A DNA stretch of 57,381 nt, taken from NCBI GenBank assembly GCA_019509785.1, contig JAEKLQ010000055.1:1-57381 (forward strand). Reading direction: 5' to 3'. Position 1 is the first letter of the stretch. Every line of letters starts with the position of its first letter. This document shows positions 1 through 57,381 of the stretch, piece by piece. The stretch is from Fibrobacterota bacterium (GTDB lineage: Bacteria; Fibrobacterota; Fibrobacteria; UBA11236). The translations under genes were made by a program, and so were the position numbers. Under the pieces are notes generated by a model. The model saw only the letters and a list, made by a program, of their open reading frames with translations. It was not told where the DNA came from and did not search any database.

Positions 1-1
1 C

Positions 2-574
2 AAGGTCAGGTCCTTCCAAAAGCAATTCACCTATGCCGGGGGCGATTTGCCCATGAGCGGGCAAAACGCTTCGGCGACGATCGAGATCGGCTTGGACGTT
101 ACCGATCTGCTCGATTCCCTGGCCGGGGCCCAGGAAGCCTCCTTTTTCCTGGTCGTGCAATCCAAGGGGGCGAATTCCGGAACGGTCAATTCCATGTCCC
201 TCATGGACTACAGCGCCGGAGCGGCCAACGAGATCAAATCGACGCAAACCAACGTGAAGATCAATTCCAACGCGAAAACCTACGTGAAGGTGGCGACTAC
301 GGTTTCGACCGGCATCCTGAAACGGGCGACACCGCTTACGGCCGGGCGCGTGGAAGCCCGCCGCGGCGGGGGCGGATACCAGATCCGGGGACTTTGGAAA
401 GGGACGGAGGCGATCGAGGTCATCGGGGTGGATGGGAAGCTCAAGGCTTCCTTCACGCCCGCCGCGGGCGGAACCTGGCAGATGCTACCTCGGTCGATCG
501 GCCCGGGCACCTATTCGATCCGGAGCATCGGGAGGAACGGCGCTTCCGAATCGAGCCCTGTCACGTTGCGATAG
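2..574 (+). CDS. Secreted protein with C-terminal sorting-type domain (5' end cut by window)
   Basis: The frame is open from the left edge, so the N-terminus lies outside the window; 190 residues are visible. The first half is a Ser/Ala/Gly-rich beta-type domain. I recognise no enzyme motif in it. The last ~75 residues, after a PLTAGRVEAR stretch, form a small Ig-like module (EVIGVDGK, then GTYSIRSIG near the end). This resembles the C-terminal tails of three other proteins in this window and the secretion/sorting tails common in Fibrobacterota and Bacteroidota. It was probably exported and surface-anchored or released. It is followed after 81 bp by a lipoprotein gene on the same strand and may head that operon. 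Confidence 0.6.
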   Translation, partial: KVRSFQKQFTYAGGDLPMSGQNASATIEIGLDVTDLLDSLAGAQEASFFLVVQSKGANSGTVNSMSLMDYSAGAANEIKSTQTNVKINSNAKTYVKVATTVSTGILKRATPLTAGRVEARRGGGGYQIRGLWKGTEAIEVIGVDGKLKASFTPAAGGTWQMLPRSIGPGTYSIRSIGRNGASESSPVTLR

Positions 575-655
575 GCTTGCGATAGACCCCGGGCGGGAAC
601 GGGATTACGGGCCCGGGGATGCGGACAAGAATAAGAACGAGGGCAAGGGAGCATT

Positions 656-1444
656 ATGATCAAACGCGCATGGAAATTGGTTTTGGCGCCGGCCGGCTTG
701 GCGGCGCTGTTGTTCTGGGCCTGCGACAAGAGCGCAACCGGGCCCGGAAACGGGACCGCCTTCGGCAACCTCTCCGCGCCGGACTCGGTCTATGCCGCTT
801 ATACGCGCCTATACGATCCGCCTTGCACGCTAACGGTTTCCTTTAACTACGATCCCGCCAAGCAAGGAGGCGTCGAGGTCGCCGCGACCCTGGATTCCGG
901 GATCTCCTGGATCCCGGTCGCCACCATCGCTCCCGGCGGCCCTAACCCGGCTAAGGTCGTTTGGCCGTTGGACCGGGATGCCGATACCGGCCACTTCGAT
1001 TTCTTCGGGTATAAGGAAGCCTATCTGAAGCTCACCGAGAAAGCGTCGGGCCAATCGATCCAATCGGGAAAGTTCAATGTCATCGGCAACATTCCCTTCG
1101 TCCTCAACTCGCCCAAAGGCGGGGAAACTTTCGCCGTCAAGGACAGCATCCCCTTGCAGTACGCGGTCAATACGCATCTGACCGCCCAGATCAAACCCTG
1201 CATCCGGCCTGACGATACCACCATCCAATGGAAAGCCCTGGAGAAGTTCACGAGCTCGACGACCTTGACCTTCCAGCGCGGCCCGATCCGATCCTTCGTC
1301 CAGAAGTTCACCTTGGCCTATTTCGATACCACCCTGGCATGGACGGGCAAATGGGCGGATCATCCGTTGCAAGTCATGCTCAAGGATTACGGGTCCGGGG
1401 GGAAAATCAAATTCTCGGGACTGATCGCGATCACGCAAGATTGA
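656..1444 (+). CDS. Hypothetical lipoprotein, Ig-like
   Basis: 262 residues. The N-terminus is a lipoprotein signal: basic MIKR, a hydrophobic core, then a Cys near residue 23 followed by Asp (LLFWACDKS). Asp after the Cys would favour inner-membrane retention by the E. coli rule, though that rule may not hold here. The rest is beta-rich. A segment around residues 140-155 (NSPKGGETF) resembles the start of Ig-like modules found in bacterial surface proteins. A good ribosome-binding site (AAGGGAG) precedes the ATG. It is followed 2 bp later by a second lipoprotein gene, so the two are probably cotranscribed. No catalytic motif is seen and the function is unknown. Confidence 0.65.
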   Translation: MIKRAWKLVLAPAGLAALLFWACDKSATGPGNGTAFGNLSAPDSVYAAYTRLYDPPCTLTVSFNYDPAKQGGVEVAATLDSGISWIPVATIAPGGPNPAKVVWPLDRDADTGHFDFFGYKEAYLKLTEKASGQSIQSGKFNVIGNIPFVLNSPKGGETFAVKDSIPLQYAVNTHLTAQIKPCIRPDDTTIQWKALEKFTSSTTLTFQRGPIRSFVQKFTLAYFDTTLAWTGKWADHPLQVMLKDYGSGGKIKFSGLIAITQD

Positions 1445-1446
1445 GC

Positions 1447-2646
1447 ATGCGGAGTCCCAGCCCGGCATTCGCGGCGACCTGCGGCCGCGCTGTCATCCTA
1501 GCGGGCGTCCTGCTCGCGGGATGCGATTTTCCCTATCGTCCGCTGCCCCAGCCGCAGCCATACTTCGAACAGAAATCCAACGGTTCCGTCTTCTCGGTCA
1601 ATACCAACCAACAGGTTTGCAATCCTACCATAAGCGAGAGCGACGCCTATCCGGCTTCCATGCTGTGGCTGGGATTCGATCAACTTTCCGTTCGGGTTCC
1701 GGACAGCCTAAAGGGCTACCCCCTCGACCGCATCGAAGAACATGATCGGATCACGGTTACGGATACCTCCAATACCGTGCGTTGGTACCTGATGGCGCGC
1801 GACGCAGCGCCGACGGGAGAGATGCAATGCCCCCGGTGGTCGGCGCATCCCGATTACCTCTCTTTCACGGTGGGGATTCCCGCGCAGGCCTACAGCGGTT
1901 ACGTGGCAAGGATAACTGATAAGAAGATGCTGAAGATCTGCGATGCCCATCTGGAGGAATTCAGCACGCCGCATACCTGGTTACCCGATAGCGTCGTTTC
2001 CACCGCCGATGCCGGTAGCCCGATTTACGCTGCGAACGGTTTCGCGAGCCGGGACGATATCCAACGGTTCTTCGGAACGACCCGGTTCAAATTCGCCTTC
2101 GCTATGCCCGAAACCCAGGGAGGCGCCTTGTTCTTCGTCGACTATTCGGCGGCCGGCGATCCCTCCGCCGTACGCTTGCCGAAACCCTCCGGCCGGGAAT
2201 CGTGGCATTGCGAAAGCCCCCAGATTTCCCGGGACGGGAATTGGATCGCCTACCATTGCTTCCAGAACGCGGTCCCTGGCTTCGGCTACGCGACCTATAT
2301 CCAGAAGCTGCAGGCGGACGCGCTTCCGGTGCTGATTGCCGAGCGCGCCTCCGATCCGCATTGGTGGATCGAGCCGGGGAGCGGCGCATACCACCTGGTG
2401 TACACGGTAACCAAAGGGGATTACTTCACCACCGCCGAATTCACGGATACGACCCTGCAGAACGACGGGAGCGTGGGAGCGACACTCAGGCAACGGCTCG
2501 CGGGAAGCCCGGCTAACGGCCTCTCCGTGGACGCGCAGGCCAAGCCCGATACCCTCGTGCGTTTACCCTTCAAAGGCGGGCTTTCCCGCGACGGCAACTT
2601 CCTCTGCACGGCGTACAAGTACGCTTACCTCATGCGGCTTAAATGA
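1447..2646 (+). CDS. Hypothetical lipoprotein with TolB/PD40-like segments
   Basis: 399 residues. I start at the ATG at 1447, 2 bp after the previous stop, because it gives a clear lipoprotein signal ending in LLAGC. Around residues 235-265 the segment SPQISRDGNWIAYHCF has the TolB/PD40 propeller form (S-DG-xIAY), and a second such blade may lie near the C-terminus (GLSRDGNFLCTAY). This suggests a partial beta-propeller on the periplasmic side of the outer membrane. The stop overlaps the next start (ATGA), so it is translationally coupled to the outer-membrane barrel gene downstream. I infer an envelope assembly or surface complex, substrate unknown. Confidence 0.65.
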   Translation: MRSPSPAFAATCGRAVILAGVLLAGCDFPYRPLPQPQPYFEQKSNGSVFSVNTNQQVCNPTISESDAYPASMLWLGFDQLSVRVPDSLKGYPLDRIEEHDRITVTDTSNTVRWYLMARDAAPTGEMQCPRWSAHPDYLSFTVGIPAQAYSGYVARITDKKMLKICDAHLEEFSTPHTWLPDSVVSTADAGSPIYAANGFASRDDIQRFFGTTRFKFAFAMPETQGGALFFVDYSAAGDPSAVRLPKPSGRESWHCESPQISRDGNWIAYHCFQNAVPGFGYATYIQKLQADALPVLIAERASDPHWWIEPGSGAYHLVYTVTKGDYFTTAEFTDTTLQNDGSVGATLRQRLAGSPANGLSVDAQAKPDTLVRLPFKGGLSRDGNFLCTAYKYAYLMRLK

Positions 2647-3782
2647 AGAGACGGCGAATCCTCCGGGGCGGCCTGATTTTAGCAACCATTTTTCTTGGTC
2701 TTATTCCCGCCTTCCGCAAGGCCATTCCCGCATTGCGATCGGAAGCCCGCGGGCTCGACGCCGGCGCGCTGGCGTTGAAGCCTTGGCAGAGCATCGGCGG
2801 GTGCGGCGCGGGAGGCTCCGGCGGGGGGTCGAGCGGAATCCGGTGGGTCGGCAGGGGCGTGAGCGGGGCCCTGCTCGACGTCGAATTCATGCCCAAGATC
2901 AATTTCGGGCAAACCTTCATGTTTGCGATCGCGGAGCCCCGCCTGGCCTATCATCCCCGTTGGTCGACGGAACTGGGACTTTCCATGCCCATCGGCATGA
3001 AAGAGATGGAAGTCCAATACCAGACGAACCTGGAGCCGGAATTGATCCGCAACGGGAGCCGGGGCGATCTCACGGCGGATGCGCGGCAATTGTTCGGGGA
3101 CCACAGCCAGTACGCGGCCCAGCTCTCGTTCACCTTCCCTACCGGGCAATACGATGCGCAACGCGGTACCGATCGCTCGAAGAACGTGCTGCCGCAGGGC
3201 CTCCAGATGGGCCGAGGCGTCTACTCCGGTACCTTGGGCTTATCGTACACGCGGGATTACGACCAGGGAATGATGCTCTACGACGGCTATTTCAGCTATC
3301 CGTTCATGTTCCGCTTCGATGGAAAAAACGAGTACCTCGGAACCGATTACCGCGCTTACGCGAATACCACCGGGGAAACCCGCTCCCGGTTCCGTTACGG
3401 CTCCTGGCTGAAACCTTATGGCGAGAGCGACCGCGGCGATTATTACCCGCCTTCGGCGAGCTTCGACGCGATCTACGCCCGCCGGGGAGAGCGGACCGTC
3501 CAGTCGCTCCAGCTCTTCTTCTCGGCGCCCATGGGCGTACGCTGGATCCATTCCCCGGATCCGGCGCTCTATGAGCCCAAGCCCGATCCGGACAACCGCG
3601 CCTGGGATATCGCGCTAGGATATGGAGTGGAATCGTCGGGCGATTTGATGCCCTTATACTTCGGCGTGGGAATGCCGGTGCATGCGAAACGGAGCCTTAC
3701 CGGTGAATGGACCGCTCCGGATTGGGGAAACCTGGGGCAGGAATGGATCGTCGCATTGGGGTTCAAGGCGATCCTGTTCTGA
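2643..3782 (+). CDS. Outer-membrane beta-barrel protein, hypothetical
   Basis: 379 residues. An N-terminal hydrophobic export signal follows MKRRR. The rest alternates polar and hydrophobic residues and is rich in Tyr, Trp and Gly, with the chain ending in hydrophobic residues and a terminal Phe (ALGFKAILF). That is the signature of an outer-membrane barrel recognised by BAM. The start overlaps the preceding stop by four bases (ATGA), indicating coupling with the lipoprotein. Its 3' end overlaps the convergent membrane-protein gene by 20 bp. No specific transporter family is recognised. Confidence 0.65.
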   Translation: MKRRRILRGGLILATIFLGLIPAFRKAIPALRSEARGLDAGALALKPWQSIGGCGAGGSGGGSSGIRWVGRGVSGALLDVEFMPKINFGQTFMFAIAEPRLAYHPRWSTELGLSMPIGMKEMEVQYQTNLEPELIRNGSRGDLTADARQLFGDHSQYAAQLSFTFPTGQYDAQRGTDRSKNVLPQGLQMGRGVYSGTLGLSYTRDYDQGMMLYDGYFSYPFMFRFDGKNEYLGTDYRAYANTTGETRSRFRYGSWLKPYGESDRGDYYPPSASFDAIYARRGERTVQSLQLFFSAPMGVRWIHSPDPALYEPKPDPDNRAWDIALGYGVESSGDLMPLYFGVGMPVHAKRSLTGEWTAPDWGNLGQEWIVALGFKAILF

Positions 3783-5490
3783 ACGGGGGGCCGGCGATGC
3801 AGCGGTTGACATAGTCCGCATTCGCAACCATCCCCATCCGCGATAGGAATTGGGCGAAGTAACCCGCCGCCTCGTCCCCGAGGCCGCGGTTTTTTCCCCA
3901 CTTCGAACGGATGTCCTGTAGCAGGGAATCGACGACGTGCTCATCGGACAGATCGAGACCGGCGCTCCTTCCGGAGGGGACGCTTCCGGCATCGCCGGAT
4001 TTATAGAACAACGCTTCCGTCCCGTCGGTATAAGCCAGTCGCCATTCCGGATCGTTCAGTAACGAGGCCGCCAATGGCAGGTAGGTGGTCACGAAGGCGG
4101 TGGGTAAAATCGCATACGTGATCCCGTAGCGTTCGCAAGCGGACCGGAACCGTTCGGGGTCTTCCAAAAGCGCGCCATACTCCGCGAGGAAGGCATCGGG
4201 CCTGATCGCGTAGCGGGTATCGATGAATACCTGCCGCGGCGGATACCTCTTCCAAAGGAGATAGCCGCCGTAGCGGTCGGCGTTGAAGCCGTTCCCCGCG
4301 ATCTGGTGCGCCGCCAGATAGGCGACGCTTCCATCGGGGAAAGAAAACGGCGAAACCGGTCCGCTCCCCCGGACCTGCCACAAGACGGAGGCATGGACGG
4401 CAACGGCGAGGCCGGCCAGCGAAACCGCCGCGATGGCGGCCGGAAGGCGTAGGCGCCGGAAGAGGCCGGGCCATCGATCCGCGAGGGAGGCCATGGCCGC
4501 GGGAAGCTGGGCGCAGATGAGCGGTAGCCCGGTAAAAAAGGCGAGGATGATATTCCTTTCGGCCCGGAAGGCCAGATAGCCCATGCCAGCGGCGACGAAG
4601 GCCAAAGGGAGCCGGACGGCTCGGGGCCGGAGGGCCATCAGGGCGAAAGCGAACGCGGCCAAGGTCAGCACCGCCCAGGCGTAATGCGAATCCGGCGTTC
4701 CGAAAAGCGCGGGGAGCGGCCGGTTTTCCCCGATGACCCGGGAAAACAGGTTGTCGTACGAGGGCCTGGTCCGACGGAAAAGCAAGAAGGCGAGCCCGAA
4801 GGCTTTGGGGCCGTAAGGATTCGCCAGGGAGGCTAGGCATGTCAACAGCAGCGCGCCGGTCAGGGGAATGACTCGTCGTTTTGCCGCTTGCCGTTCCGAA
4901 CAGCCAGGGAGTCGCGACTGGGCGATTTCAGCTACGAGCCAAGCGAGCACGGTGGCCGGACCCAGCAGGAACAACGGCTGGGAATTGGTCCACAGGATTT
5001 GCAGAGGCAAAAGGCAGGCGAGATAGCGAAGCCGATTCCGCCTCCCGTACGCTTCCAGGCAAGCGATGAAGGCGGTCAATAGGAACAGCGATACCATGAT
5101 GGGCCGGTGCGGGGCGAGATACCTGATTTCGAACAACGCCGCGATCCAAAGGGATGCCCCGAAAAGAACCGCTTGCGCGGGAACGTAGAGGAAAAACAAG
5201 AGCCCGGCGGCCAGCCCCAGGAAAAGGCTGTTGGCGATGAGGATCCCATGCAGGCCGAGCAGGCCCCAAATGCCGAACATCCCGATCTGGAACAGCCAAT
5301 GGAGATCGATCCATGGGAGTTCCCGGGAGGTAAAGGCGAAAGGATCCGTTTGCGGAACGGAATGCGTATTGACGATATGCCGGCCGGCCGCCAAGTGCCA
5401 AAAGATGTCGCCGTCGCTGATGGGATACCAGAAAAAGAATGCGGCAGAGAAGCCGACAAGGAGGGCCGCGATGAGTTTTGGCTTTTCCAT
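3763..5490 (-). CDS. Polytopic membrane protein, glycosyltransferase-like, unknown function
   Basis: 575 residues. About ten hydrophobic helices occupy residues 1-400, followed by a soluble C-terminal region of ~170 residues. The N-terminal motif DGDIFWHLAAG and the following PQTDPFAF resemble membrane proteins of unknown function related to GT-C type glycosyltransferases. The C-terminal part contains YGGYLLWKRYPPRQVFIDTR. I start at the ATG at 5490, which has GAGG just upstream; a TTG at 5559 would add 23 basic residues but lacks a ribosome-binding site. It could transfer sugars from lipid carriers in the envelope, but the donor and acceptor are unknown. It diverges from the TolB-like/AlgI cluster. 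Confidence 0.6.
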   Translation of the reverse strand: MEKPKLIAALLVGFSAAFFFWYPISDGDIFWHLAAGRHIVNTHSVPQTDPFAFTSRELPWIDLHWLFQIGMFGIWGLLGLHGILIANSLFLGLAAGLLFFLYVPAQAVLFGASLWIAALFEIRYLAPHRPIMVSLFLLTAFIACLEAYGRRNRLRYLACLLPLQILWTNSQPLFLLGPATVLAWLVAEIAQSRLPGCSERQAAKRRVIPLTGALLLTCLASLANPYGPKAFGLAFLLFRRTRPSYDNLFSRVIGENRPLPALFGTPDSHYAWAVLTLAAFAFALMALRPRAVRLPLAFVAAGMGYLAFRAERNIILAFFTGLPLICAQLPAAMASLADRWPGLFRRLRLPAAIAAVSLAGLAVAVHASVLWQVRGSGPVSPFSFPDGSVAYLAAHQIAGNGFNADRYGGYLLWKRYPPRQVFIDTRYAIRPDAFLAEYGALLEDPERFRSACERYGITYAILPTAFVTTYLPLAASLLNDPEWRLAYTDGTEALFYKSGDAGSVPSGRSAGLDLSDEHVVDSLLQDIRSKWGKNRGLGDEAAGYFAQFLSRMGMVANADYVNRCIAGPPFRTGSP

Positions 5491-5661
5491 GACCTCAATA
5501 AGCTTCAGGGCCGCCGGGCGATTGGGGAACCTCAATATAAGGCGAAAGAATCGTCTCAAGTCGCCGATTTGAAGGGGGGAGTAGGCGGTATTATTGGGAC
5601 GGGAGGAGGTCCCTTCCCGCAGGCATTAGTAGATTCGGAAATCCCCCTGGAGGAAACCAGC

Positions 5662-6696
5662 ATGCCTTTCGCCTTCGCCCCCCGGATGATCGCCGTACCC
5701 TCGGCCCTTGCGCTCTGCCTGGCCGCCGCCGTCTTGGCCGGCCCGCCCAAGGGCGCCCCCGTGAAACCCGATGCCGCCGAGCTGGCGAACAGCCAGGCCT
5801 TGACCAAGGGGCTTAAAGGCAAGATCGTCTGGTCCACCTCCCGCGACGGCAACCACGACATCTACATCATGAACATCGACGGCTCGGACATGAAGCCCCT
5901 GACCAAGGGGCCCAAGACCGATTGGTATTCGCATTTCTCCACTGACGGGAAGCAAGTGCTGTTTTGCCGTTCGAAAATCGATTGGATCATCGAGACGGAC
6001 GCGAACTATCCGGAACGTTGGGATACCTGGGTCATCAATACCGACGGGACCGGCGAGAAGGTGCTCATCCCCAATTCGTCCTGGGCGGATTGGACGCGCG
6101 ACGGCAAGTCCATCGTGTACGCGAAGGGGGCCAAGGTCTTCAAGTGCAATACCGACGGTACCGGCGAAAGCCTGATCCTGGACGTGGAAGGGATCAAGAA
6201 GGGAGTGCTGGTCGAGCATCCCCACCTTTCCGACGACGGGAAGCTGCTGGCCCTCACCCTGCGCGGGACCGGCCGCGAGACCGGCATCTATAACCTGGAG
6301 ACGAAGAGCTACTTCACCTCGGGAGGCGGCTGCGAGCTCAGCTTCTTCCCCGGGCTGCGTAAGGGCATCCGCGTGAACGAGACCGGCATCGGCGGCACGT
6401 CCATCTTCGCCTTCGACATCAAACCGGACGGCACCCACGGGAAGATCGAAGCGGGCAAGATCGAAGGCAAGAGCATCGTGTTCATGGACATGCCGGGCCG
6501 CCGCTCCCATGAATACTTCCCCCGCCTGTCGCCCAAGGGCGATTACATGATCTGGGGCATCACCCAGTACGGGCACGATCATGATCTGGCCGACTACGAG
6601 ATCTACCTGTGGAAGGTGGGCGACCCGCCCGAAAAGGCCGCCCGCCTTACCTGGCATTCCGGCAATGATCGCTGGCCGGACATCTGGTTCGAATAG
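5662..6696 (+). CDS. Secreted TolB-like beta-propeller protein
   Basis: 344 residues. A signal peptide occupies residues 1-27 (cleavage near VLAG). Repeated PD40/TolB blades follow: WSTSRDGNHDIYIMN, then HFSTDGKQVLF, ADWTRDGKSIVYA, HLSDDGKLLAL and PRLSPKGDYMIWG. Six such blades would close a propeller. The ATG at 5662 lies downstream of CTGGAGGAA, a good ribosome-binding site. It is followed 19 bp later by the AlgI-like acyltransferase gene, so it may belong to the same exopolysaccharide cluster, for example as a periplasmic scaffold. There is no Tol-Pal context and no amidohydrolase motif, so I do not call it TolB. Confidence 0.7.
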   Translation: MPFAFAPRMIAVPSALALCLAAAVLAGPPKGAPVKPDAAELANSQALTKGLKGKIVWSTSRDGNHDIYIMNIDGSDMKPLTKGPKTDWYSHFSTDGKQVLFCRSKIDWIIETDANYPERWDTWVINTDGTGEKVLIPNSSWADWTRDGKSIVYAKGAKVFKCNTDGTGESLILDVEGIKKGVLVEHPHLSDDGKLLALTLRGTGRETGIYNLETKSYFTSGGGCELSFFPGLRKGIRVNETGIGGTSIFAFDIKPDGTHGKIEAGKIEGKSIVFMDMPGRRSHEYFPRLSPKGDYMIWGITQYGHDHDLADYEIYLWKVGDPPEKAARLTWHSGNDRWPDIWFE

Positions 6697-6715
6697 GCGC
6701 TAGCCCGAAGTTCCC

Positions 6716-8149
6716 ATGGTCTTCACCGAAGACGTATTCCTCTACTACTTCCTGCCGCTGGTCCTGGGCATCTATTACCTGATCCCCGTGCCGCAGAACC
6801 CGAAGCCGGGCCGTTCGCGCTATTGGATGCGCAACCTCTGGCTCACCCTGATGGGCTACCTGTTCTACTCCTGGTTCGAACCCTGGTTCGTGCTGCCCAT
6901 GATGTTCACCAACGTGGCCGATTACTGGTTCGGGGTGTACCTGGGCCGCGAGGGAGTGGCCCCCGCCCGGCGCAAGCTGGTCCTTACCGTATCGATGATC
7001 ATGAACCTGGGGCTGCTGGGCGTATTCAAGTACGGGGTCTTCACCCAGGTGAACCTGAACCATCTCCTGGCCGCCGTGGGGCAGAATACCTTCAGCGTTC
7101 TGCAGATCGCCTTCCCCATCGGCATCTCGTTCTACACCTTCCATAGCATGAGCTATATCATCGACATCTACCGCGGCGAGCGACCGGTGCGCTCCTTCGC
7201 CGACTTCTCCTGTTTCGTGTCGCTGTTCCCCCAGCTCGTGGCCGGGCCCATCCTCCGCTACAACGTGCTTTCGCGCCAGTTGCATTCGCGCGAGCATAGC
7301 CTCAACCTCTTCGCGAGGGGCGTGATCCTTTTCTTCCTGGGCTTCGCCATGAAGATCCTCTTGGCCAATCCCGTGGGCCGCATCGCCGACGCGGCCTTCG
7401 CAGCGCAATCGCCCCATGCCATCGATGCCTGGTGGGGCACCTTGGCCTACGCCTTCCAGATCTATTTCGACTTCAACGGCTACTCCGTAATGGCCTTGGG
7501 GCTGGGCATGATGTTCGGCTTCGAACTCATCCGCAATTTCAACGCACCCTACCATGCCGATAGCATCACCGATTTCTGGCGCCGCTGGCACATCTCCCTG
7601 TCCACCTGGCTCCGGGAATACCTGTACATTTCCCTGGGCGGAAACCGCAAGGGCGAGGCCCGCACCTATATCAACCTGGCCCTGGTGATGCTGCTCGGCG
7701 GCTTCTGGCACGGCGCCCAATGGCAGTTCATCTTCTGGGGCGCCATCCACGGTACCATGCTGGGACTGGAACGCTGGAGCGGCAAAAAACCCTTCTACGC
7801 CAACTCCCCACGGCCCCTGCGCGTGGCCTTCACCTTCTTCGTCGTGCTCATCACCTGGGTATTCTTCCGCGCCGACGGCCTTCCCCATGCCTTCCATTAT
7901 CTGGGCTGCATGTTCGGCCTGGCGCATCCGTCCCCCTTCGCGGACTTGCTCAAGCCCGCCATCTACCACGCCCATGATCTCATCAACATGGCGCTCTGCG
8001 CCGTCTTCGTCATCCAACCTTTCCAGAGTTACGAATTCGCGCTCAAGCTCTCCTGGCCCAAATACGCGGTGGCCTTCGGCCTGTTCCTGATCGGGGTGAT
8101 CATGATGTACACCCAGGCCTTCAATCCTTTCCTCTACTTCCAATTCTGA
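6716..8149 (+). CDS. MBOAT-family O-acyltransferase, AlgI-like
   Basis: 477 residues, the usual length for AlgI/DltB-type MBOAT proteins. Multiple membrane helices run throughout. Family motifs are PIGISFYTFHSMSYIID (residues ~135-151), DFWRRWHISLSTWLREYLY (~290-310) and the catalytic segment GGFWHGA with His332. These proteins move an acyl, usually acetyl, group across the inner membrane for O-acetylation of an exported polysaccharide. The AlgJ/AlgX-like partner follows after 11 bp, forming the standard two-component acetylation module. The polysaccharide itself cannot be named because no alginate or cellulose synthase gene is present here. Confidence 0.88.
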   Translation: MVFTEDVFLYYFLPLVLGIYYLIPVPQNPKPGRSRYWMRNLWLTLMGYLFYSWFEPWFVLPMMFTNVADYWFGVYLGREGVAPARRKLVLTVSMIMNLGLLGVFKYGVFTQVNLNHLLAAVGQNTFSVLQIAFPIGISFYTFHSMSYIIDIYRGERPVRSFADFSCFVSLFPQLVAGPILRYNVLSRQLHSREHSLNLFARGVILFFLGFAMKILLANPVGRIADAAFAAQSPHAIDAWWGTLAYAFQIYFDFNGYSVMALGLGMMFGFELIRNFNAPYHADSITDFWRRWHISLSTWLREYLYISLGGNRKGEARTYINLALVMLLGGFWHGAQWQFIFWGAIHGTMLGLERWSGKKPFYANSPRPLRVAFTFFVVLITWVFFRADGLPHAFHYLGCMFGLAHPSPFADLLKPAIYHAHDLINMALCAVFVIQPFQSYEFALKLSWPKYAVAFGLFLIGVIMMYTQAFNPFLYFQF

Positions 8150-8160
8150 GGCCCAGTTCC

Positions 8161-9501
8161 ATGCGCACGGACCCAATTTCAGGCGGGGATGACGGCGGAA
8201 AAGGCGGTCCGCAAGGTAAGCCACCCGTTCCGCCGGCCGGTGGAACGGCGACGAAGGCCGCTCCCGTGAAGGGCCATGACGCGCCGCATGCGCGCGGGAA
8301 CGCGGATCGCAAGCTGGAATGGGCCATCGTCGTCTCTTTGCTCGCGGTGGCGGCGGGATTCCCGTTGTTCCAAGCGATCCATGAGGCCGCGGAGCAAAAG
8401 GAATCGCCGCACGTCCTGGAATTGTTCCGGCGGGCGCCGACCAAGGAAAACCTGCACCGCTGGGACGACAACGCCAAGGATCGGAGCGTGTTCGCGAAGT
8501 GGCTGCGTCCCTGGGCCCTGCAGAAGCGCTACGACGTATTCAAGGAGGTGGCCCCCAAATCGGTGCCCGGCGCGGAAGGCTGGCTCTTCTACAACCAGGA
8601 CGTGGACTACCTGCTGGATCCGCCCTATACCGATGAGCGATTCTATAAGGGCACCTTCGATACCTTGGTGGCGGGCAAACGCGTCAACCTGCGCAATCCC
8701 CTGGTGGCCATGGAGGATTTCCGCGCCCAACTCGCGGCGCGCGGGATCAAGCTGCTGCTCGTCCCCATCCCGGGGAAACCCTCCATCTATCCGGACAAGC
8801 TGTATGCGGGCTTCCGCGGCGAAGCCGTCTCCCCCACCCTGGGCCTGCTCGATGATCTGAAACGGCGCGGGTTCGAGACCGTCGATCTCTTTACGCCTCT
8901 CCGGCGCGCGAAGGCGGAGGGCCGTTTCCAATTGTACCTGAAGCGCGATACCCACTGGACGCCGCAGGGCCTGGAGATCGCCGCCGACGTCCTGGCGGCG
9001 CGCATCAAGGAACTGGCGCCCGGCTTGGACCCGGAGGCGGGCCTGGGAAGCGGCGACAGCGCGAATGCGCGCGGGCCGCGCTTCGCCTTGAAGGACACGA
9101 CGATCCAGCGTTGGGGCGATATCGCCGAGATGACCAAGGTGCCGGAACGTAAATCCATCTGGGAAGAGGAGGCGGTGGAAGCGCATCCGGTCATGGATTT
9201 GGCGACGCAGAAGCCTTACCGCGACAATCCCGATTCGCCCATCCTGTGGTTGGGCGACAGCTTTTCCCGCATTTACCAGACGGATGCGCCGGGCTCGGCA
9301 GGCGTCATCGCCCAGGTGGCCTACCGCCTCAATTGCCCCTTGGCCTCCATCGTCAACGACGGCGGCGCTTCCACCGTGGTCCGCCAGCAATTGGCCCGGC
9401 GGCCTGAACTCTTGAAGGGCAAGAAGCTGGTGGTCTGGACCTTCGTGGAACGCGATCTGCGTTTCGGGTCGAAGGGCTGGGCATTGGTGGGACTGCCTTA
9501 A
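8161..9501 (+). CDS. AlgJ/AlgX-like SGNH O-acetyltransferase (membrane-anchored)
   Basis: 446 residues. A Gly/Lys/Pro-rich cytoplasmic head (~50 residues) is followed by one membrane helix near residues 55-75, then a periplasmic SGNH-hydrolase-like domain. The Asp-His pair of the catalytic triad is in LKRDTHWTPQG and the Ser nucleophile in WLGDSFSR, the AlgJ/AlgX pattern. It would receive the acyl group from the AlgI-like protein encoded immediately upstream and transfer it to a sugar hydroxyl in the periplasm. The long polar N-terminal head before the helix is unusual compared with AlgJ. No polymer-specific carbohydrate-binding module is recognised. Confidence 0.82.
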   Translation: MRTDPISGGDDGGKGGPQGKPPVPPAGGTATKAAPVKGHDAPHARGNADRKLEWAIVVSLLAVAAGFPLFQAIHEAAEQKESPHVLELFRRAPTKENLHRWDDNAKDRSVFAKWLRPWALQKRYDVFKEVAPKSVPGAEGWLFYNQDVDYLLDPPYTDERFYKGTFDTLVAGKRVNLRNPLVAMEDFRAQLAARGIKLLLVPIPGKPSIYPDKLYAGFRGEAVSPTLGLLDDLKRRGFETVDLFTPLRRAKAEGRFQLYLKRDTHWTPQGLEIAADVLAARIKELAPGLDPEAGLGSGDSANARGPRFALKDTTIQRWGDIAEMTKVPERKSIWEEEAVEAHPVMDLATQKPYRDNPDSPILWLGDSFSRIYQTDAPGSAGVIAQVAYRLNCPLASIVNDGGASTVVRQQLARRPELLKGKKLVVWTFVERDLRFGSKGWALVGLP

Positions 9502-9657
9502 TCGGGGTCCGGTTTTCCTAATTCGACCATAAAAAATTCCTGCCATTTCCCCGCTTTTCCGCAAATCCTTCCGGGGTGGAAGGATACTTGTGCTAATTTC
9601 CGATTGCGACCCGTAAAATACCATTCCCAGCCGCCGTGCTGAGCAAGGAGGAAAACC

Positions 9658-11787
9658 TTGGGAATCAGGTTCCGCCTTTTCTCGCAATCCATGCCGTTAC
9701 TAGTGCTGTTCCTTCTCCCGGAGCCGGCTCCCGCTCTCGGCATCCTGAACTCCCTGCCTACCGGTTCGCACCCCGTGGCTATCGCCGTGAACCCCGTGAC
9801 GAACCGGGCCTACGTAGCCAATTCGGGAAGCAATACCGTGTCCGTCATCGACAACGCGAGCAGCACGGTCATCGCCACCCTCAACGTCGGCACCGGTCCC
9901 TGCGCGATTGTCGTCGATCCGCTCGGGAACCTCGTGTACGTGGCCAACAAGGGGAGCAATTCGGTTTCCCTCATCGATGGCGCGACGCAGGCGGTGACCT
10001 CCATCGCGGTCGGCCAAGGCCCTTCCGCCATCGTCCTGAACGGGACCACGCGGGAAGCATTCGTGGCGAACACCGCCAGTAACAGCGTATCGCAAATTTC
10101 CGGCGGCATCGTCACCCGGACGATCAGCGTGGGAACCAAGCCGGTGGCGCTGGCGGTGAACGCCTCCATGAACCGGATTTACGCGGCGAATAACGGCAGC
10201 GGGAACGTATCCGTCATCAACGGCTCTTCGGGAACGACCACTTCGGTGGCCGCCGGGGCGGCTCCCGTCGCCATCGGCGTCAACACCGCCACGAATCGGA
10301 TCTACGTCGCCAATTCGTCGGGCCGTAGCCTGACGGTGATCAACGGGACCGATGGAAGCGTAGCGCAGACGGTGCCCCTGGACTCCGCCCCGACGGCTCT
10401 CGCCGTAGACCAGGTCACCAACAAGATTTATGTGGTCGGCAACCCGTTCATCCTGAACGTGATCGATGGCGCGGACTATTCCAAGCTGACCAATTTCGCG
10501 CCTTCCCGTCCGAGCGGGATCGCAATCAATCCGGAGACGAACGTGATCTTCATTGTCAACGAGCAGGGCAACAAGCTCCTCGCGTATGATGGCGCCCGGA
10601 TCAACACCGCCGTGAATGCGGTGACTGAAATCAGGAATCCCCGGGGGGCGGTATACAAGGCCATCGCGATCAATACGGTAACCAACCAGGTGTTCGCCGC
10701 CAATGACAGCGCAGGAGAGGTGGATATCGTGGATGGAAGCGGGTATTGGGAATATTCCGGAGTCCCCTTACCGCCAAGGTCCTTTCACCCGCGGCTGAAT
10801 CCGATCACCGGCAAGCTGTATATCCCGTCGAACCAAGCCCCCGGCGGAATCACCGTCGTGGATGCGGGCACCGGCCGGATCGAGGAAACCCTGGCCACCC
10901 CCGATATCCCCTACGACGTGGGAATCAATCCCGTAACCAACAAGCTCTACGTAGGGTACGAAAGGACGAACAAAGTCCATATCATCGATTTGGCGACGAA
11001 AGCCATGAAGGAAATCGCCTTGCCGATGGCTGTGCCGGAAACGCCATGGTCCCCGGCGTTCACGGTGAATCCGGTAGCCAATAAGATCTACCTGAAGTTG
11101 GAAAATCTTTGGTTGATCGACGGAGTCACGGATTCGGTTACGCGGGTGGGCTACGATTCGCCGATCCTGAACCCGACGACGGACAAGATCTACTTGTCCA
11201 GCTCCGGCCCATATCCGGAAGTGGGAATCATGGACGGGATTTCCCATAAGCTGTTGAAGCAAAATGCCGCCCAGGGATTCGGCGTCACCCTCAATCCGGT
11301 TACGAACGAGGTTTACATCAACAACTCGACAACCGATCTCAACGGAAAGGGCTGGGTGGACCTTATGGATGGGTTTACCGATAAGGTGGATCCCATCCCC
11401 GGGCTGTCGAACCTCAGCCGGGGCTATCTGGTCTCGCTTACCCCGAACATCGCCACGAACAAGCTGTCCAAAGCTCGCTCGCCTGGTCCGGCTACCCGAT
11501 CGTCAATCCCATCGACAACAGCCTGCACGGGACCGATGGGAGCAACCTCTATTCGACACGGGACTGGACGAAGTTGGAAACGGGCTTCCGGATCCATATC
11601 GATCCCATGGCGAATCATGCGACCTTCCTCGCCCGTCCCGTTCTCACGGGATCCGCCGCGGATCGACCCGCGGGAAGCCACGCCGGGATCGCAGGGGTCT
11701 TCCACCAGATGCATACCTCCCAAGGGAAGTGGACCGCGGCGAACCTTTCGGGAGGAACCGGAATGGACTCGGTCTCCTGGACGTTGA
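9658..11787 (+). CDS. YVTN beta-propeller surface protein, N-terminal part (frameshifted)
   Basis: A TTG start at 9658 is chosen because a perfect AAGGAGG lies six bases upstream. A signal peptide (residues ~1-25) is followed by about a dozen YVTN/NHL-like blades of the form NPVTNRxYVAN-x-SVID, typical of surface-layer-type propellers. The homologous sequence stops near 11472. The last ~105 residues in this frame are Arg/Pro/Ser-rich and look like out-of-frame reading. In the -1 frame, coding-quality sequence (SLAWSGYPIVNP) begins right at that point and runs into the Fn3 protein below. I therefore read 9658-13616 as one gene with a 1-nt deletion near 11470, either real or an assembly error. 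Confidence 0.75.
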   Translation: MGIRFRLFSQSMPLLVLFLLPEPAPALGILNSLPTGSHPVAIAVNPVTNRAYVANSGSNTVSVIDNASSTVIATLNVGTGPCAIVVDPLGNLVYVANKGSNSVSLIDGATQAVTSIAVGQGPSAIVLNGTTREAFVANTASNSVSQISGGIVTRTISVGTKPVALAVNASMNRIYAANNGSGNVSVINGSSGTTTSVAAGAAPVAIGVNTATNRIYVANSSGRSLTVINGTDGSVAQTVPLDSAPTALAVDQVTNKIYVVGNPFILNVIDGADYSKLTNFAPSRPSGIAINPETNVIFIVNEQGNKLLAYDGARINTAVNAVTEIRNPRGAVYKAIAINTVTNQVFAANDSAGEVDIVDGSGYWEYSGVPLPPRSFHPRLNPITGKLYIPSNQAPGGITVVDAGTGRIEETLATPDIPYDVGINPVTNKLYVGYERTNKVHIIDLATKAMKEIALPMAVPETPWSPAFTVNPVANKIYLKLENLWLIDGVTDSVTRVGYDSPILNPTTDKIYLSSSGPYPEVGIMDGISHKLLKQNAAQGFGVTLNPVTNEVYINNSTTDLNGKGWVDLMDGFTDKVDPIPGLSNLSRGYLVSLTPNIATNKLSKARSPGPATRSSIPSTTACTGPMGATSIRHGTGRSWKRASGSISIPWRIMRPSSPVPFSRDPPRIDPREATPGSQGSSTRCIPPKGSGPRRTFREEPEWTRSPGR

Positions 11788-13616
11788 ACTGGGGTCCGGA
11801 TTCCCTCCGGTTCGGCTTGAACTACATCTGCCTTGCCGCCCTGGATTCCAACGGAGCGTCGGCCACCGCGATCTATCCCATCTACCGGATCAAGGAACTG
11901 CCCCCGCCGCCCGGCATTCCCTCGCTCACCGCGCCGACCGACAATGCCAAGGATATCCAAAGGTATTCCCTGCTTTCGTGGACAAAGGTGGACGGGGCAG
12001 CCTCTTATGAGCTGCGCATCGCTGCCGCTCCCGATTTCACGAAGGACCTCACCATCCGTTCCGGCCTCACCGCTCCCTTCGATACCCTGAATTTTTCCAA
12101 TTACTCCACTTTCTATTACTGGAAGGTGCGCGCCCTGAATCAAGGGGGATTCGGGGAATGGTCGCAGGTGCGGCATTACACCACGGTCATCGCTCCCCCG
12201 GGTTACCCGGTGAAGATACAGCCCGCCGATCGCACGATTGACGTTCCCGCACCGACCCACGTGGTATGGTATGCGCTACCCACCGCGACCGGTTATGAAG
12301 TGGAGTTGGATACCAGCTCCGACTTTAAGTCCGCGCTGCGGGTGGATACCCTTGTCAGCGACAGTCTCTGCAACCTGCCCGGCCTGAAGGGCGGACAGAA
12401 ATACTACTGGCATGTTCGAGGGCAGAATCCCACGGGCTGGGGCGTGTGGAGCGCGAGTTGGGAGTTCACCGTCGTTCCCGCGGAGCCGGAGATCCCCCAG
12501 TTGACCGAGCCTGCGGCCGGGGCCGCGGATCAGCCTGTCTGGGCCAAGTTGAAGTGGAGGAAAAGCGCCCGCGCCGTCAGCTATCGGGTCCAGGTCGCGA
12601 CCGATGCCGCTTTCGCGAACCTGGCCATGGACGATTCCGCCGTCGCCGATTCCGCCAAGGAATCCGACTTGCAACGGTCCACAGTCTACCTCTGGCGCGT
12701 GCGCGCCAAGAATGGAGGCGGCATCAGCGGATGGTCCCAGGTCCGATCGTTCACGACGACCTCGGAGGAAGCGCCCTTGGCGCCGGAACTCCTAACGCCC
12801 TTGGACGGCGCCGTGGCATGGCCCTATCCCGCCGCGTTCTCCTGGAGCCCGGTGGCTACGGCGGTCACCTACCACGTCCAGGCCTCGACGGACAGCGGCT
12901 TCGCGAAGGTCGCCGATCAGGATTCCCTCACGTCCCTTACTAGCGCGCATCTGTTCGGGCTCGCGTATACCACCCAGCACTACTGGCGGGCGCGGGCGAA
13001 GGGGAAAGGCGGGGCCGGCGCCTGGAGCGGGATCCGGAAGTTTACGACAGGCATCGCGCCGCCGCCGTATCCGCAACTGCTATCCCCCGCGAATGGCGCC
13101 GCCGACCAGGCCAGCCCCCTGGCGCTCAAGTGGGCCAAGGGCAGAAACAGCGCCACCTACGACGTGGAAGTCGCCGTCGATTCCCTCTTCGATGTCCTGC
13201 TGCGTAGCGATTCGCTCCTTTTCGATACCACCCTCACGATGGATACCTTCAAGGCCCAAACGCCTTATTTCTGGAGAGCGCGCGGCGCGAATGCGGGAGG
13301 AACGGGAACCTGGTCGCCATATTGGAAATTCACGATCGGCGCCAGCGTATCGATACCCGAAACCTACTCGGTCAACCGCTCCGGTCCCTTCCGGTCCGGC
13401 GGCGAATTACGCTATGCCTTGCCCAAAGCGGGTTTCGTCTCCATCAACTACTACGACCTGCACGGCAAGCAAGTCGCCTCCTTCGTGAACAGGATCCAGG
13501 GCCCCGGATATTACGCGCTGTCCGTCGGCGAGGCGTTGCGCCGCCAGGGAGCGTTGATCCAGATTTTCAGGGCGGGGGATTTCCTGAGCCGCGACAAGGT
13601 AGTCCTGTTCCGATGA
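11574..13616 (+). CDS. Fibronectin-III-repeat surface protein, C-terminal part with sorting domain (frameshifted)
   Basis: The frame is open and looks coding from about 11463, so the TTG at 11574 is only the first formal start. After ~100 residues there are five Fn3-like modules of about 95 residues. Each begins with P-LxxPxxGA, has a central xxYxVQVATDxxF strand and ends with YWRVRAxNxGGxGxWSxxxxFTT. The final ~75 residues (LRYALPKAGFVSINYYD, then LHGKQVASF and a C-terminal DKVVLFR) form the sorting-type tail shared with three other proteins here. Together with the upstream propeller it would be a ~1,319-residue exported adhesin or binding protein. It has no ribosome-binding site or signal peptide of its own, which supports the frameshift view. 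Confidence 0.75.
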   Translation: METGFRIHIDPMANHATFLARPVLTGSAADRPAGSHAGIAGVFHQMHTSQGKWTAANLSGGTGMDSVSWTLNWGPDSLRFGLNYICLAALDSNGASATAIYPIYRIKELPPPPGIPSLTAPTDNAKDIQRYSLLSWTKVDGAASYELRIAAAPDFTKDLTIRSGLTAPFDTLNFSNYSTFYYWKVRALNQGGFGEWSQVRHYTTVIAPPGYPVKIQPADRTIDVPAPTHVVWYALPTATGYEVELDTSSDFKSALRVDTLVSDSLCNLPGLKGGQKYYWHVRGQNPTGWGVWSASWEFTVVPAEPEIPQLTEPAAGAADQPVWAKLKWRKSARAVSYRVQVATDAAFANLAMDDSAVADSAKESDLQRSTVYLWRVRAKNGGGISGWSQVRSFTTTSEEAPLAPELLTPLDGAVAWPYPAAFSWSPVATAVTYHVQASTDSGFAKVADQDSLTSLTSAHLFGLAYTTQHYWRARAKGKGGAGAWSGIRKFTTGIAPPPYPQLLSPANGAADQASPLALKWAKGRNSATYDVEVAVDSLFDVLLRSDSLLFDTTLTMDTFKAQTPYFWRARGANAGGTGTWSPYWKFTIGASVSIPETYSVNRSGPFRSGGELRYALPKAGFVSINYYDLHGKQVASFVNRIQGPGYYALSVGEALRRQGALIQIFRAGDFLSRDKVVLFR

Positions 13617-13705
13617 GAGGGTAGGCAAGCGAGGCTTCTTAGCGCGTTCGGCCTGCTGGCGGGAACGGCCACGCTGGGGATGCCATTCGGGATGCGGAGG
13701 GATCC

Positions 13706-14704
13706 TCAAACGGATGGCAGGGACGGCGTTCCCGATGATTCCGCAGGGAAATCCGCCGGGGTATGTTCGTTCAGGCGGTTCAGGTCCAAGGTGGTCGCCC
13801 CGCTATCCGAGCGCCCGAATATGAAGGCGAACTTCGCCCCGAAAACGATTTCATCGAAGCGGTAGGAATAACGAACGTACACGGTCTGGCCGAAAGCATC
13901 GTCGAAGGCTTTGATGTGGACGAAAAACTCGCCGTCCCCGGTCCGGAAATCCTCCGAGGTCATGCCCCAAAGCGGACTCGCCTCGTCGATGGGATGCACT
14001 ATGGTCCAGCTTAACGGGAAGAACTGGATCCGCTTGCGTTCCAGGGGCAGCTCCAGGAATTTACGGTTCCCGCTGCGGGGATCGACCCAGGAGAGGGAAA
14101 CCTCCGCTTCCGTCTCGATGAGTTGATTGTTGCGCGCGTTGGCGAAGCGGAACATGAAGGCGGTGCCGCCGCGATAGGGGGAGATCAAGGCGGACTGGCT
14201 GAATAGCAGCCGGCTGCGCGCCCGGGCGAAGCGCGAATACAGGAGGCCCGTGGCCAAGGCGAAGCCCATCAATCCCGCCAAAGACTCCAAGGCGGCGACC
14301 ATGCTGGTCATCACCCCTGCGGGGCTGATGCGCCCGTAGCCCACCGTCGTCAAGGTTTGCGCGCTGAAGAAGAAAGCGTCGCTGAAACCGTCGGCGGCGC
14401 TCTCGCCCGTGTGGCCCACCAGATGCTCTACGCCAATAGCCATATACACCAGGGAGAAGGCGGTATTAACGGCCAAGTACCCGCACAATACGACCAGGAT
14501 GAAGGCGGGCCAGCTAATGCTGGTGAGCAGATGGTAGAAGTTGAGCGCGACGTGGAGGGGCACGCCGCTGCGCTCGACGTTGAAGGATCCGTCATGGTTG
14601 AGAAGGCGGGCGTTCCGCGTGGGTATCTTGGCGCCGAACCCCAGATCGTTGAATTCCTGGCCGGTCGTAAGCCTATCCTGGGTTTCCTCTTTGGCTGCTG
14701 CCAT
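13706..14704 (-). CDS. Inward-rectifier K+ channel, KirBac type
   Basis: 332 residues, matching the bacterial Kir family. Two transmembrane helices (about residues 60-85 and 130-155) flank a pore loop with the selectivity filter TVGYG (TLTTVGYGRISP). The C-terminal half is the cytoplasmic immunoglobulin-like Kir domain (FRFANARNNQLIETEAEVSLSW, WTIVHPIDEASPLWG). N-terminal residues RNARLLNHDGSFNVER match the slide-helix region. It would carry K+ across the inner membrane and is gated by lipids or ligands in known members. The start has AAGGGG upstream, and a sigma54-type -24/-12 element lies 31-45 bp upstream, so its expression is probably tied to the stress regulon described here. Confidence 0.93.
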   Translation of the reverse strand: MAAAKEETQDRLTTGQEFNDLGFGAKIPTRNARLLNHDGSFNVERSGVPLHVALNFYHLLTSISWPAFILVVLCGYLAVNTAFSLVYMAIGVEHLVGHTGESAADGFSDAFFFSAQTLTTVGYGRISPAGVMTSMVAALESLAGLMGFALATGLLYSRFARARSRLLFSQSALISPYRGGTAFMFRFANARNNQLIETEAEVSLSWVDPRSGNRKFLELPLERKRIQFFPLSWTIVHPIDEASPLWGMTSEDFRTGDGEFFVHIKAFDDAFGQTVYVRYSYRFDEIVFGAKFAFIFGRSDSGATTLDLNRLNEHTPADFPAESSGTPSLPSV

Positions 14705-14734
14705 TACATCCCCTTCCCTAACCGGCTAAACTTA

Positions 14735-14749
14735 GCAATGGCTGTGCGA
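14735..14749 (-). promoter_or_regulatory. Candidate sigma54 promoter of the Kir channel gene
   Basis: Reading the minus strand: TCGCAC-N5-TTGCT. The invariant -12 GC is present; at -24 the second G is kept and the first is C. The predicted start is near 14723, leaving a 19-nt leader that contains the ribosome-binding site. No clear upstream palindrome was found for this one. Confidence 0.5.
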
Positions 14750-14787
14750 ACCCCCGAATAAGTTCTTCATTTGGATTCGAACGCGCA

Positions 14788-14976
14788 ATGCCGGAGGAAG
14801 CTTTGATCCAGGAAATGAAAACCGACCCGGAAATCCTTTCCACTTTCGGGACCCTGCATGAGCTGTGGCCGCACTTGCGCGAGGTGGAGTTCCTCGCGAC
14901 GGTGCGCCGCATGCAAGAGACCGATGGGCGCGAGCGTTTCGGTATCGTTTGCCACCACTTTATGAGGTCCATATGA
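14788..14976 (+). CDS. Small ORF resembling the N-terminus of a GNAT acetyltransferase (possible remnant)
   Basis: 62 residues. The segment ILSTFGTLHELWPHLREVEF followed by LATVRRMQ resembles, from memory, the first ~45 residues of one GNAT subfamily (pattern ATFPVMRELRPHL-EEF-xRVRRMQ). Those proteins continue for another ~100 residues, so this looks like a truncated fragment. Its stop overlaps the start of the complete GNAT gene downstream (ATGA), so it may still be translated and coupled to it. It diverges from the Kir channel gene. It could be a pseudogene remnant or a functional small leader ORF; codon use alone does not decide this. Confidence 0.4.
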   Translation: MPEEALIQEMKTDPEILSTFGTLHELWPHLREVEFLATVRRMQETDGRERFGIVCHHFMRSI

Positions 14977-15416
14977 CGGAAATCCGTCCGGCAGGGCCTG
15001 GTGATCTGGAGGCCCTGGTTCCCCTCTTCGATGCCTATCGCGTTTTCTACGAAGGCCCGTCCGATCGGGACGCCGGCCGCCGCTTCCTGGGCGCCCGACT
15101 CTCCTCCGGCGATTCGCGCATCTTCCTTGGCCTCAAAGACGGGCGCGCCATCGGTTTCATCCAATTGTATCCGTCCTTCTCTTCGGTTTCGATGCGGCGC
15201 CTGTGGATCTTGAACGATCTCTACGTGCACCCGGAAGCGCGCCGGTCCGGAACGGCGAAAGCGCTGATGGCAGCCGCGGAAGGCTTCGCCCGGGCCGACG
15301 GGGCAAAGGGCTTGGCTCTCGCGACCCAGATCGGAAACCGTACGGCCCAGGAACTCTACGCCAAGATGGGATATCGCAAAGAAGAGGCGTTCTACCATTA
15401 TTCCCTAACCTTCTGA
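14973..15416 (+). CDS. GNAT-family N-acetyltransferase
   Basis: 147 residues, the usual length for a single-domain GNAT enzyme. The acetyl-CoA-binding signature is seen as LNDLYVHPEARRSGTAKAL (motif A: V-x-P-x-R-x-x-G-x-A), followed by ALATQIGNRTAQELYAKMGY, the typical C-terminal N-x-xAxxLYxKxGY. N-terminal TEIRPAGPGDLEALVPLF matches the family start. The ATG at 14973 has GAGG six bases upstream. It transfers an acetyl group from acetyl-CoA to an amine; the substrate cannot be predicted. It is coupled to the small GNAT-like ORF just upstream by a four-base overlap. Confidence 0.88.
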   Translation: MTEIRPAGPGDLEALVPLFDAYRVFYEGPSDRDAGRRFLGARLSSGDSRIFLGLKDGRAIGFIQLYPSFSSVSMRRLWILNDLYVHPEARRSGTAKALMAAAEGFARADGAKGLALATQIGNRTAQELYAKMGYRKEEAFYHYSLTF

Positions 15417-15439
15417 ACGATCATGCGAACGGGGCCCGG

Positions 15440-15452
15440 CTGCCAATTCGGC
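15440..15452 (+). promoter_or_regulatory. Half-site of the shared palindrome
   Basis: CTGCCAA followed three bases later by GGC matches the right half of the ~31-bp palindrome (CTGnCAA, 3 nt, GGC) at every fixed position. No left half is visible. It lies about 84 bp upstream of the sigma54 element at 15536. Confidence 0.4.
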
Positions 15453-15535
15453 AAGCCTCCGCGCCTTTCCGGCCCGGTCGTTCCCGTACCGCCCCGGATT
15501 CCGGCCTGAGTCACCCGAATTCCCCGCATTCCCCG

Positions 15536-15551
15536 CGGCACGCTTGTTGCA
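15536..15551 (+). promoter_or_regulatory. Sigma54 promoter of the GyrI-like lipoprotein gene
   Basis: CGGCAC-N5-TTGCA, a near-perfect -24/-12 element with both invariant dinucleotides at the right spacing. The predicted start is near 15562, giving a leader of about 22 nt before the GTG at 15584. Confidence 0.65.
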
Positions 15552-15583
15552 TTAAGGAATAGGGAGTCCGAACGGAGGTGGCC

Positions 15584-16204
15584 GTGCGTTTGATCCTGAT
15601 CCTGACCTTGCTGTTGGCGCCGCTGGGCCTCTCTTGCGCCGAGCCTAGCTTAGGCCATTCGACCGATTCCCCCGCGACCTTCCCGACGGTCCGCGTCGAA
15701 AAGAATCAGCGCATGCTGGTGGTTGTCGCGAAAGGGGATCCTGACCGTAACGGCGACTCCGCGGTGCGGTCCTTGCTCCGGCATTTCTTCCGCGGCGCCG
15801 GCGAAGCGGAGAAGAACGCTTCCGTGCGTCCGCGCGTCCGCTGGGCGCTGCGGTCGCCCTCCATCCCCCGTTCGTCCTGGATAGCGACTTATGCGCTGCC
15901 CGTCTCGGAAAACTTTCCCGAGCCTCCCCGCGGCCCTGCTTCCGTGGTTACCTGGCAATACGGCCTGATCGTAGAAGCCGCTTACTCCGGGCCGTATGCC
16001 AACGCCCAGCCCTCCATCGATTCCCTGAAAGCCTATGCCGCGCGTTCAGGCTTCGCGCTCGTCGGCGGGTTGGAAGAGGAATTCGAACGCGGCCGCGGGA
16101 CGCTTTACCAAGGCCATCCTGAAGCCTACCATACGATTCTCAGGTACCGCATCCACGAGGGGCGCGGAAGCAACGTTGACGAAGCCCCCTTGTCCTCGAA
16201 TTAG
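15584..16204 (+). CDS. GyrI-like (effector-binding) domain lipoprotein
   Basis: 206 residues. The GTG at 15584 is chosen because GGAGG sits five bases upstream and it directly starts the signal (MRLILILTLLL). The signal ends in LGLSC, a plausible lipobox, so the protein is probably an envelope lipoprotein. The C-terminal ~40 residues, with LEEEFERGRGTLYQG then PEAYHTILRYRI, match the end of GyrI-like/SOUL-type small-molecule or haem-binding domains (E-Y-x-GPG-x-Y-x-T-RYPV). These domains are normally cytoplasmic, so an exported copy is unusual. A sigma54 element lies 33-48 bp upstream. The ligand is unknown. Confidence 0.6.
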   Translation: MRLILILTLLLAPLGLSCAEPSLGHSTDSPATFPTVRVEKNQRMLVVVAKGDPDRNGDSAVRSLLRHFFRGAGEAEKNASVRPRVRWALRSPSIPRSSWIATYALPVSENFPEPPRGPASVVTWQYGLIVEAAYSGPYANAQPSIDSLKAYAARSGFALVGGLEEEFERGRGTLYQGHPEAYHTILRYRIHEGRGSNVDEAPLSSN

Positions 16205-16221
16205 GACAAGACGGCCAGCTG

Positions 16222-16462
16222 GACCCGCTACCATTATCGTGATCTCATCCGTCCATGCCATAAGATGGTTCCGCCGTAAATAGCCCTCGGCTTCCCGAAT
16301 CGACGGATCGATGTAATCGAATGTCCTCTCCGCCCATATGCCGATGTCGTGATAACAGGCGGCGATCAAAATCTTGCGCTTGGCGATCTCATCGCATGGA
16401 TGCAGGAGGAAGCAAAATCCGGCAACCCGGATCGCGCGGGGCCGCGAATCCGACGTGGCCAC
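16222..16462 (-). pseudogene. HD-domain hydrolase fragment (truncated remnant)
   Basis: On the minus strand a short frame encodes ILIAACYHDIGIW, then TFDYIDPSIREAEGYLRRN and WTDEITIMV. From memory this matches the core of HD-domain metal-dependent phosphohydrolases (AACYHDLGIWT, then PSIxxAxxYL, then W-xEI-xMI-xxHH). The similarity stops at about 16230, before the expected HHK motif, and the frame then runs into the antisense of the neighbouring GyrI-like gene. The N-terminal part also looks degraded. It sits directly downstream of the sigma54-activator gene. I read it as the remains of a gene that lost both ends, not a working enzyme. Confidence 0.45.
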
Positions 16463-16467
16463 CGTCC

Positions 16468-17844
16468 TTATTCCGAAACGGGCGCTTCCGCGGCGGCTTC
16501 GGCGCCGGCGATGGCTTCCAGCTTCCGATAGATGGTACGGATGCTGATTCCGAGCTCATCCGCCGTCTTGGCCTTGTCCCCGTGATTCTTCTTCAGCGAA
16601 TTGCGGATGACCATCATTTCGATCTCATCCATGGTCATCCCGCTGCCGATGCTCACCTGCATGCCGGCGCCTCCGCCGTTGGAAAGCTCGTCGGGAAGAT
16701 CCTCGGGGGTGATCTGATGCCCCAGGCATAGGATCACGGCGCGCTCGATGGCATTCTCCACCTCGCGCACGTTGCCCGGCCAGGAGTAATTCTCCATGAT
16801 GCGCAGCGCGTCCGCGTTGATGGAGAGGTTCTGCTTCTTGTTCTTCTTGCAGTACTTGGTGATGAAGTACGAGATCAAGGAATGCAAATCCTCGGGCCGC
16901 GCCCGCAAGGGGGGGATCTGCAAGGGGATGACGTTGAGGCGGTAGAACAGGTCTTCGCGGAACAGGCCCAGCTCCACCTGCTTGCGCAGATTCTTGTTGG
17001 TGGCGGCGATGATGCGCACGTCCACCTTCTGGGTGGTGCCGCCCACGGGCGTGGCATCGCCTTCTTGCAGGATACGCAGCAACTTGGGTTGCACCGCCAA
17101 AGGCATCTCGCCGATTTCGTCCAGGAAAATGGAGCCGCCGTTGGCCTCCTGGAAACGGCCCTTCTTATCCTGGTAGGCCCCGGTGAAGGCGCCCTTCTTG
17201 TATCCGAAGAGCTCGGCTTCGAGGAGGTTTTCGGGAATGGCCGCGCAGTTGACCGTGATGAACGGGCGATGGGCCCGCGACGAGTTGGAGAAGATGTAAT
17301 GGGCTAGCACTTCCTTGCCTGTGCCGGACTCGCCCAGGATCAGGATGGTCGCATCGCTGGCGGCGGCCTGGCCGGCGCGCTCGATCAGGGACTTGAAGGC
17401 GCGGTTCTTGCCCCACTCGAAATTGGGCGATTGGTTGAGGCGCAGTTTTTCCTTGAGCAGGAAATTCTCTTCCAGGAGGGCCGTCTTCTCGAAAGCGCGG
17501 TTCACTACCGCGATGATCTCCTGCTTGTTGAAAGGCTTGGGGATGAAATCGTAGGCGCCCTTCTTCATGGCAGTCACGGCATCGTCGATGGTGCCGTGGC
17601 CGGTGATCATGATGATCTGGATGTTGCCGTTGAACTCCTTCACCTTCTCCATGAACTCGAGGCCGTCCATCTTGGGCATCTTCAGATCGGTGATCACCAC
17701 CTGGGGCACATGCTCCTTGATCAGCTCTACGGCCTTTTCGGGCTCCTGGCTGCTGATCAGCTCCATGTCCAAGCCGTTCAACGCGCGACCTAGGGAGTCG
17801 ATGATGTTCTTTTCGTCGTCCAAGATGAGCAATTTTTTCTTCAT
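16468..17844 (-). CDS. NtrC-family sigma54-dependent response regulator
   Basis: 458 residues from the ATG at 17844, which has AAGGA seven bases upstream; longer starts lack a ribosome-binding site. Domains in order: receiver (residues 1-120) with the acidic pair D9/D10, phospho-acceptor D53 (VVITDLKMP) and K103 (IPKPF); AAA+ domain (140-380) with Walker A GESGTGKE (171-178), the sigma54-contact loop GAFTGA (218-223) and Walker B SIFLDEIGE; C-terminal Fis-type helix-turn-helix (DKAKTADELGISIRTIYRKL). All parts needed for phosphorylation-controlled activation of sigma54 promoters are intact. It diverges from the PAS histidine kinase gene, its likely partner. It is the best candidate to bind the palindromes described here. 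Confidence 0.93.
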   Translation of the reverse strand: MKKKLLILDDEKNIIDSLGRALNGLDMELISSQEPEKAVELIKEHVPQVVITDLKMPKMDGLEFMEKVKEFNGNIQIIMITGHGTIDDAVTAMKKGAYDFIPKPFNKQEIIAVVNRAFEKTALLEENFLLKEKLRLNQSPNFEWGKNRAFKSLIERAGQAAASDATILILGESGTGKEVLAHYIFSNSSRAHRPFITVNCAAIPENLLEAELFGYKKGAFTGAYQDKKGRFQEANGGSIFLDEIGEMPLAVQPKLLRILQEGDATPVGGTTQKVDVRIIAATNKNLRKQVELGLFREDLFYRLNVIPLQIPPLRARPEDLHSLISYFITKYCKKNKKQNLSINADALRIMENYSWPGNVREVENAIERAVILCLGHQITPEDLPDELSNGGGAGMQVSIGSGMTMDEIEMMVIRNSLKKNHGDKAKTADELGISIRTIYRKLEAIAGAEAAAEAPVSE

Positions 17845-17971
17845 GCCGAATTCCTTAGTAGCAATGCCCGGACCAATCTTCTCGCTGGGGATAGCGGCCC
17901 CAGGGCCTTCGAAATTCATCATAAGGTTAGAAAGTCTTCACTTTACGGGATTCTGACCCGGATTGGTTTTT

Positions 17972-17984
17972 GCCATAATGGCAG
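17972..17984 (+). promoter_or_regulatory. Left half-site of the shared palindrome between the two-component genes
   Basis: GCC, three bases, then ATGGCAG matches the left half (GCC-N3-TTGnCAG) with one difference. The right half is poor. It lies in the divergent region between the activator and kinase genes and could mediate autoregulation. The same stretch is also the 13-bp palindrome TGCCATAATGGCA. Confidence 0.35.
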
Positions 17985-18031
17985 ATTCCGTGACTTCATG
18001 TCCGGGGGAATCATTGGGTAGATTAGCAATC

Positions 18032-19180
18032 ATGACGCAAGCCAATTCAGCAAAAGCCGCTGCGACCCTGGATACCGCCGCGCTCTTGGACCGGGCATTC
18101 ACCCAAGCCGATTACGCCATTAATATCACCGACACGCAGGGAAAACTCGTCAAGGTGAACAAAGCCTACCTGGATCTGTACAAGTTCGCTAACGAGGCGG
18201 AGGTCCTCGGAAAGACGCAACGCGTCATCCGCTCTCCGCATACTCCCGATGCGGTGTATAAGGAAATGTGGACCACCATTCTCGCGGGCGAGGCATGGCG
18301 CGGCAATCTCTCCAATATCGCCACCGACGGATCCGAGGTTTTCGTCCATCTCACCATTACCCCCGTGCGCGAGGGCAGGGAAATCATCGGCTACATGGGT
18401 TTCTCCATCGATCGCGCGCAACAGGTGCTGCTCGAGAAGGAATTGTTCCATGCCAACAAACTGGTGGTGCTGGCCACCATGGGCGCCGGCCTCGCGCATG
18501 AGCTGAACAATCCGCTCGCCAGCATCTTGCTGGATGCGGAATACCTGAACGATATCTTTCTCGCTCCGCATCAACCCATCGACTGGGCTTCGGCCCGGCA
18601 GGCTTCCAATTCGGTGATCCAAGGCGTGGAACGGATGAAGAAGGTGTTGGAGCATCTGCTGCTGTACTCGCGCAAGGAAGCGGCGCAGCGGTTTTCCACC
18701 TTGACCATGAGCCAGCTCATCGAGGACAGCTTCCTATTCCTCGAACGGCAACTCCGCAGCCGCAGCATCGCCATCGAGCTGGATATCGACGCCGACGTTT
18801 ACGTATCCGGCAACCGTACCCAACTCGAATCCGTGGTACACAACCTGTTGACCAATTCCCGGGACGCCTTCGAAAGCCGCAAGGGCGAGAAGCTCGTCCG
18901 TATCCGCGTCTTCAAGGAAAGGCCGGGCCTGGTGACGATGGAATACACGGACAACGCCGGCGGCATCCCCAAGCCCATCCTCGATCGCATCTTCGAACCT
19001 TTCTTCACCACCAAAAAGGAAAAGGAAGGCACCGGCCTGGGCCTGGCCATCAGCCGGAAGATCGTCGCCGAGCATGGCGGCGCCATCCATTGCGAGTCGA
19101 AAGGCGACACCACCACTTTCTCGATTACCTTGCCTGCATTGGAAGGCCCCGCGCCCGATCCAGGGCTCCTGGAAGACTAG
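18032..19180 (+). CDS. PAS-domain sensor histidine kinase
   Basis: 382 residues from the ATG at 18032. The start is uncertain because there is only a weak ribosome-binding site and the frame is open further upstream. A PAS domain (about residues 20-128; DYAINITDTQGKLVKVNKAY to IGYMGFSIDR) is followed by the dimerisation helix with phospho-accepting His156 (GLAHELNNPL) and the HATPase domain with N-box HNLLTNSRDAF, G1 DNAGGIP and G2 GTGLGLAI. There are no membrane helices, so it is a cytoplasmic sensor. The PAS ligand is unknown; no haem- or flavin-specific residue can be claimed. It is divergently paired with the NtrC-type regulator, its probable target. Confidence 0.92.
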   Translation: MTQANSAKAAATLDTAALLDRAFTQADYAINITDTQGKLVKVNKAYLDLYKFANEAEVLGKTQRVIRSPHTPDAVYKEMWTTILAGEAWRGNLSNIATDGSEVFVHLTITPVREGREIIGYMGFSIDRAQQVLLEKELFHANKLVVLATMGAGLAHELNNPLASILLDAEYLNDIFLAPHQPIDWASARQASNSVIQGVERMKKVLEHLLLYSRKEAAQRFSTLTMSQLIEDSFLFLERQLRSRSIAIELDIDADVYVSGNRTQLESVVHNLLTNSRDAFESRKGEKLVRIRVFKERPGLVTMEYTDNAGGIPKPILDRIFEPFFTTKKEKEGTGLGLAISRKIVAEHGGAIHCESKGDTTTFSITLPALEGPAPDPGLLED

Positions 19181-19202
19181 ACGCCGGGCCGCGGTTCCCG
19201 CC

Positions 19203-19215
19203 GCCGCCTTGTCAG
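19203..19215 (+). promoter_or_regulatory. Left half-site of the shared palindrome upstream of hemerythrin gene
   Basis: GCC, three bases, then TTGTCAG matches the left half at all fixed positions. No acceptable right half and no -24/-12 element follows it, so it may be chance. Confidence 0.25.
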
Positions 19216-19281
19216 TCTGGCAGCAGATAAAAGCGGCGCGGGCGCGGCGTGGAATCTAGTCTAGGTAAGGAGGGCCTCATC

Positions 19282-20052
19282 ATGCGGGTAGGGGAGCAGT
19301 GGATCTTTCCGGGCATGCCGGTTTCGGCCCTGCTGAACGCGCGGCCCGCCGCTCTCCGGCTTTTGGAAGCCTGGGGCATCGACCCGTGGCTCGATCCGCA
19401 TGCCCATCTCGATGCCTTGGCGGCATCCAAGCGAGTACCCTGGACCCTATTCGAAACCGCCTTGGATGAATTGACCGATCTGGATGAAGATCGGGATTGG
19501 GAAGGCGCTTCCCTTCCGGACCTCCTCGACCACCTGATCGCGGATCATCGCGATATGCTCAACCGCATAGTCCCTGCGCTTCGGATCGCGCTGGCGCGGA
19601 TCCCTGCCACGGAAAAGGATCCGCCGGTAGGTTCGGATGCGGCCTGGAACCTGTTCGCCGATGGACTGGAAGCCCACATGCGGGAGGAGGAAAACTTCCT
19701 GTTCCCCCGGCTTTTGCATTACGCTTATTGCCTGCGGCATCACGGATGCCATCCGGACTTCGACGGCGGATCGGTGAACGTGTATATCGCCATCCGCCTC
19801 TTGGGGAACGAACACAGGCAGAAGGAGATCTTCATGCGTTTCCTCGATGATCAGGAAGCGCACGTCACCGGATTGGCGATCGGTTCTCCGGATCAGGAAC
19901 GCCTCGCGCGGTTATTGGCGGAATTCCGGATTCGCCTGGAGCGGCACAACCACTTGGAAGAAGAAGTCCTGTATCCCAAGGCCCGCGACCTGGAAAAATC
20001 CCTCTACGATGCCGCCATCGCCGGTTCCGCAGCGGCTTCTACCGCTTCTTGA
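19282..20052 (+). CDS. Hemerythrin HHE / RIC-like di-iron protein (copy 1)
   Basis: 256 residues. The ATG at 19282 has AAGGAGGG seven bases upstream. The N-terminal ~75 residues (VSALLNARPAALRLLEAWGI) resemble the short N-terminal domain of RIC/YtfE/ScdA proteins. The rest is a four-helix HHE domain with probable iron ligands in LLDHLIADHRDM, EAHMREEENFLFP, NEHRQKE and RLERHNHLEEEVLYP. RIC proteins repair iron-sulfur or di-iron centres after nitrosative or oxidative damage, or sense O2/NO. The N-terminal domain lacks the paired Cys of E. coli YtfE, so the exact role is uncertain. A second copy lies at 30650. It follows the kinase gene by 101 bp and precedes the UspA unit. Confidence 0.8.
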   Translation: MRVGEQWIFPGMPVSALLNARPAALRLLEAWGIDPWLDPHAHLDALAASKRVPWTLFETALDELTDLDEDRDWEGASLPDLLDHLIADHRDMLNRIVPALRIALARIPATEKDPPVGSDAAWNLFADGLEAHMREEENFLFPRLLHYAYCLRHHGCHPDFDGGSVNVYIAIRLLGNEHRQKEIFMRFLDDQEAHVTGLAIGSPDQERLARLLAEFRIRLERHNHLEEEVLYPKARDLEKSLYDAAIAGSAAASTAS

Positions 20053-20074
20053 GCCGCCTTCCTAGGGAAGCATG

Positions 20075-20105
20075 GCCAAATTAGCAGGCCATCCGTCAAT
20101 TTGGC
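20075..20105. promoter_or_regulatory. 31-bp palindrome (putative activator site) upstream of uspA
   Basis: Outer GCC at 20075 and GGC at 20103; inner arms TTAGCAG (20081-20087) and CCGTCAA (20093-20099) separated by five bases. It lies ~75 bp upstream of the -24 element at 20181, the usual enhancer distance for NtrC-type activators. The same architecture recurs at 23655, 29641 and 35064. Confidence 0.6.
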
Positions 20106-20180
20106 GCGCGACCCGGCCCTCAGGCGACCAGCCTAGCCGGCACTGAGGCGTTGCCGCCCATCCCCGGACCAGATGATCCC

Positions 20181-20195
20181 TGGCCTGGGATTTGC
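20181..20195 (+). promoter_or_regulatory. Candidate sigma54 promoter of uspA-aldolase operon
   Basis: TGGCCT-N5-TTGC, with invariant GG and GC at the right spacing and two differences at the -24 side. Predicted start near 20206, leaving a leader of about 66 nt. Confidence 0.5.
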
Positions 20196-20271
20196 GTTTT
20201 CGTGTTCCAGCAGCAAGCCATCCGAAAGCCATTCCCCGGCTTGCGGAAATTAATTTCCAAGGAGAGCGGAC

Positions 20272-21216
20272 ATGATGAAGATCCTGATTGGCCATGATGG
20301 TTCGCCTGCGGCGGAAGCCGCCTGCGAGGATTTGCGCAAGGCGGGCCTGCCGGCGCGCGCCGAAGCGTTGGTGCTCTCCGCCTGCCCGCCCTTCCTGCCT
20401 TTGGAAGCCTTGGCTCCCAATGGGATCGCGCCTCCCGGATACGAACGCGCATACGCCGAGGCCTATGCCAATCACGAGACCCTGGTCAAGGCATCCCTGA
20501 CGCAAGCGCAAGCGGCCGCGCGGAAACTGCGCGGCGCTTTTCCCGGTTGGAAGGTTTCCGCGGAAACGACGACCGACACGGCAGCGCATGCGCTCCTGGA
20601 TAAAGCGGAAGCCTGGAAGCCCGATTTGATCGTCCTAGGTTCGCGCGGATGGAGCGAGATCGGCAAACTGATCCTGGGTAGCGTGGCGGATCGGGTCCTC
20701 AACCACGCCGCATGCCCGGTGCGCATCAGTCGCGCGCGTAAGGGCGCGCGCACGTCGGCCCCCAAGGTGCTCATCGCCTATGACGGTTCCAAGCACGCCG
20801 ATGCCGCCGTGGCCGCCGTGATCGAAAGGGCCTGGCCCGAGGGGACACGGGTCACCGTCCTCGCGGTTTCGGAATTCCAATTGCGCATGGGCGACCTGAC
20901 CCTGGCGCTGACCAAGGCGTTGGGCCGGCCCGGCCAAGCCAGTCCCTGGCCTTGGATGGAAACGCGTTTGGCTAAGGTCGCCAAGACCCTCATGGCCGCC
21001 GGGCTGCGGGCCGAAACCGCATTGTTGATCGGCGAGCCGCGCCGGGCCATCGTGGACCAAGCCAAGCGCCTCAAGACCGATTGCGTTTTCCTGGGGTCCC
21101 ACGGTTACACGGGCCTGCGCCGCGTGATGCTCGGCAGCGTTTCGGCGGCCGTGGCCGCCCATGCCCCCTGCTCGGTGGAAGTGATCCACCTTAAGAGGAA
21201 AGGAAAGAAATCATGA
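20272..21216 (+). CDS. Universal stress protein, tandem UspA domains
   Basis: 314 residues with two UspA domains: residues 1-155 ([17 protein letters not shown] ... [32 protein letters not shown]) and ~165-310 ([16 protein letters not shown] ... [34 protein letters not shown]). Both keep the ATP-binding G-x2-G-x9-G-(S/T) pattern, so nucleotide binding is likely. Tandem Usp proteins are core members of the mycobacterial DosR and Pseudomonas Anr low-oxygen regulons. The stop overlaps the aldolase start (ATGA), so the two are coupled. AAGGAG precedes the ATG. A sigma54 element and a palindromic site lie upstream. Confidence 0.93.
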
Positions 21217-22262
21217 AGGATACGCAGATGCTACTCGGGAGCGAGGCCGAGGCTTTGCTTTCCCATCGCTGTACCGGCGTGCCCAAGGAAAGCTTGGAGT
21301 TGCCCGGACCGGATTTCGTTTCCCGGGTGCTGGCCCAATCGGATCGGCCCGTCCAGGTCTTGCGCAATCTGCAGTCCCTCTTTTCCCATGGCCGCCTGTC
21401 CGGCACCGGATACCTATCCATCTTGCCCGTGGACCAAGGCATCGAACATTCCGCGGCGGCTTCCTTCGCTCCCAATCCCGCCTACTTCGATCCCGAGAAC
21501 CTGGCCCTTCTCGCGCTCGAAGGCGGGTGCAGCGCCTTCGCCTCCACAGTAGGCGCGCTGGGCATGTTGGCGCGCAAGTACGCGCATCGCATCCCTTTCA
21601 TCGCCAAGCTCAACCATAACGAGCTCCTGACCTATCCGAACCACTACGATCAGATCTTCTTCGCCCAGGTACGGCAGGCCTGGGACCTGGGCGCGGCGGC
21701 GGTGGGCGCCACCGTATACTTCGGTTCGCCCGAAAGCACCCGGCAGATCCAGGAAGTCGCGCAGGCCTTCGCCGAAGCCCATCGCCTGGGGATGGCCACC
21801 GTGCTCTGGGCCTACCTGCGTAACCCCGCTTTCCAGACCAAGGAGGCGGATTACCACGTGGCCGCCGATTTGACGGGCCAGGCCAACCATCTGGCCGCTT
21901 CCCTGCACGCCGATATCGTGAAGCAGAAAGCGCCGGAGACCAACGGCGGCTTCACCGCGCTCAAGTTCGGCAAGACGCATCCCGACGTGTACGGCAAGCT
22001 GGCGGGGGAACATCCCATCGATCGGGTGCGTTATCAGGTACTGAATTGCTTCGCCGGCCGAGCCGGCCTCATCAATTCGGGCGGCGCTTCGGGCAAGGAC
22101 GATCTGAAGGCGGCGGTACGGACCGCCGTCATCAACAAGCGCGGCGGAGGCATGGGCCTGATCTCGGGACGCAAAGCCTTCCAGCGGCCGATGGCCGAAG
22201 GAGTGGAGCTATTGCATGCGATCCAGGACGTGTACCTGGACGCTTCCATCACGATAGCGTAA
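21213..22262 (+). CDS. fbaB: Class I fructose-bisphosphate aldolase (DhnA/FbaB type)
   Basis: 349 residues, matching the bacterial FbaB length. Family segments: [20 protein letters not shown] near residue 70, [45 protein letters not shown], and the Schiff-base region around [14 protein letters not shown]. It cleaves fructose-1,6-bisphosphate into DHAP and glyceraldehyde-3-phosphate, or the reverse in gluconeogenesis, without metal. Coupling to a universal stress protein suggests a role in carbon metabolism under stress. A GC-rich hairpin at 22270-22291 follows the stop. Confidence 0.92.
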
Positions 22263-22269
22263 AAGCGAA

Positions 22270-22291
22270 GGGGCTCCGTGGCCGGAGCTCC
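22270..22291. terminator. Hairpin between convergent fbaB and baeRF genes
   Basis: Nine-base arms GGGGCTCCG and CGGAGCTCC (one G-T pair) around a TGGC loop, eight bases after the aldolase stop and 21 bases from the convergent gene's end. There is no strong T-run, so efficiency is uncertain. Confidence 0.5.
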
Positions 22292-22312
22292 CTCCTTCCA
22301 ACATATCTTCCC

Positions 22313-23506
22313 TCAGCCCCGGAACAGCGCCGCGATGTCCATCCCTTTGGGCATCTCGTTCGGCGGGAAGGCGTAGACCTTGGCATGGCTCTGGATGGCG
22401 TATGCGCAAGCCAGGTTGTCCAAATCCTCGGCGCCCGCTTCGTACGCGTCATACATCCGGACCGCCCCGGTGGCGGGAACCAAGGCTCCCCATTGACCGC
22501 GGCCGCTGGCCAGGAAGAGATGGGTGAGGCGGCGCTGGAAGGCGCAAGGTACCACGTCGGAGTAGCCCGCGGAGGATCGGGCGCGCGCCAGATTCTCCAC
22601 GAACAAGCCCATGGCATGGTTCCGATCCGCGCGTTCCCTTTCGGCCATCAAGGCATTGGCGCGCGCATGCAAATCTTCCTGGGAGCCCAGGGAATCGGCG
22701 TTCCCGGGCAATTCCTCATCGATCAGGTTGGCGCAGGTATTCACCCGCCGGAAAATGGGCAATAGGTAGGCGACCCCGGCCAGCAGCAGAGGCCGGCCGT
22801 CGGCGGGCAGGCGCGCGCGGATGCCGTGATCGATCTGGCGGAAGAAGACCTCGATTTCCTTCTTGGCTTCCTTGCCATCGCCCGGGCCCGAGGCGAAATG
22901 GGCCGAATCGCCTCTGCCATGGCCATGATGCCCGGAAGAGTTGGTATGTACCGATTCCTGGCGTTCCGCCTGCTCGAAGTGCCGGGTCTGGCGGATGTCC
23001 GTATCGATTCCATCCAAGGGGATGGAGCGCATGGCCACCCCGTCGCAGTCCCATAGCTGGACGGCATGTTGGCTCAAGGCCAGCAGATGGAAGCGATCGC
23101 GACCATACACTTGCGACAGGACCCCGTCGAGCCGGAAACGGGTATCGATAGCGGCCCGCGGGGACGGGGCTTTGGGCAAGAGAAGGGCGAGGGTGCGTTC
23201 CCCGGAAGAGAAGAGCGCCAAGCCTTCGCCTGCCAATCGCGCGGCATCGGGCTCGGACAGGAGCGCATCGATGGGCGACAGCAGGTTTTCTTGGACCAAT
23301 ACCGACGCTCCGCGCTCTTCCAATGCGCGCTTGGCTTCGCGACGCAGATCACGCAATTGGATTTTCTCTTCCACGGATTCGCGCCAATTCTTGTCGAAGG
23401 GCAGATACAAAGACAGTCTCCAACCGGCCCCCGACGAGGCCAGGAAGGCCGTATCATTGCCATCTAAACGGGTGAGGAGGGGTAGGCGGGACAAGGTGAG
23501 GGACAT
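22313..23506 (-). CDS. Bacterial eRF1-like (baeRF) protein, possible ribosome-hibernation factor
   Basis: 397 residues. The N-terminal part opens with WRLSLYLPFDKN, the usual start of baeRF domains (SIYLPT). A middle region (residues ~125-300; FHLLALSQHAVQLWDCDG) carries a His/Gly-rich loop near 190-205 (SSGHHGHGRGD), and the C-terminal domain (AYEAGAEDLDNLACAYAIQSHAKVYAF) matches the pelota/eRF1-like end. No GGQ peptidyl-release motif is visible. Bacterial relatives include Balon, a hibernation factor that occupies the ribosomal A site, and mycobacterial Rv2629 of the DosR regulon; that link is from memory and family level only. A sigma54 element and full palindrome lie upstream. Confidence 0.7.
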   Translation of the reverse strand: MSLTLSRLPLLTRLDGNDTAFLASSGAGWRLSLYLPFDKNWRESVEEKIQLRDLRREAKRALEERGASVLVQENLLSPIDALLSEPDAARLAGEGLALFSSGERTLALLLPKAPSPRAAIDTRFRLDGVLSQVYGRDRFHLLALSQHAVQLWDCDGVAMRSIPLDGIDTDIRQTRHFEQAERQESVHTNSSGHHGHGRGDSAHFASGPGDGKEAKKEIEVFFRQIDHGIRARLPADGRPLLLAGVAYLLPIFRRVNTCANLIDEELPGNADSLGSQEDLHARANALMAERERADRNHAMGLFVENLARARSSAGYSDVVPCAFQRRLTHLFLASGRGQWGALVPATGAVRMYDAYEAGAEDLDNLACAYAIQSHAKVYAFPPNEMPKGMDIAALFRG

Positions 23507-23545
23507 GGTGACGCTCCTTCGGGAATGGTATCACCCTCATTAAAA

Positions 23546-23560
23546 GCAAGAGGCGGGCCA
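23546..23560 (-). promoter_or_regulatory. Sigma54 promoter of the baeRF gene
   Basis: Minus strand: TGGCCC-N5-TTGCT followed by a T-run. Both invariant dinucleotides are at the right spacing. Predicted start near 23534, leader about 28 nt. Confidence 0.6.
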
Positions 23561-23654
23561 CGGCCGGCAGGGATGCTGCGGGCCCGATCGGACTGGAACC
23601 CCGCGCGAATCAGGCTGGATTCCCCGGCCGGAAATCTCCCGGCGCCGGGCGCTT

Positions 23655-23685
23655 GCCTACTTGGCAGAAGCCTGATCAATTTGGC
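23655..23685. promoter_or_regulatory. 31-bp palindrome (putative activator site) upstream of the baeRF gene
   Basis: Outer GCC and GGC; inner arms TTGGCAG (23661-23667) and TGATCAA (23673-23679) with a five-base centre. It lies 95 bp upstream of the -24 element on the minus strand. Confidence 0.6.
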
Positions 23686-23691
23686 GCGACA

Positions 23692-23751
23692 GGGGCCGCG
23701 GAAGCCGCGGGGCCGCGGAAGCCGCGGGGCCGCGGAAGCCGCGGGGCCGCG
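23692..23751. repeat. 17-bp GC-rich tandem repeat, 3.5 copies
   Basis: The unit GGGGCCGCGGAAGCCGC is repeated three times exactly, then a partial copy. It lies between the palindrome at 23655 and the 3' end of the P-type ATPase gene (23805). Each unit is itself partly self-complementary (CCGCGG), so it can fold. Copy number could vary between strains. Confidence 0.85.
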
Positions 23752-23804
23752 AGGCACGCGGGTACGCGACCGACGCGGGATCTCCCGGACCGAACGGGCT
23801 CCCT

Positions 23805-26366
23805 CTACGAACTATTTCGGGAACCTGAGTAGAAAGGCCGCTTGGCGGCTTCGGAAGCCAGGCAGTACGCCAGCAGGATGGCGGCCAACAAGGCGATGAC
23901 GCTCCAGGGAAGCGGCGCGAAGCCCATCCAGACCGCGCCGGGAAGCCAAGGCAGGACGACGGCGAATAGGGCGACAGCCAGGCTCAAGGCGGCCAAGGCG
24001 CCGCCCGGTCGGCTGCGGATGGACCAGCGCCGGGTGCGGATGATGAGCAAGACGAAGACCTCGGAAAGCAAGGACTCCATGAACCAGGCCGTGCGGAACA
24101 CCGCGGGGGAGACATGCATGGCGATGAGCGATCCGAAGGTGAGGAAATCGAAGCAGGAACTGATGAGGCCGAAAACGATCATGAAGCGCTGGATGGCGCG
24201 GTTGTCCCAATGCCGTGGGCGGAGGACCATTTCGGGATCGAGTCGATCCGAGGCGATGGCCATGGCAGGAAGATCGCTGAGCAGGTTGAGGAAGAGGATC
24301 TGCTTTGGCAGCATGGGCAGGAAAACGGTGAACAGCGACGCCCCCGCCATGGAGACCATATTGCCGAGATTGGCGCTGGAGGTGATGAAGACGTACTTCA
24401 GGGTATTCGCGAAAGCGCGCCGCCCCTCGCGCACGCCCTCGGCGAGCACCTTCAGATCCTTCCGCAATAAGACCAGGTCGGCGGCCTGCCGGGTCACGTC
24501 GGAGGCGCCCTCCACCGATATCCCCACATCGGCAGCGTGCAAGGCGGCCGCATCGTTGATGCCGTCCCCCAGATAGCCCACGGATCGGCCATGGGCCTTG
24601 AGCGCCAGGATGACGCGTTCCTTCTGCCCTGGATCCATTTCGGCGAAGACTTCGGTACGCGCGGCCCGCCGCGCCAATCCGGCCGGGCTCAGCCGCGCCA
24701 TTTCCTCGCCGGTAAGGATCCGGTCGGGTAGCATCCCGGCCTCGCGCGCGATATAGGCCGCCACCACGCGATTGTCTCCCGTGATCATCTTCACGTCTAT
24801 TCCCAAACTTCGTATCTCGCCCAGGCTTTCCGCGGCATCCGGCTTGAGGGGGTCCCGGAACGCCAAGATGCCCAGGAATGCCATTCCGGTCTCTTGCAAC
24901 GAGGCGTCTTTCTGTTCCACCTTGCGCCAAGCCACCCCCAAGCACCGGCACCCCTGCCGCCCCAACTCCTCCGCCCTTCGCAGGATGCCGACCCGTGATT
25001 GGTCCAGGGAAGATACCCGGCCATCGGCCGATTCCGCCCATGCGCAGGCGGCGAGGACGCGGTCCAGCGCCCCCTTGGTGATGAGGACGCCGCCCTCGGG
25101 GCCGTCCACGGCCACGCTCAGCAGCTTGCGGGAGAAGTCGTACGGGATCTCGTCGCGCTTGGCATAGCCGTCGGCGCCGGGCATCGGAACGGATCGGAGC
25201 ATGGCATCTATGGGATTCGCGTACCCCGATTGCAGCGAGGCGTTCAGATAAGCGTATAGGCTCAGCTTGGGGGCCGCCGATCCGAAAGCATCCTCTACCG
25301 CTTCCAATCCCGCAACGCCGCGGGTCAAGGTTCCGGTCTTATCGGTGCACAGGATCTCCATCCCCCCGATATCCTCGATAACCGAAAGCCGTCGCACCAA
25401 CACTTCCCGTTTCGACATGCGCCCGGCGCCGCGCGCCAGGGTGATGCTTTGGATGGCGGGAAGCAATTGGGGGGTGAGGCCCACGGCCAAGGCCAGGGTG
25501 AAGAGCAGGGAGTCGAGCCAGGGCCGATGGAACAGGAGGTTGCCGGCGAAGATCAGGATGGACAGCGCCATTCCGAATTCGAGCAACAAATACCCGAACC
25601 GGCGCGTGCCGCGTTCGAAAGCCGTTTCCGGCGCGGGCCGCGCCAAGCCGCGCGACATCTCGCCGAAAACGGTACTCTCCCCCACCGCGACCATGACCAA
25701 CGTCGCGCTCCCGCTCACGACATGCGTCCCGAAGAACACCGAACCGGAGCGCTCATGTAAGGGAACGCCGGCAGCGGACGGGCCGGGATGCTTTTCCGCG
25801 GGAAAGGATTCTCCCGTCAAGGCGGACTCATCGACATAGAGCCCATTGGCTGATAGAATGCGCCCATCCCCGGGTACGGCCGATCCCGCTTCCAGGGAAA
25901 CGATATCGCCCGCGACGACCGCACCCAAAGGAACTTCCGCCATCCGCCCGCCCCGGCGCACCTTGACCTTCAACTGCAGCATCCCCATCAGGCGGGTCAA
26001 GGTGTCGGAGGCGCGCTTCTCTTGCCAAAAGCCCAGCGCCCCCGCCACGATTACGATCCCGAGCAGGATGCCGCCCTCGGCGAGATCGCCCAGGATCATG
26101 GATAAGCAAGCGCCGAAAAGCATGAGAAGGGTTATCGGACTGCGGAATTGGGACCACAGCAATGCCGCAAGGATCCGTAATCGGTGGCCCGCGGCCATGG
26201 CCGGACGCACGTGGACCGCGCGCCGGGCCGCTTCGGCATCGGACAAGCCTTCCGGTCCTGATCCCAATAATGGGAAGAGCCTGGATTCCTCCAGGCTCCA
26301 GAATGGTTCCGGCAATCCGTTACGGGCCGCGATGGGATCCGAGTCTCGTTTCGTCCCTAGATCCAT
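23805..26366 (-). CDS. P-type ATPase, MgtA-like (P3B group)
   Basis: 853 residues. A cation-ATPase N-terminal domain (residues ~20-75) is followed by the actuator motif TGES (184-187), the membrane segment VGLTPQLLPAIQSITLARGA (~296-314, the MgtA/MgtB signature LTPEMLPMI-x-TLARGA), phosphorylation Asp342 in DKTGTLT, nucleotide-binding KGALDRV and the hinge GDGINDAAALHAADVGI. The C-terminal helices are complete. MgtA-type pumps import Mg2+; the DosR-regulated CtpF is a different class II pump, so any parallel is loose. It diverges from the thioredoxin-like gene by 83 bp. No sigma54 element was found upstream. Confidence 0.88.
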   Translation of the reverse strand: MDLGTKRDSDPIAARNGLPEPFWSLEESRLFPLLGSGPEGLSDAEAARRAVHVRPAMAAGHRLRILAALLWSQFRSPITLLMLFGACLSMILGDLAEGGILLGIVIVAGALGFWQEKRASDTLTRLMGMLQLKVKVRRGGRMAEVPLGAVVAGDIVSLEAGSAVPGDGRILSANGLYVDESALTGESFPAEKHPGPSAAGVPLHERSGSVFFGTHVVSGSATLVMVAVGESTVFGEMSRGLARPAPETAFERGTRRFGYLLLEFGMALSILIFAGNLLFHRPWLDSLLFTLALAVGLTPQLLPAIQSITLARGAGRMSKREVLVRRLSVIEDIGGMEILCTDKTGTLTRGVAGLEAVEDAFGSAAPKLSLYAYLNASLQSGYANPIDAMLRSVPMPGADGYAKRDEIPYDFSRKLLSVAVDGPEGGVLITKGALDRVLAACAWAESADGRVSSLDQSRVGILRRAEELGRQGCRCLGVAWRKVEQKDASLQETGMAFLGILAFRDPLKPDAAESLGEIRSLGIDVKMITGDNRVVAAYIAREAGMLPDRILTGEEMARLSPAGLARRAARTEVFAEMDPGQKERVILALKAHGRSVGYLGDGINDAAALHAADVGISVEGASDVTRQAADLVLLRKDLKVLAEGVREGRRAFANTLKYVFITSSANLGNMVSMAGASLFTVFLPMLPKQILFLNLLSDLPAMAIASDRLDPEMVLRPRHWDNRAIQRFMIVFGLISSCFDFLTFGSLIAMHVSPAVFRTAWFMESLLSEVFVLLIIRTRRWSIRSRPGGALAALSLAVALFAVVLPWLPGAVWMGFAPLPWSVIALLAAILLAYCLASEAAKRPFYSGSRNSS

Positions 26367-26449
26367 GATCCCCCCGATGGCATATCATCGCCGCATCGGA
26401 TTGAATCTATGTTATTGATGGCTAGCGCCTAGTATCGGGGGGATTGATC

Positions 26450-26971
26450 ATGAGACTCGCCTTCATCCTCGCGTTCTGCCTGGCTTCCGCGCCGGCCATG
26501 CCAAGCGAATCCTTTCCCAAAGTGGATCCCGTATTCTGGAAATTGAAACTGAAGACGATTACGGACGATTCCGTTCCCATGGCCTCCTTGCAGGGAAGGT
26601 ATCTGCTCCTCAACTTCTGGGGGGAATGGTGCGCCAAGTGCCAGGAAGAACTGCCTTTCCTGGTGAGGCAGGAAATGAAATATTCCGGCAGCGGGCTTCG
26701 CATCATCGGATTCCTTAAAACGGCGAACATGGCGAAGGCGAAAAAGCTTCTTAAGGAAAACGGCGCCGATTGGACCCAGTTGCAATTGGACGACCAAGTC
26801 GAAAGGATTTTCGGCATCCGGAAATTCCCTACCAACTTGTTGATTTCCCCGCAAGGGGAGATCGTCATGGAAGGATTTTCGAACCACTATCAGGATTTCA
26901 AGAAACGCCTGGAAGCATCGGGCTCCGGTTCCGAGGTCAAGAAAAGCGAAATCCCCGCTCCACCCAAATGA
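26450..26971 (+). CDS. TlpA-like periplasmic thioredoxin
   Basis: 173 residues. Signal peptide 1-20, then a TlpA/ResA-type thioredoxin fold: LQGRYLLLNFWGEWCAKCQEELPFL carries the redox pair CAKC, and FPTNLLISPQGEIV contains the cis-Pro loop. The C-terminal ~15 residues are a polar tail. Such proteins reduce disulfides during cytochrome c maturation or protect exported proteins. The ATG at 26450 follows a G-rich ribosome-binding site. It is divergent from the MgtA-like pump. The exact substrate is unknown; the cbb3 genes 9 kb away would need such a reductant, but that link is inference. Confidence 0.85.
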   Translation: MRLAFILAFCLASAPAMPSESFPKVDPVFWKLKLKTITDDSVPMASLQGRYLLLNFWGEWCAKCQEELPFLVRQEMKYSGSGLRIIGFLKTANMAKAKKLLKENGADWTQLQLDDQVERIFGIRKFPTNLLISPQGEIVMEGFSNHYQDFKKRLEASGSGSEVKKSEIPAPPK

Positions 26972-27030
26972 TGCGGATGTCCGCTACTCGCGCTATCGAG
27001 CCCACTATTCACGTTTTCGTATAGCACGCC

Positions 27031-27043
27031 ATCCCAATTAGGC
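27031..27043 (+). promoter_or_regulatory. Degenerate half-site of the shared palindrome
   Basis: ATCCCAA, three bases, then GGC matches the right half with two differences. It lies 62 bp upstream of the sigma54 element at 27105. Confidence 0.3.
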
Positions 27044-27104
27044 TTTTCGGTTCCGCTCCGCCGGGGAAACCGCCCGAATTACCTGATTTCACGGCGAAGG
27101 CCGC

Positions 27105-27120
27105 GGGCACGCTCCTTGCA
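27105..27120 (+). promoter_or_regulatory. Sigma54 promoter of the Lys-rich periplasmic protein gene
   Basis: GGGCAC-N5-TTGCA: only the first base departs from the -24 consensus, and -12 is perfect. Predicted start near 27131, leader about 48 nt. Confidence 0.65.
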
Positions 27121-27178
27121 CTTGTGGTAGGCATCATCCGGGCAACCGGATAAGCGCACAGCATAACAAGGAGATTTC

Positions 27179-27574
27179 ATGAAGAAGACGTTCATCCTGC
27201 CGACCGCGATTATCGCCCTTTCCGCCGGCCTCCTCTTCGCCGCCGATTCCGCCGGCGTAGCCCAGGAGAAGAAGGAGCTCAAGCACGACAGCGCCGCCAT
27301 CCATAAGGACAAGAAGCATATCAAGAAGGATAAGTCCGAGATTGCCGCCGACAAGAAGGAGGATCATGCGGACAAGAAGGAACTGAAGCATGATGAAGCC
27401 ACGGGTACGCCGGCCCAGGTCGATGCGGACAAAGAGAAGCTCGCCGCCGATACCGGCGCGACCCACCAGGATGAGCGGAAGCTCCACAAGGATCGCAAGT
27501 CCTTGAAGAAGGATCGCCACGAAAAGCAGGAAGACAAAAAGGAGTTGAAGGAAGAGAAGAAGGAAAACCCTTAA
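27179..27574 (+). CDS. Lys/Asp-rich exported protein of unknown function
   Basis: 131 residues. A signal peptide (1-21, cleavage after LLFA) is followed by a very charged chain dominated by K, D, E and H in loose heptad-like repeats: DKKHIKKDKSE, ADKKELKHDE, then HKDRKSLKKDRHEKQEDKK. It has almost no hydrophobic core, so it is either an extended helix or disordered. AAGGAG precedes the ATG. A sigma54 element lies ~60 bp upstream. It resembles in composition other small secreted stress proteins, but I know no family. It could bind metal, nucleic acid or acidic polymer; this is unproven. Confidence 0.7.
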   Translation: MKKTFILPTAIIALSAGLLFAADSAGVAQEKKELKHDSAAIHKDKKHIKKDKSEIAADKKEDHADKKELKHDEATGTPAQVDADKEKLAADTGATHQDERKLHKDRKSLKKDRHEKQEDKKELKEEKKENP

Positions 27575-27593
27575 GCCCTCCGGTATTTTTTCC

Positions 27594-27628
27594 CCGTAGT
27601 ACCGCGGCAATTAGACGCGGTACTACGG
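27594..27628. terminator. Perfect 13-bp hairpin after the Lys-rich protein gene
   Basis: Arms CCGTAGTACCGCG and CGCGGTACTACGG around a nine-base loop, 20 bases after the stop. The T-run (27586-27591) lies before the stem, not after it, so it is not a classical terminator; it could equally be an mRNA-stabilising structure. Confidence 0.5.
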
Positions 27629-27734
27629 CCCTCCCGCCCAGCTTAAGGTTCCTTGAGGCGCGATTATCCGGAATCCCTAATATTCTTGCGAAAGGCCGTG
27701 CACGGCATAATCGGGTCCGGTACATTGCCATGAC

Positions 27735-28727
27735 ATGCTTACCAACTATCGTGGAATCCGGGCTTTTGCCGCCGCGCCCCTGATTACGGCCTTACTCGCA
27801 ACGAATTCGGCTACGGCGCAATCCTGTCCAACCGGCCCGGCGTTGACTCCCGGGACCCAGCATTGTTCATCGAATCTGACCGGCAAGGTCGGGAGCATCG
27901 GTTGGTCGATTTGGTCCAGCGGAAGCGGCGGATGCATCACCCCTTCGGGGAATACGGCCGCCTTCAAGGCGACCTGGGCGAATGCGGGGGATTTCCTGGC
28001 CCGCATGGGATTCCAATGGGACGAGACCAAAACCTACGACCAGTTCGGAACCGTCTCCGCCGACTACGCCTACACGAAAACGGGAACCGCCGGCGGCTAT
28101 TCCTTCATCGGGATTTACGGGTGGTCGAACAATCCGCTCATCGAGTATTACATCGTCGATGACTGGTTCGGCTCGGGATCCGCTCCGACGGGCGGCGGAG
28201 CGCTGAAAGGCACCTTTTCCGTGGATAGCGGAACTTACAAGGTCTACACCCATCAGCAAGTCAATCAACCGTCCATCCATGGGACGACCACGTTCAACCA
28301 ATTTTTCAGCATCCGGCAAACGCCCCGCCAGTGCGGGCACATTTCGATTTCCGAGCACTATAAAGAATGGAAAAGCCTGGGCATGGATCTGGGGAAGATG
28401 TACGAAGCCAAACTGCTCATCGAAGCGGGCGGAGGTTCCGGAAGCATCGATTACTCGGTAGGGAATATGACCTCGGGAACGACCTCGATCTCTCCCGCGC
28501 GCGGAAGCGCGCCTGAATTCGCACGGGGCGGCGAGGTCTCCTTGGGCAATGGCAAGAGCGGCGAGCTTTCCCTCCTGTCCTTGAATGGGACGGTGATCGG
28601 TTCCATGCGGCAGAGCGTTTCGAAGCCCGCCATCCTTTCGACGCGGGGCTTGCCGAAGGGCTTGTATCTGCTGCGTTTCCAAGGGACCGGCGTCGCTTCC
28701 GAAACCCACAAGATCCTACTGCAGTAA
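27735..28727 (+). CDS. GH11 endo-1,4-beta-xylanase with C-terminal sorting domain
   Basis: 330 residues. Signal peptide 1-29 (cleavage after ATAQ). The GH11 jelly-roll spans ~40-245: GIYGWSNNPLIEYYIVDDW holds the nucleophile Glu137; TFNQFFSIRQ (187-195) matches the conserved thumb region TF-QYWSVRQ; and LLIEAGGGSGSIDYSV holds acid/base Glu230. It hydrolyses internal beta-1,4 bonds of xylan outside the cell. The last ~75 residues (SLGNGKSGELSLLSLNG, GLYLLRFQG) form the shared sorting-type tail. It stands alone between stress genes, and no other xylan-degrading gene is nearby. Confidence 0.9.
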   Translation: MLTNYRGIRAFAAAPLITALLATNSATAQSCPTGPALTPGTQHCSSNLTGKVGSIGWSIWSSGSGGCITPSGNTAAFKATWANAGDFLARMGFQWDETKTYDQFGTVSADYAYTKTGTAGGYSFIGIYGWSNNPLIEYYIVDDWFGSGSAPTGGGALKGTFSVDSGTYKVYTHQQVNQPSIHGTTTFNQFFSIRQTPRQCGHISISEHYKEWKSLGMDLGKMYEAKLLIEAGGGSGSIDYSVGNMTSGTTSISPARGSAPEFARGGEVSLGNGKSGELSLLSLNGTVIGSMRQSVSKPAILSTRGLPKGLYLLRFQGTGVASETHKILLQ

Positions 28728-28763
28728 GGATCGGACGGAATCGCGGTTGCGCCTTCAGGCGCT

Positions 28764-28795
28764 GCCAAAGTTGCCGCGAACCCTGTCAAGCCGTC
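28764..28795. promoter_or_regulatory. Diverged copy of the palindrome upstream of the LOG gene
   Basis: Inner arms TTGCCGC (28771-28777) and CTGTCAA (28783-28789) with a five-base centre; outer GCC is offset by one base and the right outer triplet is GTC. It lies only 34 bp from the -24 element. Confidence 0.35.
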
Positions 28796-28828
28796 ACGAA
28801 TCCGGCCCGCCGGCGGAAAGGATGACCT

Positions 28829-28843
28829 TGGCACGCCCGTTGC
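28829..28843 (+). promoter_or_regulatory. Perfect-consensus sigma54 promoter of the LOG gene
   Basis: TGGCAC-N5-TTGC, identical to the consensus at every fixed position. With C28843 as -12, transcription would start near 28855, only three bases before the ATG at 28858, implying a leaderless mRNA. Confidence 0.7.
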
Positions 28844-28857
28844 CTACCTTATCGGCC

Positions 28858-29595
28858 ATGAAAGCCTACCAGGACCCCGCCTTTCTCGGCGGCGAAGATG
28901 CCCGCGCCGTGCGCATCCTCTCCGAATACCTCGCCCCGCTCGCCGCCTTCCACGAGCATAGGGTGCGCGACACCATCGTATTCTTCGGATCGGCGCGGCA
29001 AGGCGAGGAGGGACCTTTCGCGCGGTATTACCAGGATGCACGCGAACTGGCGCGGCTCGTTACTACTTGGTCCAAGGAGGTTTCCGACGTGTCGGAACGC
29101 TTCTTGGTCTGCTCGGGCGGCGGCGGCGGGATCATGGAAGCCGCCAATCGCGGCGCGGCCGAAGCCGGCGGTCGCACCATCGGACTCAACATCGGCCTGC
29201 CCCATGAGCAGCGTCCCAATGCCTATATCACTCCCGGCCTGGGGTTCGAATTCCACTACTTCTTCATGCGCAAATTGTGGTTCACCCATCTGGCCCGGGC
29301 CATGGTGGTGTTCCCGGGCGGATTCGGCACCCTGGACGAATTGTTCGAGACCTTGACCCTCTCGCAGACCGGCAAGCTCGATCGCTCCGTTCTCGTGATC
29401 CTGTACGGCTCGGAATATTGGCGGGAGATCATCAACTTCGACGCCTTGGTCAAGCACGGGATGATCTCCCCGCGGGACGCCGCCCTGATGCGATTCGCCG
29501 ATGATCCCAAGGAAGCCTTGCGCCTATTGCAAGAGGCCTTGCCGATCTCCCAGGGCGAAGGGGGCCCGGATATCGCCGAATCCGTGGCTACCTGA
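28858..29595 (+). CDS. LOG-family protein (nucleotide phosphoribohydrolase-like)
   Basis: 245 residues. A Rossmann-like core carries the family motifs CSGGGGGIMEAANRGA (GGGxGIMEA) and MVVFPGGFGTLDELFE (PGGxGTxxE). In LOG enzymes these form the active site that releases cytokinin-like bases or hydrolyses nucleotide 5'-monophosphates. An N-terminal ~45-residue extension (YLAPLAAFHEHRV) precedes the core, as in the longer LOG/DprA-like group. No ribosome-binding site is seen before the ATG at 28858, but a perfect sigma54 element ends 14 bases upstream, so a leaderless transcript is likely. The substrate is unknown. Confidence 0.85.
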   Translation: MKAYQDPAFLGGEDARAVRILSEYLAPLAAFHEHRVRDTIVFFGSARQGEEGPFARYYQDARELARLVTTWSKEVSDVSERFLVCSGGGGGIMEAANRGAAEAGGRTIGLNIGLPHEQRPNAYITPGLGFEFHYFFMRKLWFTHLARAMVVFPGGFGTLDELFETLTLSQTGKLDRSVLVILYGSEYWREIINFDALVKHGMISPRDAALMRFADDPKEALRLLQEALPISQGEGGPDIAESVAT

Positions 29596-29640
29596 TGGGA
29601 AAAAGGACCTTCCCCTTGAATCCTACCCTCCTCGGAAACG

Positions 29641-29671
29641 GCCATTTTGACAGCAAGCCTGTCAATTAGTC
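29641..29671. promoter_or_regulatory. 31-bp palindrome (putative activator site) upstream of the sigma-factor gene
   Basis: Perfect inner arms TTGACAG (29647-29653) and CTGTCAA (29659-29665) with a five-base centre; outer triplets GCC and GTC. It lies 66 bp upstream of the -24 element at 29738. Confidence 0.65.
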
Positions 29672-29737
29672 GCGGATCCGCCTTCCTTGGCGGATAGGGA
29701 AACCGCTAATGCGAATGGTCCGCGCCTGCCGGCATCA

Positions 29738-29752
29738 TGGCGCGGCGCTTGC
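29738..29752 (+). promoter_or_regulatory. Sigma54 promoter of the group-2 sigma factor operon
   Basis: TGGCGC-N5-TTGCT, one difference from consensus. Predicted start near 29764, leader about 18 nt with AAGGG as ribosome-binding site. Confidence 0.6.
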
Positions 29753-29781
29753 TTTCTATCCTGCCGAGAAGGGAATCCACC

Positions 29782-30630
29782 ATGAACCGAGAATCCGCCC
29801 GCCGTAGCGCCGCCCTCTTTACCGAAGCCGATCCGTTAATCGCCTATTTCCACGACATCAAGGACACCGGCAAGCTTTCTTCGAAGCAGGAAAAGGAGTT
29901 GGCCAAGCGGATCCAGGAAGGCGACCGGCGAGCCGTCAATGAGTTGGTGCAAGCCAATCTCAAGTTCGTGGTGGCGGTTTGCCGCCAATACGAAAATCGC
30001 GGCCTGCCTTTGATCGATTTGATCAGCGAAGGCAACTTGGGGCTCATCCGGGCGGCCCAGCGTTTCGACGAGAAGCGGGACTGCCGCTTCATCTCTTATG
30101 CCGTATGGTGGATCCGCCAAGCGGTGGTGACCGCCCTGTCCGATCAATCGCGGTCGGTCCGGCTTTCCACGTCCACAACCGGACGCATGCGGCAATTGAC
30201 TTCCGCCTCCCGCAAGCTGGCCCAAAGGCTGGGACGCGAACCCTCGGTGGAAGAGATGGAACTGGAGACGGGAATGCAAGCCGGGAGCATCCGGTCCTAC
30301 CTGCGTTTGCTCGATCATTCCATCTCCCTGGAAAGCCTGCCGGAAGGCCTGGAAGGCGGCGCTTCCGATTCGATGGAGGCCTTCACGGAACGCTTCCACG
30401 CCAAGCGGGCCATGGATCAACTGCTCAAGGGGCTTAGCGCGCGCGAGCGCGAAGTGCTCGATCTCTACTTCGGATTGCGCCACGGCGAGGCCTGGAACCT
30501 GCCGCAGATGGCGCGCCGCCTGGGGCTCTCCAAGGAGCGGGTGCGCCAGATCAAGGAAAAGGCCATCGGCAAGCTCAAGGTGCTCCTCATGCTCAATGCC
30601 AAATACCCGTGCGCCACGATCGGCATCTAG
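29782..30630 (+). CDS. Group-2 sigma70-family RNA polymerase sigma factor (RpoD/RpoS-like)
   Basis: 282 residues, without region 1.1 and the long non-conserved insert of housekeeping RpoD. Region 1.2 (DPLIAYFHDI), region 2 (ANLKFVVAVCRQY, LIDLISEGNLGLIRAAQRFD, FISYAVWWIRQAV), region 3 (LAQRLGREPSVEEME) and region 4 (LSAREREVLDLYFGL, then LGLSKERVRQIKEKAI) are all present. It directs core polymerase to a set of stress promoters. It is followed after 19 bp by a hemerythrin gene and then a beta-CASP nuclease gene, probably one operon. The upstream sigma54 element and full palindrome suggest a sigma54-to-sigma70 cascade. Confidence 0.93.
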   Translation: MNRESARRSAALFTEADPLIAYFHDIKDTGKLSSKQEKELAKRIQEGDRRAVNELVQANLKFVVAVCRQYENRGLPLIDLISEGNLGLIRAAQRFDEKRDCRFISYAVWWIRQAVVTALSDQSRSVRLSTSTTGRMRQLTSASRKLAQRLGREPSVEEMELETGMQAGSIRSYLRLLDHSISLESLPEGLEGGASDSMEAFTERFHAKRAMDQLLKGLSAREREVLDLYFGLRHGEAWNLPQMARRLGLSKERVRQIKEKAIGKLKVLLMLNAKYPCATIGI

Positions 30631-30649
30631 AGACCGGAAGAGGAAACCC

Positions 30650-31384
30650 ATGAATCCCATCGCAACCTTGACCTTGCGCGAACTCATCCGCAGCCGCCCC
30701 CTGGGCATCGAGATATTGGAAGACATGGCGGGCGGAACCTTTTGGGACAGGATGGATCTGACCCTGTCGGAGTTCTGCCGCGAGTCGGGGCTGGACGCCA
30801 ATACGGTACAGCATCGCCTGGCGGGCATGCCCGAAAACCAGGCTCGCCAGGATTGGCCCAACCTCCCCCTCTTCTGCCTGATCGATCACCTGACCACCGG
30901 GCATCGCGGCTTCCGGGCGCGCGATTTGCCCGAGGTCCATCGCCTGTTGGAATCCTTGCGTATGGATTTCCCCGCGGGGCAAGCGGCCTTGCAGTCGCTC
31001 CTCGGGGAGTTCACCGCCTTCCGCCAGGAGTTCTCCTGGCATATGGAAGAAGAAGAGGAATTCCTCTTCCCCAAGATCCTACGCACCGAAGCCAGCCTGC
31101 GCCATCCCGAACTTTATCCTGAGGTATTCAAAGGATCGATCGGCATGTTCAGTTCCCGGCAGCTCCAGGAGCCTGAACATCGTTTCCACCAAATCGTGAC
31201 CGATCTCTCCGAGCGCCTGCGCGGTTTGGTTTCCGACGCCTTGCATCTGGCGACGGCCAAGAGCGCCCTTTCCGCCATGCAAGGTTACGAGGCCCGCCTC
31301 AAGGCGCACGTCTACATGGAATGCGAAATCCTGTTCCCGAGGGCGCTGGTGATGGAAGCGTCCTTGTTGCAACGCAACCCATGA
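30650..31384 (+). CDS. Hemerythrin HHE / RIC-like di-iron protein (copy 2)
   Basis: 244 residues. The N-terminus TLTLRELIRSRPLGIEILEDM is close to the RIC/YtfE N-terminal domain (TLxELVxxxPxAxxIxE), though the usual Cys pair is absent. The HHE four-helix domain supplies His and Glu ligands in CLIDHLTTGHRGF, FSWHMEEEEEFLFP, EPEHRFHQI and LKAHVYMECEILFP. GAGGAAA precedes the ATG at 30650. It lies between the sigma-factor gene and the beta-CASP gene with gaps of 19 and 10 bp. It probably repairs or protects iron centres under low oxygen or nitrosative stress. It is a diverged paralogue of the protein at 19282. Confidence 0.8.
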   Translation: MNPIATLTLRELIRSRPLGIEILEDMAGGTFWDRMDLTLSEFCRESGLDANTVQHRLAGMPENQARQDWPNLPLFCLIDHLTTGHRGFRARDLPEVHRLLESLRMDFPAGQAALQSLLGEFTAFRQEFSWHMEEEEEFLFPKILRTEASLRHPELYPEVFKGSIGMFSSRQLQEPEHRFHQIVTDLSERLRGLVSDALHLATAKSALSAMQGYEARLKAHVYMECEILFPRALVMEASLLQRNP

Positions 31385-31394
31385 AGGGGATAAC

Positions 31395-32762
31395 TTGCGA
31401 CTGACCTTCCTGGGAGGCGCGGGCACGGTCACGGGCTCCAAATACCTTTTGCAGGACGGGGCAGCCCGTCTCCTGATCGATTGCGGCCTGTTCCAGGGAC
31501 TTAAGCAACTGCGCTTGAGAAACCGGGCGCCGCTCCCTTTCGATCCCGCATCCATAGGAGCGGTCGTCCTGACCCACGCGCACCTCGATCATTCCGGTTA
31601 CCTACCGCGGCTGGTCGCGCAAGGGTTCCCTGGCCGGGTGCATTGCACCGCGGCCACCCGCGACCTGGCCCGCATCCTGCTTCTGGACAGCGCCGCCTTG
31701 CAGGAAGAAGAAGCCAAGCATGCCGCGCGGCACGGTTGGTCCAAGCATAATCCGCCGCTACCGTTGTATACGATAGGGCAGGCGCGCGCCTGCGACTCCC
31801 GCTTCCAACCGGCGGATTGGGAGAATCCCGTACGCCTCCCCGAAGGATGGGTGATCCGCTTCCGCAAGGCGGGACATATCCTGGGCGCGGCTTCGGTGTT
31901 GGTGGAGCGAGGCGGCAGGACCGTGCTTTTCTCCGGGGATCTGGGCCGGCCGAATGACCCCATCCTTCCCCCGCCCGCTCCCTGCCCGGCCGCCGATTGG
32001 ATGGTGGTGGAGTCGACCTATGGGGATCGCCGCCATGCGCAAATCGATCCGGCCGACGCCCTGGCGGACCTGGCGCGGAAGGTCTTCGCCCGCGGGGGAG
32101 TACTGCTCGTTCCCTCCTTCGCCGTGGGGCGCACGCAAACCATCCTCCATCTCCTGTGGCGCTTGCGCAAGGCCGGCAAATTGCCCGCCGCTCCCGTTTT
32201 CGTCGACAGCCCCATGGCCACCGACGTGACCCACCTTTACATGCGGCATCCCGCCGACCATAAATTGGGGTCGGAACTGGCCCGGGAAGTATTCGGGTCC
32301 GCCAACTACGTGCAAACCCCGGAAGAATCGAAGCGGCTTTCCGCCCGTAAAGGCCCCATGATCCTGATCAGCGCCAGCGGCATGGCTACGGGGGGCCGCA
32401 TCCTGCACCATTTACGGGCCTTCGCCCCGCATCCCGAAAACGCCGTGCTTCTGGCCGGTTTCCAGGCCGAAGGCACGCGCGGCGCCCAGTTGGCCCACGG
32501 GGCGAAGAGCATCAAGATCTTCGGGGAACAGGTTCCCGTGAACGCGGAGATCGCCATTCTGCCCAACGCTTCGGCTCATGCCGATGCGGATGAGATCCTG
32601 GCCTGGCTGAAAACCGCCCCCCGCCCGCCGGAACGGATATTCGTCACCCACGGGGAGCCGGGGGCGTCCGAAGCCTTGCGCGGGCGCATCGCCGCCGAGC
32701 TGGGCTGGAACGCGCGCGTTCCGGCTCTGGAGGAAACCGCGGAACCGGTTCCGGAAACCTGA
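31395..32762 (+). CDS. Metallo-beta-lactamase fold, beta-CASP RNA-processing exonuclease
   Basis: 455 residues. The zinc-binding motif LTHAHLDHSGYLP (HxHxDH) is near residue 58; a later His is in KAGHILGAAS, and the beta-CASP region includes STYGDR, SFAVGRTQ and the C-terminal VTHGE. The closing RMMBL-type segment FAPHPENAVLLAGFQAEGTRG is typical of YsiJ/CPSF-73-like nucleases. It would cut or trim RNA in the cytoplasm. The TTG start at 31395 follows AAGGGG; no ATG in frame is available nearby. It is the third gene of the sigma-factor/hemerythrin operon. Related genes occur in low-oxygen regulons of Pseudomonas, by recollection. Confidence 0.88.
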   Translation: MRLTFLGGAGTVTGSKYLLQDGAARLLIDCGLFQGLKQLRLRNRAPLPFDPASIGAVVLTHAHLDHSGYLPRLVAQGFPGRVHCTAATRDLARILLLDSAALQEEEAKHAARHGWSKHNPPLPLYTIGQARACDSRFQPADWENPVRLPEGWVIRFRKAGHILGAASVLVERGGRTVLFSGDLGRPNDPILPPPAPCPAADWMVVESTYGDRRHAQIDPADALADLARKVFARGGVLLVPSFAVGRTQTILHLLWRLRKAGKLPAAPVFVDSPMATDVTHLYMRHPADHKLGSELAREVFGSANYVQTPEESKRLSARKGPMILISASGMATGGRILHHLRAFAPHPENAVLLAGFQAEGTRGAQLAHGAKSIKIFGEQVPVNAEIAILPNASAHADADEILAWLKTAPRPPERIFVTHGEPGASEALRGRIAAELGWNARVPALEETAEPVPET

Positions 32763-32805
32763 TCGATCGGTTGCAGGGATCCCGCGAACGGGCTACCATA
32801 AACGC

Positions 32806-33558
32806 GTGTGCTACTCCTTCACTCCCGTCCAGGATCCTTCCGGAGCCATTACCTGGCTTCCCCGCAAGGTCCTCGATCAACTTCTGAAAGAGGGCCGTAT
32901 CCAGGCGCCGGAAGAAGTATTCCCCGGCGACCGGGCGAATATCTTCCGTTGGACCGATCTAGGCGTCGCGCCGGCCGGGATGCGTTTCGATCTGGTGCCG
33001 CGCTTCTACCTCAGGAAGGAAGACCTGCCCTTGGAAGCCATGTTGAAACGGAAACGCTCGCGCAAGCAAGGGGGCGACGGCTTCAGCAGTTACAATGCCC
33101 GTTCGGAATCCCTGTTGGAGCGGCCGGCCTTTCGGGGGCCGTGGCTCGAATCGAAGCGCATGATCGTGCCCGTCAGCGCCTTCCGCGAAAGACCGAACAT
33201 GGATGGGGCCCCGGAGGAATTCCGGGGCCGCGATTTCCGCATTCTCTCCTCGGGCCCGATGATCCTGGCTGGGATCTGGGACGCCTGGCGGAACCGCGAA
33301 GGCGAAAACCTGGAGTCCTTCTCCATCATCACCGTCGATTCCGCCGGCAACCCGCTCTTGCGGTCCATCTGGCATGAACGCTGCCCTTTGATACTGGATC
33401 CCGATCAGGTCGGGAAATGGCTCAATCCGGAAACGTCGCCGGAAGAAGCCATGAAGATGATCCGCCTCCATCCCTCCGAAGGCATGCGGTTGGAAGAAAT
33501 CGCGCCGCCTGCCCCGGGAAAAAAGCCCGGAGAGGCGCAGCAGACCTCCCTTTTCTAG
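32806..33558 (+). CDS. SOS-response-associated peptidase (SRAP/YedK/HMCES)
   Basis: 250 residues. The GTG start is followed at once by the catalytic Cys2 (MCYSF), which forms a covalent link to abasic sites in single-stranded DNA. Other family residues are in SYNARSESL (Asn and Arg), VSAFRERP (Glu equivalent of GFYEW) and SIWHERCPLIL (His). It shields abasic sites from strand breakage during replication. It lies 43 bp after the beta-CASP gene and is convergent with hemN at a 10-bp gap. No SOS box is seen upstream. The C-terminal tail is Pro/Lys-rich and divergent. Confidence 0.88.
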   Translation: MCYSFTPVQDPSGAITWLPRKVLDQLLKEGRIQAPEEVFPGDRANIFRWTDLGVAPAGMRFDLVPRFYLRKEDLPLEAMLKRKRSRKQGGDGFSSYNARSESLLERPAFRGPWLESKRMIVPVSAFRERPNMDGAPEEFRGRDFRILSSGPMILAGIWDAWRNREGENLESFSIITVDSAGNPLLRSIWHERCPLILDPDQVGKWLNPETSPEEAMKMIRLHPSEGMRLEEIAPPAPGKKPGEAQQTSLF

Positions 33559-33568
33559 CCCGTAGTCC

Positions 33569-34960
33569 TTAGATAGCCTTGGAAAACCGCCCGACCGTTC
33601 CCTGGGCGGTGAGCGGATCGAGGGCCGCGGCGGCCTGGCGTACGAACAACCATCCCTCTTCGGAAAGCTTCAGCACCCCGTTTTCCCAGGAGACCCAGCC
33701 TTCGCCCAGCATCGGCTCGATGCGCGCCCGGCAGCCCTGGATGTATTCCCCGATGGCTTGGGGCGTGAGATCGACATCGTCGCAGGCGGTGGCGAAATCG
33801 ACCCGGCCGTAGCACATGAGCGCGTCGATGCAAGCCTTTACGAGAACGTCCTGCTCCTCCATGAAATAGGTCTTCTCCAGCGGGAACTGCTTGGCTTCCA
33901 CCGCGCGCAGGTATTCGTCCAGGCCCTTCAGGTTCTGGCCGTAACCGCGCGCGAATTGCGAAATCGCCGAAGCGCCGAAAGCGTAGACCTGGCCGGTGTG
34001 GCGGCGCGAACTATAGCCTTGGAAATTCCGTTGCAGTTGGCCGGCGGCCTTGGCGCGCGCCAGCTCATCGGTGGTTTTCACGAAATGGTCCATGCCGATG
34101 GACTCGAAACCCGCGTCCTTGAAAAAACGCCGGGTGGCCAAGGCGATTTCCAGGCGCATATGCGCGTCCGGCATGGGGTATTTCTCAAGCTGACTCTGAT
34201 GGCCTTTGACCCAGGGAACGTGGGCGTACCCGAAGACGGATACCCGGTCCGCTCCCGCGGCCACGGCGGTCTCCAAGGTGGACTCGAAGGAGTCCGGCGT
34301 CTGATGAGGAAGCCCGTAGATGAGATCAAGGTTCACGCTGGCGATGCCGGCATCGTGGGCGACCGCCACCAACTCGGCGATAGGAATGCGGGGGACGCGC
34401 CGCTCCACCGCTTGCAATACTTCGAGCCGGAAATCCTGCACCCCGAAGGATAGCCGGTTGAATCCCATGGCGGCCATCTCCCGGATGCGCGCAGGGTTGA
34501 GCAGGCTGGGATCGCATTCCGCGGCGATCTCCGCGTCCGGGGCCAGGAACCATTGGCGCCGTACGCGATCCATCATGTCGCGCAGACGATCGAGGGGCAT
34601 GGCGTTGGGCGTGCCGCCCCCGAAATGCACTTGGGTCACCTTGCGGCGGGGATCCACATGGCGCGCCATCGCGTCCATCTCCTCGCCGATCGCGTCCAGG
34701 TAGTCGTGCACCTGCCCCGCGGGCGTCCCGATCTCGGTATGGCATCCGCAGAACAGGCAGCGATGCGGGCAGAAAGGGATGTGGAAGTAGAGAGAGACGT
34801 GGGCCGGGCCGCGCCGATCGGAATCGGCCAACAGCGCGGCGTAGCGCGCGGGCGAGTCGTACGGGACGAACGAGGTGGCCGGCGGGTACGACGTATAGCG
34901 CGGGGCGGGACGATCGTACTTGGATATGTCTTCAACGGAGAGGGAGCGTGCCTGGATCAT
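33569..34960 (-). CDS. hemN: Oxygen-independent coproporphyrinogen III oxidase
   Basis: 463 residues from the ATG at 34960; a longer frame exists to 35089 but its first 43 residues look non-coding. Radical-SAM Cys cluster CPHRCLFCGC (CxxxCxxC plus the extra Cys of true HemN), the GGGTPN SAM motif, and RYTSYPPATSF at the N-terminus as in E. coli HemN. It decarboxylates coproporphyrinogen III in haem synthesis without O2. It diverges from the cbb3 operon, a common low-oxygen pairing. A sigma54 element abuts the start codon and a palindrome lies ~80 bp further up. Confidence 0.93.
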   Translation of the reverse strand: MIQARSLSVEDISKYDRPAPRYTSYPPATSFVPYDSPARYAALLADSDRRGPAHVSLYFHIPFCPHRCLFCGCHTEIGTPAGQVHDYLDAIGEEMDAMARHVDPRRKVTQVHFGGGTPNAMPLDRLRDMMDRVRRQWFLAPDAEIAAECDPSLLNPARIREMAAMGFNRLSFGVQDFRLEVLQAVERRVPRIPIAELVAVAHDAGIASVNLDLIYGLPHQTPDSFESTLETAVAAGADRVSVFGYAHVPWVKGHQSQLEKYPMPDAHMRLEIALATRRFFKDAGFESIGMDHFVKTTDELARAKAAGQLQRNFQGYSSRRHTGQVYAFGASAISQFARGYGQNLKGLDEYLRAVEAKQFPLEKTYFMEEQDVLVKACIDALMCYGRVDFATACDDVDLTPQAIGEYIQGCRARIEPMLGEGWVSWENGVLKLSEEGWLFVRQAAAALDPLTAQGTVGRFSKAI

Positions 34961-34973
34961 GAGGGGACGAAAC

Positions 34974-34988
34974 GCAAAGGGCATGCCG
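34974..34988 (-). promoter_or_regulatory. Candidate sigma54 promoter of hemN
   Basis: Minus strand: CGGCAT-N5-TTGC, with GG and GC at the right spacing. The predicted start is about two bases before the ATG at 34960, again implying a leaderless mRNA; no ribosome-binding site is present there, which fits. Confidence 0.45.
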
Positions 34989-35063
34989 GGAAGGGAGAAC
35001 CCGTGAGCGCGCGGTAATCGAATGCGACGGCCCGAAATCAGCCGGACTGCCTGTGCCACGCGG

Positions 35064-35095
35064 GACTTTTTGACAAGGGGGCCTGGCATAATGGC
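35064..35095. promoter_or_regulatory. Palindrome (6-nt centre) in the hemN/cbb3 divergent region
   Basis: Inner arms TTGACAA (35070-35076) and CTGGCAT (35083-35089), outer GAC and GGC, centre of six bases instead of five. It could serve hemN (79 bp from its -24 element) and the cbb3 operon on the other side. A second small palindrome, TTCAG-AC-CTGAA, lies at 35101-35112. Confidence 0.5.
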
Positions 35096-35163
35096 AAATC
35101 TTCAGACCTGAAAAACGGGCCCTCCGGACGGTAATTTCTCATCCAGACATCGAGGATCGCATT

Positions 35164-35871
35164 ATGGACATCGCGCATTTCTTTTCCGCCCTTCCCGCCG
35201 CCGGCATTTGGGGCGGCGCCCTTTTCCCCGTGGCCGTGGGCCTCGGGAGCTCCTTCACGCATTGCGCGGGCATGTGCGGGCCCATCCACCTGTTCCTGGC
35301 CTCGCGGTCCCCGCAAGGCCGCTCCCCCTGGGCCTACCATGCCGGACGCATCCTGGGTTACGGTATCTTGGGTGTTACGGTAGGCGCCGCCGGCGGAGCG
35401 CTTTCCTCCCTTTCCTCGCAAGGCTTCAAGAATGCGGCGGGCATCGCGCTGGCATTCGCCTATGCCCTGTTCGGGCTCGGGTTATTGGGATGGACGCCGA
35501 AGGGCCTCAACGCCGAGAAATTGCTGGGCCGCCTCTTCCCGGCCCGCATGTTCCGCGGCTTGTCGGCGCGCGGCGGAGGCAGGACCGCGCTTTTCTCCGC
35601 CGGCTTCGCGGCTTGCCTATTGCCTTGCCCCAGCACCCATGCGGTGCTGCTCTGGGGCCTGGGGATGGGGCGGCCCCTCGCGGCGGGAGCGGGGATGATC
35701 GCATTGGGAATATCGACCTTGCCTGTCTTCGGCGTTATGGCACGCGGTTCGCTTTCCATCCCCATGCGCGCCCGCGGATGGTATCGCGGCGGCTTAGGCG
35801 CGGTTTTTCTGGGGCTTTCGGCATGGCGGGTGTACGCGCTCGCCGCCTTAGGCACGGCGGCCTGCCATTAA
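35164..35871 (+). CDS. Sulfite-exporter/UreH-like membrane protein of cbb3 maturation
   Basis: 235 residues with about six membrane helices. The N-terminal motif GLGSSFTHCAGMCGPIHLF (GGHC-GMCGP) is diagnostic of the PF13386 type membrane proteins usually found beside ccoI and ccoS. A second Cys motif, CLLPCPSTHA, lies near residue 160. These proteins are thought to help deliver copper to, or assemble, cbb3 oxidase. It is the first gene of the cbb3 operon and diverges from hemN; 69 bp separate it from the next gene. Transport direction and substrate are unproven. Confidence 0.78.
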   Translation: MDIAHFFSALPAAGIWGGALFPVAVGLGSSFTHCAGMCGPIHLFLASRSPQGRSPWAYHAGRILGYGILGVTVGAAGGALSSLSSQGFKNAAGIALAFAYALFGLGLLGWTPKGLNAEKLLGRLFPARMFRGLSARGGGRTALFSAGFAACLLPCPSTHAVLLWGLGMGRPLAAGAGMIALGISTLPVFGVMARGSLSIPMRARGWYRGGLGAVFLGLSAWRVYALAALGTAACH

Positions 35872-35940
35872 GGCACGGCGACTTGGTTAATAAGGCAAAA
35901 AGGCAAGACGAAAAGACGGATCGGAGAGCAGGAGCAAGGC

Positions 35941-36462
35941 ATGGATAACAAACGGACAATGGAATTCCTCGTCATCGCCGGGATCCTCGGCATCGGGGCG
36001 CCCTGCGCGCTTCTGCTCGGGCATAGCAGCGGCGAGGCCACGGCGGCCATCGCTTATCCCAAGACCCAGGCGGTCGCCACCATCGCGATCGATTACAAAG
36101 CCACGGTCATGGGATCGGATGCCGACGTGGAGCATGGCAAGCAGCTTTTCCAGGCCAACTGCGTGGCCTGCCACGGCCCCAACGCCGACGGCAAAGGCGC
36201 GGCCGCGGCGGCGCTTACCCCGCATCCGCGCGACTTCACCGATCCGAACGCGCGCTGGACGCGTAGCCGCGAGCCCATGGACATCTATAAGACCTTGGCG
36301 GAGGGCAGCCCGGGCACGGCCATGGTCGGCTTCGCGAACAACCTTTCGGTACAAGATCGCTGGGCCTTGGTGCATTACCTGGGCAGCCTGCCCGGCGTGT
36401 CGGGAAAATTCAAACCCATCGATGAAGCCTTGGCCGGCGCCTGGAAGCCGGAGAAGCGCTGA
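35941..36462 (+). CDS. Mono-haem cytochrome c, membrane-anchored, cbb3-associated
   Basis: 173 residues. One N-terminal membrane helix (~8-30) anchors a periplasmic class I cytochrome c domain with one haem site, CVACH (Cys74-His78), and a downstream candidate Met ligand in GTAMVGFANNLS. It ends in TGATG overlap with ccoS. It is placed inside the cbb3 operon, where a di-haem CcoP is normally found; the CcoP encoded at 39070 has only one haem, so this protein may provide the missing electron-transfer haem. It could also be the electron donor to the oxidase. Confidence 0.85.
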   Translation: MDNKRTMEFLVIAGILGIGAPCALLLGHSSGEATAAIAYPKTQAVATIAIDYKATVMGSDADVEHGKQLFQANCVACHGPNADGKGAAAAALTPHPRDFTDPNARWTRSREPMDIYKTLAEGSPGTAMVGFANNLSVQDRWALVHYLGSLPGVSGKFKPIDEALAGAWKPEKR

Positions 36463-36680
36463 TGTCCGTCTTCCTGGTTCTCATCCCCGTATCCCTGACG
36501 TTGGCGATCGCCTTCGTCTTCTTGTGCCTGGCGTCCATCCGCGGCGGCCAGTTCGATGATCTGGAAAGCCCGCGCTGGCGCATCCTTTTCGATGGCGCGC
36601 CCGAATCCGCGCCGTCGGCAGCCCTTCCGCAACCCGCCCAACCCGCCATCCTCGCGAGGAAAATCGATGATCAAGGTTAA
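36462..36680 (+). CDS. ccoS: cbb3 oxidase maturation protein CcoS
   Basis: 72 residues. One N-terminal membrane helix followed by the diagnostic GGQFDDLESPRWRILF (GQFDDLExPxxRIL). CcoS is needed for insertion of cofactors into the cbb3 catalytic subunit. The C-terminal ~25 residues are a Pro/Ala-rich tail. The ATG overlaps the stop of the cytochrome gene, and its 3' end overlaps the ccoNO start by 14 bp. Confidence 0.9.
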   Translation: MSVFLVLIPVSLTLAIAFVFLCLASIRGGQFDDLESPRWRILFDGAPESAPSAALPQPAQPAILARKIDDQG

Positions 36681-38877
36681 GTACGACGATAAGATAGTGC
36701 GCATGTTCCTGCTGGCCTGCCTGGGCTGGGGAGTGATCGGCATGTCGGCCGGGCTCTTGCTGGCGCTCGAGCTATCCAATTGGAAATTCAACTTCGATCC
36801 CCACATCAACTTCGGGCGCTTGCGCCCTTTCCATACCAACGCGGTGATCTTCGCCTTCGGCGGGAACGCCATTTTTTGCGGCGTATATTACTCCACCCAG
36901 CGCCTGCTAAAGGCGCGCATGTTCAGCGACGTGATTTCGCGCATCCACTTCTGGGCCTGGCAACTATTAATCCTGGTGGGAGGCGTAGGCTTCCTGTTCG
37001 GCATCACCCAAGGCAAGGAATACGCCGAGCTGGAATGGTCGGCGGACGTGATCCTGGCGCTCGTATGGGTTCTCTTCGCCGTCAACTTCTTCGGGACCGT
37101 GGCCCGCCGGCGCGTGAAGCATTTGTACGTCGCCCTCTGGTTCTATATCGGCACCATCCTCACCATCGCCGTACTCCACATCGTGAACGGCCTGGCCATC
37201 CCGGTTTCCCTCACCAAGAGCTATCCCCTTTACGCGGGCGTGCAGGACGCGCTGGTGCAATGGTGGTACGGGCATAACGCGGTGGGCTTCTTCCTGACCA
37301 CCCCTTTCCTTGGGATGATGTATTACTTCGTGCCCAAGGCGGCGGACCGGCCCGTATACAGCTACCGGCTTTCGGTCATGCATTTCTGGGCCTTGGTGTT
37401 CCTCTACATCTGGGCCGGCCCCCACCATCTGCATTACACGGCCCTGCCGGATTGGGCCCAGAACCTGGGGATGGTGTTCTCCGTGATGTTGCTGGCGCCC
37501 TCGTGGGGCGGCATGATCAACGGCCTGCTCACCCTGCGCGGGGCCTGGCATAAGCTGCGCACCGATCCCATCCTCAAGTTCTTCGCGGCCGCCATCACCT
37601 TCTACGGCATGTCCACCTTCGAAGGCCCGCTCATGTCGATCAAGTCGGTGAACGCCCTTTCCCATTACACCAACTGGACCATCGGCCACGTCCATTCGGG
37701 GGCCATCGGCTGGGTGGGCCTGATCACCTTCGGCATGATTTATTGGCTGGTGCCCCGCTTGTGGCGCGTTCCCCTGCATAGCTGGGGCCTGGCCAACGTC
37801 CACTTCTGGACCGCCTTTACCGGCATCATGTTCTACGTCGTCTCCATGTGGATCGCCGGCGTCACCGAAGGCCTGATGTGGAAGGAATTCACTTCCGAAG
37901 GGCTTTTGGCCTACCCGAACTTCCTGGAAATCGTGACCAAGATCAATCCGCTGTATTGGATCCGCGCCTTCGGAGGCATGCTTTACCTGGGCGGCCTCCT
38001 CATCATGGTCTATAACGTCATCCGCACCATCCAAGTGGCCCCGGCATTCCGGGACGAGGAAGTGGACGTGCCGGACGCCCCGATCGCCCATGCCCCGGCC
38101 AAGTACCTGCATGCCGTGCTGGAGGGCAACCCCCTGGCCATGTGCGTGCTGACCACCATCGTGATAGCCATCGGCGGCATCGTGGAAATGGTCCCCACCT
38201 TCCTGATCGAATCCAACGTGCCCACCATCACCGCGGTCAAGCCTTATACGCCGCTCGAATTGGAAGGCCGCGACATTTACGTGCGCGAAGGCTGCTACAA
38301 TTGCCATTCCCAGATGGTGCGACCCTTCCGCGATGAGGTGGCCCGCTACGGCGACTATTCCAAGCCCGGCGAATTCGTCTATGACCATCCGTTCCAATGG
38401 GGCAGCCGGCGCACCGGGCCCGATCTCCACCGCGTGGGCGGGAAGTACAACAACATGTGGCATTTGCGCCACCTCGACGATCCGCGCCTGACATCGCCCG
38501 GATCGATCATGCCCTCGTACCGGTTCCTGCTGGACCGGAAGCTCGACCTTTCCCTCACGCCCACCAAGATCAAGGTCATGCGCCAATTGGGCGTACCCTA
38601 TCCCGAATCGATGGTGAAGGATTGCCAGGCCCTCGCGCAAGCGCAGGCCAAGGCCATTTCCGATGATCTCGCCAAGGACGGGGTGACGGGCATGGAAGAC
38701 AAGGATGTCATCGCCTTGATCGCCTACCTGCAGAGGCTCGGCACCGATATCAAATGGCGCGAAGCCGCCGCCCAAGGGCCCGAGGTGGGCGCGGTGACGC
38801 CTGCGCCGACAGATAACGCAGTAACCGCGGGGCCGTCGCAAGTCGCCGGCACCGTCAGCAAAGGAGCCGGACAATGA
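36667..38877 (+). CDS. ccoNO: cbb3-type cytochrome c oxidase, fused CcoN-CcoO subunit
   Basis: 736 residues. Residues ~1-480 are CcoN, the haem-copper catalytic subunit with about 12 helices and the His ligands HTNAV, WYGHNAVGFF, GPHHLHYT and NWTIGHVHSGAIGW. Residues ~495-690 are CcoO, with one helix and a haem c site CYNCHSQMVRP (Cys543). Separate genes are usual in Proteobacteria; the fusion is seen in Bacteroidota and relatives. It reduces O2 to water with high affinity in the inner membrane and pumps protons. The ATG at 36667 has GAGGA upstream. The extra ~50-residue Pro/Ala-rich C-terminus is unusual. Confidence 0.95.
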   Translation: MIKVKYDDKIVRMFLLACLGWGVIGMSAGLLLALELSNWKFNFDPHINFGRLRPFHTNAVIFAFGGNAIFCGVYYSTQRLLKARMFSDVISRIHFWAWQLLILVGGVGFLFGITQGKEYAELEWSADVILALVWVLFAVNFFGTVARRRVKHLYVALWFYIGTILTIAVLHIVNGLAIPVSLTKSYPLYAGVQDALVQWWYGHNAVGFFLTTPFLGMMYYFVPKAADRPVYSYRLSVMHFWALVFLYIWAGPHHLHYTALPDWAQNLGMVFSVMLLAPSWGGMINGLLTLRGAWHKLRTDPILKFFAAAITFYGMSTFEGPLMSIKSVNALSHYTNWTIGHVHSGAIGWVGLITFGMIYWLVPRLWRVPLHSWGLANVHFWTAFTGIMFYVVSMWIAGVTEGLMWKEFTSEGLLAYPNFLEIVTKINPLYWIRAFGGMLYLGGLLIMVYNVIRTIQVAPAFRDEEVDVPDAPIAHAPAKYLHAVLEGNPLAMCVLTTIVIAIGGIVEMVPTFLIESNVPTITAVKPYTPLELEGRDIYVREGCYNCHSQMVRPFRDEVARYGDYSKPGEFVYDHPFQWGSRRTGPDLHRVGGKYNNMWHLRHLDDPRLTSPGSIMPSYRFLLDRKLDLSLTPTKIKVMRQLGVPYPESMVKDCQALAQAQAKAISDDLAKDGVTGMEDKDVIALIAYLQRLGTDIKWREAAAQGPEVGAVTPAPTDNAVTAGPSQVAGTVSKGAGQ

Positions 38878-39068
38878 TCCGCCAAGTCATGGAAGGGGCC
38901 GGGCTCACGCTCTGGCCCATCCTCTCTTTCATCATCTTCCTCACTTCCTGCGGATTGATGCTGCTTTGGTTGTACCGCCCCGGCTCGACCCCGATTTATG
39001 GTCGCATGGCCCGCATGGCCCTGGAGAACGATGACGCGAAACACGCCGGCGAAGGCGAGGAGGGGTAG
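38874..39068 (+). CDS. ccoQ: CcoQ-like small subunit of cbb3 oxidase
   Basis: 64 residues. One membrane helix (LWPILSFIIFLTSCGLMLLW) followed by a short charged tail, as in CcoQ/FixQ, which stabilises the CcoN-CcoP complex. The start overlaps the ccoNO stop (ATGA), and ccoP follows one base after its stop. Sequence conservation of CcoQ is low, so the call rests on size, topology and position. Confidence 0.75.
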   Translation: MIRQVMEGAGLTLWPILSFIIFLTSCGLMLLWLYRPGSTPIYGRMARMALENDDAKHAGEGEEG

Positions 39069-39069
39069 C

Positions 39070-39663
39070 ATGGAAGAGAAAGATCAACTCCTGGAAACGC
39101 ACCAGGACAACGATGGCATCCGCGAATACGACAACCCGCTCCCGGGCTGGTTCCTGTACATGTTCTACGGTTGCATCCTTTTCGCGGGACTCTACTTCCC
39201 GTACCGCCTCGGTTACGGAGCTGCCTTGTCCGAAGCCGGGGGCGTGGGCCAGAACCTCAGCGCCAGCGGCGGGGACTACCTGGCCGCGGTCCGCATGGAA
39301 GAGGAAGCGCATCATTCCCGTCCCGTCACGGAGGTGAGCAAGGATGAGTTGCTGGAGTTCATGAAGGCGCCGGGGTCCATCTCGGGCGGCGAGGCGGTAT
39401 TCAAGGCCAATTGCGTGGCCTGCCACGGCGATCAAGGCCAAGGCATCGTAGGCCCCAATCTCACCGACAACTTCTGGTTGCACGGCGGCAGCCCGGAATT
39501 GATCCTGGCCTCGGTCACCCACGGTTATCCGGACAAGGGCATGCCCGCCTGGAAGAACGTGCTCGGGGCCGAGAAGGTACGGCTGGCGGCCGCCTATGTC
39601 CTGACCCTGCGCGGCCGCAACGTCGCCAATCCCAAAGCGCCTCAAGGAGTCCAAGAGCAGTGA
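39070..39663 (+). CDS. ccoP: cbb3 oxidase subunit CcoP (mono-haem)
   Basis: 197 residues. The N-terminal segment DGIREYDNPLPGWFLYMFYG is the CcoP signature (DGIxEYDNPLPxWW). One membrane helix follows, then a single cytochrome c domain with CVACH (Cys115). Typical CcoP is ~290 residues with two haems, so one domain is missing here. The ATG at 39070 sits one base after the ccoQ stop, and its 3' end overlaps ccoG (GTGA). The separate cytochrome at 35941 may supply the second haem. Confidence 0.9.
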   Translation: MEEKDQLLETHQDNDGIREYDNPLPGWFLYMFYGCILFAGLYFPYRLGYGAALSEAGGVGQNLSASGGDYLAAVRMEEEAHHSRPVTEVSKDELLEFMKAPGSISGGEAVFKANCVACHGDQGQGIVGPNLTDNFWLHGGSPELILASVTHGYPDKGMPAWKNVLGAEKVRLAAAYVLTLRGRNVANPKAPQGVQEQ

Positions 39664-41087
39664 TCACTCCCGCGCCATCGGGTCCGAAAGACCCGAAACC
39701 CACCAAGTCCGGCTACCGGATAGGGGAAATGCAAGGCACCATCTCGGCCGAAGGCGGTCGGGTGTGGATTTATCCCCGCGAGGTGAAAGGGCGCTTTATC
39801 CGCGCCCGGCGGGCCCTGGCGTGGGTCCTTTTGGCGGTCTACCTCGGGGTGCCTTGGATCCATTGGCGCGGCGAACCTCTCTTCGAGATCGACTGGTTCG
39901 GCCGCAGGCTCATGCTGCTGGGCCATTACTTCTGGCCCAAGGATATCCCGCTCTTCCTGCCCGGCATCCTCGCTATGCTGTTGATCGCGGTCGGGACCAC
40001 CGCCCGCTTCGGCCGCTTATGGTGCGGTTGGGCCTGCCCCCAGACGGTGTTCCTGCAATTCCTGTTCGGGCCCATCGAGCGCCTTATCGAAGGCAAGGCC
40101 TCGGTCCGCAAGAAGCGGGACGCGAACGGCATCAGTTTCGATCTGGTATGGCGTAAGGCCATGAAGTTGGGAATCTTCCTGGGGATTTCCTGGTGGGTGG
40201 CCAATACCGCCTTGGCTTACTTCTGGGGCATGGACAGCCTCATGTGGGCCATCCGGCATCCTTCCGCGGCCAATTTCCCGGGGTTGACCCTGGTATTGGC
40301 CTTCACGGCCGCCTTCTTCTACGTGTTCACCTACTTCAAAGAGCAGGCTTGCATCATACTCTGCCCTTACGCCCGCTTCCAATCGGTGCTGTTCGACGAG
40401 AGCACATCCACCATCGCCTACGACGAAAAGCGCGGAGAGCCGCGCGGAAAGGGGCCGCAAGGCATACGGGACGGCCTAGGCGATTGCACCGATTGCCGTC
40501 AGTGCGTGCTGGTCTGTCCCACCGGCATCGACATCCGCCAAGGAAGCCAATTGGAATGCATCGGTTGCGCGCGCTGCATCGACGCCTGCGATCAGACCAT
40601 GGCGGCCTGGAAAAAGCCCGCCGGCCTGGTCCGCTACGCTTCCTTGAACCAGTTGCAAGGCAAGCCCACCGGAGCCCACCTGCGCCTGGTCGCCTATGGC
40701 GGATTGTCCTTGTTGATGGGGACGGTATGCCTGCTCCTGCTGGCCCACCGGCCCGCCATCGCCGCCGATCTGGTCCGCCGGGGCCAATCGCCTTACGAAA
40801 AGGCCGCCGCCGATTCGGTCCGCAACATCTACACCCTGTTCTTGCGCAACAACGGTTCGCAGCGCCGCGTCGTGCGCATCGGCTGGGACGGGGCGGTCCC
40901 GGGGACCACCAATTGGGATGGTCGTGAATTCGCCATCGCCGGGGGAGCGACCGCGACCATCCCCATCGACATCACCGTGCCCATTTCCGCCTTCAATCGC
41001 GGCCGCAAGGACGCCGTGCTGGCGTTGCGCGGCGAAGGCCTGGACCAAGCCATACCCGTGGGGCTGGCCGGCCCTTGGGGCCGCTGA
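39660..41087 (+). CDS. ccoG: cbb3 oxidase accessory polyferredoxin CcoG
   Basis: 475 residues from the GTG at 39660, which overlaps the ccoP stop and has GGAG upstream. Membrane helices carry CGWACPQTVFLQF, the CcoG/RdxA signature. Two 4Fe-4S motifs follow: CTDCRQCVLVCPTGIDI and CIGCARCIDACD. The C-terminal ~120 residues form an Ig-like periplasmic domain. CcoG is thought to reduce Cu(II) to Cu(I) for delivery to the cbb3 active site. All expected Cys are present. Confidence 0.92.
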   Translation: MITPAPSGPKDPKPTKSGYRIGEMQGTISAEGGRVWIYPREVKGRFIRARRALAWVLLAVYLGVPWIHWRGEPLFEIDWFGRRLMLLGHYFWPKDIPLFLPGILAMLLIAVGTTARFGRLWCGWACPQTVFLQFLFGPIERLIEGKASVRKKRDANGISFDLVWRKAMKLGIFLGISWWVANTALAYFWGMDSLMWAIRHPSAANFPGLTLVLAFTAAFFYVFTYFKEQACIILCPYARFQSVLFDESTSTIAYDEKRGEPRGKGPQGIRDGLGDCTDCRQCVLVCPTGIDIRQGSQLECIGCARCIDACDQTMAAWKKPAGLVRYASLNQLQGKPTGAHLRLVAYGGLSLLMGTVCLLLLAHRPAIAADLVRRGQSPYEKAAADSVRNIYTLFLRNNGSQRRVVRIGWDGAVPGTTNWDGREFAIAGGATATIPIDITVPISAFNRGRKDAVLALRGEGLDQAIPVGLAGPWGR

Positions 41088-41097
41088 AAGGATCATC

Positions 41098-41574
41098 ATG
41101 ACGACCACCGCCATCCCTCCGGCTTCCTCCCGAGGCATGCCCGCATGGATGATCGTCCTCGCCCTTTTCATGGTCGTGGTCGGGATCGCCAACGGGATTT
41201 TCGTCTGGCTCTCGAACGGCCGCCACGATCTGGTCCGCGACGACTATTACGCCGCCGGCCTCAAGCAAGACAGCGTCATCGCGCTCAACTCCGGGAATAC
41301 CCCGGTTAATTTCCATCGCGAAGGGGCCGATTGGAAGTTGGAAAACGCCGCCGGCCCGGCGCCCGCTACCGGTTGCCGCTTGCGCCTCTACCGGCCCGAC
41401 GACGTCAGCGCCGATCGCGAAGTCCGTTTGCAGCGCGTTCCCGCGGAGGCCGGTCGGGAAGCCTGGAAGGTCGCCGCCCCGGCCCTGCGCCGCGGCCGTT
41501 GGATCGCCACCGTGGTATGGGATCGCGATGGCGTGGACGTGCGCGAAGTCTCCCTGAATCTGACGGAAGGCTGA
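41098..41574 (+). CDS. ccoH: FixH/CcoH family protein
   Basis: 158 residues. One membrane helix (MPAWMIVLALFMVVVGIANG) followed by DLVRDDYYAAGLKQD, matching FixH (DLVxDDYYxxGLxxN). The rest is a periplasmic beta domain. FixH/CcoH helps assemble or stabilise cbb3 oxidase. AAAGGA precedes the ATG at 41098, 10 bp after ccoG, and ccoI begins one base after its stop. Confidence 0.88.
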   Translation: MTTTAIPPASSRGMPAWMIVLALFMVVVGIANGIFVWLSNGRHDLVRDDYYAAGLKQDSVIALNSGNTPVNFHREGADWKLENAAGPAPATGCRLRLYRPDDVSADREVRLQRVPAEAGREAWKVAAPALRRGRWIATVVWDRDGVDVREVSLNLTEG

Positions 41575-41575
41575 T

Positions 41576-44122
41576 ATGGCGTCCCCGGCCACGACCCCGT
41601 TCGGGGGCCAGCGGCCGGACGAGGCCCCGTCCGGGTTACCGACGGCGGCCGCCGGCCCTAATCCCGGCTTCGCGAACAAAGGCGCTTGCGCCCATTGCGG
41701 CCAAATCCTGCTGCGGACCGATCTCGTTGGCCCGGAAGGCGAAGCCTTCTGCTGCGAGGGCTGCCGCGAAGTGAACGCCATCCTCGCCGCCGAACGCTGG
41801 GCGCCTTACCGGGAGCTGATGGGCCAGGGCGGGAAGCGCGCCCCGCGCGCCTGGATCGGGGAAGCCTACCGTACGCGCTTGGACGCCTTGGACGATCCCG
41901 TTCTGCTGGCGGGCTTGGGACGCTGGGAAGGGCGCAAGCATGCGGTGAATTTGCGCGCGCGCGACGTCACCTGCGCCGGCTGCGGCTTCCTGGTCGAGGC
42001 CCTGCTGCGCGAAAGCCCGGGCGTGGCCGCCTACGAAGTCGATTTCCTGCATGGCGAAGCCTACCTCGAATACGATGCGGACCAAACCTCTTTGCGCGCC
42101 CTGCTGGAAGGCTTGGCCCGTTTCGGCTATCGCCTGGAGCCGGTGGACGGGGAAAGCGAAGCCAAGCCGAAGCCCGATCGTTCGCTCTTGTACCGCATCG
42201 CCGTTTCGGCGTTCTGCTTCATGAACTCGATGGCCTTCGCGGCGGCGGTATATGCCGGCCTGCCGCGCGGAATGGCCCCGGGCTGGATCCGCGCCTTCGG
42301 CTGGGCCGGCTTCGCGGTGGCATTGCCGGCCGTAGCCTATGGCGCGCAACCCTTCTACCAAGGGGCTTGGCGCGCCTGGCGGGCGCGTCGTTTTAACGTG
42401 GATGTTACCGTAACACTGGGAATACTGACCGCCTTTGCGGCCTCGGCCCATGCCGCCTGGACCGGGCGCGGGGGCAACTTCTCCGATTCCCTGGCCGGCC
42501 TCGTCTTCTTCCTGTTGGCCGGGCGCTGGGCGGTCCGCCGCTTCGAGGCCGGACTGGCCCTGGAAGGCCGTTGGTTCGAGCGCCTCGCTCCCGGTTACGT
42601 CACCGTGCGCCGCGGAGGCGAACCCGTGCGCGTACCGGCCGCGGAGGCCCGCGCGGGCGAAAGCGTCGAAGTCGGGGCGGGCGAATACGCTCCCGTAGAC
42701 GGAATTCTCGCCGCCGACGAGGCCTGGATGGACACGAGCCTTTTGACGGGCGAAAGCCGGGCCCGGCGCATATGCCGCGGCGAACGCGTCCTGGCCGGCT
42801 ACCTGAATTTGAAAGGCCGCACCGTGTTACTGCTGACGGCTCCGGGCGGGCAGACGCGCATCGCCGGGTTGCGCCGCGATCTCGCCGCCCTTTCCGCCGG
42901 CCGCGGAGCCGTACCCGACGGCTCGGGAGCGGTCGCCAAGCGCTTCACTTGGGCCGTCGCCGCCTGCGCCCTGGCCGCCTTCTGCCTGCACTGGCGATCC
43001 GGCCCGCCCGCCGCCCTGGAGTCCGCCGCCAGCGTGTTCATCGTTTCCTGCGCATGCGCCCTGGCCCTCGCCGTGCCCATCAACCGCGGACTGGGGCTCA
43101 AGCGCGCCCGCGCCTTGGGCTTCCACTTCCGCGCCCAGGCCGCCCTGGAAGCCTTGCGCGGCGTCGGCTGCGTCCTTTTCGATAAGACCGGCACCCTGAC
43201 GTTCACCCGCCGCACCGTGGCCGGCTGGGATTGGCTGGGCGCTTGGAAGGACGATGCCTCGTTGCAAGAGGCCGCCCTACTGTGCGTGCGCGCCGCGACC
43301 GCCGGCTCCTTGCATCCCGTGAGCCTGTCGGTGCAGGCGGCCCTGGAAATAATGCCCATGGACGGCTTGCGGGCGCTCTCCGCGCGCGAGCTCGCGCATT
43401 TCGGCGTGGTCGCCCGCGTGCCCGGTCCCGACGGCCGCGAGCGCGAAGTGTGCCTTTGCAAATACGGAGCCTGGAACGAGGCCGGCCCCTTCGCGGAACA
43501 CGGTTATCCCGCACCCGCTTCGCCCCTGCCCGCCGCCGACGCCTGCGTTCTCATCGACGGGACCTTGGCCGCCCTGATCCGCTTCACCGAGGAAATCAAG
43601 CCGGAAGCCGCCCGCCTGATTGCGGCCCTGAAAGCAAGGGGCCTGGCGGTGGCCCTGCTCTCCGGGGACAATCCGGACAAGGTGCGCGCCTTCGCAGAGG
43701 CTTGCGGGATCGGGGAATGGCGGGCTTCGCTGGCCCCCGAGGCCAAGCGCGCGGCGGCGCAGGAGTACCGCCGGCGTTACGGGCGTTCGCTCTCGGTGGG
43801 CGACGGCTTCAACGACAGCCTTTTGTTCGGCTCCAGCGATTTGGCCATGGCCGTGGCCGGCGGGGCCGCCGATCGCCTGCCGGGGGTCGATATCCTCTCG
43901 ACCGGGGATCGCCCCATGGCTTTGGCCTCCCTCTTCGCCCTCTCGGATGGCGTGGCCCGCGGCGTGCGCCGCGGTTATTGGGCGTCCGGCCTCTACAACG
44001 CGGGCGCCATCGCGGCGGCCCTGGCCGGTTGGGTAACGCCGCTCTTCGCCGCCGTGCTGATGCCGATCAGCGGACTTTCCCTGTGCCTAATCGCCTGGCT
44101 CACGATTCCGCGCCGCCCCTGA
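41576..44122 (+). CDS. ccoI: Copper-translocating P-type ATPase CcoI (FixI)
   Basis: 848 residues. The N-terminal Cys-rich segment (CAHCGQ ... FCCEGCREV) is followed by an HMA domain with TCAGC near residue 140, eight membrane helices, TGES, phosphorylation Asp536 in DKTGTLT, a SLHP signature and the hinge GDGFNDSLLF. It exports Cu(I) for cbb3 assembly. The intramembrane metal site, usually CPC, reads Cys492-Ala-Cys (SCACALALAVP), losing the Pro common to almost all P1B pumps. The hinge also lacks the common GDGxNDAPAL ending. It is the last gene of the operon, followed by a bidirectional hairpin. Confidence 0.92.
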   Translation: MASPATTPFGGQRPDEAPSGLPTAAAGPNPGFANKGACAHCGQILLRTDLVGPEGEAFCCEGCREVNAILAAERWAPYRELMGQGGKRAPRAWIGEAYRTRLDALDDPVLLAGLGRWEGRKHAVNLRARDVTCAGCGFLVEALLRESPGVAAYEVDFLHGEAYLEYDADQTSLRALLEGLARFGYRLEPVDGESEAKPKPDRSLLYRIAVSAFCFMNSMAFAAAVYAGLPRGMAPGWIRAFGWAGFAVALPAVAYGAQPFYQGAWRAWRARRFNVDVTVTLGILTAFAASAHAAWTGRGGNFSDSLAGLVFFLLAGRWAVRRFEAGLALEGRWFERLAPGYVTVRRGGEPVRVPAAEARAGESVEVGAGEYAPVDGILAADEAWMDTSLLTGESRARRICRGERVLAGYLNLKGRTVLLLTAPGGQTRIAGLRRDLAALSAGRGAVPDGSGAVAKRFTWAVAACALAAFCLHWRSGPPAALESAASVFIVSCACALALAVPINRGLGLKRARALGFHFRAQAALEALRGVGCVLFDKTGTLTFTRRTVAGWDWLGAWKDDASLQEAALLCVRAATAGSLHPVSLSVQAALEIMPMDGLRALSARELAHFGVVARVPGPDGREREVCLCKYGAWNEAGPFAEHGYPAPASPLPAADACVLIDGTLAALIRFTEEIKPEAARLIAALKARGLAVALLSGDNPDKVRAFAEACGIGEWRASLAPEAKRAAAQEYRRRYGRSLSVGDGFNDSLLFGSSDLAMAVAGGAADRLPGVDILSTGDRPMALASLFALSDGVARGVRRGYWASGLYNAGAIAAALAGWVTPLFAAVLMPISGLSLCLIAWLTIPRRP

Positions 44123-44139
44123 AAACCCGGCCCCAAAAG

Positions 44140-44178
44140 AAAAGACCCGCGTCCGCTCGCGGCGAACACGGGTCTTTT
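44140..44178. terminator. Bidirectional terminator between ccoI and the sugar dehydrogenase gene
   Basis: Thirteen-base arms (AAAAGACCCGCGT and ACACGGGTCTTTT, one mismatch) around a GC-rich loop, with T-runs on both strands, placed 17 bases after ccoI between convergent genes. Confidence 0.85.
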
Positions 44179-44230
44179 CCATAACGCGCGGAAGGATTCA
44201 TTCCCTTCCGCGGAAAAAGCCGAATCCGGC

Positions 44231-45871
44231 CTAGCGGCCGATCCAGGGAACGGTCGCGACCACCTCGCCCTGCGTAGTCCGCACGCGGAGGCGATAGATC
44301 CCGGCCGCCGGCAATTGCGGCATGGCATGGGTCGCCGGGCCGGTCGCCGAGAAGCTCGCCACCACGCGGCCCTGGATGTCCAGGAACTCGGCGCGATGGG
44401 CGCCCGGCGCGGAGATGGAAAGGGAGCGGCGATCGAAGGAAAGCCAATCGGCACGGGAAGGCGTCGCGGCGGGCGCGAGCGCCGTCGGGAACAGGGCCGG
44501 ATCCTTACAGGTTCCGGTATATTCGATCCGATTTACGGTGCCCTTGCCGTAATCCACGAAATAAATCATCCCGTCCGGTCCCTGCCTCACGTCCACGATG
44601 GTGGTCGGCCGGATGGAAGCCCAGATGACCGTATTGGCGGTGGTCTTCTCAGCGTTGGCATCCAGGGTCATGAGATGCCAGCCATAGGCGTCGCATCCCG
44701 TGATGAGCCATTTGCCGTCCAACTGCGGGGGCATCTGGCCGGCAGTGGTGATCCTGCCGTCATACCGGAATACAGGGCCGACCATGGCGCAGGCCTCGTT
44801 GCGGGCGAAGATGGGATCGGAAACCGGCGGCAAATTCACGACGCCTAGCTTCTTGATGTTCAGCGGGGCTGTCTTGGGATTGTCCGCCGAAATGGCCCCG
44901 GCGTTCCCGTACGCGGCGATGTTATACATATCCTCTTCGCCGGCGTAATACGGCCAACCCGCGAAGACGGGGGTCTTGAAGAGGTTGTACTCTTCCGAGA
45001 CCCTGCCTTGGTCGGGGCCTACGTCACCCCACGCGACCCAACGGCGAATGGGATCCACGAACATGGTGTAGGCGTTACGCGTGCCCTTGATGTAAATCTC
45101 CGGCTTCACGATGCTGGTGTCCGCAAATTTGGCGGCGAGGGTGGCGTCGCCGCTCGCGGCATACTTGTCGTGGAAGTAGGCGCCAAAATTCCCGGCGGGA
45201 ATGGAATAGCCTTTCGCCGATTCATCGGGATGGATGCGGATAACCCCGCCGCGCAGATCGGCGGTATTGCCGGGACCCTGATCGGTTTGCTGGTTATCGC
45301 CCACCGTCACCCAGAGATCATCGTACGAATCGAATTCCATGGCGCCGGCGGTATGCCAGGTCACGCTCTCCCGCTTTTGCTTGATGAGGACTTTCTCGGT
45401 GGTCATGTCCAGATGCGACATGTCCGAGGTCATCTTGATGCGGGAAATCCGCAGCGTAAGAGAATTGTCGCTTTCGGCGAAGGAGTAGTAGAAATAGATC
45501 CAAGGATTCGTGAGGAAGTCGTTGCGAGTCGCGATGCCCAAAAGGCCGTACTCGTTCTGCCGGAAATCCGCATTGATGAATCCGAGAGAATCGGTGGATC
45601 CGGTTTTGGCGTTGTAGCGCTTAACCGGCCCGCGTTTCTGGACGAAATACACGTCTACGGAACCATCCGCTTGCTTCGCGAAGGCCATCTTCAGAACGGT
45701 ATTGCCGCCCGGATCCTGCGACGACGGGGGCGTAGGCGTCGTAGCCAAAACCTTCGACGTAAATTGCGCATCCGTCGCGGCACAACCATTATAAGTTCCG
45801 AGATCGACGGCCTGAACCCCCGCGGCCGCCAATCCAATCAAAAGGACAACTCCCCCCCGTTGCAATACCAT
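44231..45871 (-). CDS. PQQ-dependent sugar dehydrogenase-like protein (GSDH/sorbosone type) with sorting domain
   Basis: 546 residues from the ATG at 45871, which has AAGGAGAG upstream. Signal peptide 1-21. A six-bladed propeller of the soluble glucose/sorbosone dehydrogenase family follows: NEYGLLGIATRNDF, YFYYSFAESDN, WHTAGAMEFDSYDDLWVTVGDN, GTRNAYTMFVDP, and RQGPDGMIYFVDYGKGTVNRIEY near the end. It would oxidise sugars outside the cytoplasm with PQQ. The last ~70 residues (FLDIQGRVVASF, GIYRLRVR) are the shared sorting-type tail. No PQQ synthesis gene is in the window. The precise sugar cannot be told. Confidence 0.85.
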   Translation of the reverse strand: MVLQRGGVVLLIGLAAAGVQAVDLGTYNGCAATDAQFTSKVLATTPTPPSSQDPGGNTVLKMAFAKQADGSVDVYFVQKRGPVKRYNAKTGSTDSLGFINADFRQNEYGLLGIATRNDFLTNPWIYFYYSFAESDNSLTLRISRIKMTSDMSHLDMTTEKVLIKQKRESVTWHTAGAMEFDSYDDLWVTVGDNQQTDQGPGNTADLRGGVIRIHPDESAKGYSIPAGNFGAYFHDKYAASGDATLAAKFADTSIVKPEIYIKGTRNAYTMFVDPIRRWVAWGDVGPDQGRVSEEYNLFKTPVFAGWPYYAGEEDMYNIAAYGNAGAISADNPKTAPLNIKKLGVVNLPPVSDPIFARNEACAMVGPVFRYDGRITTAGQMPPQLDGKWLITGCDAYGWHLMTLDANAEKTTANTVIWASIRPTTIVDVRQGPDGMIYFVDYGKGTVNRIEYTGTCKDPALFPTALAPAATPSRADWLSFDRRSLSISAPGAHRAEFLDIQGRVVASFSATGPATHAMPQLPAAGIYRLRVRTTQGEVVATVPWIGR

Positions 45872-46175
45872 GATCAATCTCTCCTTCCAATGGATGGGCC
45901 TGTAAAACCGAGTTTGGCCTAATATATCGTCGAACGACCCTGGCCGAGGGTAACTTCGCACTTAGGATTTGTACGGAATCGGCACAAAAAGGCAGTGTCG
46001 TACATTTAGGTTGATCCGGGTCTTGCTTTTTTTCGCATCAGGGAAAGAAAATTTTCACCGCGAATCGATTTCCGTTCCAGGCGAAGGAAAATCCCCTAGC
46101 GGGGGTAAGAGATTGCATAAATCCCGGGTTCGGGGCGATAATGGGGCGTCCGGTCCTTTCCCATGGAGGCGCTTT
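45872..46175. other. Divergent intergenic region, 304 bp
   Basis: Between the sugar dehydrogenase (minus) and the CNB-FHA gene (plus). It is more AT-rich than its surroundings. Visible: a TATATT -10-like element for the minus gene (45921-45926 region), inverted arms TGTACG and CGTACA about 23 bases apart near 45969-46003, and a short CCCC-TAGC-GGGG hairpin near 46095. No sigma54 element and no known riboswitch are recognised. Confidence 0.4.
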
Positions 46176-46946
46176 TTGGTCCAGATCCGTGAATACGCCC
46201 CAGGCGAACTCATAATCAGCGAAAACGATGCGGGAGAGGCGGCCTATTATATCGACTCCGGGAAGGTGGCGGTGTTCAAGATCGCTCCCGGCGGCCAAAT
46301 CCATATTGCCCACCTGGGGCCGGGCGATATCTTCGGCGAAATGAGCATGGTGGACGATTCCCCGCGCAGCGCCAGCGTACGCGCGATTGAAGCCACCACG
46401 ACTCGCGAGTTCCATCGTGACGATCTGTACGCAGCCATCCGCGAGAACCCGGCCATCTTCGCCACCTTCATGAAAAGCATCTTCAATCGCTTGCGCGAGG
46501 CCAACCGCATCATCGCGACCATGCCGATCCGGGCCGGCCAGGTCTCCACGACGGCTAATCTCAAGGACGACGAATACAAGGATGCCAAATTCAGCATCGA
46601 AGGTCTCACCCCGGAGGCCATGGCGGCCATACCGAACAATCCTTTCCCTATCAAAGGCTTTCCCTTCAAGATCGGCCGCAAAAGCAATGATCCTTTCGTA
46701 TACAATCACCTGGAGCTGATCGATGGGGAGCCGGCCCAGATCGCGCGCCACCATGTCGCCCTCGTCTTCGACGGCATGCATTTAGGCGTGGTCGATCGCG
46801 GCAGCGAGCTGGGCGCTTCGGTGGATGGCGTACGCATCGGCGGCCGCAACGGGGCGGGCCCGGTCTATTTCAACGGGAAGGAAGGAATCCTGGTGTTGGG
46901 TTCCGAAGGCTCGCCATACAGCTATAAGATCAAGGTGGTCTGGTAG
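46176..46946 (+). CDS. Cyclic-nucleotide-binding domain protein with FHA-like domain
   Basis: 256 residues. The TTG at 46176 is chosen because GGAGG sits six bases upstream. Residues ~1-120 are a CNB/Crp-type domain (YYIDSGKVAVFK, LGPGDIFGEMSMVDDSPRSASVRA), the phosphate-binding cassette with Gly-Glu and Arg present. The C-terminal ~100 residues look like an FHA domain (FKIGRKSNDP, ARHHVALVFDG, VDRGSELGASVDGVRIG), normally a phospho-Thr reader. There is no helix-turn-helix, so it is not a transcription factor. It may link a second-messenger signal to phosphoprotein binding. No kinase gene is adjacent. Confidence 0.8.
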   Translation: MVQIREYAPGELIISENDAGEAAYYIDSGKVAVFKIAPGGQIHIAHLGPGDIFGEMSMVDDSPRSASVRAIEATTTREFHRDDLYAAIRENPAIFATFMKSIFNRLREANRIIATMPIRAGQVSTTANLKDDEYKDAKFSIEGLTPEAMAAIPNNPFPIKGFPFKIGRKSNDPFVYNHLELIDGEPAQIARHHVALVFDGMHLGVVDRGSELGASVDGVRIGGRNGAGPVYFNGKEGILVLGSEGSPYSYKIKVVW

Positions 46947-47107
46947 CCTTTTCCCGCGCGGGGGGCCTCCCCGGAAGCCCCGTCTCAATATACTTGCGTC
47001 CCGCGTTCCGCGATTTTTCATTCTTCGCTGTCCATTGGGCCGATACGCCCGGAGGGGCGAACGCCTCTTCCCTAGGCGCATCGAAACCTTCAGCAAGGAT
47101 GAATAAC

Positions 47108-47824
47108 ATGCAGAATCGAATGATGAAATCGATCCTCGCCTCCGTAGTCGGATCCGTTTGCCTGACCGCGGCGGCCTACGCCGCCTCTTCGGGCTCGACT
47201 TCCGGATCGGCCACGAACGCGGCCACGAGTACTTCGGGAAGCTCGGCATCCGGCCAAACGGGAGCGGCCACCGGGTCCGCGGGTACGGGCGCCACGACGA
47301 ACGGCGCGGCGACCAGCGCTACGACAACGCCGGGAGCGGCCGCATCGGGTACGGCCATGTCCGCGAAATATACCGACGCCGAGATCGTGGCCCTGGACAT
47401 GACCATCGATGACAACGAAATCAAGGCGGCCCAAACCGCCGAGAAGAAAAAGATGGGCAAGGACGCCATGAAATTCGCGAAGATGCTCCTGAAACAGCAT
47501 CGCGAAGACAGCAACAAGGTCTCCAAGCTGGCCAAGAAAGAGAACATCACCCCGTCCGAAACCGCCGCCAAGGTGCAAGAGCTGCGCGACAAGGGCGCCT
47601 CCGAACTCCAAGCCCTGGCCTCCAAGGACAGCATGGAGTTCGAGCAGGGCTACGTCAGCGCCATGGTACATGGGCACACCGATGCCTTAAGCCTGTTCGA
47701 CGAGCATCTGGTCGCGGACGCCTCCAATCCCAAGCTGAAGAAGGAGATGGAGGAGGCCCGCAAGCACGTAGCCCATCATCTCGAGGAAGCCAGGCGCCTG
47801 CAAGGGGACCGGGCTTCCCGCTGA
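47108..47824 (+). CDS. DUF4142 exported protein
   Basis: 238 residues from the ATG at 47108 (AAGGA eight bases upstream). Signal peptide 1-25, then a ~60-residue Ser/Thr/Gly/Ala low-complexity linker. The DUF4142 helical domain begins near residue 85: DAEIVALDMTIDDNEIKAA, FAKMLLKQHREDSNKV, MVHGHTDALSLFDEHL and a C-terminal KKEMEEARKHVAHHLEEA. Conserved His residues suggest metal or haem binding by a ferritin-like bundle, but no function is established. The gene stands alone upstream of the DUF421 pair. Confidence 0.85.
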   Translation: MQNRMMKSILASVVGSVCLTAAAYAASSGSTSGSATNAATSTSGSSASGQTGAATGSAGTGATTNGAATSATTTPGAAASGTAMSAKYTDAEIVALDMTIDDNEIKAAQTAEKKKMGKDAMKFAKMLLKQHREDSNKVSKLAKKENITPSETAAKVQELRDKGASELQALASKDSMEFEQGYVSAMVHGHTDALSLFDEHLVADASNPKLKKEMEEARKHVAHHLEEARRLQGDRASR

Positions 47825-47839
47825 ACGTCCAATAGCCCC

Positions 47840-48346
47840 ATGCCCGACGCCGCGGAAAGCTCCCATCTTCCGGGTCTGGAGAGGGCCCTTCCCTACCACC
47901 ATAAGGAGTGGGTCTTCCAACGCTTGGGCTGGGCGCTTCTGGCCCTGTTCCTGACCGCCGCCGGCACGGGCCTCTTGGGCCCGGGCGGCGTCTTCGCAGG
48001 CTCGTCCGGGCCGGACGCCTTCCGGGTTTCCTTCGATCGCTTCGGGCGACGCGAGGCCGCTCTCGGCTTCACCGCCGCTTGCCGCCCGCCCGCGGGCGGG
48101 CGCACCTTGCGCCTTGCCTTTTCGGAAGCATGCCTCCGCGACGCGGAGATCCAATGGATGCGGCCCCAACCCGACACTTCGGTGGCCGTGGAACATGGCG
48201 GGCTTACTTACGTCTTCCGACGCGATCCGGATGCGGAAGAGATCGAAATCGCCTGGTCCCTCAAGCCCCAATTCGCCGGGACGCGCGCATGCCATATCGC
48301 AACCGAAGGCGCCTACGCCGATTTCAGGCAATGGATCTGGCCCTGA
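47840..48346 (+). CDS. Hypothetical single-pass membrane protein
   Basis: 168 residues. A short cytoplasmic head (LERALPYHHKEWVFQRLGW) leads into one membrane helix (~residues 30-55), then a periplasmic beta-rich domain of ~110 residues with VSFDRFGRREAALGF and a C-terminal FRQWIWP. It begins 16 bp after the DUF4142 gene and is followed after 80 bp by a DUF421 gene. I recall similar small proteins beside DUF421 genes, which would suggest a functional pair, but I do not know a named family. Confidence 0.6.
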   Translation: MPDAAESSHLPGLERALPYHHKEWVFQRLGWALLALFLTAAGTGLLGPGGVFAGSSGPDAFRVSFDRFGRREAALGFTAACRPPAGGRTLRLAFSEACLRDAEIQWMRPQPDTSVAVEHGGLTYVFRRDPDAEEIEIAWSLKPQFAGTRACHIATEGAYADFRQWIWP

Positions 48347-48426
48347 CGTTTCGCCGGCCGGATCCGGGCCCCATTACGTCAGGGACTTTTATGCATTCAT
48401 CCGATCTCAGCGCCAGGGGGTAGCGC

Positions 48427-48864
48427 TTGGAACAAATCCTACGCACCTTCGCCATCTACGGCTTCCTGATGGTCGTCTTCCGCTTTTCGGGGAAGCGCAC
48501 CCTCAAGGACATCACCGTGTTCGACTTCATCCTGCTGTTGGTGCTGAGCGAAGGAGTACAACAAGCCCTGACCAGCAACGATTATTCCACTATGAACGCG
48601 TGGGTCATCATCGCGACCTTCGTCTCCTTGGACATCGGCATGTCGCTTTTGAAGCGGAGCTTCCCGTGGCTGGACCGCGTGATGGACGGCGAGCCGCTGA
48701 TCATCGTACGCGACGGCGTAGCCTTGGAGAAACGCATGGCCAAGGAACGCATCGGCATGGACGATGTCCTGGAGGCCGCGCGGCAGAACGGCCTGGAGAG
48801 CCTTTCGCAAATCAAATACGCGGTTCTGGAGCGCAACGGCGCCATCTCCATCATCCGGGCATGA
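48427..48864 (+). CDS. DUF421 family membrane protein (YcaP-like)
   Basis: 145 residues. Start TTG at 48427. Three N-terminal membrane helices (residues ~5-80) include RFSGKRTLKDITVFDFILLLV, matching DUF421 (RLxGKRxLxxLTxFDFxxxIxxG). The C-terminal cytoplasmic domain (GEPLIIVRDGVALEKRMAKERIGMDDVLEAARQNGLESLSQIKYAVLERNGAISII) is complete. Function is unknown; related proteins occur in spore and stress contexts. It is shorter than many DUF421 members, which carry a second C-terminal domain. Confidence 0.85.
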   Translation: MEQILRTFAIYGFLMVVFRFSGKRTLKDITVFDFILLLVLSEGVQQALTSNDYSTMNAWVIIATFVSLDIGMSLLKRSFPWLDRVMDGEPLIIVRDGVALEKRMAKERIGMDDVLEAARQNGLESLSQIKYAVLERNGAISIIRA

Positions 48865-49013
48865 AGGGCTTGATGTCGGCATCCATTCCGGATCGGTAAA
48901 GGACCGTTCCGGATGGACGGGCCCGCGAACCCCTTTCGTAGGGGCCTTCCGCCATTTTAATTCGGTATAGGGGGAGGAACTTTCATAGACCCGCTCTCCC
49001 GGAGGTCGTACGC

Positions 49014-49184
49014 ATGCTAGGCATTTCCATCTTGTTCCTGATTCTGGCCGTCGGTTCGGCCCTGCTCGGATTCGCCGGACTCATCACGGGCGCCTTGGTC
49101 GGCATCGCCAAGGTGCTCTTCTTCCTATTTCTCGTACTCTGGCTCGTCACCTGGATCGGAGGCCGCCGACGCAGGGTGATTTAG
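49014..49184 (+). CDS. DUF1328 small membrane protein (YtjA-like)
   Basis: 56 residues. Two membrane helices: ISILFLILAVGSALLGFAG, then GALVGIAKVLFFLFLVLWLV, matching DUF1328/YtjA (xxLLGFxGIAGxAAGIAKILFFIFLxLF). A basic C-terminus GGRRRRVI follows. GGAGG lies eight bases upstream of the ATG at 49014. Function unknown; members are often induced by envelope or general stress. Easily missed because of its size. Confidence 0.85.
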   Translation: MLGISILFLILAVGSALLGFAGLITGALVGIAKVLFFLFLVLWLVTWIGGRRRRVI

Positions 49185-49254
49185 CCGGGGCGGGAAGAGT
49201 CGCCGTTCGCGGTCCTCCCCGGGCCGCGCTTTCGCTTTGACGCAGGAGGGCCCC

Positions 49255-49608
49255 ATGCCCATCGGAAAGTCCGATCAAGAAACGCAGGACATCGTACAAA
49301 TCCTGATCGCCTGCGCACGGGAGTGCCGGCTCTGCGCCCAGGCATGCCAAGACGAAGAAGAGGCAGCGCCGCTCGACGCCTGCATCAGGCTCAGCCAGGA
49401 TTGCGCGGACATCTGCGCCCTGGGGGCCGACTTGCTGCGGCGCCGCTCGATATTCCACTCACGCCTGCAGGGTTTATGCGCCGAGGCATGCGAAGCCTGC
49501 GCCGAAGAATGCGCCCGGCATCCGGCCTTGGAGCAGTGCCGGGAATGCGAAGAGGCGTGCCGCCATTGCGCGGAAGCCTGCCGCGACCCTTCAGAAGCCT
49601 TGGCATAG
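49255..49608 (+). CDS. DUF326-type Cys-rich four-helix bundle protein (copper-binding)
   Basis: 117 residues from the ATG at 49255 (GGAGG upstream). Thirteen Cys in CxxxC spacing line the helices: CARECRLCAQACQ, CIRLSQDCADICA, CAEACEACAEECA and CRECEEACRHCAEACR. This is the DUF326/Csp copper-storage pattern, which binds multiple Cu(I) ions inside a four-helix bundle. No signal peptide is present, so it would act in the cytoplasm, like Csp3. It may buffer copper used by the cbb3 oxidase, an inference from shared metal only. Confidence 0.85.
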   Translation: MPIGKSDQETQDIVQILIACARECRLCAQACQDEEEAAPLDACIRLSQDCADICALGADLLRRRSIFHSRLQGLCAEACEACAEECARHPALEQCRECEEACRHCAEACRDPSEALA

Positions 49609-49682
49609 CTTTACGCATCGGCCCGCAAAGGGCCGGTGTTTCCTTATATTTTGGTCGCGAAAAAACTTTCCTCGGAAAAAAG

Positions 49683-49698
49683 CCGGAAAATTTTCCGG
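49683..49698. repeat. 16-bp perfect palindrome
   Basis: CCGGAAAATTTTCCGG, 24 bases upstream of the DUF2147 start, in an AT-rich stretch with repeated CGGAAAA. Could be an operator or a weak hairpin. Confidence 0.5.
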
Positions 49699-49722
49699 GA
49701 AAACTCCGGAAAAGGAGACCCG

Positions 49723-50193
49723 ATGCGTCTTTGGCCCGTTTTGTTGCTCGCCGCGGCTTCCTTTGCCTCGGCGCAGGGACTCTCGCCGGAAGGCTGGTGG
49801 AAAACCGTGGACGATAAGACCGGCCGGGTCAAATCCATCGTCCACATCACCCGGGGAGGCGATACCCTGAGCGGCAAGATCGAGAAGTTGTTCCGGCGGC
49901 CGGAGGAAATCCAGGATCCGGTATGTATCAAGTGCTCTGGGGAACGCAAGGATAAGCGCATCGTGGGAATGACAATCATGTGGGGGCTGCATCCCTCGGG
50001 GGCCGGCTGGGACGGCGGATCGGTTTTGGATCCGGCCAACGGAAAGGTGTATAGTTGCAAGCTTTCCTTATCCGAAGACAGCCAATCCTTGACGGTCCGC
50101 GGATACCTCGGCTTCTCGCTTTTAGGCCGGAGCCAGACCTGGAAAAGAGTCCTTCCCGAAGAGGTAGGAAAAGCGGTCGTCCCCGGCTCTTGA
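49723..50193 (+). CDS. DUF2147 exported protein
   Basis: 156 residues from the ATG at 49723 (AAAGGAG upstream). Signal peptide 1-17 (cleavage near ASAQ). The mature part follows the DUF2147 pattern: EGWWKTVDDKTGRVKSIVHI, LSGKIEKLF, KRIVGMTIMWGL, WDGGSVLDPANGKVYSCKLSL, LTVRGYLGFSLLGRSQTWKRV. A Cys pair (CIKC) replaces the usual loop. Members are periplasmic or lipoproteins of unknown function. The stop lies three bases upstream of the sigma54 element for the next gene. Confidence 0.88.
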   Translation: MRLWPVLLLAAASFASAQGLSPEGWWKTVDDKTGRVKSIVHITRGGDTLSGKIEKLFRRPEEIQDPVCIKCSGERKDKRIVGMTIMWGLHPSGAGWDGGSVLDPANGKVYSCKLSLSEDSQSLTVRGYLGFSLLGRSQTWKRVLPEEVGKAVVPGS

Positions 50194-50195
50194 AA

Positions 50196-50211
50196 CGGCA
50201 CCGCATTTGCT
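50196..50211 (+). promoter_or_regulatory. Sigma54 promoter of the Cys/Lys-rich small protein gene
   Basis: CGGCAC-N5-TTGCT followed by AAAT, essentially perfect. Predicted start near 50222, leader about 42 nt. No palindrome was found upstream, where the DUF2147 coding region lies. Confidence 0.6.
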
Positions 50212-50263
50212 AAATAGTTCCGTGCCTTCCGCGTGGAGGGTGTAACCTTTATCTGGAGTTGCT

Positions 50264-50542
50264 ATGAACACCCGCAAAATCGCTTACCTCGTTCTGTCCG
50301 CCAGCATTGCCGCTTCCTCCGTTTTCGCCGCCGGCGCTGACAAGGCCTGCATGAAAAAGGCCAAGGAAGACTACAACATGTCCGTCAAGGCCTGTAAGGA
50401 CAAGACCGGCGCGGACAAGAAGGCTTGCAAGAAGGACGCGAAGGCCGCCTACACCACGGCTAAGGACGCCTGCAAGGCTCCCGCCGCCGCCCCGGCCCCC
50501 GCTGCCGACGCTCCTGCCGCCCCCGCTGGCGACGCCAAGTAA
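50264..50542 (+). CDS. Small exported Cys/Lys-rich protein, unknown function
   Basis: 92 residues. Signal peptide 1-22 (cleavage after VFAA). The mature part has four Cys spaced 14, 12 and 14 apart (DKACMKKAKEDY, VKACKDKTGADKK, ACKKDAK, KDACKAP) in a helical Lys/Ala-rich background, then an Ala/Pro tail. The spacing fits a two-helix hairpin closed by disulfides. CTGGAG precedes the ATG. It shares export, small size, Lys richness and a sigma54 promoter with the protein at 27179. No family is known to me. Confidence 0.7.
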   Translation: MNTRKIAYLVLSASIAASSVFAAGADKACMKKAKEDYNMSVKACKDKTGADKKACKKDAKAAYTTAKDACKAPAAAPAPAADAPAAPAGDAK

Positions 50543-50672
50543 GGTCTTCGCCGGGCCGGCTTGCCGGCCCGGCGATAACCGATTTGGGCAACCCGTATGC
50601 CTCAAATGGTGCATCGGGATCCGCCGCCCAAACGCTCCCGCTCCCGTACAGTCTCGAATCCCGGGAAGGAAA

Positions 50673-50746
50673 TACACCGGGCGGGACTCGAACCCACGGC
50701 CAATTGTTTAGAAAACAACTGCTCTATCCAACTGAGCTACCGGTGC
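50673..50746 (-). tRNA. tRNA-Arg (anticodon UCU)
   Basis: 74 nt on the minus strand. Acceptor arm GCACCGG pairs with CCGGTGT (one G-U), the D-loop reads AGTTGGATAGA, the anticodon loop TTTCTAA gives UCU (AGA codons), and the T-arm has GTTCGAGTC. The 3' CCA is not encoded. A 320-bp gap between the flanking genes holds this tRNA and little else. Confidence 0.95.
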
Positions 50747-50862
50747 AAGGGAAGGGTTGGAAATCTAAGTAATCCCCTTGCCTCTGTCCTCTAAACGACA
50801 GCCCGGCCGATCAGGTCCGGAAACGGCTGGTCACCCCCATTTCCGGCGGCTAACTTCTTCCC

Positions 50863-52299
50863 ATGGGCCAAGACCAAGCTTACTATCGGGCCATGCTGGC
50901 GCGCGATGCGCGCTTCGATGGCAAGTTCTTCGTGGGCGTGAAGACCACGGGCATCTACTGCCGTCCCGTTTGCCCCGCCCGGCCCAAGCGCCGCAACGTC
51001 GAGTTCTTCCCCGATGCGCGCTCCGCCGAAAACGCGGGCTACCGGCCATGCCTTCGCTGTCGTCCCGAAGCCGCGCCCGATTCGGCCGCCTGGAACGGAT
51101 CATCGGCCTTGGTCCAACGGGCCCTTAGGGCCCTGGCCGAAAGCGGACACGAGGGCGTGGGCGAAGAGGCCTTCGCGGCCCGCTTCGGGCTGGGAGCGCG
51201 CCAACTGCGCCGCGTATTCCTCGCCGAAGTGGGCAAGACCCCGGCCCGCATCGCCGCCGATCGCCGTCTGGACTTCGCCCGCAAGCTCATCGCCGAAACC
51301 GGTTTGCCCATGGCCCGCATCGCGGGGTCGGCGGGCTTCGCTTCCGTGCGGCGCTTCAACGCCGCCATCCGCGAACGTTTCCGGCGTTCGCCCACGGAAA
51401 TGCGCCGGCACCGGCGCGGCGCATCCGAAAGCGAAGGCGTGGAACTAAGCCTGCCTTTTCGTCCTCCCTTCGATTGGGACGCGTCCCTGGACTATTACCG
51501 CTCCCATGCCATCGACGGACTTGAGGCCTTTTCCGAAGGGGCTTACGAACGCCTCTTCCGATTCGGGTCCGGTCCGGCCGGGCATCTGCGCGTGAGCCTG
51601 GGGACCGGCGCGAAACTGCGTTTGCAAGTGCGCGGCGGCGACGTGGCCGATCTCGGACGCGCCGCGCGGGCGGTGCGGCGCATGTTCGATCTGGATGCCG
51701 ATCCGGCCGAGGTGGCCGCGGCCTTCGCGGGCGCGCCCGGGCTTGATCGCCTGCTACGCCTGCGGCCGGGGCTGCGGGCGCCGCGGGGATGGGACGCTTT
51801 CGAGACCGCGGTTTGCGCGGTGTTGGGTCAATTGGTGAGCATCCCCCAGGCCAACCGCCTCATCGCCCAATTGATCGAGGCTTACGGGGAACCGGTCGCG
51901 CATCCCCTGGGTGGAACGGCGCGGTTGTTCCCGCGTCCCGAGTCCTTGGCCGATTCCGATCTCGCGCGCGTGGGCACGACCGGCGCGCGCAAGGCCGCGC
52001 TGCGGGAACTCGCGGCGCGGGTGGCGGCGGGGAATTTGTCCTTCTCCAGCGCCCAGGATCCGATCGCATTCCGGGCGTCCCTGCGATCCATCAAGGGCAT
52101 CGGGCCGTGGACCGCCGAATACGTGAGCCTGCGGGCCCTGGGCGACGTCGATGCCTTCCCGGCGGCGGACCTGGTACTGCAACGCGCGATCGCATCCGAT
52201 CCCGGCTTGGATCCGGAGCGGGTGCGGCCCTGGCGCGGCTACGCGGCCGCGCATCTATGGCGCGCCTGGACCTTGGCGCGCAGAGGGGAGAATCCATGA
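50863..52299 (+). CDS. Ada-AlkA fusion: methyl-phosphotriester sensor / 3-methyladenine DNA glycosylase II
   Basis: 478 residues. Residues 1-75: Ada N-terminal zinc domain with Cys4 set GIYCRPVCPARP and RPCLRC. Residues ~80-185: AraC-type helix-turn-helix pair (LGARQLRRVFLAEVGKTPA, IAGSAGFASVRRFNAAIRERF). Residues ~200-478: AlkA glycosylase with the helix-hairpin-helix SIKGIGPWTAEYVSLRALG and catalytic Asp in DAFPAADL. This Ada-AlkA architecture senses alkylated phosphates and removes alkylated bases. The stop overlaps the ogt start (ATGA), so both repair steps are coupled. No Ada box was identified. Confidence 0.93.
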   Translation: MGQDQAYYRAMLARDARFDGKFFVGVKTTGIYCRPVCPARPKRRNVEFFPDARSAENAGYRPCLRCRPEAAPDSAAWNGSSALVQRALRALAESGHEGVGEEAFAARFGLGARQLRRVFLAEVGKTPARIAADRRLDFARKLIAETGLPMARIAGSAGFASVRRFNAAIRERFRRSPTEMRRHRRGASESEGVELSLPFRPPFDWDASLDYYRSHAIDGLEAFSEGAYERLFRFGSGPAGHLRVSLGTGAKLRLQVRGGDVADLGRAARAVRRMFDLDADPAEVAAAFAGAPGLDRLLRLRPGLRAPRGWDAFETAVCAVLGQLVSIPQANRLIAQLIEAYGEPVAHPLGGTARLFPRPESLADSDLARVGTTGARKAALRELAARVAAGNLSFSSAQDPIAFRASLRSIKGIGPWTAEYVSLRALGDVDAFPAADLVLQRAIASDPGLDPERVRPWRGYAAAHLWRAWTLARRGENP

Positions 52300-52784
52300 C
52301 CTTGCTCAAGAAACGTTTTCCGACTCCTACGGGAGAAATGACCTTGGTCGCGCATGCGCGGGCCTTGGTGGGTTTGGTTTGGGACGAAAGCGAGTTGCCG
52401 CGTTTGGGCCTGGCTGCGGCAGAGCCCGGGGCGAACGCGCCTTTGGACGAGGGCGCGCGCCAGCTCCAAGAATATTTCGCGGGGAAACGCACGCGATTCG
52501 ATTTGCCCCTCGATCCCGCGGGATCGGAATTCCAACGATCGGTTTGGGACCGATTGCGGGAAATTCCTTTCGGAACCACTTGGAGTTACCGGGAGCTGGC
52601 TTCGCGCGTGGGCAACCCCGGCGCGGCCCGCGCGGTCGGCTCCGCCAACGGCCGCAATCCCCTATGCATCCTGATCCCATGCCATCGCGTGGTCAGGGCT
52701 TCCGGCGATCTCGGCGGGTATGCGGGAGGGACGGAGCGAAAGGCTTTCCTGATCGAGCTGGAGGGCTCCGCGGCCAGGACCTGA
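52296..52784 (+). CDS. ogt: Methylated-DNA--protein-cysteine methyltransferase
   Basis: 162 residues. The C-terminal domain has the active-site Cys129 in IPCHRVV, the upstream helix-turn-helix FGTTWSYRELASRVGNPGAARAVG and the Asn hinge ANGRNPL. The N-terminal domain is a short RNase-H-like fold. It repairs O6-alkylguanine by transferring the alkyl group to its own Cys. It overlaps the Ada-AlkA stop by four bases and completes an adaptive-response operon. Confidence 0.93.
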   Translation: MTLLKKRFPTPTGEMTLVAHARALVGLVWDESELPRLGLAAAEPGANAPLDEGARQLQEYFAGKRTRFDLPLDPAGSEFQRSVWDRLREIPFGTTWSYRELASRVGNPGAARAVGSANGRNPLCILIPCHRVVRASGDLGGYAGGTERKAFLIELEGSAART

Positions 52785-52812
52785 GCGGCGGCTCAGGTCG
52801 CGCGAAGCGTAT

Positions 52813-53187
52813 TCAACCTACGCCGGGCGTATCCGAACCGGCGGCCGGAACCCAACTCCAGTCCCATCCCGCGCGACCGGCTTGGGCTTCGTTCACCGCG
52901 CGCGCCAAGGCGCTTTCGCATTTGCGCAGGAACTGCACGTGGGTCTCCCCCAGGGAGCAATCCTTGCGCACGACGAAAACCTCCTTCTCGGCTTCGATGA
53001 CCCCGTGCAAGTAAGGCGCCGGCATCCAACGCGCGTAAAAGACGATCATGGAATCGAGGGTCGCGAAGGTCGGCAACGCGGAATGGCCGTCCAACGGGAA
53101 CGGCGTCGGGATATCCACCATGCTTGGAAGTATCGGGCCGGCGCCCGCTTCGGTCCAGGGGCTACGCGACTGATACGGAGGCCCCAT
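52813..53187 (-). CDS. Hypothetical protein
   Basis: 124 residues from the ATG at 53187; an ATG at 53121 would give 102 residues, and neither has a clear ribosome-binding site. Visible: TLDSMIVFYARWMPAPYLHGVIEAEKEVFVVRKDCSLGETHVQFLRKCE, amphipathic without membrane helix or signal. Two Cys. It looks coding because of an even amino-acid composition and the lack of a better frame on the other strand. It lies between ogt (convergent) and yajC (divergent). No family recognised. Confidence 0.5.
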   Translation of the reverse strand: MGPPYQSRSPWTEAGAGPILPSMVDIPTPFPLDGHSALPTFATLDSMIVFYARWMPAPYLHGVIEAEKEVFVVRKDCSLGETHVQFLRKCESALARAVNEAQAGRAGWDWSWVPAAGSDTPGVG

Positions 53188-53268
53188 CCCCCAAGGGACG
53201 CCAACTCCCCGAAAAGCCCATAGGGTTAAATTGCTATATTGTCATGCCGCCCCAGACGAGGAAATCCG

Positions 53269-53550
53269 ATGAAATTCGACCCCACCCAAATCCTGTTTTT
53301 CGCGGCCATGATCGGCATCCTCTACTTCATGATCTTCCTGCCGAAGAAAAAGGAGCAACAGGCCTTCACCAAGATGATACAATCGCTTAAGAAGGGCGAT
53401 CGGGTGATGACCCAGTCCGGGATGTACGGCGAAGTAGCCGCCATCAAAGGCGACATCGTGACCCTGGAATTCCACGACGGCGTGCGTATCGACTTCAACA
53501 AGACGGCCATCTCCAAGGCAGTGGAGGAAAAAGCCGAGGCCAAGGCCTGA
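53269..53550 (+). CDS. yajC: Preprotein translocase subunit YajC
   Basis: 93 residues. One membrane helix (ILFFAAMIGILYFMIFLP) followed by the YajC signature KKKEQQAFTKMIQSLKKGDRV, then MTQSGMYGEVAAIKGDIVTLE. It associates with SecDF at the Sec translocon. GAGGA precedes the ATG at 53269. An extended -10 element (TGC then TATATT, 53232-53240) lies ~29 bp upstream. No secD or tgt is adjacent, unlike the usual gene order. Confidence 0.92.
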   Translation: MKFDPTQILFFAAMIGILYFMIFLPKKKEQQAFTKMIQSLKKGDRVMTQSGMYGEVAAIKGDIVTLEFHDGVRIDFNKTAISKAVEEKAEAKA

Positions 53551-53576
53551 CGCCGCGGGCCCGCGAGGATAACCCC

Positions 53577-54098
53577 ATGGTGCTTCCCATCTATTTGTAC
53601 GGCCAAAAGGTCCTGCGCAAGCGGGCCACCGAGGTGGCCAAGGTAACCCCAGAGCTGGCCAAGCTCGCCGACGACATGCTCGAGACCATGTACCATTCCA
53701 ACGGCATCGGGCTGGCCGCCCCCCAGGTCGGGCGCAGCATCCGACTGATCGTGGTGGACGTGGCGGGCGAGGAAGAGGAAAAGCATCCTTACTTCCTCTT
53801 CAATCCCGCCGTGAAGGATAGCAAGGGCGAGATCGCCGCCGAGGAAGGTTGCTTGTCGGTGCCGGGAGTATGGGCCGACGTCGAGCGCCCCGAAACCATC
53901 ACGGTGGAATACCTGGACAAGAACGGCAAGCGCCAGGTGCTGAAGAACATCGATGGGCTTTTGGCCCGTTGCATCCAGCACGAGATCGATCACCTGAACG
54001 GTGTCCTTTTCGTCGATAAGATCTCGGCCACCGATCGGACCTTGAATGACGGCAAGCTGAAGAAGATCTCCAAGGAATCGAAGACCGTTCCGGCGTGA
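53577..54098 (+). CDS. def: Peptide deformylase
   Basis: 173 residues. All three family motifs are intact: GIGLAAPQVG (motif I), EEGCLSVPG (motif II, metal-binding Cys) and QHEIDHLNGVLF (motif III, two metal His and the catalytic Glu). It removes the formyl group from new proteins. The stop overlaps the GTG of the next gene (GTGA), so it is coupled to the SpoIID-like protein. Confidence 0.95.
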   Translation: MVLPIYLYGQKVLRKRATEVAKVTPELAKLADDMLETMYHSNGIGLAAPQVGRSIRLIVVDVAGEEEEKHPYFLFNPAVKDSKGEIAAEEGCLSVPGVWADVERPETITVEYLDKNGKRQVLKNIDGLLARCIQHEIDHLNGVLFVDKISATDRTLNDGKLKKISKESKTVPA

Positions 54099-55594
54099 AC
54101 GCCCGCCTTTCCTTTTCCATCCAGACCGGGATGGCGGCCGCGGCGCTCCTCTTCGGTTGCGCTTCCGCCCCGGTGGCCCCGGTCAGGCCCGCCTCCGCCA
54201 AAGCCAAGGCCGCGCCCACGGAGCCCGGCCGCTACGAAGGCGCCTGGTCCTCCGTTCCCGCATCCGAACTCCCCTTCCCCGAAGCGCAGGATACCCTGAG
54301 CTGGGACTTGCCCGCGGAGGCCGAATCCGGACTCGCCGGCGACTCCGCCCGTCCGCGAACTTGGGCTCCCGCATTGCCTCCCGTCTCCCGGCCCGAAGGC
54401 ATCCGCCAACGGCCCCGGCCCAGGGATCTTCCCGATCGCGTCCACGTCCTATTGGCCCGTTCGCCGAAGCCGTACTCCCTATACACCTTGGGCGACGTGC
54501 AGATCATGGCGGAGATCCCCGCGGAGAAAGACAAAGGCCTCGCGCTCACGCGTCTGGCCCGGCTCAAAGGCCGCTTCGTGATCCACCGCTCCGGGGGGGC
54601 CTTCGCGGTGGAGCAGGCGGGTAAGACCGTGGCGACCTCGCCGGCCCGCCGGCTGCGGGTCATCTCCCTCAATCCCTACAACCTGATCGATATGGGGCCG
54701 GGCGTGTACCGCGGGGGCATGCACCTCATCGCCGAGGCCGACGGGGACGTGCTGGCGGTGAACGTCGTGGGCGTGGAGGATTACCTGCGCGGCGTGCTGC
54801 CCTACGAGATGGGCAAGGTCGATCGCGATGCGCTGGAGGCGCTCAAGGCCCAGGCGATCGTGGCGCGCACCTATGCCTACAAGCGCATGCTCGGCGCCCG
54901 CAACGCCGAATTCCATCTGCATAGCGACGTCCAGGATCAGGTTTACAAGGGCGTGCGCGGCGAATACCTGATGTCGGATCGCGCGGTGTGGGAAACGCGC
55001 GGGATGGCGGTTATGCATTCCGATACCCTGGCCCTCTGCTATTACTTCTCGACCTGCGGCGGGCGCACCGCCAGCAAGCACGAAGTCTGGGGCGGAGACA
55101 GCATCCCGTACCTGGTCTCGCGGCCGGATACCGATGGCTTGGGCGAGCCCTGGTGCCAAGCCTCCAAGTACATGGCCTGGACCCAGGAATGGACGCGCCC
55201 CCAGTTGGCGGCCATCTTGAAGCGCAATCTGCATTCGGCCGGCGTGGCCGATTTCCCCGCCTTCACGGGAGTCCAAGGCATGGCGATTTCCCAGCGGGCC
55301 ACCTGCGGCCGGGCGCGGATCCTGAACATCGCGACCGAAAGGGGCGCCATTCTCGTGAAGGGCGATAAGACGCGTTGGGCCCTGCGGCCGCCGGGCGGGG
55401 AGGACAAGATCCTCCCGAGCGCATGGTTCACGCTCAAGACCGAGGGGAATAAGATTACCGCGCAAGGAAAGGGCTTCGGGCACGGGGTGGGATTATGCCA
55501 ATCGGGAGCGATGGGCCGGGCCCGATCCAATCAGAACTTCGTGGAGATCATCCGCGCCTACTACCAAGGCGTAGACGTGGTCGAGTTCAGATAA
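54095..55594 (+). CDS. SpoIID/LytB-domain lipoprotein (peptidoglycan lytic transglycosylase-like)
   Basis: 499 residues. Start GTG overlapping the def stop. A signal ending in LLFGC gives an outer-membrane lipoprotein. After a Pro-rich linker, the SpoIID domain (residues ~190-499) has VVGVEDYLRGVLPYEM with the proposed catalytic Glu, LEALKAQAIVARTYA, YFSTCGGRTASKHEVWGG, and C-terminal GKGFGHGVGLCQSGAMGRA. SpoIID cleaves denuded glycan strands by lytic transglycosylation. In non-sporulating bacteria such proteins may trim septal peptidoglycan. No amidase partner is adjacent. Confidence 0.9.
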   Translation: MNARLSFSIQTGMAAAALLFGCASAPVAPVRPASAKAKAAPTEPGRYEGAWSSVPASELPFPEAQDTLSWDLPAEAESGLAGDSARPRTWAPALPPVSRPEGIRQRPRPRDLPDRVHVLLARSPKPYSLYTLGDVQIMAEIPAEKDKGLALTRLARLKGRFVIHRSGGAFAVEQAGKTVATSPARRLRVISLNPYNLIDMGPGVYRGGMHLIAEADGDVLAVNVVGVEDYLRGVLPYEMGKVDRDALEALKAQAIVARTYAYKRMLGARNAEFHLHSDVQDQVYKGVRGEYLMSDRAVWETRGMAVMHSDTLALCYYFSTCGGRTASKHEVWGGDSIPYLVSRPDTDGLGEPWCQASKYMAWTQEWTRPQLAAILKRNLHSAGVADFPAFTGVQGMAISQRATCGRARILNIATERGAILVKGDKTRWALRPPGGEDKILPSAWFTLKTEGNKITAQGKGFGHGVGLCQSGAMGRARSNQNFVEIIRAYYQGVDVVEFR

Positions 55595-55614
55595 CCCATA
55601 TAAGCGACGAGCGT

Positions 55615-55633
55615 GGAGTTGCGAAGCAACTCC
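55615..55633. terminator. 8-bp perfect hairpin after the SpoIID gene
   Basis: Arms GGAGTTGC and GCAACTCC around a GAA loop, 20 bases after the stop and 16 bases from the convergent thiS end. No T-run follows, so it may stabilise ends and not terminate. Confidence 0.4.
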
Positions 55634-55648
55634 TAGTGAGAAGCCATT

Positions 55649-55849
55649 TCAGCCTCCGCCAAGGAATTTCACGATTTCCACCTCGTCCCCTTCGGCGAGA
55701 AGGGTCGTGGCCCAAACCGCTTTGGCCGGGACCTTGCGATTCAATTCGATGACCACCTGTTCGGGCTTGAGGCGGTACGACGCCACCAACCCCTCTACGG
55801 TGATCCCATCGTCCAGGCGGGTTTCTTGGCCGTTCACTTTAACGCGCAT
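55649..55849 (-). CDS. thiS: Sulfur carrier protein ThiS
   Basis: 66 residues. Beta-grasp fold starting MRVKVNGQETRL and ending in the diagnostic EGDEVEIVKFLGGG. The C-terminal Gly is thiocarboxylated and donates sulfur to the thiazole of thiamine. It stands alone here; no thiG, thiF or thiH is in the window, so its partners are elsewhere. It diverges from malQ by 98 bp. Confidence 0.92.
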   Translation of the reverse strand: MRVKVNGQETRLDDGITVEGLVASYRLKPEQVVIELNRKVPAKAVWATTLLAEGDEVEIVKFLGGG

Positions 55850-55947
55850 AAGGCCGAAAAAGATAGCAAGCCGGCGGTAAGGCTATCCAGCTTCAAAATA
55901 GGGCAACCATTCTCGCATCGTCTCTCGCGCGAACGTATTTTCCCGGT

Positions 55948-57381
55948 ATGCGAACCGTGGAAACGCACACCGACGCCTGGGGAATCGAAGCCGGATTCAA
56001 TGATGCGTTCGAACGCTGGCGCGACACCCCGGAAGCGACCCGGCTGGCATTGCGGTCGGCCATGGGCCAGGAACCCTTGGAAATCGCGGAGCCTTGGACC
56101 CCGCATGCCCTGGAACCCTGTCCCGAGCCCGCCCGCGCGTGGGGCTGGGCGGTGCAAGTCTATGCACTGCGATCGCGCGGAAGCTGGGGCATCGGCGATC
56201 TCGCCGATTTGCGCCGCCTGGGCCAATGGTCGGCGGCACGCGGCGCCGGCTTCCTCCAGATAAGCCCGCTGGGAGCCACCCAGGTCGTTCCCCCGTTGGA
56301 AGCCAGCCCGTACTGCCCGTCATCCCGGCGTTACTTCTCCCCCTTGTACCTGCGCATCGAGGAAGTCCCCGGCGCCCAACGCGCCGCCGTCCGTTGGGCC
56401 GCCTTGGCCGAGCGCGGGCACGCGCTCAACTCGGCGCCTTTGATCGATCGCGATGCGGTCTTCGCCCTGAAGATGGAGGCCCTGGAAGCCTTGTGGGCCG
56501 AATTCAAGGCGAGCGCGCCGGAACGGGAGGCCTTCGCCCTTTTCGTGGTGGAGTCGGGGCAAAGCTTGCGCGAGTACGCCATCCATTGCGCGCTTGCCGA
56601 AAGCCTGGGACCCAATTGGAAGGAGTGGCCTCCGGCCTACCGGCATCCCGCGGCCCCCGCGGTCGCGCATTTCGCCGCCGAGCACGTCGAGCGCATCGCC
56701 TTCCACGAATGGATCCAGTGGCTGTTGGATCTGCAATTGGACGAAGCCAACCAGGCCCTGCCTTTGATGCAAGACCTGCCCATCGGGTTCGATCCCGGCG
56801 GCGCCGATGCCTGGGCCTGGCAGGACCTTCTGGCCTTCGGCGCTTCGGTGGGAGCGCCGCCCGATCTCTTCAACACCCGCGGCCAGGATTGGGGGTTGCC
56901 GCCGTTCATCCCCCATCGCCTGAAGGCCGCCGGGTACGGCCCCCTCCGGGAAACGATCCACGCCCTTTTGAAACATGCCGGAGGACTGCGTATCGATCAC
57001 GTGATGGGGCTTTTCCATCTGTACTGGATCCCCAAGGGAATGGGTCCGGACCGGGGCGCTTTCGTGCGCTATGACCATGAGGAATTGCTTGCCGTGATCG
57101 CGGAGGAGTGCCGACGCGCGGGGGCCTTCGCGGTGGGCGAGGACCTGGGGACGGTCGACCCGTGGGTGCGCGAACGCCTTAAGGCCTGGGGGTTGCTCGG
57201 CAGCAAGGTGTTATGGTTCGAATCCGATCCGCCCGGCGACTGGCCGCGCTCTGCGCTGGCCTCGGTCAGCACCCACGACTTGCCCACCTTAGCCGGCCAC
57301 CTGACCGGGCGCGATCGGGCCGAGCAGGCATCCCTTGGGCTCAGATCCGATCCTTTGGCCAGCCAGGCCGCTTCCGATCGT
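55948..57381 (+). CDS. malQ: 4-alpha-glucanotransferase (3' end cut by window)
   Basis: 478 residues visible, open to the right edge. GH77 motifs in order: SWGIGDLADLRRL, SPYCPSSRRYFSPLYLRIEE, GLRIDHVMGLFHLYWIP with nucleophile Asp350, FAVGEDLG with acid/base Glu398, and STHDLPTLAGH with Asp444. Full-length enzymes of this class have ~500 residues, so only a short C-terminus is missing. It disproportionates maltodextrins in glycogen or starch metabolism. There is an N-terminal ~60-residue extension before the barrel. Confidence 0.93.
   Translation, partial: MRTVETHTDAWGIEAGFNDAFERWRDTPEATRLALRSAMGQEPLEIAEPWTPHALEPCPEPARAWGWAVQVYALRSRGSWGIGDLADLRRLGQWSAARGAGFLQISPLGATQVVPPLEASPYCPSSRRYFSPLYLRIEEVPGAQRAAVRWAALAERGHALNSAPLIDRDAVFALKMEALEALWAEFKASAPEREAFALFVVESGQSLREYAIHCALAESLGPNWKEWPPAYRHPAAPAVAHFAAEHVERIAFHEWIQWLLDLQLDEANQALPLMQDLPIGFDPGGADAWAWQDLLAFGASVGAPPDLFNTRGQDWGLPPFIPHRLKAAGYGPLRETIHALLKHAGGLRIDHVMGLFHLYWIPKGMGPDRGAFVRYDHEELLAVIAEECRRAGAFAVGEDLGTVDPWVRERLKAWGLLGSKVLWFESDPPGDWPRSALASVSTHDLPTLAGHLTGRDRAEQASLGLRSDPLASQAASDR

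Follow-up and report, generated by a model that had tools for sequence, protein, structure and literature searches.

Is the group-2 sigma factor gene on this stretch of Fibrobacterota DNA controlled by sigma-54, and could it pass a sigma-54 signal on to a second set of promoters? The stretch that was analyzed, here called the window, is the 57,381-nucleotide contig C55, which belongs to a draft genome of 5.4 Mb (G000). A literature search for work on sigma factors or hypoxia in Fibrobacterota gave no relevant result. A preliminary description had placed the sigma gene ahead of hemerythrin and nuclease genes in a single operon, and the gene order and the gaps of 19 and 10 bp between the genes agree with this:

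29782..30630, plus strand: group-2 (RpoD/RpoS-like) sigma factor, 282 aa, regions 1.2-4 (Pfam Sigma70_r1_2, r2, r3 and r4; tree)
30650..31384, plus strand: hemerythrin-domain protein, remotely related to the YtfE/RIC proteins of iron-sulphur repair (domain and model matches; ATG at 30650)
31395..32762, plus strand: MBL/beta-CASP/RMMBL RNase-like nuclease, the last clear gene of the operon (domain matches)

The window also contains hemN and genes for a cbb3 oxidase, a heavy-metal P-type ATPase, a universal stress protein, an aldolase, LOG, baeRF, a cation ATPase and a second hemerythrin-type protein, and much of this gene block is kept in four of five congeners.

The assignment of the sigma protein to group 2 was upheld by Pfam, which finds regions 1.2, 2, 3 and 4; the protein is RpoD-like and distinct from the primary sigma factor, and a separate long RpoD-like frame is present at G000:C87. 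Against the RpoS equivalog model TIGR02394, which was built for proteobacterial RpoS, the protein scored 197.5 bits and did not reach the cut-off of 378.7. Orthologues were found in only three of the six genomes of the genus, where they form one clade (support 100/99); outside, a contig scan with the sigma protein returned sigma factors of 38-44% identity and no orthologue. The sigma gene of one congener is at zero tree distance from the record 'Fibrobacteres bacterium isolate RYN_349'. The genome as a whole has 15 sigma-70-family matches in 5.4 Mb, mostly short RpoD/RpoS-like paralogues that reflect an expansion in the genus, while about three sigma-70-family matches are present in the sister genus g2 and in most genomes of family f3.

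The promoter that had been proposed for the sigma gene, TGGCGC-N5-TTGCT, was located immediately upstream of it, with GG and GC at the correct -24/-12 spacing:

29738..29753, plus strand: sigma-54 promoter TGGCGC-GGCGC-TTGCT, TGGCGCGGCGCTTGCT (GG/GC at sigma-54 spacing; same position in orthologues)

The first ATG of the mechanically called frame, at 29737, overlaps this promoter, so that the usable start is the ATG at 29782, in agreement with the start of the orthologue in genome G005. The promoter ends 28 bp upstream of this ATG, and its position predicts a transcription start near 29764. A high score is in itself not rare, as three sigma-54-like sites of at least 16 bits were seen in the window versus 0.4 expected, and the case for this promoter is therefore one of position and conservation, not of score. 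A sigma-54 site of at least 12 bits precedes all three sigma orthologues (12.6-16.4 bits), compared to only two of the 39 paralogous sigma genes. The genome also encodes rpoN.

Two other sets of sigma genes have conserved upstream sequences of their own. In two species, the start of another sigma-70-family gene, L180/L181 (G003:C4 and G002:C86), is preceded by TGGCATTTTCTTTGCC at a distance of about 30 bp, which makes this gene a candidate for a second sigma-54 to sigma-70 link. The orthologous group-2 sigma genes L149, L157, L159, L160 and L163, from five species, have a common upstream element of about 25 bp resembling CATGGCCCG-N2-3-TTTTGATTA. This element was ruled out as a sigma-54 site since it has no -12 GC; it is perhaps a conserved sigma-specific promoter.

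Upstream of the sigma-54 promoter lies the palindrome TTGACAG-CAAGC-CTGTCAA (TTGACAGCAAGCCTGTCAA), which had been described as the best one. It is indeed exact, and it occurs once in the window (expected 0.00) and once in the 5.4-Mb genome. We dropped it as the operator when a genome-wide search gave no second copy, and a different binding unit emerged from a symmetric 13-bp matrix derived from 40 sigma-54-like promoters in the islands of five related genomes. The refined matrix converged on TGCCA-NNN-TGGCA, and its sites come in pairs 20-21 bp apart, mostly ~75-130 bp upstream of sigma-54 promoters. The three sigma-gene promoters were excluded from the matrix counts; the motif seed was picked by eye after every upstream region, including those of the sigma genes, had been viewed, so that only the counts were held out. 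Some divergent promoters have sites in common, and the training set is accordingly smaller than it appears. At the sigma gene, the matrix gives the following:

29640..29652, no strand: enhancer site 1, GGCCATTTTGACA (13.7 bits; sigma promoters excluded from the matrix counts)
29660..29672, no strand: enhancer site 2, TGTCAATTAGTCG (8.4 bits; its centre 20 bp from that of site 1)
29647..29665, no strand: palindrome, re-read with the 13-bp model as the right half of site 1 joined to the left half of site 2

The arms of the palindrome match because each site is itself palindromic and the inner halves of two such sites tend to be complementary. The palindrome thus stands as a real, exact and unique sequence and falls as a binding unit, being the junction of two tandem sites; the predicted operator is the 13-bp site in two copies. 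The pair scored 22.1, which none of 2000 shuffles equalled, and with these sites at 29640-29672 the promoter has, at the sequence level, the upstream enhancer sites of a sigma-54-dependent promoter. Tandem sites were found upstream of two of the three sigma orthologues and of none of the 39 paralogues in the six genomes of the genus (best 7.3). The G005 orthologue combines a sigma-54 promoter with sites of 14.7 and 12.5 bits, 20 bp apart (pair score 27.2; 0/2000 shuffles as high), while the G001 orthologue has a sigma-54 promoter but no good tandem pair (7.8; 60/2000 shuffles).

When the tandem pairs of the 57-kb window are ranked by score, each of the top seven lies upstream of a gene in this block, the gene for an NtrC-type regulator included:

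17971..18003, no strand: tandem sites at the regulator, pair score 26.9, the best in the window (pair scan; also at the regulator in relatives)
17860..17875, minus strand: sigma-54-like promoter of the regulator (sigma-54 site scan)
35063..35096, no strand: tandem sites between hemN (33569-35089) and the block leading to the cbb3 oxidase (pair scan)
20074..20106, no strand: tandem sites upstream of the universal stress protein and aldolase genes (pair scan)
15441..15474, no strand: tandem sites upstream of the sigma-54 promoter 15536-15551 of gene 15578-16204, which has no known function (pair and promoter scans)
28763..28796, no strand: tandem sites (21 bp) upstream of the LOG sigma-54 promoter 28829-28844 (pair and promoter scans)
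23654..23686, no strand: tandem sites upstream of the sigma-54 promoter 23560-23545 of the baeRF gene 22313-23506 (pair and promoter scans)

By these common sites, the sigma gene would be one target of a sigma-54-dependent low-oxygen or redox regulon. The LOG promoter is very near the in-frame ATG at 28858, which would make its transcript almost leaderless unless a later start is used. The baeRF gene, which encodes an archaeo-eukaryotic release-factor-like domain, has a sigma-54 promoter and tandem sites in G004 and G005 as well; within the low-oxygen regulon, its product may act in translation or on the ribosome. The size of the regulon was judged by genome pattern searches only. A composite pattern of sigma-54 promoter plus site had six matches in G000 versus two for a reversed-pattern control, with higher numbers in G005 and G004, and a double-site pattern with one mismatch allowed had 10 matches per strand versus 12 in the control. 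By these control counts, pattern searches were too noisy to define the regulon outside the island.

The regulator gene that carries the best pair is divergent from a kinase gene:

16468..17844, minus strand: NtrC-type response regulator with receiver, GAFTGA AAA+ and Fis HTH domains, the proposed activator (domain matches; GAFTGA at residue 218)
17963..19180, plus strand: PAS histidine kinase, the proposed sensor (PAS, HisKA and HATPase only)

The true start of the kinase is probably a downstream ATG. Four congeners have the regulator at 83-89% identity; the values are 72-73% for the sister genus and 62% for a different family of the order. Within the genus, a tandem pair adjoins the regulator in each of the five genomes that encode it, and such pairs are also present in the sister genus and in the other family. 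Genome G003 is without a close orthologue of the regulator, and there the close hemerythrin and sigma orthologues are absent too. This position and co-occurrence suggest that the regulator binds the tandem sites. The PAS domain of the kinase is similar to NifL, Aer and FixL-fusion entries; together with the presence of hemN and the cbb3 oxidase among the putative targets, this similarity points to low oxygen or redox state as the likely signal.

How the sigma gene came to its place can be approached through the other species. Genomes G002 and G004, which do not have this sigma gene, carry the same tandem sites and promoter on the hemerythrin gene, and the layouts are alike in alignment. In G001 the order is sigma, LOG and then hemerythrin, the last with its own sigma-54 promoter. 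The simplest reading of these arrangements is that the sigma gene was either inserted at, or lost from, the head of the operon. In a more far-reaching scenario, a little short of even in our estimate, a sigma-54/NtrC low-oxygen regulon gained a dedicated group-2 sigma factor heading a pre-existing hemerythrin-nuclease operon, and a one-step response would thereby have become a feed-forward cascade of two sigma factors, present in some species of the genus and absent from others. The likeness of the hemerythrin product to the YtfE/RIC di-iron repair proteins is remote only: the RIC model matches over most of its length, at 59 bits versus a cut-off of 204.7.

Promoter placement, tandem sites in common with the local NtrC-type regulon, the design of the orthologous upstream regions and the presence of rpoN thus bear out sigma-54 control of the sigma gene, which is well supported at the sequence level. 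In the mechanism that we consider likely, the operon is driven by sigma-54 and the regulator at 16468-17844 acting at the tandem sites, within a low-oxygen or redox regulon, and the sigma protein extends the response. Two dimers of the regulator would most likely bind at 29640-29672, both on the same face of the DNA, and remodel the closed complex at 29738-29753, so that RNA polymerase with sigma-54 would transcribe the sigma, hemerythrin and nuclease genes as an operon. Under the PAS kinase, the same regulator would also drive its own gene, hemN and the cbb3 oxidase, the universal stress protein, LOG and baeRF; with the sigma operon, these would make up a survival regulon for low-oxygen or redox conditions. 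The sigma protein would then most likely carry the response to further promoters as a feed-forward second step; its intact regions 2-4 make it plausible that it acts on a second set of promoters.

It is this last step that an alternative reading questions. The sigma gene could be under the sigma-54 regulator yet form no true cascade, its product overlapping with the housekeeping sigma factor or the paralogues, or the gene being a passenger in the hemerythrin-nuclease operon. In its favour, the genome has 15 sigma-70-family matches, the sigma protein lacks part of a region 3.2 stretch that is present in the paralogues, and the same type of promoter directly drives the hemerythrin gene in G002 and G004, without any sigma gene. 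Nevertheless, three species that have diverged to 51-66% identity have all kept the sigma gene as an intact frame, with regions 2.4 and 4.2 conserved, and we regard this alternative as unlikely.

The binding steps of the preferred mechanism can be questioned as well. Some other sigma-54 activator, with its gene elsewhere in the genome, might bind the tandem sites: G000 has several other NtrC-type regulators, two further members of the family being found at E<=1e-100 and about 100 candidates in a loose first look. Strong sites at the regulator's own gene in 5/5 genomes, their occurrence there in relatives beyond the genus, and the joint absence of the close regulator, hemerythrin and sigma orthologues in G003 speak against this, and make it improbable. 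That the palindrome at 29647-29665 is instead the operator of some other regulator, and the sigma-54 match a chance occurrence in GC-rich DNA, would suit a palindrome that is perfect and genome-unique and a window in which about 0.4 sites of that quality are expected. This we hold to be very improbable, as the palindrome has no second copy, the 13-bp tandem model accounts for it and for six other promoter regions in the window, and an orthologue retains the 13-bp sites but not TTGACAG/CTGTCAA.

There are a few known settings in which a cascade runs from sigma-54 to a sigma-70-family factor, namely Borrelia RpoS and flagellar FliA. In Geobacter sulfurreducens, the best-scoring sigma-54 promoter precedes an operon carrying fliA (PMC2725144), a precedent that makes sigma-54 control of another sigma factor a known kind of circuit. 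The likeness is that a sigma-54 promoter lies ahead of an operon with a sigma-70-family gene; however, the Geobacter FliA is a flagellar sigma factor in a flagellar operon, whereas the gene described here encodes a group-2 sigma factor in a putative low-oxygen/stress operon (PMC2725144). Another instance, in a low-oxygen regulon not described before, would show how a second sigma layer joins an existing regulon. The sister species with the same promoter and without the sigma gene make such a comparison possible, and the operator model supplies candidate targets for a regulator without known function.

The analogy with Borrelia, drawn in the preliminary description, holds for the wiring and fails for the identity of the sigma factor. 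In Borrelia burgdorferi, an NtrC-type regulator (Rrp2) and sigma-54 (RpoN) drive a sigma-70-family gene, rpoS, according to the portions of the published accounts used here (PMC2940757, PMC3037356). The wiring predicted here from sequence is alike. In contrast, the present sigma factor is not RpoS by the curated model, its score lying below the family cut-off, and, relative to what those accounts describe, its gene has tandem enhancer sites in common with a putative low-oxygen regulon and is the first gene of an operon that also carries the hemerythrin and nuclease genes. In gene content, the closer parallel is the NmpRSTU/NmpR oxygen-utilization regulon of Myxococcus xanthus, for which the sections consulted report an NtrC-type regulator, sigma-54, paired enhancer sites and autoregulation, with cbb3 oxidase, P-type ATPase, hemN, hemerythrin and universal stress protein among the targets (PMC11841059). 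The targets predicted here by tandem sites are similar: the hemN/cbb3 block, the universal stress protein and the sigma-hemerythrin operon. The operators differ, TGCCA-N3-TGGCA here versus GCGCA-N5-TGCGC for NmpR, as do the gaps between paired sites (7 bp versus 14-15) and the sensors, an adjacent PAS kinase here and a protoglobin/hybrid kinase relay in the NmpR system; the putative regulon here includes a sigma gene, while none is reported for the NmpR regulon in those sections (PMC11841059). The system thus resembles Borrelia in wiring and Myxococcus NmpR in gene content, and is a member of neither.
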